39,754 nucleotides of DNA from Balnearium lithotrophicum (GTDB lineage: Bacteria; Aquificota; Aquificia; Desulfurobacteriales; Desulfurobacteriaceae), in the NCBI RefSeq assembly GCF_900182585.1, contig NZ_FXTM01000021.1:1-39754 (forward strand), read 5' to 3'. Both the position numbers and the translations under genes were made by a program. This document shows positions 1 to 39,754 of this stretch, piece after piece (the stretch's first letter is position 1; every line of letters begins with the position of its first letter). A model generated the notes under the pieces. That model searched no databases. It had not been told where the DNA came from and saw only the letters and a program-made list of their open reading frames with translations.

Positions 1-85
1 TCCCATTCCGAACTCGGTAGTTAAGCCCGCCAGCGCCGATGATACTGCCCGCGGGAGCGGGTGGGAAAGTAGGGCGGTGCCAGGC
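1..85 (+). rRNA. rrf: 5S ribosomal RNA, 3' portion
   Basis: The window opens inside a 5S rRNA. The conserved CCGAACTCGG segment lies near position 7, followed by TTAAGCCCGCCAGCGCCGAT, and the typical 3' end AGGGCGGTGCCAGGC finishes at about 85. The 5' third is outside the window. A T-rich run at 86-97 probably supplies the end of the rRNA operon transcript. The gene converges on dxs, whose stop codon lies only five bases further on. Confidence 0.93.
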
Positions 86-89
86 TTTT

Positions 90-1949
90 TTATTTTTGTA
101 ATACTTTTTTAGTCAAAATATCCTTAGCAAATTTCTCAATACCTTCTGAATCTATTCCTACCAAATGGCGTAGTAAGTTTTGATTTCCATGTTCTATAAA
201 CTTGTCCGGTAATCCTAAATTAAAAACCCTTCCTGTGTACCAGGATGCCAAATACTCATTTACAGCAGAACCGAAACCTCCCTTAACGACATTTTCCTCA
301 ACAGTTACTATTAATTTAAATTCCCTGGCTATTTGGTTTAAAAGTTTTTCATCAAGTGGTTTTACAAAGCGAGCATTAACTACAGTAACGTTTAGTCCGA
401 TTTTTTCCAAATTTTCAGCTGCCTTTAAGGCTTGATAAACCGGCCATCCCGTTGCAAGAATAACCAAATCCTTTCCCTCTCTTAAAACCTCCCATGTACC
501 AATATCAATTTTCTTCAAAGGCTCCCTTATCGGAATTCCATATCCTCTACCACGGGGATATCTGACGGCAAAGGGTTTACCCGAGTAGATGGCAGTGTAG
601 AGAAGGTGACGGAGCTCCTCCTCATCCTTAGGAGCAGCAACAACTATGTTTGGAATAATCCTCAAGTAGGAAAGGTCAAAGGCTCCATGGTGAGTTGCTC
701 CATCCTCTCCAACAAGCCCTGCCCTATCAATTGCAAAGATAACTGGAAGTTCCTGAAGTGCTACATCGTGAATTATCTGGTCATAAGCTCTTTGAAGAAA
801 TGTTGAATAGATTGCAACGACAGGCTTTAATCCCTTCTTTGCAAGACCTGCAGCAAATGTAACAGCATGCTGCTCAGCTATTCCCACATCAAAGTACCTT
901 TCAGGGAACCTCTCTTTAAATCTATCAAGTCCCGTACCAGAAGGCATAGCAGCAGTTATACCTACAACGTCACTGTCAGACTCTGCAATTTCTATCAATG
1001 TTTTTGAGAAAACTTCCGTATAGGTTGGAGGTAAGTTTTCCTTCTTTTTGGACTTTGGTGAAACTCCGTGAAACTTGTCAGGCCTCTCCTCGGCAGGAGC
1101 GTACCCCTTTCCCTTTTTAGTGAGAACGTGAACAAGTGTAGGACCCTTTAACTTTGAAACGTTGTTTAACGTTGTAATTAATGTAGGAATATCGTGTCCA
1201 TCTATGGGACCAACATACCTAAAACCCAACTCCTCAAAGAGCATTCCAGGGGGGAAGAGTCCCTTTACAATTAGGTCCTCAACCCTTTTTAATCCTTTGT
1301 AGACTTTTTCCCCAAAGAGCTTCTTTGTAACGTTCTCAAGTCTTTCCTTTGCCTTCCTTAAACTCTCTCCCGTTGTAAGTTTTGTTAAGTAGTTTGAAAT
1401 AGCCCCGATATTCTTTGAAATCGACATTTCGTTATCGTTTAGTATGACGATTAAGTCCTCTCCTAACTGACCTGCATTGTTAAGTCCCTCGTAGGCCTCT
1501 CCTGCAGTGAGAGCTCCATCACCAATAACGGCTATAACGTGTCCTTCCTCTCCTTTTAACTTTTTCCCTATTTTGATTCCAAGAGCAGCGGAAATTGAAG
1601 TAGAACTGTGTCCCGTTCCAAATGCATCGTACTTACTCTCCTTTATCGATGGAAATCCGGAGATTCCTCCATACTGTCTCAACGTGTGGAAAACTTTCTT
1701 TCTACCTGTGAGAATTTTGTAAGGGTAGGATTGGTGTCCTACATCCCAGACAATCTCATCCTTAGGTGGAGAAAAGACCCTCAAGAGGGCTATTGTAAGT
1801 TCAACCACCCCTAAGGATGATGCTAAATGGCCACCTGTCCTTTCAACTACAGATATGATGAACTTCCTAATTTCATCTGCCAGTAAGTTTAGTTCCTCTT
1901 CAGTTAGTTTTTTTATATCCTCTGGGTAGTTAACTTTTTCCAAAACCAA
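90..1949 (-). CDS. dxs: 1-deoxy-D-xylulose-5-phosphate synthase
   Basis: This cytosolic, thiamine-diphosphate enzyme condenses pyruvate with glyceraldehyde 3-phosphate, the first step of the MEP isoprenoid pathway. The N-terminal domain has TGGHLASSLGVVELT, and the ThDP/Mg motif GDGALTAGEAYEGLNNAG follows. The pyrimidine domain has EQHAVTFAAGLA, and a C-terminal transketolase domain ends the protein. Length is about 619 residues, normal for the family. I chose the TTG at 1949 because GGAGG stands seven bases before it and the protein then begins MVLEKV, as relatives do. The reading frame stays open to another TTG at 1985, which would overlap ispA and has no visible ribosome site. It is the last gene of the dnaN-pgsA-plsY-ispA-dxs run, directly behind the prenyltransferase that uses its product. 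Confidence 0.96.
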   Translation of the reverse strand: MVLEKVNYPEDIKKLTEEELNLLADEIRKFIISVVERTGGHLASSLGVVELTIALLRVFSPPKDEIVWDVGHQSYPYKILTGRKKVFHTLRQYGGISGFPSIKESKYDAFGTGHSSTSISAALGIKIGKKLKGEEGHVIAVIGDGALTAGEAYEGLNNAGQLGEDLIVILNDNEMSISKNIGAISNYLTKLTTGESLRKAKERLENVTKKLFGEKVYKGLKRVEDLIVKGLFPPGMLFEELGFRYVGPIDGHDIPTLITTLNNVSKLKGPTLVHVLTKKGKGYAPAEERPDKFHGVSPKSKKKENLPPTYTEVFSKTLIEIAESDSDVVGITAAMPSGTGLDRFKERFPERYFDVGIAEQHAVTFAAGLAKKGLKPVVAIYSTFLQRAYDQIIHDVALQELPVIFAIDRAGLVGEDGATHHGAFDLSYLRIIPNIVVAAPKDEEELRHLLYTAIYSGKPFAVRYPRGRGYGIPIREPLKKIDIGTWEVLREGKDLVILATGWPVYQALKAAENLEKIGLNVTVVNARFVKPLDEKLLNQIAREFKLIVTVEENVVKGGFGSAVNEYLASWYTGRVFNLGLPDKFIEHGNQNLLRHLVGIDSEGIEKFAKDILTKKVLQK

Positions 1950-1965
1950 AACATTCCCTCCATCC

Positions 1966-2850
1966 TTAATACTCTCTCTCAACAATAAATCGTGCTATTT
2001 TCTCCAAGGGTTCCCTCTTTTCCACATCAAAAATCCTTAAAACTTCAACTGCCCTTTCAATCTCCTCTTTTGCCCTTTCAAGAGCTCCGTCAACTCCGAA
2101 AAACGTAACAAAGGTAACCTTTCCCTTTTCAAAGTCAGAACCAACGTTTTTACCTATCTTCTTCTCATCACCAACAACATCCAAAACGTCATCAGTTATC
2201 TGGAAGGCCAAACCTATGTGGTTTCCGTACTTCCTAAGAGCTCCTATCTCCTCCTCACTTCCTCCTCCAGTTATTCCCCCAGAGACAACAGAAGCTGTTA
2301 TGAGCCTTCCCGTTTTGTGTTTATGAATAAAAAGGAGCTCCTCCAAGGAAACATCACTCCTTCCCTCTGCATCAATGTCGCACTGCTGCCCCAGGACCAT
2401 CCCCAACATTCCAGAGGCTCTTGAAATTTCTGAGATAACCCTAACCTTTCTTTCACAATCAAAATTCCACTCAGAGAGAACCTCAAAAGCTCTGTTTAAA
2501 AGGGCATCACCTGCAAGAATAGCAGTAGCCTCCCCAAACTTTACCCAAGTCGTGGGAGCTCCCCTCCTCAGCGTATCGTTGTCCATGGCAGGTAAATCGT
2601 CGTGGATGAGAGAGTACGTATGAATCATTTCAATTGCACAGGCAGGGGTAATTGCCTCCTCAAATCTTCCTCCGACAACTTCACAACCTGCCATACAGAG
2701 AATAGGCCTTAACCTCTTTCCACCTACCGTTAAGGAGTACCTTACAGCCTCGTAAAGTCTCTTTCCGTACTCAGGTTCGGAAGGTAGGAGCTTTAAAATT
2801 TCCTCATCTACAATTTTCTTCCTCTTCCTTAAGTATTCCTTTAAATCCAT
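1966..2850 (-). CDS. ispA: Polyprenyl (farnesyl/geranylgeranyl) diphosphate synthase
   Basis: A trans-prenyltransferase of 294 residues that adds isopentenyl diphosphate units to make C15 or C20 prenyl diphosphates. The substrate motifs are plain: GGKRLRP, the first Asp-rich motif DDLPAMD with the two-residue insertion typical of bacterial FPP synthases, the K-T-G-R-L-I segment in the middle, and the second Asp-rich motif DDVLD. Product length cannot be decided by eye, so GGPP synthase is an alternative. It starts seven bases after plsY and is followed by dxs, so two isoprenoid genes sit together downstream of two phospholipid genes. Confidence 0.93.
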   Translation of the reverse strand: MDLKEYLRKRKKIVDEEILKLLPSEPEYGKRLYEAVRYSLTVGGKRLRPILCMAGCEVVGGRFEEAITPACAIEMIHTYSLIHDDLPAMDNDTLRRGAPTTWVKFGEATAILAGDALLNRAFEVLSEWNFDCERKVRVISEISRASGMLGMVLGQQCDIDAEGRSDVSLEELLFIHKHKTGRLITASVVSGGITGGGSEEEIGALRKYGNHIGLAFQITDDVLDVVGDEKKIGKNVGSDFEKGKVTFVTFFGVDGALERAKEEIERAVEVLRIFDVEKREPLEKIARFIVEREY

Positions 2851-2857
2851 AATAACC

Positions 2858-3439
2858 TCATACGTACTTTTTCTCCTCTCCCTTTAAAAGCCTCTTGATG
2901 TTGCTGTAGTGTTTTAAAACTATAACAAGGGAGGAAAGTGAGACAAATATAAACGACAGTTCAGAGGGCTTGTCTAAAATTTTGTAAAGAACTGGATAGG
3001 ATAGTGCAGCGGTTATTGAGGAAAGGGAAACGTATCGTGTTGTGAAAAAAACGATTAGAAATACAGTAAAAGCAAGAAGTGTAATCTTCGGTGAAATTAC
3101 CAAAAAAGCACCTAAACCTGTTGCAACTCCCTTCCCGCCCCTAAAGGAGAGAAACGGAGAAAAGCAGTGGCCTAAAATAGCTGAAAGTCCTGAAAATACC
3201 TGAAGTTCAGCAGAAAATCCCGAGTACTTTAAAATTAAAACAGGAAGGGCTCCCTTTAATGCATCAAGGAAAAGAACGAGAGCTCCGTACTTCTTTCCTA
3301 AAACCCTCGAAACGTTGGTTGCTCCAATATTTCCACTTCCATACTTTCTAACATCAACTCCCTTTATTCTTCCAACTATGTAACCAAAAGGAATGGAACC
3401 CAACAGGAATGAAACTAAAAATACGAGAAAATAGCTCAT
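2858..3439 (-). CDS. plsY: Glycerol-3-phosphate acyltransferase PlsY
   Basis: An integral membrane acyl-phosphate:glycerol-3-phosphate acyltransferase (193 residues) that makes lysophosphatidic acid, the first step of phospholipid synthesis. Three family motifs are visible: GSIPFGYIVGRIKGVDVRKYGSGNIGATN near the N-terminus (positions about 16-42), GHCFSPFLSFRGGKGVATGLG in the middle, and HYSNIKRLLKGEE at the end. Several hydrophobic segments alternate with these loops. Its ATGA start overlaps the pgsA stop by four bases, so the two phospholipid genes are probably translationally coupled. Confidence 0.95.
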   Translation of the reverse strand: MSYFLVFLVSFLLGSIPFGYIVGRIKGVDVRKYGSGNIGATNVSRVLGKKYGALVLFLDALKGALPVLILKYSGFSAELQVFSGLSAILGHCFSPFLSFRGGKGVATGLGAFLVISPKITLLAFTVFLIVFFTTRYVSLSSITAALSYPVLYKILDKPSELSFIFVSLSSLVIVLKHYSNIKRLLKGEEKKYV

Positions 3440-3963
3440 TTTCCGTTCTCCTTAATGACTTTAAAGAAGTTAACAAAGTAAACAATTCCGGTATAGAGTG
3501 CCACGAACGTCGAGATAATAAGAAGTAATTCCCCCAGCACTTTAAACCCTGATAAAAGAAGAACTATTGAACTCATTATAAGGACCGTTTTTAACTTTCC
3601 TCCCTTTGAGGCAGGAATAACAATGCCCCTCGATGCAGCTATCGCCCTCATTCCAGTAACGGCTTCCTCCCTCCCAACAATCGTAATTACAGAGTAGGGG
3701 TCACAGAGCTTCACATAGGCAAGAGAGATTAGCGTTGATGAGGTCAAAAGCTTATCAGCAATAGGGTCAAGAAGTATTCCTAAGTTAGTAACAGACCTGC
3801 TCTTCCTTGCAATGTAACCGTCCAAGAAATCGGTAATTGATGAAAGTAAAAAGAGAACAAGGGAAATTTTAAAGTATCCCTTTACCGTAAAAAGGACGAT
3901 AAAGGGAAGAAGGAGAATCCTAATAAATGTTAGTAAGTTTGGAACAGTTTTGACCCTCTCCAT
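3436..3963 (-). CDS. pgsA: CDP-diacylglycerol-glycerol-3-phosphate 3-phosphatidyltransferase
   Basis: A CDP-alcohol phosphatidyltransferase of the inner membrane that makes phosphatidylglycerol phosphate. The family signature D-x2-D-G-x2-A-R-x8-G-x3-D-x3-D is complete: DFLDGYIARKSR continues into LGILLDPIADK (residues about 40-70). Several membrane segments follow. I use the ATG at 3963; a TTG one codon earlier is possible. The ATG overlaps the dnaN stop in a TGATG arrangement, so translation follows directly from the sliding clamp gene. Confidence 0.94.
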   Translation of the reverse strand: MERVKTVPNLLTFIRILLLPFIVLFTVKGYFKISLVLFLLSSITDFLDGYIARKSRSVTNLGILLDPIADKLLTSSTLISLAYVKLCDPYSVITIVGREEAVTGMRAIAASRGIVIPASKGGKLKTVLIMSSIVLLLSGFKVLGELLLIISTFVALYTGIVYFVNFFKVIKENGK

Positions 3964-5057
3964 CAAATTTTCATAGGCATAACAACGTTTTTAAGCTGTA
4001 TTTCTTCATCAGAGGTAATGAGAACAGGACTTAAAGGTTCACTCATTTGAAATTTTATAGAGGAAGCATCAAAGGAACTAATCGATTCAATCATATGAAC
4101 AATATTAAAGCTTATCGTGAAAGGCTCTCCTGAGTATTCAACAGGTATTGTTACCTCTGCCTCCTCAGAATACTCTCCCTCTAACTTTTTCGTATTGAGC
4201 GTTAAACTGTTTTCGTTTAAGTTGAATACAACTGCCCTTACTTCTTCCTTGTCAAAAATGATTGAAACCTCCTTAAGGGCCGATAGGAGCTCTTCCCTGT
4301 CCGCAACAAAGGAAATGGGATTGCTCTCGGGGATAACCGATAGGTAATCCGGATACTCTCCCTCTATTAGAGAGGTCCACATAATTGTATCTCCGCTTCT
4401 CAGGAAGAGCTTATTGTTCATTTCAACAAAGTCCACTTCCTCACCCTCTCTGAGAACCTTTTTAAGCTCACTGAGGGATTTTTTTGGCAAAATAGCACTA
4501 AACTCCTCAGAAGGGACAAAAACCTCGTAGAGGGCCAATCTGTGGCCGTCTGTGGCTACTGCATGAAGCCTGTCACCCAAAGACCTTAGAAGAACTCCAG
4601 TTAATATGTAACGGGCCTCATCTGTACTTGCCGCATAGGATACCTTTTTGAGAGCTCTGTCTATCTCCTCTGAGGGAAGCTTAACTGTGAAGTTCTCCGG
4701 GAGTTCTATCTCTGGAAATTCATCAGGAGGAAGAGTAGCAAGTGAAAATCTTGAATTTGCCGAGCGAACGATGAGTTTTGAATCTCCCGCCTCTAAAGTA
4801 ATTTCATTTCCCGTTAAGGATGAAAAGAGCTTTGTTGCTTTGTTTGCATTTACTGTTGTTCTTCCTTCTTTTTCCACAGAACAATCCACAACTGTGGATA
4901 TTCCAACCTCCAAATTTGTCGCCGTGAGCCTTAGTAAGTTGTCCTCAGCCTCAAGGAGAATATTTGAAAGAATAGGAATTGTTCCTCTTTTGTCAGCCGC
5001 CGACGCCGTTAATTTTACAGCATCCCTCATCTTTAGTTTGGATACCCTAATTTGCAT
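3963..5057 (-). CDS. dnaN: DNA polymerase III beta subunit (sliding clamp)
   Basis: The ring-shaped clamp that tethers polymerase III to DNA. The 364-residue protein has the three repeated clamp domains; MQIRVSKLKMRDAVKLTASA opens the first, GVLLRSLGDRLHAVATDGHRLALYE is the conserved core of the second, and the C-terminus ends in NVVMPMKI, matching the usual VMPM(R/K) ending. GGAGGAAGG precedes the ATG. It is the first gene of a five-gene leftward operon and lies next to the origin, on the opposite side from dnaA; both genes point the same way. Confidence 0.96.
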   Translation of the reverse strand: MQIRVSKLKMRDAVKLTASAADKRGTIPILSNILLEAEDNLLRLTATNLEVGISTVVDCSVEKEGRTTVNANKATKLFSSLTGNEITLEAGDSKLIVRSANSRFSLATLPPDEFPEIELPENFTVKLPSEEIDRALKKVSYAASTDEARYILTGVLLRSLGDRLHAVATDGHRLALYEVFVPSEEFSAILPKKSLSELKKVLREGEEVDFVEMNNKLFLRSGDTIMWTSLIEGEYPDYLSVIPESNPISFVADREELLSALKEVSIIFDKEEVRAVVFNLNENSLTLNTKKLEGEYSEEAEVTIPVEYSGEPFTISFNIVHMIESISSFDASSIKFQMSEPLSPVLITSDEEIQLKNVVMPMKI

Positions 5058-5079
5058 CCTTCCTCCTTACTATATTTCT

Positions 5080-5354
5080 TTCCTTATTTTTCTTATAAGA
5101 GTATTACTATTTATATAGTAATAATAATTATAGGTGCACAAATTTTGTGCACTAAAACAAAAGTTTCTTTGTTTACAAGGGCTTGAAGCTAAAAAGTTAT
5201 CCACACAGTGTGGATAACTCCCCAATTTTTCTGTGGATAAGTCTGTGGATAACTTTTTTCTGTGGATAACTACCCTAACTATCATTTGAGTTATCCACAT
5301 CAATTTTGTTATCCACATAATTATCCACATAGTTATCCACAGTACTGTGGATAA
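5080..5354. other. oriC: Probable chromosomal replication origin (oriC)
   Basis: Ten exact copies of the DnaA box TTATCCACA lie within 158 bases. Plus-orientation boxes start at 5197, 5291, 5309, 5321 and 5333. Minus-orientation boxes (TGTGGATAA) start at 5209, 5232, 5244, 5261 and 5346. They form two facing clusters: four minus boxes at 5209-5269 and four plus boxes at 5291-5341. Several neighbouring boxes are 12 bases apart. An AT-rich tract at 5080-5135, including TAGTAATAATAATTATAG, is a candidate unwinding element and resembles DnaA-trio repeats. The site lies between dnaN and dnaA, a classic origin position, and its right half is inside the dnaA reading frame. Confidence 0.92.
5127..5155 (-). 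promoter_or_regulatory. Putative dnaN-operon promoter with palindromic operator
   Basis: On the minus strand a perfect TATAAT (5132-5127) lies 70 bases before the dnaN start. A weak -35 (TTAGTG, 5155-5150) is 17 bases upstream. The space between them is almost filled by the perfect inverted repeat GTGCACAAATTTTGTGCAC (5134-5152; 9-base arms and one central base). A second inverted repeat, TATTACTAT/ATAGTAATA (5102-5110 and 5115-5123), lies just downstream. The position suggests a repressor or activator site controlling dnaN and the lipid genes, but the binding protein is unknown. The AT-rich stretch may also belong to the origin unwinding region. Confidence 0.45.
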
Positions 5355-6720
5355 CTTGCAGTCTTCTTTCTATAGCTTCTCTTATCCTTAGCTCTAAGTT
5401 GTTGACCAACTGTTTTACCGATTCATCGGAATTTATCATCTCCTCAACCTTTCTGACTGCGTGAATTACTGTTGTATGGTCGTCCCTGTTAAATGCTGAT
5501 GCTATCTGTGTGTAGGGATAGTTTCCCACCTTTTTCGATAGGTACATCGCTATTTGTCTTGCAAATGCGATATTCTTCTTTCTTGAAGGACCTTCAAGTA
5601 GTTCAACATCCACTTTCAATTCCTTTCCTACCAGCTTTTTAATTGTATTTAATGAAACCTCTCTAAGGGCCTTTTCTCTATCTTCACTGCTTCTCTCCTC
5701 AGAGAAGAGCTCCCTCACAAGTTTCTCATTTATCGGCTTTCCCTCTAAGTTTGATTTCGCCTTGAGCTTTATGAGGGCACCCTCAAGCTGTCTTATGTTT
5801 GACTTAATTATTGAGGCAATGAGTTTAATAACCTTATCACTTACCTCTATTCCCTCTTCCTCAGCTTTCCTCTTTAAAATTGCAACTCTTGTTTCAAAGT
5901 CCGGTGGTTGAATATCTGCTATGAGTCCCCATTCAAACCTACTCCTCAGCCTCTCAGTTAACGTCGGAATGTCCTTCGGGGGTCTATCACTGGTTATTAC
6001 AACCTGTTTTCCTGCATCGTAAAGGGCATTGAAGGTGTGGAAAAACTCTATCTGAGTTCTTTCCTTCCCTCCTATGAACTGAATATCGTCTATCAGGAGA
6101 ACATCAACGTTTCTGTACCTTTCTTTAAACTCTTGAATGTTATCGGACTTCAATGCTTCTATCAGCTGATTCATAAAAGTTTCTGTTGTTAGATAAACTA
6201 CCTTTTTTCCCGGATTGTTTCTTAAAATGAAGTTCCCAATTGCCTGCATAAGGTGGGTTTTCCCAAGTCCTACTCCACCGTATATGAATAGGGGGTTGTA
6301 GGCCCTTCCCGGATTTTCCGCAACTGCCAGAGCCGCAGCGTGGGCAAACTGGTTACTTGCTCCAACGACAAAGTTTTCAAAAGTATACTTTGGGTTTAGA
6401 TTTGATTTAAAAGTTTCTCTCCTTTCTTCACCTTTCGTTTTAAATAGGTCAAGCTCCAACTGTTGAGGCTGATTTAGCTCTTCTGAGGAAATGAGCTCTA
6501 CCTCAAGCTTTCTCCCGTACGTTTTCTCAGCTACTTCTCTTAAAAGTCCTAAATGGTGCTTTATTATTAAATTCTTGGCCACTTTATCCTTTACCTTAAG
6601 CCTTAAGGTGTTCTCATTAATATCTATGAGCTCCAATTTACTAAAAAGGGTCTTAAAGAGGCTCTGTTTGGTTCTTTTCCTTATATTCCTCAAGAACTCC
6701 TCAAAGAAGTTGTTTACCAC
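5275..6720 (-). CDS. dnaA: Chromosomal replication initiator DnaA
   Basis: The AAA+ initiator that binds DnaA boxes and opens the origin. Visible in order: the domain I helix NNFFEEFLRNIRKRTKQSLF; Walker A GGVGLGKTHLM; Walker B VLLIDDIQFI; the arginine-finger region RLRSRFEWGL; and the C-terminal DNA-binding signature near FNRDDHTTVIHAVRKVEEM. The GTG at 6720 is chosen because GGGAGG lies six bases upstream; the frame is open to an ATG at 6747. The start lies inside the 3' end of the upstream glycosyltransferase gene. The last 26 or so residues are encoded by the DnaA-box cluster and read as a repeating V-D-N pattern, an unusual tail that is probably a by-product of the origin sequence. Confidence 0.97.
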   Translation of the reverse strand: MVNNFFEEFLRNIRKRTKQSLFKTLFSKLELIDINENTLRLKVKDKVAKNLIIKHHLGLLREVAEKTYGRKLEVELISSEELNQPQQLELDLFKTKGEERRETFKSNLNPKYTFENFVVGASNQFAHAAALAVAENPGRAYNPLFIYGGVGLGKTHLMQAIGNFILRNNPGKKVVYLTTETFMNQLIEALKSDNIQEFKERYRNVDVLLIDDIQFIGGKERTQIEFFHTFNALYDAGKQVVITSDRPPKDIPTLTERLRSRFEWGLIADIQPPDFETRVAILKRKAEEEGIEVSDKVIKLIASIIKSNIRQLEGALIKLKAKSNLEGKPINEKLVRELFSEERSSEDREKALREVSLNTIKKLVGKELKVDVELLEGPSRKKNIAFARQIAMYLSKKVGNYPYTQIASAFNRDDHTTVIHAVRKVEEMINSDESVKQLVNNLELRIREAIERRLQVIHSTVDNYVDNYVDNKIDVDNSNDS

Positions 6721-7786
6721 TAAGAACCTCCCGGTAGAGCTCCACATAAGAGTTTACCATTCTATCAACTGAAAACTTCTTTGTAACAAGATTGTAAGCT
6801 TTCTCAACCAAGTGATTTGAAAGTTCTCTATCCGTCACTATTCTGACTATTGCATCGGCTAAGAGTTCTGGGTTGTTTGGAGGTACTAAGAGTCCCGTCT
6901 CTTCGTTTTCAACAACCTCACCCGTTCCACCAACGTTGGTTGAAACAACAGGAACCTTGAGTACCATTGCTACAAGCAGGGAACTTCCAAGCCCCTCGTT
7001 TTTTGATGGTAGAACAAAAACGTCTAATGCCTTTGTATAATTAACAATATCATCCACAAATCCGTAGAGAATAAAACTTTTAGAGATTCCCTTACTATTT
7101 ATAATTTTCTGGAGTTTTTTCCTCAGTTTTCCCTCACCAAAAACGAAAAACTTTCCATTGGTAAGTTTCTCTAAAACCTTTTTAGATGCCTCTATTAGAT
7201 TGGGGATGTCTTTTTGTTCCGTTAGAGCTGCAAGCGTTCCAACTGTCGGATTTCCATTAAGTTCTTTTTTAATATTTTCAACTATTTCACTTTTTACTTT
7301 TCTCTCTATGTCCCTTACATCAACCGAAGAGTAAATAACTTCTGTTCTGTTCGTTAAAAATGGAAAACTTTCCAACACTATTCTTCTTACAGCTTCTGTT
7401 ATTGAAACTATTTTGTCTGTATTCTTATATTTTAAATAGGTAAGTCTATTTTTCCTCGGTCTGTAATCGACTCTCCTTGTATAAACTACAGGTTTCCTGT
7501 GTAGTTTTTTCGAAAGGGCTGAAATCGTGTGTCCCTTTGCAGAGTGGGCATGGATAATGTCAAACTTTCTTCCTATATAGCCCAATCTCAAAATGTCAGA
7601 CGTTTGATTTCCCTTTAAAGGGACAGTCTCTATTCCTTCCTTTTTACACTTTTTAAACAGTTCGTCTCCTGTTCTGCAGGCTACAGCTGAGGTTATCCCC
7701 TTTTCTCTCAACCCTTTGACTAAGTAAAGGAGCTGCTGCTCTCCTCCTCTCCACCCTTTTTCTGTGTCAACGTGTAGAATTTTCAT
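6701..7786 (-). CDS. Glycosyltransferase family 1/4 (GT-B fold)
   Basis: A 361-residue glycosyltransferase. The N-terminal half begins MKILHVDTEKGWRGGEQQLL, a Rossmann strand with the glycine-rich loop usual in family 4 enzymes, and DIIHAHSAKGH follows. The C-terminal donor-binding half has VGTLAALTEQKDIPNLIEA, FILYGFVDD, and the E-x7-E type motif in FVLPSKNEGLGSSLLVAM. Acceptor and donor cannot be told from sequence; cell-envelope or lipopolysaccharide sugars are the likely use. Its 3' end overlaps the dnaA start by about 20 bases. It is divergent from proS, separated by 44 bases. Confidence 0.85.
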   Translation of the reverse strand: MKILHVDTEKGWRGGEQQLLYLVKGLREKGITSAVACRTGDELFKKCKKEGIETVPLKGNQTSDILRLGYIGRKFDIIHAHSAKGHTISALSKKLHRKPVVYTRRVDYRPRKNRLTYLKYKNTDKIVSITEAVRRIVLESFPFLTNRTEVIYSSVDVRDIERKVKSEIVENIKKELNGNPTVGTLAALTEQKDIPNLIEASKKVLEKLTNGKFFVFGEGKLRKKLQKIINSKGISKSFILYGFVDDIVNYTKALDVFVLPSKNEGLGSSLLVAMVLKVPVVSTNVGGTGEVVENEETGLLVPPNNPELLADAIVRIVTDRELSNHLVEKAYNLVTKKFSVDRMVNSYVELYREVLSGKQLL

Positions 7787-7830
7787 GGCTCACCTATTAA
7801 TTTTTTCGAGAGAAAATTTTTGGAGGAGAG

Positions 7831-9531
7831 ATGAGGTTTTCAAGGGCATTCATACCCACTTTGAAGGAAGCACCTGCAGATGCTGAGATTCCAAGCCACA
7901 AGCTCTTGATAAGGGCTGGATTCATAAGAAAGGTAGCTTCTGGCCTTTACGATATTCTGCCTTTGGGAGCTTTAGTTGTAAGGAAGATTATTCGGGTAAT
8001 AAGGGAGGAGATGGATAGGGCAGGGGCACAGGAAGTTATCCTTCCCATTATGCACCCTGCGGAGCTCTGGATTGAAAGTGGAAGGTGGGACGTTTACGGA
8101 AAGGAGATGGTCAAGTTTAAGGATAGACACGGCAGGGACTACTCACTGGCACCAACAGCTGAGGAGGTTATAACGGACCTTGTAAGGAGGGAAGTTAAGT
8201 CCTACAAGGACCTACCTTTGAATCTCTACCAGATTGGTAGGAAGTTCAGGGATGAGATAAGGCCAAGATTTGGACTTATGAGAGCTCGTGAGTTCATAAT
8301 GAAGGATGCCTACTCCTTCCATGCAACCGACGAGGATGCAGAAAGGGAGTACTGGAACATGTACGAGACCTACTCGAGAATTTTTAAGAGAATGGGGCTC
8401 GAATTTAAGGCCGTTGAAGCCGATACGGGGGAGATAGGCGGAAAGTTCTCCCACGAGTTTATGGTTATTGCAGATACAGGTGAGGGAAAACTTGTTTACT
8501 GTGAAAAGTGTGGATACGCTGCAAGTACAGAAAAGGCAGAGCAGTTTAAGCCAGAACCTCCAAAAGACAGGGAATCAAGGTTTAAACCTTTAGAAAAAGT
8601 TCATACGCCGAACGTAAAGAGAATTGATGAGGTTTCGGAATTTCTAAACGTTCCACCTGAAAACATACTAAAGCTCTTAGTTTACATCGTTGATGGAAAG
8701 CCTGTTGCCGTTGCTGTTAGGGGAGACAGGGAAGTTGAAGAAACAAAGTTGAAGAGGGCTTTGGGCGGAAAGGAAGTACGACTTGCAACAGACGAAGAGA
8801 TTGAAAACTTTACAGGACAGCCTAAGGGATTTCTATCTCCTTTAGGTCTTAACATTCCGGTATTTGCAGACTACTCTGTAACTCAAATGGTCAACTTTGT
8901 TGCCGGAGCAGGTGAGAAGGATTACCACCTAAAGAACGTCAACTGGGGAAGGGATTTTAAGGTTGAGGACTTTATCGATGTTTCGGAGGTTAGGGGAGGA
9001 CAGCCCTGTCCTAAGTGTGGAGCTCCCTTAGTTGAGAAGAGGGGAATTGAAGTTGGCCACATTTTTAAACTTGGAACAAAGTACAGTGAGGCTATGGGGG
9101 CAACTTTTGTTGATGAGAATGGAGAGGAGAAGCCGATTATCATGGGCTGTTACGGAATAGGAGTTACGAGGGTAATGGCTGCTGCGGTTGAGCAGAACTA
9201 CGATGAAAATGGGATAGTCTGGCCTAAGGAGATAGCCCCGTTTGAGGTTATTGTTATTCCTGTTAACGTTAAAAAGGAGGAAATCTCTGAGGTTTCTGAG
9301 AGAATATACTCGGAGCTCCAGAGGAACAAAATTGACGTTATATTGGACGACAGGAATGCAAGGCCCGGGTTTAAGTTTAAGGATGCAGACCTTATAGGAA
9401 TTCCCTACCAGGTGATTGTTGGAAAGAAAGTTCAGGAGGGAATAGTTGAAGTTAAAGAGAGAAGGACAGGGGATAGAGTTGAGGTGAAGGTTGATGAGGT
9501 TGTTGAATACTTGACTGAAAAACTCAGATAG
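7831..9531 (+). CDS. proS: Prolyl-tRNA synthetase, bacterial type
   Basis: A class II aminoacyl-tRNA synthetase of 566 residues that charges tRNA-Pro. Class II motif elements appear in the N-terminal half (GLYDILPLGALVVRKI; PTAEEVITDLVRRE; RDEIRPRFGLMRAREFIMKDAYSFH). The bacterial editing (YbaK-like) insertion follows at about residues 240-390, removing mischarged alanine. Then come CPKCGAPL, motif 3 (IIMGCYGIGVTRVMAA) and the C-terminal anticodon-binding domain. GGAGGAGAG directly precedes the ATG. It heads a rightward run followed 10 bases later by a nuclease gene. Confidence 0.97.
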   Translation: MRFSRAFIPTLKEAPADAEIPSHKLLIRAGFIRKVASGLYDILPLGALVVRKIIRVIREEMDRAGAQEVILPIMHPAELWIESGRWDVYGKEMVKFKDRHGRDYSLAPTAEEVITDLVRREVKSYKDLPLNLYQIGRKFRDEIRPRFGLMRAREFIMKDAYSFHATDEDAEREYWNMYETYSRIFKRMGLEFKAVEADTGEIGGKFSHEFMVIADTGEGKLVYCEKCGYAASTEKAEQFKPEPPKDRESRFKPLEKVHTPNVKRIDEVSEFLNVPPENILKLLVYIVDGKPVAVAVRGDREVEETKLKRALGGKEVRLATDEEIENFTGQPKGFLSPLGLNIPVFADYSVTQMVNFVAGAGEKDYHLKNVNWGRDFKVEDFIDVSEVRGGQPCPKCGAPLVEKRGIEVGHIFKLGTKYSEAMGATFVDENGEEKPIIMGCYGIGVTRVMAAAVEQNYDENGIVWPKEIAPFEVIVIPVNVKKEEISEVSERIYSELQRNKIDVILDDRNARPGFKFKDADLIGIPYQVIVGKKVQEGIVEVKERRTGDRVEVKVDEVVEYLTEKLR

Positions 9532-9541
9532 TCTGGAGCTT

Positions 9542-10351
9542 ATGTTGAAGGTGGAATACAAGAAACAAGTTGAATTGGGGCATTTGAGACCTTGGTCCTT
9601 TTCCAAGGTTCAAAAGGCCAAAAAGTGCCAGTACGAGTTCTTCTTTAGATACGTTGAAAAGTTGGAACCAAAGGAAAGGGCCGATTTTCTTATTTTAGGA
9701 AGTGGCGTTCACTACGTCCTTGAAAATGCATTGAACAGGGTTTTAAAAGAGGGGAAGCCCTTAAGGAAGGAACTTCTATTTGAATATGCTGAGGACTTTA
9801 AAAAAGAGGAACCTTTGGCCGATGTTAACTCCATAAAAACCTTCTTTCCAAACATCGTTAAATTTGTAAACGGTCAGCTGAGGAGAATTGAGAATACCTC
9901 ATTTGTTGCCTCTGAAATTGAGCTTGCCGTTGATTCCTCCTTTTCCACCGTTGATTACTCCTCAAGAAACGTTTTCTTGAGGGGTAAGTTGGATTTTCTC
10001 TTTTCAAACGGTGACACCCTCTACATAATAGACCATAAGACAAACAGGAGCTGGGAGTTCAACAATAAGATAAAAACCCAACTTAGGTGGTATGCACTCC
10101 TTGCAAGTGCAAAGTTTCCACAGTTTAACAGGTTTGCCTTAGAGGTCCACAACGTAAGGTATGGAACCATAAAGAGGATAATTTTTACAAAGAGAGACCT
10201 TGAAGCGTTCAAGGTAAAACTAATTCCACTTATTGAAGTTATAGAGAGGGATTTTATTGGAAAGGGATTCTCTGAGCTCCAACCTCAGCCGAGTGAGTTT
10301 AACTGCAGGTGGTGCGAGTACCGGGATGTTTGTCCTATCTACAGGGAGTAA
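9542..10351 (+). CDS. RecB/Cas4-like PD-(D/E)XK nuclease with Fe-S cysteines
   Basis: A 269-residue nuclease of the PDDEXK_1 (RecB/AddB/Cas4) type. The active-site pieces are all present: GSGVHYVLE (H57, E61), GKLD (D151), IDHKT (D164, K166) and QLRWY (Q180, Y184). Four cysteines, C29 near the N-terminus and C255-x2-C258-x5-C264 at the end, match the spacing that holds a 4Fe-4S cluster in AddB and Cas4. It starts ten bases after proS. The closest CRISPR array is 1.3 kb downstream, so a Cas4-like role in spacer processing is possible, but it is on the other strand and in another operon, and the protein is longer than typical Cas4. A general repair nuclease is equally likely. Confidence 0.8.
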   Translation: MLKVEYKKQVELGHLRPWSFSKVQKAKKCQYEFFFRYVEKLEPKERADFLILGSGVHYVLENALNRVLKEGKPLRKELLFEYAEDFKKEEPLADVNSIKTFFPNIVKFVNGQLRRIENTSFVASEIELAVDSSFSTVDYSSRNVFLRGKLDFLFSNGDTLYIIDHKTNRSWEFNNKIKTQLRWYALLASAKFPQFNRFALEVHNVRYGTIKRIIFTKRDLEAFKVKLIPLIEVIERDFIGKGFSELQPQPSEFNCRWCEYRDVCPIYRE

Positions 10352-10390
10352 TTGTTGCAATAATAAAAATAATGTTATAAACTTGAATTT

Positions 10391-10882
10391 ATGATGAAAA
10401 AGCTAAAAGAGGCCCTTTCTCTGAAGTTTTACCTGAAGAAACTTTTGGAGCTGAAGGACAGGCCTGATGAAACGGCCAAGGGCTTGGCTTTGGGCGTTTT
10501 TGTTGGATTTTTACCTATAAACGGCTTTCAAGTTTTAGTTGCAGTAACAATAGCTGCAGTAACAAGGGTCAGTAAAATCGCAGCTGCCATTGGAACTCAC
10601 GTTACAAATCCCTGGACAACTATACCCGTTTTAATTCTTGACTACTACGTAGGTTGTTTACTTTTGAATAAAAAGGCGTGTATACCTCATGTTGACTTTA
10701 GTTCTTTTAGCTCCATTCTCTCAAGCGGAAAAGAGATTTTCATTCCGATGTTTATCGGTGGGGTATTTTTGGGAGTAATTTTTTCAATTCTTTCCTATTT
10801 TGGAGTTAAAAAGCTCCTTGAAAGGGAAGTTAACGTAGTTAAAAACTACGTAAAGAATATAAAGGAAAAAACTGCTGACTGA
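10391..10882 (+). CDS. DUF2062 family membrane protein
   Basis: A small inner-membrane protein (163 residues) of the DUF2062 family. The family core is GLALGVFVGFLPINGFQ followed by a hydrophobic segment, then THVTNPWTTIPVLILDYYVG, and a second membrane segment (IFIPMFIGGVFLGVIFSILSYFGV) near the C-terminus. Function is unknown; the domain often sits beside lipid or envelope genes. Two ATG codons stand in tandem at 10391 and 10394 with no clear ribosome site. Its TGA stop overlaps the ATG of the next gene (TGATG). Confidence 0.82.
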   Translation: MMKKLKEALSLKFYLKKLLELKDRPDETAKGLALGVFVGFLPINGFQVLVAVTIAAVTRVSKIAAAIGTHVTNPWTTIPVLILDYYVGCLLLNKKACIPHVDFSSFSSILSSGKEIFIPMFIGGVFLGVIFSILSYFGVKKLLEREVNVVKNYVKNIKEKTAD

Positions 10883-11595
10883 TGGAAAGTCTTCTGTCGG
10901 TTTTAGGGAGGTTCTCCCGTTCTGATATTGATGAAATAGAAAAAAGAGATAGACAGTATAGAGCTCTCGAAAAGCTTTTTGAAAAAACAAGGGATAAAGA
11001 GCTCTTTTTTAAGCTTGTCGTATTGAACGCTCTTTTATCGTACCAGCTTCAAACTAAGGGGGAAACCTACTGGGAGAATTTCTCCAAATTCTTCTCGGAA
11101 AATCCAAGTATAGATAAGTTTCCCGAGTTTCTGTCGAAATTCAACAGGAGATTTCTACAGGCTAAATTGAAGAGATTTAAAAGGGCGAAGGAGTGTGTAA
11201 ATAGTATTTTTGAAAAATATTCCTTAAAGGACTTGGGAGGGAATTTATCAATTTTAGTTGAGGAGCTCTCTAAGTGTCTGAAACAGAAGAAGGACTCGAA
11301 AACGGTAGTTTTCTCTGCAAAGATGTTTATGTACGGCTATAAAATTGTTTTCGATAAGGAGCCTAAAAATTTAGAGGAAATAGAAATTCCTCTGGATTCA
11401 CGATTAAAGAAGATATTTCCAGAATTGAAAACTTGGAGGGAGCTCTCTTCGAAGTTGAACATTCCTCCTATAAGGTTGGACGCCCTTGTTTGGGTTCCTA
11501 TGGGACTTAGGAAGAGGGATTTGGAGGAGTATCCTGAGGAGCTCCGTGAAAAAATACTTGAACTTAAAAGGGAAATAGAAAAGTTAGGAACATAA
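10882..11595 (+). CDS. AGOG-type 8-oxoguanine DNA glycosylase/lyase
   Basis: A 237-residue member of the AGOG family (archaeal GO glycosylase, HhH-GPD superfamily), a bifunctional enzyme that removes 8-oxoguanine and nicks the strand. Family features: LLSYQLQTKGETYWENFSKFF near residues 51-70, the catalytic lysine in DSKTVVFSAKMFMYGYK (K140), and the catalytic aspartate in PLDSRLKKIF (D172). These positions coincide with K140 and D172 known for the Pyrobaculum enzyme. The C-terminal half ends with IPPIRLDALVWV. It is translationally coupled to the DUF2062 gene and its 3' end converges on CRISPR array 1. AGOG proteins are mainly archaeal, so this copy may be an old transfer. Confidence 0.85.
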   Translation: MESLLSVLGRFSRSDIDEIEKRDRQYRALEKLFEKTRDKELFFKLVVLNALLSYQLQTKGETYWENFSKFFSENPSIDKFPEFLSKFNRRFLQAKLKRFKRAKECVNSIFEKYSLKDLGGNLSILVEELSKCLKQKKDSKTVVFSAKMFMYGYKIVFDKEPKNLEEIEIPLDSRLKKIFPELKTWRELSSKLNIPPIRLDALVWVPMGLRKRDLEEYPEELREKILELKREIEKLGT

Positions 11596-11618
11596 GATTT
11601 TCCCTTTCAATTTCATAA

Positions 11619-11860
11619 GTCATACCTCTTCTATTTTTAGGGCATTTCAACTTTTTATCTAAGGAATTGATTTTCAGCTGAGGAAATTGTTGCAATCCCT
11701 TCCACTTTTTAGGGCATTTCAACTTAAGAACTGAAAGTCCAAGTGTATATAGAGATTTGTCGTAATCCCTCTCACTTTTCAGGGCATTTCAACAGAAAGG
11801 CAAAGGAGAATTATTGAGAAATTAAGTCGTAATCCCTCTCACTTTTCAGGGCATTTCAAC
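11619..11860 (-). CRISPR. CRISPR array 1 (four repeats, three spacers)
   Basis: Repeats of 35 bases lie at 11689-11723, 11759-11793 and 11826-11860, with a degenerate, shortened copy at 11619-11651. On the plus strand each reads from GT(C/T)G(T/C)AATCCCT to AGGGCATTTCAAC. Spacers are 37, 35 and 32 bases (11652-11688, 11724-11758, 11794-11825). The degenerate repeat is on the left and the leader on the right, so transcription is leftward. The minus-strand repeat begins GTTGAAATGCCC and ends GGGATTGCGAC or GGGATTACGAC. The two newest repeats are identical and share changes (CTCTCAC, TTTTC) not found in the older one. The array converges on the AGOG gene. Confidence 0.95.
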
Positions 11861-12009
11861 AGTTCAAAATTTTAGCCATTGATTTCTAAGGGCCCCAAAA
11901 TACAAAGTTTTTCATAAAAATCTAATAAACACTGAAAAGCAATAATTTCAGCTATACAGGTTTTTGCCCTTTTTCCTATTCAGTTTTCAAAGAATCTAAA
12001 GTAATTTTA
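11861..12009 (-). promoter_or_regulatory. CRISPR leader 1 with conserved promoter
   Basis: This AT-rich 149-base stretch fills the gap between the cas2 stop codon and array 1. It aligns almost end to end with the sequence beside array 2 (shared blocks include GCCATTGATTT, GTTTTTCATAAAA, TCTAATAAA, TTTCAGCTATACAG and TTTTGCCCT-like segments). A leftward promoter is conserved in both copies: -35 TTAGAT (11925-11920), 17-base spacer, -10 TATTTT (11902-11897). Transcription would start about 30 bases before the first repeat. Confidence 0.75.
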
Positions 12010-12333
12010 TCAAATAAACAAATCCCCTAATATTTCAGCCTCTTGTCCTATTCTAACAATACTTTTGGAGCTCCTTTCATCTAAGGGGTAAATGAAAACC
12101 CTATCAGTTTCTTTCCTTATGACTTCCTCTAACCTTTTTGAAACTTCAAAATACTCCTTTCCTTTAAGCTCTACTTCAAAAACGCTGAGCTGTGTTCTTA
12201 CTCCGTAATCGTAGAGAATCCTCATAATCTGAGCTCTCCGCTTTGCGGAGCTCCTTATTTCCGAGTAAGAATTATCAACCATACAGATATCGTAAACCAC
12301 GACAAATCTCTTAACTCTTTTAGGTAAACTCAT
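12010..12333 (-). CDS. cas2: CRISPR-associated Cas2 (second of tandem pair)
   Basis: A 107-residue Cas2, the non-catalytic dimer that joins Cas1 in the spacer integrase. The ferredoxin-like fold shows as RFVVVYDI (strand 1 with the conserved Asp), RRAQIMRILYDYGVRTQLSVFEVEL, and TDRVFIYPLDE. Compared with its neighbour it carries about 15 extra residues (NSYSEIRSSAK region) between strand 1 and helix 1, as in a distinct group of Cas2 proteins. The ATG overlaps the stop of the first cas2 by four bases. It is the last gene of the island's operon and abuts leader 1. Confidence 0.93.
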   Translation of the reverse strand: MSLPKRVKRFVVVYDICMVDNSYSEIRSSAKRRAQIMRILYDYGVRTQLSVFEVELKGKEYFEVSKRLEEVIRKETDRVFIYPLDERSSKSIVRIGQEAEILGDLFI

Positions 12334-12596
12334 AGCACCATATCATCGTTTTCCAATCTTTTTCCTATTTTCTTTATAAATTGGTAAACTCCCTTTGAAA
12401 TAGGAAAGATGTAAACTCTGTCCGTTTCTGAGTTGATTATCTTTTTAATATCAAATATTAAAAGCTCTAAATTTTGTGGATAGATTTCTATTTCAAAACA
12501 ACTGTACTGAACTCTCTTTCCGTGCTCGTTAAGTAACTTAACAAGCTTATTCCTTCTACTATCTTCTGAAACATCATAAGTAATTAGATACTTCAT
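12330..12596 (-). CDS. cas2: CRISPR-associated Cas2 (first of tandem pair)
   Basis: An 88-residue Cas2 of standard length. It starts MKYLITYDVSEDSRRNKLVKLL, with the conserved strand-1 Asp, continues HGKRVQYSCFEIEI, and ends with TDRVYIFPI. It is clearly different from the adjacent cas2, so this is not a recent duplication. Its start lies 23 bases inside the cas1 3' end, and its stop overlaps the start of the next cas2, so cas1-cas2-cas2 are probably made together. Having two Cas2 proteins beside one Cas1 is unusual; they could form a heterodimer, or one may have taken another role. Confidence 0.93.
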   Translation of the reverse strand: MKYLITYDVSEDSRRNKLVKLLNEHGKRVQYSCFEIEIYPQNLELLIFDIKKIINSETDRVYIFPISKGVYQFIKKIGKRLENDDMVL

Positions 12597-13557
12597 TTTT
12601 TAAATAATCCCTTAACCAATTCACAAAATCTAAAACTGGAGCAAGTGTTAAGTCACTCCTTTCATAAATTATTACATCGCTATACAACTTCAAAAAAGAT
12701 TTAAGGGCATCCTTTTTTAAAAAAACCCCAGAACTACTCTGAACAAAATCTGATATTTCCAAAAATTCATCATTTATCGTATTAAAAACGAACTCAATAA
12801 TTTTTGGTCTTGCTATTTCCATGACATCGGAGCAGAGAGCTCCGTGTTTCCCCCTTTTGATATGAAAAAAGCCCAAGTAAGGGTCAAACCCTTTTGAAAT
12901 TAAGATTGGAAACATTAAGGAGTAAAAAATAGAAAAGCTTAAACTTAAAAGGGCATTTACAGGGTCTTTTGGTGGATAGTACTCTCTTCTATCAAAGTAA
13001 AACGGACTTTCATTAAAGGACGAAAATTTACTGTAGAGAAACTTTGAAATCTGACCGTCTATTCCAAGCATTGCTTGATTATCATTTCCAGAATCTATCA
13101 TTGATAAAATACTTTCTCTCCAGTCCTCCAAACCTTCCGATTTTAATTTCCTTGAACTGAAAATATTTCTAATAACATCATAAGAATAAAACACCTTTCT
13201 TTTTAGCAACTCCTTAGTTATTTCAAGTTTCTTTTCTTCCCTACTGAAAATAAAGTACTGATCTTCCCTACTGAAAATAAAGTACTGAGCTGCTCTTGTG
13301 GAATTATCACTTCCCAAAAGTTCAGGATATACAATACTAATTACCTTTCCAAATTTGTTTAGCAAAAATAAAAATCTACCCCTTGAGGAAAGAAACTTTA
13401 TGGCAGAAGCGGTAATATTCACAGAACCTATAAGAAAAACGTGATTTATTACTCCTATGGGAATTCTTTTTTTCTCATTTTTAATTTCAACAATTAGTTC
13501 ATTATTCTTTTTAGAAACTCTTGCTCCTGGAGTTGTTACAAACAAAAATCCCTTCAC
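12574..13557 (-). CDS. cas1: CRISPR-associated endonuclease/integrase Cas1
   Basis: The integrase that inserts new spacers at the leader end. It has 327 residues, a normal length: N-terminal beta domain (VNHVFLIGSVNITASAIKFL type strands) and C-terminal helical domain with GFDPYLGFFHIKRGKHGALCSDVMEIARP, giving the conserved H232 and D244. The third metal ligand, almost always Glu in a GIEG context, is Asp here (GIDG, D167). An exact 27-base tandem duplication adds nine residues, so QYFIFSRE occurs twice (residues 91-98 and 100-107). It starts at a GTG behind AAGGGG. Gene order Csx3-Cas1-Cas2-Cas2 with no interference genes. Confidence 0.95.
   Translation of the reverse strand: MKGFLFVTTPGARVSKKNNELIVEIKNEKKRIPIGVINHVFLIGSVNITASAIKFLSSRGRFLFLLNKFGKVISIVYPELLGSDNSTRAAQYFIFSREDQYFIFSREEKKLEITKELLKRKVFYSYDVIRNIFSSRKLKSEGLEDWRESILSMIDSGNDNQAMLGIDGQISKFLYSKFSSFNESPFYFDRREYYPPKDPVNALLSLSFSIFYSLMFPILISKGFDPYLGFFHIKRGKHGALCSDVMEIARPKIIEFVFNTINDEFLEISDFVQSSSGVFLKKDALKSFLKLYSDVIIYERSDLTLAPVLDFVNWLRDYLKNEVSNYL
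13235..13288 (-). repeat. 27-base tandem duplication inside cas1
   Basis: Two identical 27-base units (13235-13261 and 13262-13288) lie head to tail and keep the frame, so each encodes the same nine residues apart from the boundary codon. Perfect identity points to a recent event. It falls between the N-terminal beta domain and the helical domain of Cas1, near the linker. Confidence 0.95.
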
Positions 13558-13566
13558 AATTTCCCC

Positions 13567-13857
13567 TTAAATTTGAATAACTTCTCCCTCCTTTACATCT
13601 GGGTCGTGGCTTTGAACAACAACGGCTCCAATTCTTGGGTCATAAACAGCTACCCACTTAGAAGGATGAAAGTAGTGTATTAATCTACCGTAAAACCAAA
13701 TTGGCCCCCTTCCGCTGATAATAACTCCCTTATTGAAAGGAACCTTTGGGAGCTCCACGCTAAAGGCTTCTTCTGGTGTTATTATACCGTCGTTTATGTG
13801 AAACTCCACTAAAGTAGCTTTTCCATTTAAAACTTCTGAAGTTTTGAATTTAATCAC
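13567..13857 (-). CDS. csx3: Csx3 (Crn3-type cyclic-tetra-adenylate phosphodiesterase)
   Basis: A 96-residue protein with the whole Csx3 signature: ITPEEAFSVELPKVPFNKGVIISGRGPIWFYG, then HYFHPSKWVAVYDPRIGAVVVQSHDP. The candidate catalytic and metal residues are H61, H64, D73 and H84. Members of this family have been shown to degrade cyclic tetra-adenylate (ring nuclease Crn3), which switches off CARF effectors. That fits its place directly after two CARF genes. It begins at a GTG that overlaps the 3' end of the membrane CARF gene by eight bases and ends nine bases before cas1. Confidence 0.92.
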   Translation of the reverse strand: MIKFKTSEVLNGKATLVEFHINDGIITPEEAFSVELPKVPFNKGVIISGRGPIWFYGRLIHYFHPSKWVAVYDPRIGAVVVQSHDPDVKEGEVIQI

Positions 13858-14662
13858 GGGAAATTAACCTCACGTCGTAGGATTTCACAGAATAATCAAC
13901 ATTTGATATGTACTGAAACTTTCTACTTGGATAGTAGGAGGTTGTTAGAGCTCCAGCTATCGAAACAGGTTTTGTTCCACCTGTAACGTCAATGATAATA
14001 TCCTTGTCCTTGTAATTTTCTTTTTCTAATTCCTCAAAAGTTTTCCTTATTAGATTGAAAATATGTTTAACACTTTCAAAATCAGCTGCTTTTTTCTCTA
14101 CAAAGTTTAATTTTTTATTAAAAACTGTTTCTGATAAAAGTCTAAACAGGTTAAACTTCTTTGAAGAACTGGGAGACGTTACAACAATAATCTTTTCAAG
14201 CTTTGGTAAATGGAATTTTATTGCTTCTAAAGGCATCCTCCAATTTTTTATGTCTGAATTCTGTATTTTCTCTATTTTTTCTTCTAAATTTGAAATCTCT
14301 TTCAAACTTTGAATTATTTCTTCAATTTGGTCCTTGTTAGGTTTATTATCACTTAAAAACAAGATTAACACTTTTCTCTTTTCAGGTTCCTCCTCGTAAA
14401 TATCATACTCTAATTCCTCTGAAAGTTTATAGGCGCAAAGAATCAAAATAGTTAGAATAAAAATGGCAATACCAAATAATATAATACCTTTTGCATCTTT
14501 TTCGAAGAAGAACTCATTTAAACCGTCAGGAATCCAACCGGCAACGATTGACAGTAAAGAAATAATAAATCCTGTAATAAAAGCAGTCTTTTTATCTTTA
14601 AATAGAAATCCTATTTGAGAAATGAAAGCTCTTCTAAAGTGAGTTTTTATTCCTTTAAACAA
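13850..14662 (-). CDS. Membrane-anchored CARF-domain protein (Cam1-like)
   Basis: A 270-residue protein with two membrane segments (about residues 26-45 and 59-80), a short acidic linker, then a CARF Rossmann domain from residue 96. The domain has the opening strand RKVLILFLSD, the strand EKIIVVTSPSSSKKFNLF, and the ligand-loop motif DIIIDVTGGTKPVSIAGAL (DVTGGTK, residues 225-231). Cam1, a known cA4-gated membrane effector, also has an N-terminal membrane segment before CARF, but is shorter and has one helix. I use the TTG at 14662, which has GGAGG five bases upstream; a TTG at 14674 would place that site inside the gene. No nuclease domain is visible, so it probably acts at the membrane when a cyclic oligoadenylate binds. 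Confidence 0.82.
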   Translation of the reverse strand: MFKGIKTHFRRAFISQIGFLFKDKKTAFITGFIISLLSIVAGWIPDGLNEFFFEKDAKGIILFGIAIFILTILILCAYKLSEELEYDIYEEEPEKRKVLILFLSDNKPNKDQIEEIIQSLKEISNLEEKIEKIQNSDIKNWRMPLEAIKFHLPKLEKIIVVTSPSSSKKFNLFRLLSETVFNKKLNFVEKKAADFESVKHIFNLIRKTFEELEKENYKDKDIIIDVTGGTKPVSIAGALTTSYYPSRKFQYISNVDYSVKSYDVRLISRD

Positions 14663-15785
14663 CTTCCCCTCCAAAGTTTTGAGGAGTAATTATTTTAATT
14701 TTGAGTAACTTTGCTCTCTTTCTTAAGTTTACAAATCTCCTGTACTCTGAAAGCTCCCTCTTATAATTTTCCCCTTCAGGAGTTTTGTAGTAATTGTACC
14801 ATCTACTTTTATTTTCAAAAAAGCCCTCTTTAGGAGCATTTGGAAACTCCTTTCTGCTTGGTGGATGAGACTTAAATAGATTTTTCGTTATTACAAGGTA
14901 GCTCCTTCCAAAATCTCCTCCTATTCTCTCCGTTAACTCCTCAAGCTCATAGAGGTGTTTAAGAATGTCCTTTACATTTTTTCCAGATTTACACGAAAAC
15001 AGATATAGAAAATTGTTTTTGGTTGCCATTACATCAATTTCATTAAAAACATTTTCTCCATACCATTTAACCTTTACTCCGATTCGAACATCGGAAAAGT
15101 TTAAATCTATCAGACGATTAAAGACAAATTCCTCTAACCACTTACCTCCTACGTACTCTCTATCTAAAGGAACAATTTTACCGCCCTTATATGCCAACAC
15201 ATTGTGCTTAACAGCTAATTTTAAAAGTTTCTCTGGAAAAATCCTTGTAAAACCTTTATGAAAAAGAGTTAAAAGGAGAAGAACTATTCTATCATTGGAA
15301 GCTATTTTCTCTGTAAGCTCTTTTCTTTCCCTAATTCTTTTTATATCCTGCCTTTCTTCTACAATTTCAAAGCCATAAATTTTAGCGTGAGTTTCTACAT
15401 CAATTAAATTTTCAGAAACTCTTGCTATTTTATTACCGTTAAAATCAACAATTTCTCCCGTTGGTAAATAGTAAAACATATTTTTCCCATTAGAAATTCT
15501 GTACAAACTAATTGCCGTAAATTTTGTTCCACAGTTTAAAAGAAAAATAGGATTTTGAATATCCTTAACTACTTCTTTTATTGAACTGAATGAGTATGGA
15601 TTTATTTCCCTTTCTTGAACTTCTATTCCGTGGAGATTAAGAGCTCTCCTGATGAACTCAGAGTACATTTTCATTTGAGGAGTTGATAGAAGAACAACTT
15701 TAGCTGGTTTTAACGTTAGGACTGTAACAACAACCGGAAAAACCTGCGTTGAAACCGGAGAGACTAAAGTTGAAGTTTCAAACAT
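14655..15785 (-). CDS. Card1/Can2-family CARF nuclease
   Basis: A 376-residue protein of the DUF1887 type. The N-terminal CARF domain begins SPVSTQVFPVVVTVLTLKPAKVVLLSTPQM and has the ligand loop FLLNCGTKFTAISLY (residues about 81-95). After a linker the C-terminal PD-(D/E)XK nuclease has WLEEFVFNRL (residues 216-225), NEIDVMA (D251) and LFSCKSGK (K266). In many relatives an acid precedes the C-K pair, but here the pattern is S-C-K. Card1 is known to cut DNA and RNA when cA4 binds. It is the first gene of the leftward CARF-CARF-csx3-cas1-cas2-cas2 operon and starts 73 bases after array 2. AAAGGAGA precedes the ATG. Confidence 0.88.
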   Translation of the reverse strand: MFETSTLVSPVSTQVFPVVVTVLTLKPAKVVLLSTPQMKMYSEFIRRALNLHGIEVQEREINPYSFSSIKEVVKDIQNPIFLLNCGTKFTAISLYRISNGKNMFYYLPTGEIVDFNGNKIARVSENLIDVETHAKIYGFEIVEERQDIKRIRERKELTEKIASNDRIVLLLLTLFHKGFTRIFPEKLLKLAVKHNVLAYKGGKIVPLDREYVGGKWLEEFVFNRLIDLNFSDVRIGVKVKWYGENVFNEIDVMATKNNFLYLFSCKSGKNVKDILKHLYELEELTERIGGDFGRSYLVITKNLFKSHPPSRKEFPNAPKEGFFENKSRWYNYYKTPEGENYKRELSEYRRFVNLRKRAKLLKIKIITPQNFGGEVV

Positions 15786-15857
15786 TCTCCTTTACTCCAA
15801 AATCTTATCCTTATTTTTCCACAAGCTGTTCCCTTCAACAAAGATTTCCATCAATTT

Positions 15858-16118
15858 CCCGAACCATATCCCACTTTTTAAGGCATTTCAACTGTACCTG
15901 CCGAGGATTCAGAAATTGGGGCAGGTGCAAACACGGTCGCAATCCCTTCCACTTTTTAGGGCATTTCAACGAACTCAATCCTGATTACTGTGAACTTGCA
16001 AAACAGAGGTCGCAATCCCTTCCACTTTTTAGGGCATTTCAACAGAAGTTTAAAGATGATTGTAAAAAATTTTCGTTAAAAAAGTCGCAATCCCTCCCAC
16101 TTTTTAGGGCATTTCAAC
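15858..16118 (-). CRISPR. CRISPR array 2 (four repeats, three spacers)
   Basis: 35-base repeats lie at 15936-15970, 16009-16043 and 16084-16118, and a degenerate copy at 15858-15892. They run from GTCGCAATCCCT to TAGGGCATTTCAAC on the plus strand and are the same family as array 1. Spacers are 43, 38 and 40 bases (15893-15935, 15971-16008, 16044-16083), longer than in array 1. The degenerate repeat is leftmost and the leader is on the right, so transcription is leftward, toward the CARF operon. The newest repeat has CTCCCAC where the older two have CTTCCAC. No terminator is visible before the Card1-like gene, so read-through into the operon is possible. Confidence 0.95.
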
Positions 16119-16266
16119 TGTTCAAAAATTAAGCCATTGATTTTCAAGGACTCTAAAATACAGAGTTTTTCATAAAAGTCTAATAAATATTAAAAACCAA
16201 CATTTTCAGCTATACAGCTTTGCCCTCTTTTCTTATTCAATTTTCAAGGAACTTTTTCAATTTTAA
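16119..16266 (-). promoter_or_regulatory. CRISPR leader 2 with conserved promoter
   Basis: About 148 AT-rich bases that match leader 1 almost throughout. The same leftward promoter is present: -35 TTAGAC (16183-16178), 17-base spacer, -10 TATTTT (16160-16155), giving a start some 30 bases before the first repeat. The inverted CTCTAAAATACAGAG that surrounds this -10 is not conserved in leader 1. The leader abuts the terminator of the lactate permease gene. Confidence 0.75.
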
Positions 16267-16294
16267 CATAAAAAGGCAGGACAAAGCCTGCCTT
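16267..16294 (-). terminator. Intrinsic terminator of the lactate permease gene
   Basis: On the minus strand AAGGCAGG, a six-base loop, and CCTGCCTT form an eight-base-pair stem (16294-16287 with 16280-16273), followed by TTTATG. It starts three bases after the lctP stop codon and separates that operon from the CRISPR leader. Confidence 0.88.
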
Positions 16295-16297
16295 CTG

Positions 16298-17872
16298 TTA
16301 CTTTGAAACCATAACAATTATCTGAAGCATTATTCCAACAAAGAGTGTTAAAGCTAAAACGGGAAAAATTAAGGTTTTTAGGAGCTTCCCCTCCTCCTTT
16401 CCTTTAACTCCCACAAGTGCAGCTGCATTTGTAATTTTTGAGGGGGTTATGGCACTTGCAATTCCTCCGGCCACCGCATGAGCTCCGTAAACGGCCATAA
16501 ATACCGAAGCCCCTACTGTTGAAGCTACGGCCCCGTACTGAATCTTTGCAAAGAGAACGTTTGAGGCGGTTTCACTTCCACCTACAAAAGCTCCAAGCAA
16601 TCCCAAGAAGGGAGAAATTAGGGGATAGAAACTGCCAAATGCTTTAGCCAGCGTGACTCCAATTATTAAATCCATATTCAAGTGGGAAAAGTCAGCCATA
16701 GGTTTAAGCTTTCCATTTACAAACTCCATTCCAGACCAGGCCATTATAAAGGCAACTGCAAAGAATAGGGAGTAAGCTAAAAATGGCCCCCAAACTCTCT
16801 TCATCCATAGACTAAATGCCCTGTTAAACTGCTCCTTTGTCGGTTTAAGAATCGGAACTGAAATTAAGAGAGAGACGAAAATCCAGAAGTAAACGTGTGA
16901 AAGAATGTTTAAGTCCTCCTTCTTTCCGGCAATTGTCAGAACTTCTAAGTTCCCAGGAAGATTTGCCAAGAACTTTTTGATTGGAGGGTAGTTTGCCACT
17001 AATGAAAAGAAGAAGAGGAGTAGCCAGGGAGAAACTGCCCTCCAGAACTTTGCATCTGCCTCTACCTTTAATCCCCTGTTGTAGATAAGGAGTGAAACAA
17101 CCATTGTTAAAAGACCCGAGATTATCCCAATAACCTCAACGGGGAAGATTTTCAGGAAGGCCAAAATGAGAGCAGTCAACGATAAAGTTAATCCTGCAAT
17201 AGTTGCCCCTTTCCAGTACTTTTTAATGGACTGCCAGCCATCAACAAAGTAGAGCATCATGAATGCAAATCCCACTGAAACAACCGGTAGGAATATCGTT
17301 ATGTGCTGAGTAAAACTCCAGATAAAGTGGTCTAAGTTTCCTATTCCCGGAGGTCTTATTCCAAAGGGCCCCCAAGCGACGTGAGCTGGAAGTGTTATTG
17401 GAATGGAGAGGAGAGCAAAGGATGTAAGGGGGTCGTAACAGAGAACTGAAATTGCAACGGCCGCCAGTGGAGTGAATCCCAAGGCTAAAAAAACGGGAGG
17501 AAACAGTGCTGGAGTTACAACACCTAAGGAAGTTGCGAGAGAGCCGAATCCCATTCCGATAAACAGAGTCTGCTGCACTTTATCTTTTGTGATGGAGGTT
17601 ATTGTTCTAACAATTTCATTTAGAGCTCCGCTCTCCTTCATTAGGAAAATCATTAGCATTGTGAAGGCAACGGCAAAGGTTATAGCAAAGGCCTTCACTA
17701 TTCCATATATACTTGCTCCCCAAACAACAGAAAGTGGAGTTTTGAAGTAGAAAACAGCTACTGCTCCCGCAAGGAGCCATCCTACAACCGACATAAAGAC
17801 TCCTGAACGAGAGAGAAATAACATTCCACACAGAACAACCAAAATAGGGAAAACTGCCATTAAAAAGTCCAT
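16298..17872 (-). CDS. lctP: L-lactate permease family transporter
   Basis: A 524-residue inner-membrane protein of the LctP/LldP family, a proton-coupled carrier for lactate and related hydroxy acids. It has about 12-14 hydrophobic segments; recognisable family stretches include GVVTPALFPPVFLALGFTPL, GPFGIRPPGIGNLDHF and LGLLGAFVGGSETASNVLFA, and AAALVGVKGKEEGKLL near the end. GGAGGG precedes the ATG. It is 10 bases after the ACT-domain gene and is probably in one unit with paaK and that gene. A glycolate or other small-acid substrate is possible. Confidence 0.9.
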   Translation of the reverse strand: MDFLMAVFPILVVLCGMLFLSRSGVFMSVVGWLLAGAVAVFYFKTPLSVVWGASIYGIVKAFAITFAVAFTMLMIFLMKESGALNEIVRTITSITKDKVQQTLFIGMGFGSLATSLGVVTPALFPPVFLALGFTPLAAVAISVLCYDPLTSFALLSIPITLPAHVAWGPFGIRPPGIGNLDHFIWSFTQHITIFLPVVSVGFAFMMLYFVDGWQSIKKYWKGATIAGLTLSLTALILAFLKIFPVEVIGIISGLLTMVVSLLIYNRGLKVEADAKFWRAVSPWLLLFFFSLVANYPPIKKFLANLPGNLEVLTIAGKKEDLNILSHVYFWIFVSLLISVPILKPTKEQFNRAFSLWMKRVWGPFLAYSLFFAVAFIMAWSGMEFVNGKLKPMADFSHLNMDLIIGVTLAKAFGSFYPLISPFLGLLGAFVGGSETASNVLFAKIQYGAVASTVGASVFMAVYGAHAVAGGIASAITPSKITNAAALVGVKGKEEGKLLKTLIFPVLALTLFVGIMLQIIVMVSK

Positions 17873-17882
17873 CCCTTCCCTC

Positions 17883-18326
17883 CTAAGCGTAAAATTCTGC
17901 AGCCTCTACAAGTTTTAAACCGTTTTCGTGGAGAAGTTTAAGCGCTCTCTCTAATTCACTGTCAGGAACTTTGAAAAAGAGAATAGCCCTGTTTAGGGCT
18001 CCAGCATAAGCGTACGTGTACTCTACATCTATCTCGTTCTCAGCTAAGATTTTTACAACGGAGTAGAATCCCCCCGGTTTGTCCTCAACCTCAACGGCAA
18101 AGACCTCCGTTTCACTTGCCGCAAATCCCTTGCTGCTCAAAACGGCCTTTGCCTTTTCCGGGTTGTTAACGACGAGCCTCAGTATTCCAAATTCTGAGGA
18201 GTCTGCTAAGAAGAGAGCTCTTATGTTTATATCGGCATCGGCCAGAGCTCCGGCCACATCAACCAATCTTCCTCTCCTGTTTTCCAAAAAGACGGAAATC
18301 TGTTTTACTGCATACTTTCCCCTCAT
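17883..18326 (-). CDS. Tandem ACT-domain protein
   Basis: A 147-residue protein made of two ACT regulatory domains: residues about 5-65 (KQISVFLENRRGRLVDVAGALADADINIRAL) and about 72-140 (FAVEVEDKPGGFYSVVKILAENEIDVEYTYAY). ACT domains bind amino acids and control metabolic enzymes. Stand-alone tandem ACT proteins are often encoded next to phenylacetate-CoA ligase genes, as here, where it follows paaK by nine bases. It probably senses an aromatic amino acid or its oxo acid. No catalytic domain is present. GGAGGAGAG precedes the ATG. Confidence 0.88.
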   Translation of the reverse strand: MRGKYAVKQISVFLENRRGRLVDVAGALADADINIRALFLADSSEFGILRLVVNNPEKAKAVLSSKGFAASETEVFAVEVEDKPGGFYSVVKILAENEIDVEYTYAYAGALNRAILFFKVPDSELERALKLLHENGLKLVEAAEFYA

Positions 18327-18335
18327 TCTCTCCTC

Positions 18336-19634
18336 CTATTGAAGTTCTCTTCTGTCAACGATTCTCTTGGCCTTGCCCATACTCCTTTCAAGAGTTTTAG
18401 GCTCAACCAATTTCACCTTTGCATTTATGTAGAGATTGTTTAGGAGCTCCTCCTCCAACTTTTTCTTCAAGTTTTCAAGAGTACCAACACCGTCCCTTAG
18501 AATTGATTCATCAACCTCAATCCAGACCTCCAACTTGTCCAAAACACCCTTCTTATCAACAACGATGACGTAGTTTGGAGTGGTTCCCTCAACCTTCGTT
18601 ATCACGTGCTCAACCTGGGATGGGAATACGTTTACTCCATTAACAATAAGCATGTCATCAGCCCTTCCCTTAATGCTCTCTATATAGAGAATCGTCCTTC
18701 CACAGGGACAGGGCTCCCTGTGAATTACGCTAATGTCCTTTGTTCTGTACCTAATCATCGGAAGAGCCTGTTTTGTTAAGGTAGTTATGACCAACTCTCC
18801 CTCCTCTCCGTCGGGGAGAACCTCTCCAGTCTCCGGGTCAATAATTTCTGGAATAAAGTGGTCTTCGAAGACGTGTAGATTACCGTGTTTACAGCTTGCA
18901 GCAACACCTGGACCTATTATTTCGGAAAGTCCGTAACACTCAACGTACTGAATTCCCCACTCCTCGGCTACCTTTTCCTTCAATCCCTTTGATGCCGGTT
19001 CAGCTCCGAAGAATCCGGCTCTGAGTTTGAAGTCCTCATGTAGTTTGTAGCCTTCTTCCTTTGCAACTTCCGATAGGTGGAGGGCAAAGGATGGAGTGCA
19101 ACACAGAACTGTAGCTCCAAAGTCCTTCATCAACATCAGTTGCCTCTTTGTAAATCCGCCGCTTGCCGGAACAACGGCGGCTCCTATTGCTTCAGCTCCG
19201 TAGTGAAATCCAAGCCCTCCCGTAAAGAGGCCGTAGCCGTAAGCGTTGTGGACAACGTCCTTTTCGCTAACATCGGCCATGAGATAGGTCCTTACCATAA
19301 CCTCAGTCCAAATCTCTAAATCATGCCTTGTGTAACCAACCACTGTGGGCTTTCCGGTAGTTCCAGATGAGGAGTGAATTCTCACAACTTGTTCCAGCGG
19401 AACTGCAAAAAGGCCGAAGGGATAGTTGTCCCTCAAATCCTGCTTGGTTGTAAAGGGGAGTTTTTTCAGGTCATCCAAACTCTTGATATCTTCCGGTTTA
19501 ATTCCCCTTTCGTCAAATTTTTTTCTGTAGAATGGGACCAAATAGTACGCCCTTTCGACAGTTTCTTTCAACCTTTTTAGTTGTAGTTTCTCAAGCTCCT
19601 CCCTCGGCATACAATCCTTGTCCTTTAAGGACAT
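18336..19634 (-). CDS. paaK: Phenylacetate-CoA ligase family enzyme
   Basis: A 432-residue adenylating enzyme that couples an aryl acid to CoA. Signatures are [16 protein letters not shown] (phosphate-binding loop), [26 protein letters not shown] and the C-terminal [21 protein letters not shown] hinge with the final KRIVDRR segment carrying the catalytic Lys region. Cysteines in EPCPCGRT may bind zinc. In anaerobes such enzymes often use aryl acetates from amino acid oxidation by indolepyruvate oxidoreductase; those genes are not in this window. The start follows GGAGGTAGGGG. A second, divergent paralogue begins 79 bases away. Confidence 0.92.
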
Positions 19635-19713
19635 CCCCTACCTCCTGTTTAATAGTTTATTGTGAAAACATTTTATAAAATTTCTCTACTATCTTAAATT
19701 TTCGGGGGACTAA

Positions 19714-20976
19714 ATGTTCCAAAGAAGGCTTGAAACCCTAGACAGAGAACTTCTGGAGAGAATTCAACTTGACAGACTAAGAAAATCGATTCAAAGAATT
19801 AAAGAAAAAAATAAAAAATACTGGGAAAAAATAGGAAAACCCGAGCCTGGAGATATCAAGTCCTTAGATGACTTAAAAAATTTTCCATTTCTGACAAAGG
19901 ACGATTTAAGGAAAAATTACCCTTTTGGTTTAGCCTGTGGAGAACAGTGTGAATTTGTTAGGTTTCACATGTCATCTGGAACAACGGGAACACCAGTTGT
20001 TAATCCTTACACCCCCAACGATGTTGAACAGTGGGGAGAGATAATGGCAAGGTGTTTGGCCTCTGCAGGATTAACCTATAAAGATGTTCTTCAGATAACA
20101 CCCTCCTTTGGACTCTTCAACGGGGGATTTGGTTTCCACTACGGAGCAGAGAAAATAGGGTGTTTTGTCGTTCCAATAGGGCCTGGAAGAACACTGTTGC
20201 AATTAAAGTTTCTGAAGGATTTTAAAACAACGGCAATTGCAGGGATTGCTTCGTATCCTCTAAGGTTGATTGAGATTGCAAAGGAGGAGGGTTTTGACTT
20301 TAAGGAAACCAACCTGAGGGTAGGTATATTTGGGGCCGAAACCTGGAGTGAGGAAATGCGCCGTTTTATTGAAAGGGAAATGGGTATTGAAACTTTTGAC
20401 ATAATAGGAATGACGGAGACTGGAGGGGTGGGGCTTGGAATTGACTGTAAAGCCCACAACGGTATCCACGTTTGGGAGGACCACTACATTGTGGAAATTG
20501 TTGACCCTGAAACAGGAAGAGTCCTTCCCGACGGGGAGGAGGGAGAATTGGTTGTAACAACGTTAACCAGAGAGGGACTACCTCTAATCAGGTACAGAAC
20601 CCGAGATATAACTAAGGTTCTGTCAAGGGAGAGGTGCGATTGTGGAAGAACCCACGTTCGTCTTGAGAGAATAAAGGGAAGAACCGACGATATGCTTAAG
20701 GTTAAGGGAGTCTGTTTCTACCCAAGACAGATTGAGGAAATTATTATGAAGCACCCTGAAATTCTTCCGAACTACCAGATAATAGTAGGTAAAATTGAGG
20801 GTAAGGATGTTGTTGAGGTTGTCATTGAATCTGATAAACAGGATGAGTTCTTAAGGGAGAGAATTGAGGAGGAAATCTACAGCTTACTCGGACTTCACAT
20901 AAAGGTAACACTTAAGAAAAGGGGAGAAATACCGAGGAGCGAAGGAAAGGCTGTTAGGGTAAAGAAATTTTCATAG
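19714..20976 (+). CDS. Second phenylacetate-CoA ligase family enzyme
   Basis: A 420-residue paralogue of the gene on the other side of the 79-base spacer. It has MSSGTTGTPVVNPYT, GMTETGGVGLGIDC, YRTRDITKVL, ERCDCGRTHVR and GRTDDMLKVKGVCFYPRQIEE. It differs from the first copy over the substrate-binding half, so a different aryl or acyl substrate is likely. GGGGG precedes the ATG. Its stop is 12 bases before a porin gene, a possible uptake partner. Confidence 0.88.
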   Translation: MFQRRLETLDRELLERIQLDRLRKSIQRIKEKNKKYWEKIGKPEPGDIKSLDDLKNFPFLTKDDLRKNYPFGLACGEQCEFVRFHMSSGTTGTPVVNPYTPNDVEQWGEIMARCLASAGLTYKDVLQITPSFGLFNGGFGFHYGAEKIGCFVVPIGPGRTLLQLKFLKDFKTTAIAGIASYPLRLIEIAKEEGFDFKETNLRVGIFGAETWSEEMRRFIEREMGIETFDIIGMTETGGVGLGIDCKAHNGIHVWEDHYIVEIVDPETGRVLPDGEEGELVVTTLTREGLPLIRYRTRDITKVLSRERCDCGRTHVRLERIKGRTDDMLKVKGVCFYPRQIEEIIMKHPEILPNYQIIVGKIEGKDVVEVVIESDKQDEFLRERIEEEIYSLLGLHIKVTLKKRGEIPRSEGKAVRVKKFS

Positions 20977-20988
20977 GGGGAGTCTGTT

Positions 20989-22428
20989 ATGAGAAAGGAA
21001 CTTATTCTTGGAACTGTGTTTTTACTCTCCTCAGCACTTCCATCGTTTGCTGCCAGCGACTACGAAGTTGAGCAGCTTAAGCAGATGGTTGAACAGATGA
21101 GGGCAGAGCTCCAACAGGTAAAGGAGGAAAACCAAGAACTTAGGGAGGAAATTCAGAAGTTAAAGGGAACTAAGGCTCCTTTGAGAAAGGAGAAGGGAGC
21201 TCCATCGTTTTTGAGTAAATCAGGAAAAAAAGTTGATTTCTACGGTTACTTCAAAATTGATGCATCCTACTCAGATTCAAAGGCAGTAGGAACCGATTAC
21301 ATCCTGTTTGCCTATCCAGAAAACGTGAGGGGAGGACTAGCCAACAAACTTCCCTTTTTAAGGAACAGCAACGATAACGACTTCAATATTAACTTTAAAC
21401 ACAGTAGGTTTGGGTTCGATATAAAAACCAAGGAAAATGGTTACGACATACTTGGAAAGTTTGAATTTGACCTCTACAGAACAGATACGAATGACTGGGA
21501 GAACAACGACCCCAACAAACAGGTTGTTAGAGTAAGGAGAGCGTTTGTTCAGCTTAAAGGGGACAGTTGGTCAATTCTTGCAGGTCAGGAGTGGATGCTC
21601 CTAACACAGCTCTATCCGCACCTCTCAAACTTCCCTTCTGGAGCCCTCATGGGTAACATCGGTTACCGCATTCCCCAAATAAGGTTATCGAAGTGGTTTG
21701 AAACGGATTCTGGAAAATTTACGATTCAAACTGCTCTTGATAAGGAATTTGGAGAAACTGATACACCTTGGTTTGATACAGGTTCAGATTCAGGACTTCC
21801 TGACCTACAGGGAAGAATTACGTACGATACTAACTTAAATGGCTTAAAGTTCCACATCGGAGCAATTGGACACGTAGGAAGGGAGCAGGTTGACCTTGCC
21901 GATGGAGGAAACAAAGACCTCGATTCTTACTCCTACGGTTTGGAGTATAAACTTGGATATGGAATGTTCGAACTATCTGGGAAAATCTGGAAGGGAAGAA
22001 ATTTGGATAAGTGGTACACAGGAGGAGTTGGTCAGGGAGTTCTATTTATCTACAACGGCGGTAAGTTTGATACGAAGTTAGACACTAAGAAGTACGGTTA
22101 TCCAATAGATGCTAAAGAAATTGATGCTGAAGGTGGATGGATAGAGTTAACTACAAAGTTCTCTCCAAGGCTCGTCTGGAGAATTGGAGCTGGTGTTGAT
22201 AACCCTGACAACGACGATTTAAAGTACAACGGGAAGTATGCAGTTATGGCAAGGCTTAAAAATACTATGTACTACACAAACCTGTTTTATAAGTTAACAC
22301 CATCTATAGGCCTTATGGGGGAGTACTTAAGAGTTGAAACAGACTATCCGGATGAAGACTACATAGGAACAAAGTACGGGGATGGAACCGTTAACAGATT
22401 CCAGGGAAGTATTCTCTACTTTTTCTAA
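20989..22428 (+). CDS. Outer-membrane porin with N-terminal coiled coil
   Basis: A 479-residue secreted protein. A signal peptide (MRKELILGTVFLLSSALPSFA, cleavage after the last Ala) is followed by a Glu/Lys/Gln-rich coiled coil (about residues 24-60), a short linker, and a beta-barrel rich in alternating aromatic strands that ends in the C-terminal Phe needed for BAM assembly (ILYFF). The pattern resembles DcaP-like trimeric porins. It is 12 bases after the CoA-ligase gene and is closed by a strong terminator. The solute is not known; aromatic or organic acids would fit its neighbours. Confidence 0.87.
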   Translation: MRKELILGTVFLLSSALPSFAASDYEVEQLKQMVEQMRAELQQVKEENQELREEIQKLKGTKAPLRKEKGAPSFLSKSGKKVDFYGYFKIDASYSDSKAVGTDYILFAYPENVRGGLANKLPFLRNSNDNDFNINFKHSRFGFDIKTKENGYDILGKFEFDLYRTDTNDWENNDPNKQVVRVRRAFVQLKGDSWSILAGQEWMLLTQLYPHLSNFPSGALMGNIGYRIPQIRLSKWFETDSGKFTIQTALDKEFGETDTPWFDTGSDSGLPDLQGRITYDTNLNGLKFHIGAIGHVGREQVDLADGGNKDLDSYSYGLEYKLGYGMFELSGKIWKGRNLDKWYTGGVGQGVLFIYNGGKFDTKLDTKKYGYPIDAKEIDAEGGWIELTTKFSPRLVWRIGAGVDNPDNDDLKYNGKYAVMARLKNTMYYTNLFYKLTPSIGLMGEYLRVETDYPDEDYIGTKYGDGTVNRFQGSILYFF

Positions 22429-22436
22429 ATTTAAGT

Positions 22437-22457
22437 GGGGGAACTCTCCCCCTTTTG
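22437..22457 (+). terminator. Intrinsic terminator after the porin gene
   Basis: GGGGGA, a four-base loop ACTC, and TCCCCC form a six-base-pair GC stem directly followed by TTTTG. It begins nine bases after the porin stop codon. Confidence 0.88.
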
Positions 22458-22458
22458 T

Positions 22459-22485
22459 TAAAGAATTTCTCCTATTTACCGAAAA
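22459..22485 (+). promoter_or_regulatory. Possible sigma-28 (flagellar) promoter for motA
   Basis: TAAA (22459-22462), exactly 15 bases, then ACCGAAAA (22478-22485) resembles the flagellar sigma-28 consensus TAAA-N15-GCCGATAA, matching six of the last eight bases. It stands 34 bases before motA, where a motility promoter would be expected, right after the porin terminator. Confidence 0.5.
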
Positions 22486-22519
22486 TCATACTTAGAGTCC
22501 CTACAAAAGGAAGGTTAGT

Positions 22520-23281
22520 ATGGACATAGCAACCCTAATAGGAATAGGCGCTGCCTATCTCCTCATTATTGCTTCAATAGTGATAGGTGGGAGTCCTGGA
22601 GCCTTTATAAACATTCCTTCCCTCCTCATTACAGTTGGCGGTGGTCTTGCTGCCGGCCTTGCTGGATACCCTTTAGGTGAGTTTATAGGTGGACTAAAGG
22701 CAATTTTAAAAACAATCAAACCCACCGTGGGAGACCCTTTAGAAACGGTAAACTTCTTGACAGAAATTGCAAAGAAAGCCCGTAAAGAGGGTATATTGGC
22801 CTTAGAATCGGATATTGACCAGTTTTACTCAAAAGACCCATTCCTTGGAAACATAATGAGAATGCTCATTGATGGTCTGGAAATAGAGGAAATAAGGAGT
22901 ACTGCAGAAAATTCTATGGCTCAAGTAGACCAAAAACTATCAACTGAAGTTGCTGTTTGGGAAGCCTTAGGAGATTTATTCCCAGCATTTGGAATGATAG
23001 GAACATTGATAGGTCTTATCCAGATGCTTCAAAACCTCTCCGACCCTTCGGCTCTTGGACCTGGTATGGCAGTTGCTATGATTACAACGCTTTACGGTGC
23101 TATTTTGGCGAATACTCTTTGCATTCCTGTAGCAAAGAAACTTAAGTACTACAAAGACCTAAAACTTCTTTTCTTGGAAGCTTACATTTTAACAGCAGAG
23201 GCAATTGAAAAAGGAATAAATCCAAACATTTTAAAGCAAAAACTCGCAGGTCTATTTGGAGTTGAAGTAAAAGAGGAATAA
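22520..23281 (+). CDS. motA: Flagellar motor stator protein MotA
   Basis: The proton-channel subunit of the flagellar stator (253 residues). Four membrane segments are visible: two near the N-terminus (IGIGAAYLLIIASIVIGG and the region around LITVGGGLAAGLAGYPL) and two later (FPAFGMIGTLIGLIQML and AVAMITTLYGAILANTLCIPVA). The long cytoplasmic loop between them contacts the rotor. The conserved Pro of the third segment is present. The TAA stop is immediately followed by the ATG of motB. Confidence 0.93.
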   Translation: MDIATLIGIGAAYLLIIASIVIGGSPGAFINIPSLLITVGGGLAAGLAGYPLGEFIGGLKAILKTIKPTVGDPLETVNFLTEIAKKARKEGILALESDIDQFYSKDPFLGNIMRMLIDGLEIEEIRSTAENSMAQVDQKLSTEVAVWEALGDLFPAFGMIGTLIGLIQMLQNLSDPSALGPGMAVAMITTLYGAILANTLCIPVAKKLKYYKDLKLLFLEAYILTAEAIEKGINPNILKQKLAGLFGVEVKEE

Positions 23282-23983
23282 ATGGCAAGAAAAAAGAAGG
23301 AGGAGTGTAAAGCTCCTCCAGCATGGCTTACAAGTTTTGGTGATTTAATGTCCCTTCTTCTTACCTTTTTCATTCTTCTTTACTCAATGTCAACAATTTC
23401 CCTTGAAAAGTTCTATCAAGCGATAAAAGGAATAATTGAGGCATTTGGAGGTCACTACGTTATATATGAAGAAAGGGTTATCCAGGGAAAGAGAGTTCCC
23501 ATTCAGTTTCCTGGCATGTATCCAAAAATGAGAAGTCGTAAGGAAATAGAGAGTAAACTCTCTGAAATAAGACAGATGCTCCAAAAATTTGGAATACAAT
23601 CTGAAGTATCAAAGTATGGAACGAGTATTAGGTTAAGAGTAAACACGGATAAGCTCTTTCCTCCTGGAGAGGATAAACCTTATCCTGAAGCAATTCCATT
23701 GATAATGGAAATGTGTAGAAAACTAAAGGAGTTGGATTTACCTTTAACAATAGAAGGGCATACCGACAATGTTCCTATTAGAAGTAAGAGATTTCCTTCT
23801 AACTGGGAGCTCTCAGCAGCAAGAGCAACAACTATACTAAGGTTGTTTATCCAGTGTGGTTATGACCCTAAGAAACTTTCAGCAGCAGGTTGTGGCCCTT
23901 ACAGACCCATAGCTCCTAACAATACACCTGAAGGAAGGGCTAAAAATAGAAGAGTAGAAATAGTAATCCATCTTCCTATGTAG
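23282..23983 (+). CDS. motB: Flagellar motor protein MotB (first copy)
   Basis: A 233-residue stator subunit. After a short basic cytoplasmic start comes PAWLTSFGDLMSLLLTFFILLYS, a single membrane helix with the essential proton-binding Asp. The C-terminal OmpA-like domain, which binds peptidoglycan, has IEGHTDNVPI, NWELSAARATTILR and GRAKNRRVEIVI. The gene starts on the base after the motA stop. A second, different motB follows after seven bases, so the motor may use mixed or alternative B subunits. Confidence 0.92.
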   Translation: MARKKKEECKAPPAWLTSFGDLMSLLLTFFILLYSMSTISLEKFYQAIKGIIEAFGGHYVIYEERVIQGKRVPIQFPGMYPKMRSRKEIESKLSEIRQMLQKFGIQSEVSKYGTSIRLRVNTDKLFPPGEDKPYPEAIPLIMEMCRKLKELDLPLTIEGHTDNVPIRSKRFPSNWELSAARATTILRLFIQCGYDPKKLSAAGCGPYRPIAPNNTPEGRAKNRRVEIVIHLPM

Positions 23984-23990
23984 GAGAAAT

Positions 23991-24731
23991 ATGCCTAGGG
24001 AAAAGAAGGAAGAGTGTAAATCGGTTCCAGCATGGCTTACGAGTTTTAGCGATTTAATGTCCCTCCTCCTCACGTTTTTCATTCTTCTCTACTCAATGTC
24101 AACTTTAGATGTAACAAAAGCGATGAAGTTCCTTTCGTACTTTCAAGGTGAAAAAGCAAAATCCTTTGAGCAAATATCGATAGTTAAACCTATCAAAATA
24201 TACACTACAGACTTAGCAAAGAAGATAAAAAAAATAATTAAAAGGATTCTACCAATCTCTGGATACCAAATAGTAACTACGGATAACTATGTAATGGTGA
24301 GATTATTCAACAGGGTTTTATTCGAGGAAAATTCCCTTAAATTGACTAAAGAAGCTAAGGAAACTCTTAACAAATTAGCAGAAATCATTAAAAACTTACC
24401 TGGAAACTATTTAGTTGTTGTTGAAGGACATACAAGTAAGGATGAACCTACGGCACCAATACCAGATATCGAAGACAGCTGGGACCTTTCCATAAGAAGG
24501 GCAACAACCGTTGTTAGATATTTAGCTTCGAGAGGAGTCGACCCTTCGAAACTGGAAGCAGTTGGTTACGATGCAACAAGACCCCTTTATACGTGGAACA
24601 ACCCCATTTTACAGGCAAGAAATAGAAGAGTTGAAATATACATAAAAGTAGCAGTACCAAAGGAAGAAAAGGAGAAGAAAGAGGAAGTTATTAAAAAGGA
24701 GAAACTTCCTTCAAAACCTCCAAAACCTTAA
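23991..24731 (+). CDS. Second MotB-like stator protein
   Basis: A 246-residue paralogue of the preceding gene. The N-terminus is nearly the same (AWLTSFSDLMSLLLTFFILLYSMST, with the conserved Asp), but the middle differs and the OmpA domain is more diverged: VEGHTSKDEPTAPIPDIEDSW replaces the usual GHTDN, followed by DLSIRRATTVVRYL and QARNRRVEIYI. The C-terminus is a Lys/Glu/Pro-rich tail. The peptidoglycan-binding Asp of GHTDN is absent. The 3' end overlaps the convergent midA by 41 bases. It is probably a partner or regulator of the MotAB stator. Confidence 0.87.
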   Translation: MPREKKEECKSVPAWLTSFSDLMSLLLTFFILLYSMSTLDVTKAMKFLSYFQGEKAKSFEQISIVKPIKIYTTDLAKKIKKIIKRILPISGYQIVTTDNYVMVRLFNRVLFEENSLKLTKEAKETLNKLAEIIKNLPGNYLVVVEGHTSKDEPTAPIPDIEDSWDLSIRRATTVVRYLASRGVDPSKLEAVGYDATRPLYTWNNPILQARNRRVEIYIKVAVPKEEKEKKEEVIKKEKLPSKPPKP

Positions 24732-25629
24732 ATTTTCTACCCATATCAACAAGGAGGGTTAAAGCAGCAGGAACGTCCGATGGCTTTAGAAATCTCTCAA
24801 TTCCATTTTCTAAGAGAAAGGAGCTCTGAGGCTTTAAGGAAACAAATTTAAAACCAACCTTCTCTAAAAGACTCCTCAAATAGGTAAAGTCAACAGAGGC
24901 AGTCAGGTCCGTTTCACCGATTTTCTCTAAGTAATCGTTGACCAGTCTGTTACTTCGGTATGCTCGAAATGAGAGCTCTCCACAGCTATTCCCGTAATCA
25001 AAAACAATTAAGTAAGCCCTCTTTATCTTTTCTGAGAGCTCCCATAAAAAATCCTTCCACATAAATAGGGGATACTCCTCCCCTTCGTTTAAACTGCAGG
25101 GAACCTCTCCCTCAAACTCAATCAATTCTTCCTTCAAAAATCCTCTATCCTCTGTTACAACAACTTCGTAGTGCTTTTTCCCCCTCTTCACAATTCTCTT
25201 AAACGGAAAGGCATCAAAAAATTCGTTTGCGACTATAAAGCCTGAAAACTCCCCTAAATCGGAAAGGCTACTAATCCAGTTAACTCCATCTATCCAGTTG
25301 GGTTTCTCCCTTACTTCAAGAACAGTGTACTTGTCAACAGAAATAGAGTCGGTTATATCCTTAATTAGAAATCCCTTTCCTCCTCCAAGCTCTAAGATTC
25401 TTAAAGGTAATTTAAGTTCCTGGTATTTTTTCTTAATATAAAAAGCTAAAACCTTACCAAATGCTGAAGTGAGTTCAGGAGCTGTAATAAAATCCTCACC
25501 CAAAACGTTTTTTACTCTCTTTTTGGTGTAGTACCCAAATTCAGGGTGGTATAGGGAGAGCTCTACAAACCTGTCAAAGGTTATAAATCCGCTCTTTCTA
25601 ATCTCTTTCACAACAATCTTTTTCAGCAT
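24691..25629 (-). CDS. MidA/NDUFAF7-family SAM-dependent methyltransferase
   Basis: A 312-residue protein of the DUF185 family, related to the arginine methyltransferase that matures mitochondrial complex I. Visible features: SLYHPEFGYYTKKR, EDFITAPELTSAFGKVLA, the SAM loop LRILELGGGKGFLIKDI, GFIVANEFFDAFPF and FDYGNSCGEL. It starts seven bases inside the dprA end, so it belongs to a pgeF-dprA-midA unit. Its own 3' end overlaps motB2 on the other strand. In bacteria the target protein is not known. Confidence 0.85.
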   Translation of the reverse strand: MLKKIVVKEIRKSGFITFDRFVELSLYHPEFGYYTKKRVKNVLGEDFITAPELTSAFGKVLAFYIKKKYQELKLPLRILELGGGKGFLIKDITDSISVDKYTVLEVREKPNWIDGVNWISSLSDLGEFSGFIVANEFFDAFPFKRIVKRGKKHYEVVVTEDRGFLKEELIEFEGEVPCSLNEGEEYPLFMWKDFLWELSEKIKRAYLIVFDYGNSCGELSFRAYRSNRLVNDYLEKIGETDLTASVDFTYLRSLLEKVGFKFVSLKPQSSFLLENGIERFLKPSDVPAALTLLVDMGRKFKVLEVLKEVSPF

Positions 25630-26624
25630 ACCCGATAAACTCCTCCGTCCCTGATTAAAAGGCCTAAAACTTCAAGTTCTAAGAGAATAGAGGAGATTTC
25701 GGAAAGGCTCTTCCCTGTCTCCTCAACAAGGCCATCTATGGTTGACGGCTTTTTAAGAAGTATTTTGTAGATTTCCTCCAATCTCTCAGGAACCTCTATT
25801 TTTTGACTCTCTTTAATTGAGAAGAACTCTGCAATTTCAGAAAACTCGGTTAGTGGAAGAGCTCCCTCCTTTATCAGCCTGTTAGTTCCCCTACTGAAAG
25901 GGGAGTCAATATTTCCCGGAACAGCCCAAACGTCCCTCCCCAAGTCCAAGGCATAGTTAACTGTTATAAAAGTTCCACTCCTTTCGGCTGCCTCAACAAC
26001 AATCACACAGTCTGAAAGGCCTGCAACAATTCTGTTTCTCCTTGGGAAGTATTCTCTCTTAGGCTTTGTTCCAAGCGGAAATTCGGAAACTATTCCTCCT
26101 CCGTTTTCTACTATCTTCTCTCCCAAACTCCTGTTTTCTAAGGGATAGATAAGGTCAACGGAACTTCCCAAAACAGCAATAGTATTTCCCGAGGAGAGAG
26201 CTCCCCTATGGGCAGATGTATCAATTCCCAAAGCCAGTCCACTGACAACAGTAACTCCTAAATCTGAAAGGTACTTTCCAAGTCTGTAGGCAACGGTTCT
26301 ACCGTAGGAGGAACACTTTCTCGAGCCTACAATAGCAACCGACTTTTCAACGTTTAAACGCCCCCTTATGTAGAGGACCATGGGAGGTTGCTGGAGGTCA
26401 AGGAGCTTTTTGGGATACTCGTTAGAGAAAAAGGGAACTATTTCAATTCCCAATCTTTCAGCTTTTTTGATTTCTTCCTCTGCAAGTTTTAATTCACTAC
26501 TTAAATCCGGAACTTCTTCCTTTATTCCCTCCTCTAAGGAACCGTACTTCTCGATTAACCTCCTTGCCCTGTGAAAACCGATACCCTTTTTAAACTGCAG
26601 AGCAACAGCTAACAATCTCTCCAT
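25623..26624 (-). CDS. dprA: DNA-processing protein DprA
   Basis: A 333-residue protein that loads RecA on incoming single-stranded DNA during natural transformation. The Rossmann-like core is complete: AIVGSRKCSSYGR, VVSGLALGIDTSAHRGAL, NTIAVLGSSVDLIYP, GGIVSEFPLG, YFPRRNRIVAGLSD and SGTFITVNYALDLGRDVWAVPGN. An N-terminal helix-hairpin-helix region and a C-terminal winged helix frame it. I use the ATG at 26624; it overlaps the pgeF stop (TGATG). Its presence suggests competence. Confidence 0.94.
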   Translation of the reverse strand: MERLLAVALQFKKGIGFHRARRLIEKYGSLEEGIKEEVPDLSSELKLAEEEIKKAERLGIEIVPFFSNEYPKKLLDLQQPPMVLYIRGRLNVEKSVAIVGSRKCSSYGRTVAYRLGKYLSDLGVTVVSGLALGIDTSAHRGALSSGNTIAVLGSSVDLIYPLENRSLGEKIVENGGGIVSEFPLGTKPKREYFPRRNRIVAGLSDCVIVVEAAERSGTFITVNYALDLGRDVWAVPGNIDSPFSRGTNRLIKEGALPLTEFSEIAEFFSIKESQKIEVPERLEEIYKILLKKPSTIDGLVEETGKSLSEISSILLELEVLGLLIRDGGVYRVC

Positions 26625-27226
26625 CAAAGAAGCCTTATGGCAGATAGTGTTCTCTTTTTCGTTTTTTCCTTTCTATAGGAGAAAAATCTATCGTTGTTAC
26701 AGATTGTACAGAAGTTCAAGTCCTCTATAACCTCCACGCCGGCAGCTTTAAGCTGAACTCTGTTTGCACACTTCAGGTCGAAGAGAAGCTTTCCATCCCC
26801 AACTTCGGTAAAGCAACTTGAGTACTCTTTTGAGAAGGAATTCCTCACGTCCGACCTCACCTCGTAGCATCCACCGCAGATAGAAACACCTAAAATGGCC
26901 TTTTTTACCCTTGTAAACTTGCTCATGTATGAAGCTGCGTTAAAGGCAATTCCCTTTAACGTTCCTCTCCAGCCGGCATGGACAACTCCAACAGCTCCTT
27001 CTCCTACGAGGAATATTGGAAGACAGTCTGCTGTTAAAACCCCTATCCATATTTTCTTGGAGTCTGTAATTAGTCCATCTGAAATCGGTGGAACGGTTGG
27101 AACAGAAGCTACAAAGGAGACCTCTCCTCCATGAACCTGAACGGGAGTTACAACCGGTATGCCCTTTATCTCCTTTATCTCCCTTCCATCCTGAGGCTTT
27201 TCAGAAATAAAAATTTCGTAGTTCAA
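26624..27226 (-). CDS. pgeF: Peptidoglycan editing factor PgeF (YfiH/laccase-domain)
   Basis: A 200-residue laccase-domain protein. The metal and catalytic residues are in VTPVQVHGGEV, VLTADCLPIFL and GVVHAGWRGTLKGIA, with FCTICNNDRFFSYRKE near the end. The family includes E. coli YfiH, which removes wrongly joined residues from UDP-MurNAc, and related purine nucleoside phosphorylases. It is shorter than usual (about 240), with a compact N-terminus. The TTG start has AGGAG nine bases upstream. Genes dprA and midA follow. Confidence 0.9.
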   Translation of the reverse strand: MNYEIFISEKPQDGREIKEIKGIPVVTPVQVHGGEVSFVASVPTVPPISDGLITDSKKIWIGVLTADCLPIFLVGEGAVGVVHAGWRGTLKGIAFNAASYMSKFTRVKKAILGVSICGGCYEVRSDVRNSFSKEYSSCFTEVGDGKLLFDLKCANRVQLKAAGVEVIEDLNFCTICNNDRFFSYRKEKTKKRTLSAIRLL

Positions 27227-27269
27227 ACCAAATAACTCCTTGTTCGTTATTGTAGAATTTTATATCAAG

Positions 27270-27677
27270 ATGGAAGTAAGGTTAAAAGTAACAATAAAAA
27301 GGAGGAGCTTCCCTCCTCTCTACCTCTTCAAACCTTCGGAGCTCTTTGAGAAGTTTGAGGAGACTTTGAAGGAAAACCTCAAGGGTTTAGATAGTAGTAG
27401 AGTAACGAATAGGGCCATTAATGAGTTCTTTAGAAGGAAGGGAAGTAGGAAGTTGAAAAAGCTTAAAAGGGAATTTTTAAAGTTGGATGGAGCTCCTCTT
27501 GTGAAAAGGAAAGCCATTTACAACGCTTTTTACAGGATTTTCCAGAGGTTAGAGTGGGCTTTAAGTTCTGGTAGCGAGAAGGAAATAGAACTGAAGGTTT
27601 GGGCAACATCGTCTATAGACTACTTAACCGACGTTTTAGAAATCTTAGGGGAGAACGATGGAAGAGATTTCAAGTAG
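27270..27677 (+). CDS. Hypothetical basic protein, first of three-gene cluster
   Basis: I do not recognise this protein. From the ATG at 27270 it has 135 residues, begins MEVRLKVTIKRR, and is strongly basic and helical (for example VTNRAINEFFRRKGSRKLKKLKREF and AIYNAFYRIFQRLEWAL), so nucleic-acid binding is conceivable. No ribosome site is clear. The frame is open to a TTG at 27240, which would add ten residues but lies against the divergent pgeF start region. Its end overlaps the next gene by 20 bases, and three genes run together to 28678. Confidence 0.65.
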   Translation: MEVRLKVTIKRRSFPPLYLFKPSELFEKFEETLKENLKGLDSSRVTNRAINEFFRRKGSRKLKKLKREFLKLDGAPLVKRKAIYNAFYRIFQRLEWALSSGSEKEIELKVWATSSIDYLTDVLEILGENDGRDFK

Positions 27678-28008
27678 GTGGATTCTCCAGGAAGTCTTTG
27701 TCGACCCCAATTTTTCAAGTAAAACGGAAGAGTTTAGTCTAAATCTGAAAATATCCTCTGAATTTTTGAAAGAAGAGGAAAACCCAAAGGTTGTTGTTGA
27801 AATAAGTGGCTCTATAACAGGTGAGAGTGGCCAAATTGCAAACGTCAGGTTTGTAAACCTAACAGGACTTTCTAAAAAAACTAAGGTTAGAAGAAAAACA
27901 ATTCTTAAAAAGGTTGAAAAGGAGAGGGTTTCGGAGCTCCTCTCATTTCTCCCACTCTACCTTTTAAAATCGGGAATAGTTGTGAGGGAAGTCAAACGTG
28001 AGCTGTAG
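27658..28008 (+). CDS. Hypothetical protein, second of three-gene cluster
   Basis: Unrecognised, 116 residues. A good ribosome site (GGGGAGAACG) precedes the ATG. Much of it looks like beta strands (EEFSLNLKISSEFL, PKVVVEISGSITGESGQIANVRFVNL), followed by a basic stretch (KKTKVRRKTILKKVEKERV) and a hydrophobic helix LLSFLPLYLLKSGIVV. No signal peptide or enzyme motif is visible. It overlaps both neighbours, which points to coupled translation and a shared function. Confidence 0.65.
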   Translation: MEEISSRWILQEVFVDPNFSSKTEEFSLNLKISSEFLKEEENPKVVVEISGSITGESGQIANVRFVNLTGLSKKTKVRRKTILKKVEKERVSELLSFLPLYLLKSGIVVREVKREL

Positions 28009-28678
28009 CTGTAGGAATGGAAAGAGGATTTCCTCGATAGAGTCAAAGGAGATTGAGGAATTCTTAAAGTTTTTGAGGAAAAACCCTAAAGCCTTTTCGG
28101 TTCTTGCCGAAGTTGTCAACAGCTTCAGGCCGACAGATTCTCAGAAAGTCAGGAGTGAGAGGGTATTTTTGGCAGTTAGAGACAGTTTAGAGTTGGGGGT
28201 TTTGAGCTACAGAGATACAGAGGTAATTTTGAAAATTTTGAAGGGGTTCTTTTCAAAATCGGATAAGGAGAGGGGAGACTTTTTAGAGGTTTTAGTTTCA
28301 AAATTGGGGCCCTTTACGTTTAATGGGAGATACAGGAGGATTAACCAGTGCAGGGTTTATAAGGGAAAGAAAAAGCTCTCGGAGAAGGAGATTGATGTCG
28401 CCTTCTCGGGAAAGGAAACTTTGGAGCTTCACGAATGTAAGGCAAACATGGTGAGGCAGTGGAGAGACCCACTTTCAAAAAGGTCGAAGAGGGGGAGTAA
28501 ACTTCACTTTTTAAACGACCTTCCTAAAGAGTGTGAAAATGGAAAGAAAGTGGTAACCTTTGTGACGGGGCTTGATGGAAGAAGTGGCTGCGAGTACGTG
28601 AGGTTGGTTTTGAGGTTCTACGGATTTAAAAGAGTAAAAGTTTTAGGACGGGAGGAACTTAAAGCAAAACTTCTATAA
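27998..28678 (+). CDS. Putative PD-(D/E)XK nuclease, third of cluster
   Basis: A 226-residue protein. The first half is helical. The second half carries a plausible PD-(D/E)XK active site: E97 in the helix GDFLEVLVSKLG, D133 in KEIDVAFSGKE, and E146-x-K148 in LELHECKAN, followed by a helix with QW and a strand KKVVTFVTGL. The N-terminus has CSC (residues 3-5). It starts at GTG within the last bases of the previous gene. The fold fits restriction-like or Mrr-like nucleases, but I cannot name a family. With the two preceding unknown genes it may be a repair or defence unit. Confidence 0.65.
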   Translation: MSCSCRNGKRISSIESKEIEEFLKFLRKNPKAFSVLAEVVNSFRPTDSQKVRSERVFLAVRDSLELGVLSYRDTEVILKILKGFFSKSDKERGDFLEVLVSKLGPFTFNGRYRRINQCRVYKGKKKLSEKEIDVAFSGKETLELHECKANMVRQWRDPLSKRSKRGSKLHFLNDLPKECENGKKVVTFVTGLDGRSGCEYVRLVLRFYGFKRVKVLGREELKAKLL

Positions 28679-28714
28679 TGTTAAAATCCCTCTCAAAATT
28701 TTGGAGCTTCTCAA

Positions 28715-28807
28715 ATGGATTCAAAACTTGTTGAACTAATTCTTATATTTATTTTAGGGTTATCCGTATCGTTGGTATTTCTGTACTTTGTCATTAAGAA
28801 ACTTTAA
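28715..28807 (+). CDS. Possible 30-residue membrane peptide
   Basis: A short frame from ATG 28715 encodes a single hydrophobic helix ([20 protein letters not shown], then YFVIKKL) with a charged residue at each end. GGAG lies eight bases upstream, and the stop is 14 bases before guaA. A TATAAT at 28674-28679 could start its transcript, although no clear -35 exists. Its size means it could be chance, but ribosome site, hydrophobicity and position in a gene-dense area support it. Confidence 0.45.
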
Positions 28808-28821
28808 ATAGAGGAGAAACT

Positions 28822-30378
28822 ATGGCAGCAAAGGACATTCACGAGAGCAAAATTCTCATCTTAGACTTCGGTTCCCAATACACTCAGCTGATTGCGAGGA
28901 GGCTGAGGGAAAAGCACATCTACTGTGAAATACATCCTTTCAACATTTCCATCGAGAAAATAAAGGAGTTTAAACCAAAGGGAATCATTCTATCTGGAGG
29001 ACCTGCAAGCGTATATGCTCCCGATTCCCCAAAAATTAGCAGGGAAATTTTTGAATTGGGAGTTCCTGTCTTAGGAATCTGCTACGGAATGCAGTTAATT
29101 ACTTACCTCTTTGGCGGAGAGGTAGTAAGGGCTGAAAAGCACGAATACGGAAGAGCGGAGCTCCAGGTACTTGACAGCTCAGACCTCTTCTACGGACTTC
29201 CTGAAAAGTTTACAGTTTGGATGAGCCACGGTGATAGGGTTTTAAAGATTCCTGAGAACTTTGAACCGATAGCAAAAACTGAAAATGCTCCGTACGCAGC
29301 AATTAGAAACAAGGGAAGAAAAATATTCGGCGTTCAGTTCCATCCCGAGGTAAAGCACACCCAGTACGGGGACAGGATACTTGAGAATTTTGCGGTTAGA
29401 ATTTGTGGCGCTGAGCAAAACTGGACGATGGAAAACTTTATAGAGTACGAGATTAAAAAGATAAGGGAGACTGTTGGGGATAAAAACGTAATATGTGCGC
29501 TCTCTGGGGGAGTTGACTCCTCAGTAGTTGCAGCACTCCTCCACAGGGCAATTGGTGACCAGCTCTACCCCATCTTTGTTGATACAGGACTCTTGAGGAA
29601 GGGGGAGAGGGAGTCTGTTGAGAGGACTTTTAAAGAGAAGTTTCACATGAAAAACTTTAGGGTAATTGATGCATCAGATATTTTCCTTGAGAGGTTAAAG
29701 GGAGTAACAGACCCGGAGGAAAAGAGAAAGATAATAGGCCACACGTTTATAGAGGTCTTTGAAAGGGCTGCAAAGGAGATTCCAAACGCAGAGTTCCTGG
29801 CACAGGGAACACTCTACCCCGATGTAATAGAGAGCGTTTCTGTAAAGGGTCCTTCTGCAACAATAAAATCCCACCACAACGTTGGGGGACTTCCTGAAAG
29901 GCTTAACTTTAAGCTTATTGAGCCACTTAGGGAGCTCTTTAAGGATGAGGTAAGAGAGCTTGGAAGGAAGTTGGGACTTCCAGATGAAATTATTAAGAGG
30001 CAGCCGTTTCCAGGTCCTGGTCTTGCAATAAGGATAATCGGTGAGGTTAAGCCAGAATACCTTAAAATCCTGAGGGAGGCCGATGCAATAGTCTTAGAGG
30101 AGATAAAGAGGGCAGGACTTTACGACAAGATTTGGCAGTCCTTTGCCGTCTTCCTTCCAATCCAGACTGTTGGTGTAATGGGAGATGTTAGAACGTACGA
30201 CTACGTGATTGCAGTAAGGGCTGTTGAGAGTACAGACGGAATGACAGCCGACTGGGTAAAGCTTCCCTACGACCTCCTTGAGAGAATCTCAAACAGGATT
30301 ATCAACGAGGTTGAGGGAGTAAATAGGGTCGTTTACGATATAACTTCAAAACCTCCAGGAACGATTGAATGGGAGTAG
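28822..30378 (+). CDS. guaA: GMP synthase (glutamine-hydrolysing)
   Basis: A 518-residue enzyme that converts XMP to GMP with ATP and glutamine. The class I amidotransferase domain has [24 protein letters not shown] (catalytic Cys) and VQFHPEV (His/Glu). The synthetase domain has the PP-loop [17 protein letters not shown], and the C-terminal dimerisation domain has [15 protein letters not shown] and ends [10 protein letters not shown]. Length and order are canonical. nadA follows directly. Confidence 0.97.
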
Positions 30379-30380
30379 AA

Positions 30381-31283
30381 ATGGAGTTTACTGCTCAGAT
30401 AGAGAAGTTAAAGAGGGAGAAAAACGCGGTTATCTTAGCCCACTACTACGTTGATGGCCTCATTCAGGACGTTGCAGATTTCGTTGGGGACTCATTGGAA
30501 CTTGCAAGGAAGGCAAGGGAAGTTGACTGTGAAATAATTGTTTTTTGCGGTGTTTACTTTATGGCGGAAACGGCAAAGGTCTTAAATCCTGAGAAAAAGG
30601 TTCTAATCCCCTACTACAAGGCCGGCTGTTTAATGGCGGATATGGCAATTGTTGAGGAAATTGAGGAGTTTAAGAGGGAGAATCCTGAATACGCAGTAGT
30701 TACTTACGTTAACAGCTCTGTAGATGTTAAGGCAGTTTCAGACATCTGCTGTACTTCTGCAAATGCAGTTAAAGTGGTTGAGAGTTTGGAGAACGAGAAA
30801 ATCCTGTTTGTTCCCGATAAAAACCTTGGAAGTTACGTTGCTGAAAAGGTTAAGGGTAAAGAAATAAGGGTTTGGAACGGTTACTGTCCGATTCACCAGA
30901 AGTTGACAGTAGAGGATGTAAGGAGGAGAAAGGAGGAAAATCCCGGAGCTCCCTTAGTAGTCCACCCTGAGTGTAGAAAGGAAGTAAGGGATTTGGCAGA
31001 CTTCATTGGAAGTACGTCTCAAATTGTCAGGTTTGTAAAGGAGACGAGTGCTAAAAAGGTAATTGTTGGAACGGAGAGGGGAACGATTCACCAGCTTAAA
31101 AAGCTCAGACCTGACGTTGCGTTCATTCCTGCTTACAGCGAGTTTATCTGCGACCAGATGAAGATGATAACTCCGGAGAGGTTGTTGAAGGCCCTTGAAA
31201 GGGAACAGTTTGAGGTTTCTGTTGACCCAGAGGTTGCAAAGAGAGCGGAGGGAGCTCTCCTCAGAATGCTGGAGGTTAAATAA
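30381..31283 (+). CDS. nadA: Quinolinate synthase A
   Basis: A 300-residue 4Fe-4S enzyme that makes quinolinate for NAD from iminoaspartate and dihydroxyacetone phosphate. Family motifs: VILAHYYVDGLIQDVADFVGDSL, FCGVYFMAETAKVLNP (first cluster Cys), VNSSVDVKAVSDICCTSANA (second), and HPECRKEV with GTERGTIHQL. The ATG at 30381 is preceded by GGGAG; the frame also has an ATG at 30369 that would overlap guaA by ten bases. Confidence 0.94.
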   Translation: MEFTAQIEKLKREKNAVILAHYYVDGLIQDVADFVGDSLELARKAREVDCEIIVFCGVYFMAETAKVLNPEKKVLIPYYKAGCLMADMAIVEEIEEFKRENPEYAVVTYVNSSVDVKAVSDICCTSANAVKVVESLENEKILFVPDKNLGSYVAEKVKGKEIRVWNGYCPIHQKLTVEDVRRRKEENPGAPLVVHPECRKEVRDLADFIGSTSQIVRFVKETSAKKVIVGTERGTIHQLKKLRPDVAFIPAYSEFICDQMKMITPERLLKALEREQFEVSVDPEVAKRAEGALLRMLEVK

Positions 31284-31738
31284 TGGAGAAGAGATTAGAA
31301 TTTAAGCAGAACTTAATCTTCTTTGCTGTTCCCCTAACCTTTGATTTACTGTTTTTGGTTGGAGCTCTCTTTCTCTCATTTCCAATTAACCTAATATTAG
31401 GATTAGTTGCTGTTATCTTTGCTGGAGTTGTTGTTTGGCAGTCAAGGCCTTTTCTGAAAAATTACGAACTTACTCTAACTCCCAAGTTTTTAGAGGTTAG
31501 AGACTTTAGGAAGAATTTGGTAAGAAAAATTGAGTGGAACAAAGTAGAAGCCGCAGCTGCCGGGTACAAAAAGAGCTGGCTCCTCTACACTTACAGTTTT
31601 TACTTTAGAGTAAAGGGAGACGAGGATTTGCTCTTTGGACTTATAACAAGGCAGGAGGGGCTAACCTCAAAGTTTCAGCAGTTTATGAAGGTATTTGTTA
31701 GAAAGAGAATTCCCGTTCAAGTTGTGAAGGGAAAATAG
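31283..31738 (+). CDS. Hypothetical membrane protein with PH-like domain
   Basis: A 151-residue protein with two close membrane segments (about residues 10-30 and 33-52), then a soluble region of alternating strands (YELTLTPKFLEVRDFRKNLVRKIEWNKVEAAAAG) like the bacterial PH domains seen in small membrane proteins. The start overlaps the nadA stop by one base. No specific role can be assigned. Confidence 0.7.
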   Translation: MEKRLEFKQNLIFFAVPLTFDLLFLVGALFLSFPINLILGLVAVIFAGVVVWQSRPFLKNYELTLTPKFLEVRDFRKNLVRKIEWNKVEAAAAGYKKSWLLYTYSFYFRVKGDEDLLFGLITRQEGLTSKFQQFMKVFVRKRIPVQVVKGK

Positions 31739-31975
31739 AATGGGAAAAAAAGGATTGTGATGTTGGAAACTTAGAAAAATGTATGGGGCTGAAAAACTTT
31801 AAACTAATAATTGTCTTAAAATCAATGATAGCTACTATAAAAGGACATTAAGTAATCACGATATAGTTAACGGAAATTTTAAACATACGAGCATCATACA
31901 ATCTTATTTGCCTTTCTTACATATCAATTCATAGTAGCTGTTCAAAGAAGAGTAAAAATGTAAAAATAGTGAAAT

Positions 31976-32620
31976 TTAGTTAACTAAGTGAAATATTCTG
32001 TTAAATCTCGGAAGGTGTTTGTGTGAATCCCAAGAGAAAAATATGATTCTTGCAATTCCCACAATCTTACTTCTATCAACAAAACCCCAGTATCTACTAT
32101 CGTAACTGTTGTTTCTGTTATCACCCATCATAAAGTACTTATTCTTGGGAACTACGAAAACCTGAGTATTGTCCCCCTGAATACCGGTTTTCAGTATAAA
32201 GTGTTTCTTCTCACCGCCTTCCTTCCGTGGTAAGTACTCGTAGTAGAGTTTGCCTGTAAACTTTCGTCCCTTTTCCCAGTAGGAAAAATTACCTGCAGGT
32301 TGATACTTACAGGGCTTGCCGTTAATGTAGAGTTTTCCATCAATAACCTGAATTTTATCCCCCGGAATACCGATTATTCTCTTAATGTAGTAAACATCCT
32401 CATTCAAAGGAAAGTGGAAAACAACTACATCTCCCCTATCGGGCTCCCTGAAGTGGTAAGTAATCTTATCCACTAAAATAAAGTCACCTACAAGCAAAGT
32501 TGGAATCATTGAACCTGATGGTATGTGAAAGGACTGAACTATAAAAGTTCTTATAATTAAAGCAAGAATTAAAGCAACTACAAGGGATTTTAAGTTTTCT
32601 AAAAGCTTATTTTCCTTCAT
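31976..32620 (-). CDS. lepB: Signal peptidase I
   Basis: A 214-residue membrane serine protease that removes signal peptides. An N-terminal membrane anchor (SLVVALILALIIRTFIVQSF) leads into IPSGSMIPTLLVGD with the catalytic Ser, then RGDVVVFHFP, VYYIKRIIGIPGDKI with the catalytic Lys, and MGDNRNNSYDSRYWGFV. I use the ATG at 32620, preceded by GGAG six bases upstream, rather than the TTG at 32638 that would include that site. The 237 bases between it and the previous gene hold nothing I can name except an inverted repeat (AGCTACTAT at 31830-31838, ATAGTAGCT at 31931-31939). Confidence 0.94.
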   Translation of the reverse strand: MKENKLLENLKSLVVALILALIIRTFIVQSFHIPSGSMIPTLLVGDFILVDKITYHFREPDRGDVVVFHFPLNEDVYYIKRIIGIPGDKIQVIDGKLYINGKPCKYQPAGNFSYWEKGRKFTGKLYYEYLPRKEGGEKKHFILKTGIQGDNTQVFVVPKNKYFMMGDNRNNSYDSRYWGFVDRSKIVGIARIIFFSWDSHKHLPRFNRIFHLVN

Positions 32621-32673
32621 ATCCTGCTCCAGGTACAAAATTTTCTGGAATTATACTCCCATGGGGGAATAGG

Positions 32674-33087
32674 TTGCTCGGTCAAATCGCTCAAATATTG
32701 ATTAGAACGGGAAGGAGTAAGAAACTGATAACCTACGGGAAACTGTCTGAGGAAATCAACTTCCAATTTGGAAGGTACATAGTTCATCCCATTTCTGTTT
32801 CAAGATACATCAGACAAGTCTGTTATGAGTTCTATGAAAACTTCGGTGTATTTCCTGGTTCGGTAGTAGTAAGTAAGTCTACGGGAATGCCGTCAGAAGG
32901 CTATTTTTCATTTATAGAGAATTTTGGATTCAAGAGCTCCGACAGAAAAGGGCTGTGGTTAGGGCTCCTAAACCAATTCTACAGGTTCTGCGAGGTGATG
33001 GATGGGAATACTTCTCTTCCTGATACTCTTTTTGATTCTCGTTCTCCTCGTTTTTCCGTCGATACAGAGGGGAAGAAAAGGAAATGA
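32674..33087 (+). CDS. Hypothetical protein
   Basis: A 137-residue protein I cannot name. It has SKKLITYGKLSEEINFQFG and later GSVVVSKSTGMPSEGYF, a pattern met in small proteins of uncertain role with a possible winged-helix start. The start is TTG after GGGGG and a six-base spacer. A TATACT at 32652-32657 may be the -10 box. Its last 86 bases overlap the next gene in another frame, a large overlap for bacteria, so the C-terminal tail, which is polar, may be dispensable. Confidence 0.6.
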   Translation: MLGQIAQILIRTGRSKKLITYGKLSEEINFQFGRYIVHPISVSRYIRQVCYEFYENFGVFPGSVVVSKSTGMPSEGYFSFIENFGFKSSDRKGLWLGLLNQFYRFCEVMDGNTSLPDTLFDSRSPRFSVDTEGKKRK

Positions 33088-33529
33088 ACAGAGCATTGAA
33101 ATTAAGGGGTTAGACGGAACTGTAGTTCTGCTTTCCGAAGACGGAGTATCCTTTTTTAGAGAAGGAGAATTCAGATTCTGGAGGAAAGAAGAGATAAAGG
33201 AGCTCTCCTTCAAAAAGGAAACTGATAATACCTACATTCTGAAATTGAGAACATCAAACTCCTACTACGAAATTCCTGTAAGGAAGGAGGAGCTCTCGAA
33301 GTTATTTGTAAAAGGAGAAGGGTACCCAGAACTCTCCATTCCCTGGCTTCCAGTAGTACTTGGAACGGCATCCTCACTTATCCTGGCGGAGATTTTATCC
33401 TCTGAAATCTCCCAGTTCTCTCACAGCCATGAATCGGACAATAAATTAGATACCAGTGAAAATGAACACCCGCAGGAGGACGAATTTATTGAGGATAACC
33501 AATTCTTTGACGACTTCAACGATTTTTAA
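33002..33529 (+). CDS. Hypothetical membrane-anchored protein
   Basis: A 175-residue protein. One N-terminal membrane helix (GILLFLILFLILVLLVF) is followed by a soluble domain of charged strands and helices, a second hydrophobic segment (LPVVLGTASSLILAEIL), and a very acidic tail (DEFIEDNQFFDDFNDF). GAGGTGATGG precedes the ATG. It overlaps the neighbour genes on both sides. Function unknown. Confidence 0.68.
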   Translation: MGILLFLILFLILVLLVFPSIQRGRKGNEQSIEIKGLDGTVVLLSEDGVSFFREGEFRFWRKEEIKELSFKKETDNTYILKLRTSNSYYEIPVRKEELSKLFVKGEGYPELSIPWLPVVLGTASSLILAEILSSEISQFSHSHESDNKLDTSENEHPQEDEFIEDNQFFDDFNDF

Positions 33530-35912
33530 CAGCGAAGATTTAAGGGAGCTCTACTCGGTAAAAAAACCTGCAGTTTACCTACCCTTAGAGCTAAATATGG
33601 GAGCTCCGTCCTTTAGCGAAAGGGAGGTCAGGTTTGTCCTCTCCTATCCAGACCTTTACGAGGTTGGGACTTCCCACATAGGTGGAAAGATTCTCTACTA
33701 CATAATCAACAACTTAACAGACTTTGCCCTTATGCACAGGGCCTACCTTCCAAGGCCCGACATGCAGGAGTTTATGATAAGGAGGAAAATCCCTCTCTAC
33801 ACCATTGAGGGACAGAGACCTGTAAGGGATTACGACCTGTGGGGACTCTCATTCTCATCGGAGCTTACATACACGAATGCACTTCAAATGATGAAGCTTG
33901 CAGGGATTCCCCTTCTAAGGCAGGAAAGGGAGAACTTAGAGGACGTTCCGATAGTCTTTGCAGGAGGTCCCTGCGTCTACAACCCTATTCCACTATCCCC
34001 ATTCATCGATTTCTTCTCAATCGGAGATGGAGAGGAGACGTTAGTTAAAGTAGCGGAGGTTTTCAGAGAGGTAAAAAGAGAGGGAGGAAAAAAGGAGGAC
34101 TTCCTCAGGGAAATAAGAAACATTGAGGGAGTTTGGGTTCCAAAGTTTGGTAGGTATCCCGTAAAAAAGGCGGTATTTACTGGCGTTTCTAAGGGTTCTT
34201 TCCCAACCTCTCCTCCAGTTCCCGTAGTTGAAACGAGCCAGGACAGAATATCAATTGAAGCTGCAAGGGGTTGCTTAAGGGGATGCAGGTTCTGTCAGGC
34301 TGGATACATATACAGGCCTTACAGAGAAAGGGATGAAAACTTAGTAAAAGAGCTTTTAGTAAAAACCTACAGAAATACAGGATACGAGGAGGCATCCCTT
34401 AGTGCACTTTCAATATCTGATCACAGCCGCTTCAATCAACTTGTTCCAAAGGTAATGGAGGTCTGCTACAGGGAGGTGATTTCCCTTTCACTTCCATCAA
34501 TGAGAGTTAAGGGGTTCAATCCAGATTTGGCCTCTCAGATTATGCAGGTTAAAAAGACAGGTTTTACACTGGCCCCAGAAGTTGGCTCAGACAGGCTAAG
34601 GAGAATAATAAACAAGGATTTAACAAACGAAGACCTCTTCATAGCAGTTGAAGGACTCTTTTCAAGGGGATGGAACAGAATTAAGCTTTACTTTATGATA
34701 GGTCTTCCCTTTGAGAGGGAAGAGGACATTGAGGCGCTGGTAGATATGCTCTGGCAGGTCTATAAAATAGGAAAAAGGTACAGGGGAAGAAAACACTTAG
34801 CGGCGGGTATCTCCATTTTTGTTCCAAAGCCCTTTACTCCCTTTCAGTGGGAGCCATTTGCAGATAGGGACGAGGTAAGGGAAAAGGTTGAGTTTATTAA
34901 GAAGAAGTCGCCGAAACAGTTTAAGCTCAGGTTCCACGACTACAGACAGTCTATCATAGAGGCCCTATTAACAAGGGGAGGGGAGGATGTAGGAAATCTC
35001 CTCTTAAAAGCCCACGATGAGGGGGTACAGCTTGACGAGTGGAAGGAGTACTTTGACTGGGAAAAGTGGGAAAGGGCATTCGAAAAAAGTGGTATCGATT
35101 TAGAAAGGGAGCTTGGAGGAAGGGAAACTGAGGAGGAGCTCCCCTGGGACTTTATAGAGGGAGTTGTAACGAAGGAGTTTCTCCTCAGGGAGTTAGAAAG
35201 GGCAAGGAAGGAGGAGTGGACTCCAGACTGTAGAATTGTAGGTTGCCATGCCTGTGGAGCTTGTACTCCTGAGCAAATTAGGAATTTAAAAAACTACCCC
35301 ATTCCTGAAAGGATTGAGTTCTCTGTTCCTCCTAAACCAAAGAGAGAATTTCCATTAAAGAGAAAAGTGGCCCTTATTTTTGAAAAGGTTGGCCCGGCAA
35401 AGTACCTGTCTCTTTTAGACCTAACAAGGGCCTTTACAAGAACTTTCAGGAGGTTTGGGGTTCCACTTAGGTACTCTCAGGGTTTCAACCCCCATCCACG
35501 GATGAACATCCTCTTTGGCCTTCCTGTAGGAGTTGAGGGGTTAGGAGAAATTGTTGAGGTGGAGCTCTCGGATGAAGGTTATAACTTTGATGAATTCTTA
35601 GAGAAGTCGAGGGATTTTCTACCGGAGGGACTGAGGTTTAAAAGGTGGGTAGATGTTGAACCAAAAGGAACAATTTCAAGTTCTATCAATGAGGTTACAT
35701 ACAGGATAAAACCCTACAAGGATTATAAAATTGACAGTCTAAAAAACGGAAGCCTGTCAGAACACATCAAAGAGTTAATCGAATCTGATGGAGAGATTGT
35801 TGTTACCTTAAAGGTAACAAACGGTAAAACGGCGAACATAAAGGAAATTTTGAAATATCTGGAGGTTGATTTAAGCAGTGCAGAGGTTGTTAGAGAAGAA
35901 CTTTTCAAATAA
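33489..35912 (+). CDS. Radical SAM protein (TIGR03960) fused to DUF2344
   Basis: About 807 residues. The N-terminal part has a B12-binding-like region (YPDLYEVGTSHIGGKILYYI), then the radical SAM cluster site CLRGCRFC (CxxxCxxC) with GYIYRPYRERD, and LAPEVGSDRLR. A cysteine-rich link (GCHACGAC) precedes the C-terminal DUF2344 domain (YLSLLDLTRAFTRTFRRFG, YSQGFNPHPRM, PVGVEGLGE). The two units are found fused in many bacteria beside the RNase E/G gene, as here. Function is unknown; RNA or ribosome modification is suspected. I chose TTG at 33489, nine bases after AGGAGG; the frame opens at ATG 33456, which has no ribosome site. Confidence 0.88.
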   Translation: MRITNSLTTSTIFNSEDLRELYSVKKPAVYLPLELNMGAPSFSEREVRFVLSYPDLYEVGTSHIGGKILYYIINNLTDFALMHRAYLPRPDMQEFMIRRKIPLYTIEGQRPVRDYDLWGLSFSSELTYTNALQMMKLAGIPLLRQERENLEDVPIVFAGGPCVYNPIPLSPFIDFFSIGDGEETLVKVAEVFREVKREGGKKEDFLREIRNIEGVWVPKFGRYPVKKAVFTGVSKGSFPTSPPVPVVETSQDRISIEAARGCLRGCRFCQAGYIYRPYRERDENLVKELLVKTYRNTGYEEASLSALSISDHSRFNQLVPKVMEVCYREVISLSLPSMRVKGFNPDLASQIMQVKKTGFTLAPEVGSDRLRRIINKDLTNEDLFIAVEGLFSRGWNRIKLYFMIGLPFEREEDIEALVDMLWQVYKIGKRYRGRKHLAAGISIFVPKPFTPFQWEPFADRDEVREKVEFIKKKSPKQFKLRFHDYRQSIIEALLTRGGEDVGNLLLKAHDEGVQLDEWKEYFDWEKWERAFEKSGIDLERELGGRETEEELPWDFIEGVVTKEFLLRELERARKEEWTPDCRIVGCHACGACTPEQIRNLKNYPIPERIEFSVPPKPKREFPLKRKVALIFEKVGPAKYLSLLDLTRAFTRTFRRFGVPLRYSQGFNPHPRMNILFGLPVGVEGLGEIVEVELSDEGYNFDEFLEKSRDFLPEGLRFKRWVDVEPKGTISSSINEVTYRIKPYKDYKIDSLKNGSLSEHIKELIESDGEIVVTLKVTNGKTANIKEILKYLEVDLSSAEVVREELFK

Positions 35913-36507
35913 AAAACAGATTTTAATAAATGCCCTCACAAAAGAGGTAAGGATTGCGGTATTGGAAGACGGGGAGTTAGTCGAGTTCTACGTTGAGAGA
36001 AAGGGAAAGAGGGGAATAGTTGGAAACATCTACAAAGGCAGAGTCTTAAAAATTGTTCCTGCCGTTCAAGCTGCCTTTGTTGAAATAGGAGTGGGGAAAA
36101 AGGCTTTTCTCTACGTAAGGGATGCTATAAACATTGAATTTGATGAGGATGAATTCTTTGAGGAGGAAACGGTTGATATAGAGCTCCCTCCCATTGAGGG
36201 GGTTCTGTCGGAGGGTCAGGAGATTCTGGTTCAGGTTTCCAAGGAACCCATTGGAACAAAGGGGCCAAGAGTAACAACCAACTTAACAATTCCGGGACAC
36301 TACTTGGTTCTCCTCCCGACGGTTAACAGGGTAGGAATTTCAAGGAGAATCTCCGATGAAGAGGAGAGAAAGAGATTAAAGGAGATTGCCCACAGAATAA
36401 AGCCGGAAAATTACGGAATAATAGTAAGAACTGCAGCAGAGGGAGCATCTGAGAAGGAGCTCAAAAAGGACCTCCTCTATCTGTTAAAGGTATGGGAGGT
36501 CTTTTAG
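35878..36507 (+). CDS. rng: Ribonuclease E/G, N-terminal part (frame-interrupted)
   Basis: The first 209 codons of an RNase E/G. Typical features are KKQILINALTKEVRIAVLEDGELVEFYVER, the S1 RNA-binding domain (GIVGNIYKGRVLKIVPAVQAAFVEIGVGKKAFLYVRD), and the 5'-sensor/RNase H-like part with RVTTNLTIPGHYLVLLP and VGISRRI. The frame then ends abruptly at a TAG after LLKVWEVF, where the family continues with a helix leading into the catalytic domain. The rest is in the -1 frame. The start is uncertain: GTG 35878 lies inside the previous gene. It may be a frameshift mutation, a sequencing error or a split protein. Confidence 0.88.
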   Translation: MQRLLEKNFSNKKQILINALTKEVRIAVLEDGELVEFYVERKGKRGIVGNIYKGRVLKIVPAVQAAFVEIGVGKKAFLYVRDAINIEFDEDEFFEEETVDIELPPIEGVLSEGQEILVQVSKEPIGTKGPRVTTNLTIPGHYLVLLPTVNRVGISRRISDEEERKRLKEIAHRIKPENYGIIVRTAAEGASEKELKKDLLYLLKVWEVF

Positions 36508-37388
36508 AAAAAGCTGAGAAAAAGCCTCCTCCATCCTGTCTCTACCAGGATTTAGATATAGTTCCTAAAACACTGAGGGACTTGCTTACTGAGGATATAT
36601 CCGAAGTACTTATTGATTCACAGTTAGAGTACGAAAGAGCTGTTTCATTTGCAAAGGCCTTCATCCCTAAACTTGCAGGGAGAATAAAGCTCTATAAGGG
36701 AGAGGTTCCCCTCTTTGAAAAGTTCCATATAGAGAATTCCATAGGGAAGGCCCTATCGAGGAAAGTTTACCTTTCAGGAGGAGGATACATAGTAATCGAC
36801 GAAACGGAGGCCTTAGTTTCAATAGACGTTAACAGCGGCAAATTTAAAAAGGCAAAAACCTTAGAGGAAACGGCCTTGGACGTTAACCTGAGGGCAGCAA
36901 GGGAGATTGCGAGACAGCTCAGATTGAGGGACATTGGAGGAATAGTAGTTATTGACTTTATAGATATGAAGAGCGAGGAAAACAAAAAGCTTCTCCTTGA
37001 AACGTTGGAAAATGAGCTCAAGAAAGATAGGGCAAGAACAAAAATTGTGAGCATGTCAGACTTAGGCCTCGTTGAAATGACGAGGAAGCGGGTAAAAATG
37101 AGTCTGGGAAAAACGCTTACCACTACATGCCCCTATTGTGAGGGAAAAGGTAGAGTGAAATCCCCGGAAACTGTAGCCTTTGAGGTGGAGAGAGAGGTCC
37201 TATTCCTTCTAAAGAGAAAGAGCAACATTAATCTGATAAGAATTTACGTTCATCCTTTAGTTTCTGAAAAATTGGAAAACGATGAGAAGGAAATATTTGA
37301 CAAAATTTCAGAAACTTTTGGAGTTGAAATGAGAATAGTACCTGTAGAAAGCTACCACATTGAGAAGTTTACAGTTGCCCACTGCTGA
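36492..37388 (+). CDS. rng: Ribonuclease E/G, C-terminal catalytic part
   Basis: The remaining 298 codons, in the -1 frame relative to the first part. The sequence continues exactly where the first stops (LLEKAEKKPPPSCLYQDLD). It has the catalytic DNase I-like domain with IDVNSGKF (metal ligand D112) and VVIDFIDM (D155/D158), and the zinc-link CPYCEGKGRV. The end is the small domain. The ATG at 36492 overlaps the first part by 16 bases and has only a weak AAAGGT next to it, so separate translation would need coupling. All key residues are intact in both pieces. Confidence 0.88.
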   Translation: MGGLLEKAEKKPPPSCLYQDLDIVPKTLRDLLTEDISEVLIDSQLEYERAVSFAKAFIPKLAGRIKLYKGEVPLFEKFHIENSIGKALSRKVYLSGGGYIVIDETEALVSIDVNSGKFKKAKTLEETALDVNLRAAREIARQLRLRDIGGIVVIDFIDMKSEENKKLLLETLENELKKDRARTKIVSMSDLGLVEMTRKRVKMSLGKTLTTTCPYCEGKGRVKSPETVAFEVEREVLFLLKRKSNINLIRIYVHPLVSEKLENDEKEIFDKISETFGVEMRIVPVESYHIEKFTVAHC

Positions 37389-37414
37389 TATAATTCAGAG
37401 GGAGGAGTTTAAGT

Positions 37415-38365
37415 ATGAAGAGGGTAATTACCTGTCTTTTTCTAATAGTTTTCATTACCTCTTGTGAGAGGATACCAAGAACCTCTCAGGAGCAGTACAG
37501 GAAAGGGATAAAAGCAGCCCTTGAAGAGGACTGGGGAAAGAGCTCCACTCTCCTTGAAAAGGCTTTAGAGGGGGAACTTCCTCCAAAGGAAAAGGAGATT
37601 GCAAAATTAACCCTTGCTGATGCCTACTTTAACGAGGGAAATTACGAAAATGCAGCGCTGAACTACGAGGAATTTTTGGAGCTCTATCCTGCATCCCCAA
37701 AAGCAAAGGATGCTCTCTTTAGGCTTGGTGTATGTTACCTCAATCTAATAAAGGGTCCACAGTGGGATGTTGAATTTGCCCAGAGGGCTTACAGAACATT
37801 TAAGAAATTTATGGAAAACTACCCCGATGACCCCCGTGTGGAAAAGGCAAGAGAGTATAGGAAACTGGCAAAAAAGGTACTGGCGGAGCATGAAGTTTAT
37901 ATAGCCGGGACCTACGATATGTTAAGAAAATTTACAGCCTCGATACAGAGATATAGAAAGGTAAAAGAAAAGTTTTCCGATGTTGAACCTATGGATAGAA
38001 TCGAATATCTAATTGGAAGGGCATACTACTATACTCCCATTCAATCGAAGGAAGAGATTGACAGGTTAAAAAGGAGTCTAAAACAGGAAAGGGGAAGGTT
38101 GAAAAGTAGTGACCCCGAGGAAAAAAAGGTTGCAGAGAATAGAATAAAACTAATAGAAAAGGATATAGAGGACTGGAAGGAAACCGGGAGAAAGAACAGG
38201 GAAATCGGGAAGGGAATTTTGAGAAAAGTTAAAAAAAACTATCCAAACTCAAAGTATGCTAAGAAGGCGGAGGAGATTCTCTCAGGAAAGAAACACTTAG
38301 AGGTTGAACCTGTTGAGAACCCTATAAAACACTCAATCTGGTGGAAAATAAAGGAAACGCTTTAG
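37415..38365 (+). CDS. bamD: Outer-membrane assembly lipoprotein BamD
   Basis: A 316-residue lipoprotein of the BAM complex, which inserts beta-barrels. A signal peptide with lipobox ITSC puts the lipidated Cys at residue 17. TPR-like helices follow (AKLTLADAYFNEGNYENAALNYEEFLELYPASPKAKDALFRLG), and the usual HEVYIAGTYDMLRKFTASIQRYRKV segment is plain. It is longer than typical (about 245), with an extra charged helix region at residues 215-270. GGGAGGAG precedes the ATG. Confidence 0.88.
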   Translation: MKRVITCLFLIVFITSCERIPRTSQEQYRKGIKAALEEDWGKSSTLLEKALEGELPPKEKEIAKLTLADAYFNEGNYENAALNYEEFLELYPASPKAKDALFRLGVCYLNLIKGPQWDVEFAQRAYRTFKKFMENYPDDPRVEKAREYRKLAKKVLAEHEVYIAGTYDMLRKFTASIQRYRKVKEKFSDVEPMDRIEYLIGRAYYYTPIQSKEEIDRLKRSLKQERGRLKSSDPEEKKVAENRIKLIEKDIEDWKETGRKNREIGKGILRKVKKNYPNSKYAKKAEEILSGKKHLEVEPVENPIKHSIWWKIKETL

Positions 38366-38374
38366 GGAGGTAAA

Positions 38375-38743
38375 TTGGAAAGTTTAGAGAAGTTGAAAAT
38401 AGCCCTAAAAAAAGCTCTTGATAAGAAGGCAGAAGAACCAATAGTTCTTGACTTAAGGGAATTAACGTCCCTTGCAGATTTCTTTCTGATACTTACAGCT
38501 AACTCTGACGTTCATGCAAGAACAATAGCCGATGAAATTAAAAAAGAATTGAAGGAAAGGGGAGTTAACCCTATAAATGTTGAAGGTTACGACAATGCCA
38601 ATTGGATACTCCTTGACTACGGAGATGTTGTAGTTCACATATTTAAACCTGAAATTAGGGAGCTCTACAACTTGGAGTCCCTCTGGATGGATGCTCCAAG
38701 AATAAACGTTGAGGAACTTTTATCTGAAGAAACCGTTCAATGA
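38375..38743 (+). CDS. rsfS: Ribosomal silencing factor RsfS
   Basis: A 122-residue Iojap-family protein that binds ribosomal protein L14 and blocks subunit joining when nutrients are short. The core is VLDLRELTSLADFFLILTANSDVHARTIADEI followed by NWILLDYGDVVVHIF and REL..LESLW. The start is TTG, with GGGAGG four bases before it. Its stop overlaps the rlmH start by four bases; the rsfS-rlmH pair is common in bacteria. Confidence 0.95.
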   Translation: MESLEKLKIALKKALDKKAEEPIVLDLRELTSLADFFLILTANSDVHARTIADEIKKELKERGVNPINVEGYDNANWILLDYGDVVVHIFKPEIRELYNLESLWMDAPRINVEELLSEETVQ

Positions 38744-39153
38744 AAATAAGACTGTTGGCTGTAGGAAGAATAGCTCCATTCCTGAGAGAAGCTCAGGAAC
38801 ATTACATTAGGAAAATTCGCAATCTCGAGTTAATTGAAGTTAAAAAGGGAAAATCGGTCGAAGAGGAAGGAAAAAGATTAGAGGAAAAAATCAAAGGCTT
38901 TTTAGTTATTTTGGACGAGAGGGGAAAGGAACTAACCTCGAGGGAATTTTCGGGGCTCCTACTAAGAAATTCGTACATAACCTTTGTGGTTGGAGGCGCC
39001 GACGGAATTTCTGAAAATCTTAAGAAAAGAGGAAACTTTATACTTTCCCTGTCAAAACTGACACTACAGCACGATATAGCAAGGTTGGTTTTACTCGAAC
39101 AGATTTACAGAGGATTGGAGATTATAAGAGGTTCACCATACCACAGGGATTAA
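38740..39153 (+). CDS. rlmH: 23S rRNA (pseudouridine-1915-N3)-methyltransferase RlmH
   Basis: A SPOUT methyltransferase of 137 residues that methylates pseudouridine 1915 of 23S rRNA. The knot region has VVGGADGISENLKKRG, LSLSKLTLQHDIARLVLLEQIYRGLEI and the invariant end GSPYHRD. It is slightly shorter than usual (about 155), with a compact middle. It converges on the leftward tRNA genes, with only four bases between. Confidence 0.94.
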   Translation: MKIRLLAVGRIAPFLREAQEHYIRKIRNLELIEVKKGKSVEEEGKRLEEKIKGFLVILDERGKELTSREFSGLLLRNSYITFVVGGADGISENLKKRGNFILSLSKLTLQHDIARLVLLEQIYRGLEIIRGSPYHRD

Positions 39154-39157
39154 TAAG

Positions 39158-39236
39158 TGGCGGGGACGACGGGACTCGAACCCGCGACCTCCGGCGTGAC
39201 AGGCCGGCGTTCTAACCAGAACTGAACTACGTCCCC
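39158..39236 (-). tRNA. tRNA-Asp (GTC)
   Basis: On the minus strand the acceptor stem GGGGACG pairs with CGTCCCC, the anticodon loop reads CCTGTCACG with GTC in the centre, the T loop has GGTTCGAGTCC, and the 3' end is encoded CCA. It is five bases downstream of tRNA-Val and probably in the same transcript. Confidence 0.97.
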
Positions 39237-39241
39237 TAAAG

Positions 39242-39317
39242 TGGTGGGCGGAACAGGGATCGAACCTGTGACCTCCAGCTTGTAAGGCTGGCGCTCTCCC
39301 AGCTGAGCTATCCGCCC
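39242..39317 (-). tRNA. tRNA-Val (TAC)
   Basis: Minus strand: acceptor GGGCGGA with TCCGCCC, D arm TAGCTCAGCTGGGAGAGC, anticodon loop CCTTACAAG with TAC in the centre, T arm GGTTCGATCC, encoded CCA. It is the first gene of a tRNA-Val/tRNA-Asp pair. Confidence 0.97.
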
Positions 39318-39332
39318 AATCGGTGTTTTGGA

Positions 39333-39361
39333 AATATAGGCTACATTGATTTTATTGTCAA
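39333..39361 (-). promoter_or_regulatory. Consensus promoter of the tRNA-Val/tRNA-Asp pair
   Basis: On the minus strand a perfect TTGACA (39361-39356), a 17-base spacer, and TATATT (39338-39333) lie 16 bases before the mature tRNA-Val end. This is the best vegetative promoter in the window. Confidence 0.8.
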
Positions 39362-39400
39362 GAGGGTGTTGTTTGTGTTGTTGTTGAAGTTCAGAAAGAA

Positions 39401-39754
39401 GGTGGACACCCTAAAATAAGATTTGAACTCCAACAAAAGGAGGTGTCCACCAATGAAACAATTAAAGAAATTCAAAGGAACATCCCTGCACATATCAAAT
39501 ACACCCTTCAAAAAAACAATCAAAAGAGGAACGAAAATCAAAACCAAACTCGACCTAACAAAAGACCCAAACGTGAGAAAAAGACTTAAATGGATTCAAC
39601 ACTACGAAAAACACCAAAATGCAAGACTAACCTGCAGATACTTCGGAATAAGTCCAACTACCTTCTACAAATGGAAAAATAGATACAAAAAGTACGGTTT
39701 AGAAGGCCTCAAAGACAGAAACAAAAGACCCCACAGAGTAAGACAACCTCAGAT
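39401..39754 (+). mobile_element. Insertion sequence, left end and transposase start (partial)
   Basis: The window ends inside an insertion sequence. The left end is probably near 39401, where GGTGGACACC begins; the true outer boundary and target duplication cannot be fixed without the right end. The same ten bases occur inverted (GGTGTCCACC) at 39442-39451, just before the transposase start, giving a possible hairpin across the ribosome site AAGGAGG (39437-39443). The element lies just behind the tRNA promoter and is A-rich compared with its neighbours. Confidence 0.72.
39453..39754 (+). CDS. IS transposase, N-terminal part (truncated by window)
   Basis: An open frame of 100 codons running off the window end. 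It begins MKQLKKFKGTSL and contains RLKWIQHYEKHQNARLTCRYFGISPTTFYKWKNRYKKYG, a helix-turn-helix of the kind that starts IS481/IS3-type transposases, then GLKDRNKRPHR. The DDE catalytic domain lies outside the window. AAGGAGG stands nine bases before the ATG. Confidence 0.78.
   Translation, partial: MKQLKKFKGTSLHISNTPFKKTIKRGTKIKTKLDLTKDPNVRKRLKWIQHYEKHQNARLTCRYFGISPTTFYKWKNRYKKYGLEGLKDRNKRPHRVRQPQ

Follow-up and report, generated by a model that had tools for sequence, protein, structure and literature searches.

The dnaA-dnaN Region and Its DnaA Boxes

The window analysed here is the whole stretch of 39,754 nucleotides from Balnearium lithotrophicum (Desulfurobacteriaceae; contig NZ_FXTM01000021.1). 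It carries dnaA and, next after it, dnaN, together with an array of exact DnaA boxes (TTATCCACA) that lies partly inside the 3' end of dnaA and partly between the two genes. The genes and the boxes are as follows.

3963-5057, minus strand: dnaN, DNA polymerase III beta clamp (TIGR00663, 282.8 bits, cut-off 137.65)
5197-5205, plus strand: DnaA box, outer, noncoding, the last of the array in the dnaA-to-dnaN direction (exact match)
5209-5217, minus strand: DnaA box, noncoding (exact match)
5232-5240, minus strand: DnaA box, noncoding (exact match)
5244-5252, minus strand: DnaA box, noncoding (exact match)
5261-5269, minus strand: DnaA box, noncoding, just past the dnaA stop (exact match)
5275-6747, minus strand: dnaA, 490 aa as listed (TIGR00362 DnaA equivalog, 531 bits, cut-off 343.9)
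5291-5299, plus strand: DnaA box, coding, fourth VDN, noncoding in same-genus relatives (exact match, alignment)
5309-5317, plus strand: DnaA box, coding, third VDN (exact match, alignment)
5321-5329, plus strand: DnaA box, coding, second VDN (exact match, alignment)
5333-5341, plus strand: DnaA box, coding, first VDN (exact match, alignment)
5346-5354, minus strand: DnaA box, coding, VIH, adjoining the stop codon in the no-tail g7 genomes and G012 (exact match, alignment)

The original prediction had described ten perfect boxes in 158 bases, and all ten were found at 5197-5354, with none elsewhere in the window. The count expected by chance in the whole window was 0.19 on average and 2 at most (100 dinucleotide shuffles). 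The rest of the 1.73 Mb genome, which is assembled in 49 contigs, holds 21 more exact copies, scattered and, on any contig, at least about 17 kb apart. The boxes form two facing clusters of four with two outer boxes, as had been claimed, and half of them (5 of 10, at 5291-5354) lie within the dnaA frame. Two details of that description stood in part. The start-to-start steps are 12, 23, 12, 17, 30, 18, 12, 12, and 13, so that a 12-base step holds for four of the nine and fails for the other five; and in the stretch 5080-5354, which had been given as the origin, the boxes start only at 5197, the 5080 end being an AT-rich flank.

The listed dnaA start, an ATG at 6747, would put the first 47 nt of the gene (window 6701-6747) within the end of the glycosyltransferase gene upstream. 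Judging from the local sequence, translation probably begins at the GTG at 6720, which has GGGAGG six bases upstream, and not at this ATG.

Evidence for a Chromosomal Origin

As is characteristic of oriC of the dnaA-dnaN type, a DnaA-box cluster lies between dnaA and dnaN, and the strand composition switches at the site in relatives. The skew was computed in two complete relatives, G007 and G013. With gene orientation corrected, the third-position GC skew of G007 passes from -0.17 to +0.12 across dnaA, and the third-position TA skew of G013 changes sign at dnaA and shows the opposite change near 0.9 Mb, about half a chromosome away. The proposal that the dense array is oriC is thus borne out by a codon-corrected switch in both genomes, in GC for one and in TA for the other. 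Raw GC skew was uninformative in the window, and in the relatives it was weak and driven by gene direction. In G007 and G013, dnaA carries 10-11 boxes, against no more than 2 in any other sampled 20 kb. The two chromosomes differ in the kind of skew that they show at third positions after correction for gene direction: that of G013 (C2) has a strong TA skew and almost no GC skew, and G007 has GC skew and little TA skew.

Taken together, the box cluster and the skews support a chromosomal origin between dnaA and dnaN. From the anatomy of the site, DnaA would load on the dense consensus boxes and melt the AT-rich, trio-repeat region beside dnaN.

The Box-Encoded Tail and the Position of the dnaA Stop

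Translation of the dnaA frame confirmed that the boxes at 5291-5354 are coding and that they give the DnaA C-terminus a V-D-N repeat tail, which reads VIHST-VDNY-VDNY-VDN-KID-VDN-SNDS as encoded by the five coding boxes. The repeats arise because the boxes sit in the frame GTG-GAT-AAY and not TGT-GGA-TAA. Three features of this gene end enter the comparison below.

5275-5355, minus strand: box-encoded C-terminal tail, VIHSTVDNYVDNYVDNKIDVDNSNDS, plus stop (translation, alignment, codons; low AlphaFold confidence)
5305-5307, minus strand: AAA codon aligned to the TAA or TGA stop of the other g1, g2, and g4 genomes, the second stop loss (alignment)
5356-5358, minus strand: CAA codon aligned to the TAA stop of the no-tail g7 genomes and G012 (alignment)

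The dnaA 3' ends were compared over 19 Desulfurobacteriaceae dnaA-dnaN regions, including the window. A dense box array is present in all 19, with a mostly similar orientation pattern. In eight of them (g5, g6, g7, and G012) dnaA stops ahead of the array, and its product is tailless; in the other 11 (the window and ten relatives, from g1, g2, g4, and G007) dnaA runs into the array. Measured from the DHTT motif, DnaA extends for 40-44 residues in the no-tail members of the family and for 58-68 in the tailed ones. As a control, 80 unrelated dnaA loci from distant phyla were examined, and their products end 34-39 residues past DHTT, with one outlier; an exact box occurs in the last 150 nt of dnaA in five of these loci, none of which is tailed.

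The alignment places the difference at single codons. The codon before the first box is TAA in the no-tail g7 genomes and in G012, which read ..TAA GTT ATC CAC (or CTT ATC CAC), and it is CAA, GAA, AAA, or CGA, followed by GTT ATC CAC, in the tailed genomes. The later boxes are read as GTG-GAT-AAN in the tailed genomes and as TGT-GGA-TAA, a stop, in g6 and partly in g7. In the ten tailed relatives the frame closes behind the third VD box, with the stop as the very next codon in g1, g2, and g4 and one codon further on in G007. The window genome alone has AAA in place of this stop, and its frame continues for 10 extra codons (AAA to AGT) through the fourth box to a TAG. The original prediction had proposed to check in relatives whether the tail varies with the boxes; the comparison shows that the array is conserved and that the tail varies with where the stop stands in relation to it. 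The further suggestion that the origin had created the end of its own initiator agrees with these alignments, in which a stop and a sense codon face each other at one aligned position, twice, and the window frame is extended through the fourth box.

These comparisons suggest an order of events. The array, all of which is outside dnaA in some members of the family, would be older than the tail; loss of the dnaA stop in the lineage of the window would have let translation continue into the boxes; and a second stop loss, which the alignment shows in the window genome only, added its 10 codons and the fourth box. This second loss is clearly derived, since the window genome falls within a group whose other members have retained the stop. 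Where the first step is concerned, the trees favour gain of the tail. The DnaA tree alone is compatible with one change in either direction. The rpoB tree has the no-tail g7 and g6 genomes branching first, and the joint RpoB-DnaA-DnaN tree calls for two changes, of which two gains would be the simplest reading; in the rpoB and joint trees, support for the family's deep forks is weak. No array was found beside dnaA in the outgroup families, and the outgroups therefore cannot polarise the array.

The codons of the tail point to the DNA level. Outside the VIH box, GTG encodes every tail Val (34 of 34), against 14% of Val in the DnaA bodies of the same genes, and GAT encodes every tail Asp (39 of 39), against 28%. 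In the window alone, the chance of the codons found in the four V-D pairs is about 2e-6. An alignment of the ten g1, g2, and g4 genomes, which gives nine distinct rows, shows variation in 2 of 36 box columns versus 14 of 18 spacer columns, and many of the spacer changes alter the residue. Since both codon choice and column variability in the tail follow the boxes, we conclude from the aligned sequences that selection is acting on the boxes as DNA. The idea that the origin constrains the end of DnaA was likewise upheld, with GTG and GAT fixed at box positions and near-invariant box columns beside variable spacer columns. The tail itself is probably mainly a by-product of the boxes. It is also probably disordered, as modelled by AlphaFold2 with the family alignment, which gave it block means of pLDDT of 42-49, versus 78-91 in domain IV.

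Other histories of the array and the tail were weighed against this one. The protein could have come first, as an ancestral unstructured VDN-like tail in whose coding DNA the boxes evolved later, the no-tail relatives having lost it through a stop. The outgroup-rooted DnaA tree, in which one clade is tailed throughout and the other is mixed, would allow such a single loss, and G012 still reads VIH..VDN in frame past its stop; but a normal DnaA ends about 35 residues past DHTT, the boxes outside dnaA in g5, g6, and g7 show a similar layout, the early no-tail branches of the rpoB tree run the other way, and the tail codons are fixed at silent sites, so that we regard this order of events as quite improbable. 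It is also unlikely that selection maintains the tail for a function in DnaA, for instance in modulating domain IV or a partner, and that the coding boxes are kept partly for the protein. Nine g1, g2, and g4 genomes do share one tail length and conserve the VDN repeats, yet the boxes alone explain the conserved residues, the non-box residues vary freely (S/T/N/R, T/D/G/N/S, Y/S/H/F, N/K), and little structure is predicted. DnaA boxes in dnaA regions are often regulatory, and the coding boxes might stand outside the origin proper and serve dnaA autoregulation or DnaA titration. They are, however, continuous with the intergenic boxes and keep the same positions where they are noncoding in relatives, and in Campylobacter jejuni replication of a minichromosome needed the boxes in the dnaA 3' end (PMC6052347); we give a purely regulatory role little credence. 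The account that we prefer, an origin whose older array was entered by dnaA through stop loss and whose boxes are selected as DNA, is held with high confidence on these comparisons, leaving aside the regulator discussed below.

One family would thus offer a readable series of cis-acting origin DNA becoming coding sequence of its own trans-acting initiator: the array is conserved, and the stop comes ahead of it, falls within it, or lies deeper still. How regulatory DNA turns into protein, and whether tails made in this way matter, are general questions that become testable here, since the tail can be taken away with all the boxes left intact.

Spacer, Palindrome, and Trio-Like Repeats

On the dnaN side of the array lie the following elements.

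5080-5133, no strand assigned: AT-rich presumed DNA unwinding element, adjoining dnaN (sequence; inferred)
5116-5127, minus strand: DnaA-trio-like repeats TTA-TTA-TTA-CTA (other strand TAG-TAA-TAA-TAA), presumed unwinding site (sequence, comparison)
5134-5152 (core 5135-5151), no strand assigned: palindrome GTGCAC-N7-GTGCAC, matching the NtrC operator (motif, comparison)
5152-5196, no strand assigned: 45-bp spacer, constant in length and not in sequence (length exact in 13 of 19 origins)

The spacer from the array to the palindrome is exactly 45 bp in those 13 origins, and it is 44-45 bp after a last box with one mismatch in g5 and g7; its sequence identity between genera is 33-37%. At its end TGCAC-N7-GTGCA is found in 18 of the 19 origins, 13 times perfect, three times with one mismatch, and twice in degenerate form. 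In G012 (locus L021) an exact DnaA box takes the place of the palindrome at the 45-bp position, and the trios follow 25 bp on, nearer to a canonical unwinding module. Directly past the palindrome come the trio-like repeats (TTATTATTACTA in the window), and then dnaN. At least three trio motifs, the number asked of a basal unwinding system (BUS), are present in 15 of the 19 origins by a strict rule, and the window has four. The BUS rule also places a DnaA box within 16 bp of the trios (PMC8287927). No box with two or fewer mismatches was found within that distance in the window, where the nearest exact box is 69 bp from the trios and the best near site has three mismatches. An RNA hairpin or terminator was considered for the palindrome and rejected, an A7 or T7 inner spacer in some genomes breaking the inner pairing while GTGCAC is kept.

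The 17-bp NtrC operator consensus is TGCACCAnnnTGGTGCA (PMC8743547; PMC4987338), and the window palindrome conforms to its TGCAC-N7-GTGCA pattern. Perfect palindromes with an A/T spacer number 22 in 22 family genomes, against none for the reversed control; 12 are at oriC, nine are beside P-II, amtB, or glnA genes, and one is elsewhere. This lone copy (L213, in G010:C1) closely precedes a small gene for an excisionase-like helix-turn-helix protein. Four of the nine nitrogen-gene sites are separated from the gene by a sigma-54 promoter that agrees with the consensus at 10 or 11 of its 11 bases. In the window genome, copies with one mismatch lie upstream of both P-II and glnA, and P-II is also preceded by a perfect sigma-54 promoter. 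Its NtrC-like protein has TIGR01818 ntrC as best match, at 474 bits, below the cut-off of 558.6. The related family f3 has two sites before P-II and three near speD-like genes. The latter (L257, L259, and L260; TGCAC-W7-GTGCA) were assigned by eye to S-adenosylmethionine decarboxylase-like genes, and they possibly belong to an extended nitrogen regulon or a polyamine regulon.

At oriC itself no GG-N10-GC sigma-54 core was found between the array and dnaN in 18 of the 19 origins. The site is therefore not an ordinary enhancer there, and the candidate role of a sigma-54 enhancer for dnaN was rejected on this ground.

The palindrome could instead be a divergent, weak DnaA site beside the trios, in the manner of a BUS. 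Its half site, TTGTGCACC, matches TTATCCACA at six of nine bases, and the position is filled by an exact TTATCCACA in G012. Against this, the same perfect palindrome stands upstream of P-II, amtB, and glnA, several times with a perfect sigma-54 promoter, where DnaA would not be expected, and it matches the 17-bp NtrC consensus (PMC8743547). A weak DnaA site seems to us rather unlikely, and from the motif comparison the palindrome at a fixed 45 bp beside the trios is a probable NtrC operator. Nitrogen status might then modulate unwinding through this candidate site, a suggestion outside the confidence given to the main account. The full proposal, that an NtrC-type regulator binds a fixed-phase oriC unwinding site and gates initiation by nitrogen status, at an array captured stepwise by the initiator gene, is offered tentatively, as one that could well fail. 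Were it true, the operator at its constant distance would connect nitrogen sensing directly with the start of replication in deep-branching chemolithotrophs. Few papers deal with both NtrC and oriC, and none, judged by title and abstract, appears to describe NtrC acting at an origin.

Comparison with Known Systems

DnaA boxes in the dnaA 3' end are not unprecedented, being known from Campylobacter jejuni and Bdellovibrio. The authors of the C. jejuni study stated that an oriC lying partly in a coding region had not been reported before (PMC6052347). The likeness to our case lies in these boxes; no repeat-encoded protein extension is described for C. jejuni, whereas five exact coding boxes and a series of stop positions are found here. 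The oriC of Bdellovibrio bacteriovorus has eight DnaA boxes, two of them in the dnaA 3' end before the stop and bound by DnaA (PMC5124646); neither an evolutionary series nor a repeat C-terminal extension is described for these two coding boxes, compared with five in the window. Two Thermus dnaA-dnaN arrays (L088 and L092) resemble that of the window in that their exact boxes, eight or nine in number, form facing groups in which steps of 11-12 bp are common, but all these boxes are noncoding and dnaA ends before them. Both arrays begin 4 bp past the dnaA stop, and a single stop loss might make a repeat tail there too. In yeast and fly, proteins are extended at the C-terminus by stop-codon loss into noncoding DNA (PMC4494051); here the captured DNA is a functional site, presumably bound by the same protein.

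For the regulator, the orphan response regulator Cj1509 binds the oriC unwinding region of C. jejuni (PMC6052347), and the Desulfurobacteriaceae origin has a predicted NtrC-type site instead. CtrA, Spo0A, MtrA, and HP1021 are response regulators that act at oriC (PMC4285127, PMC8488378). As in those systems, the site would lie in or near the unwinding region and couple initiation to the state of the cell, although an NtrC-type regulator is absent from that set. As in the BUS, the DnaA boxes are followed by trio repeats of the appropriate type, the one known from B. subtilis and H. pylori; unlike in the BUS, the array is 64-75 bp from the trios, with the NtrC-like palindrome in the place of the proximal box, G012 (25 bp) being the exception. 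What is new is the combination of a series of stop positions within one family, a box-encoded tail, and a fixed-phase site of predicted NtrC type.
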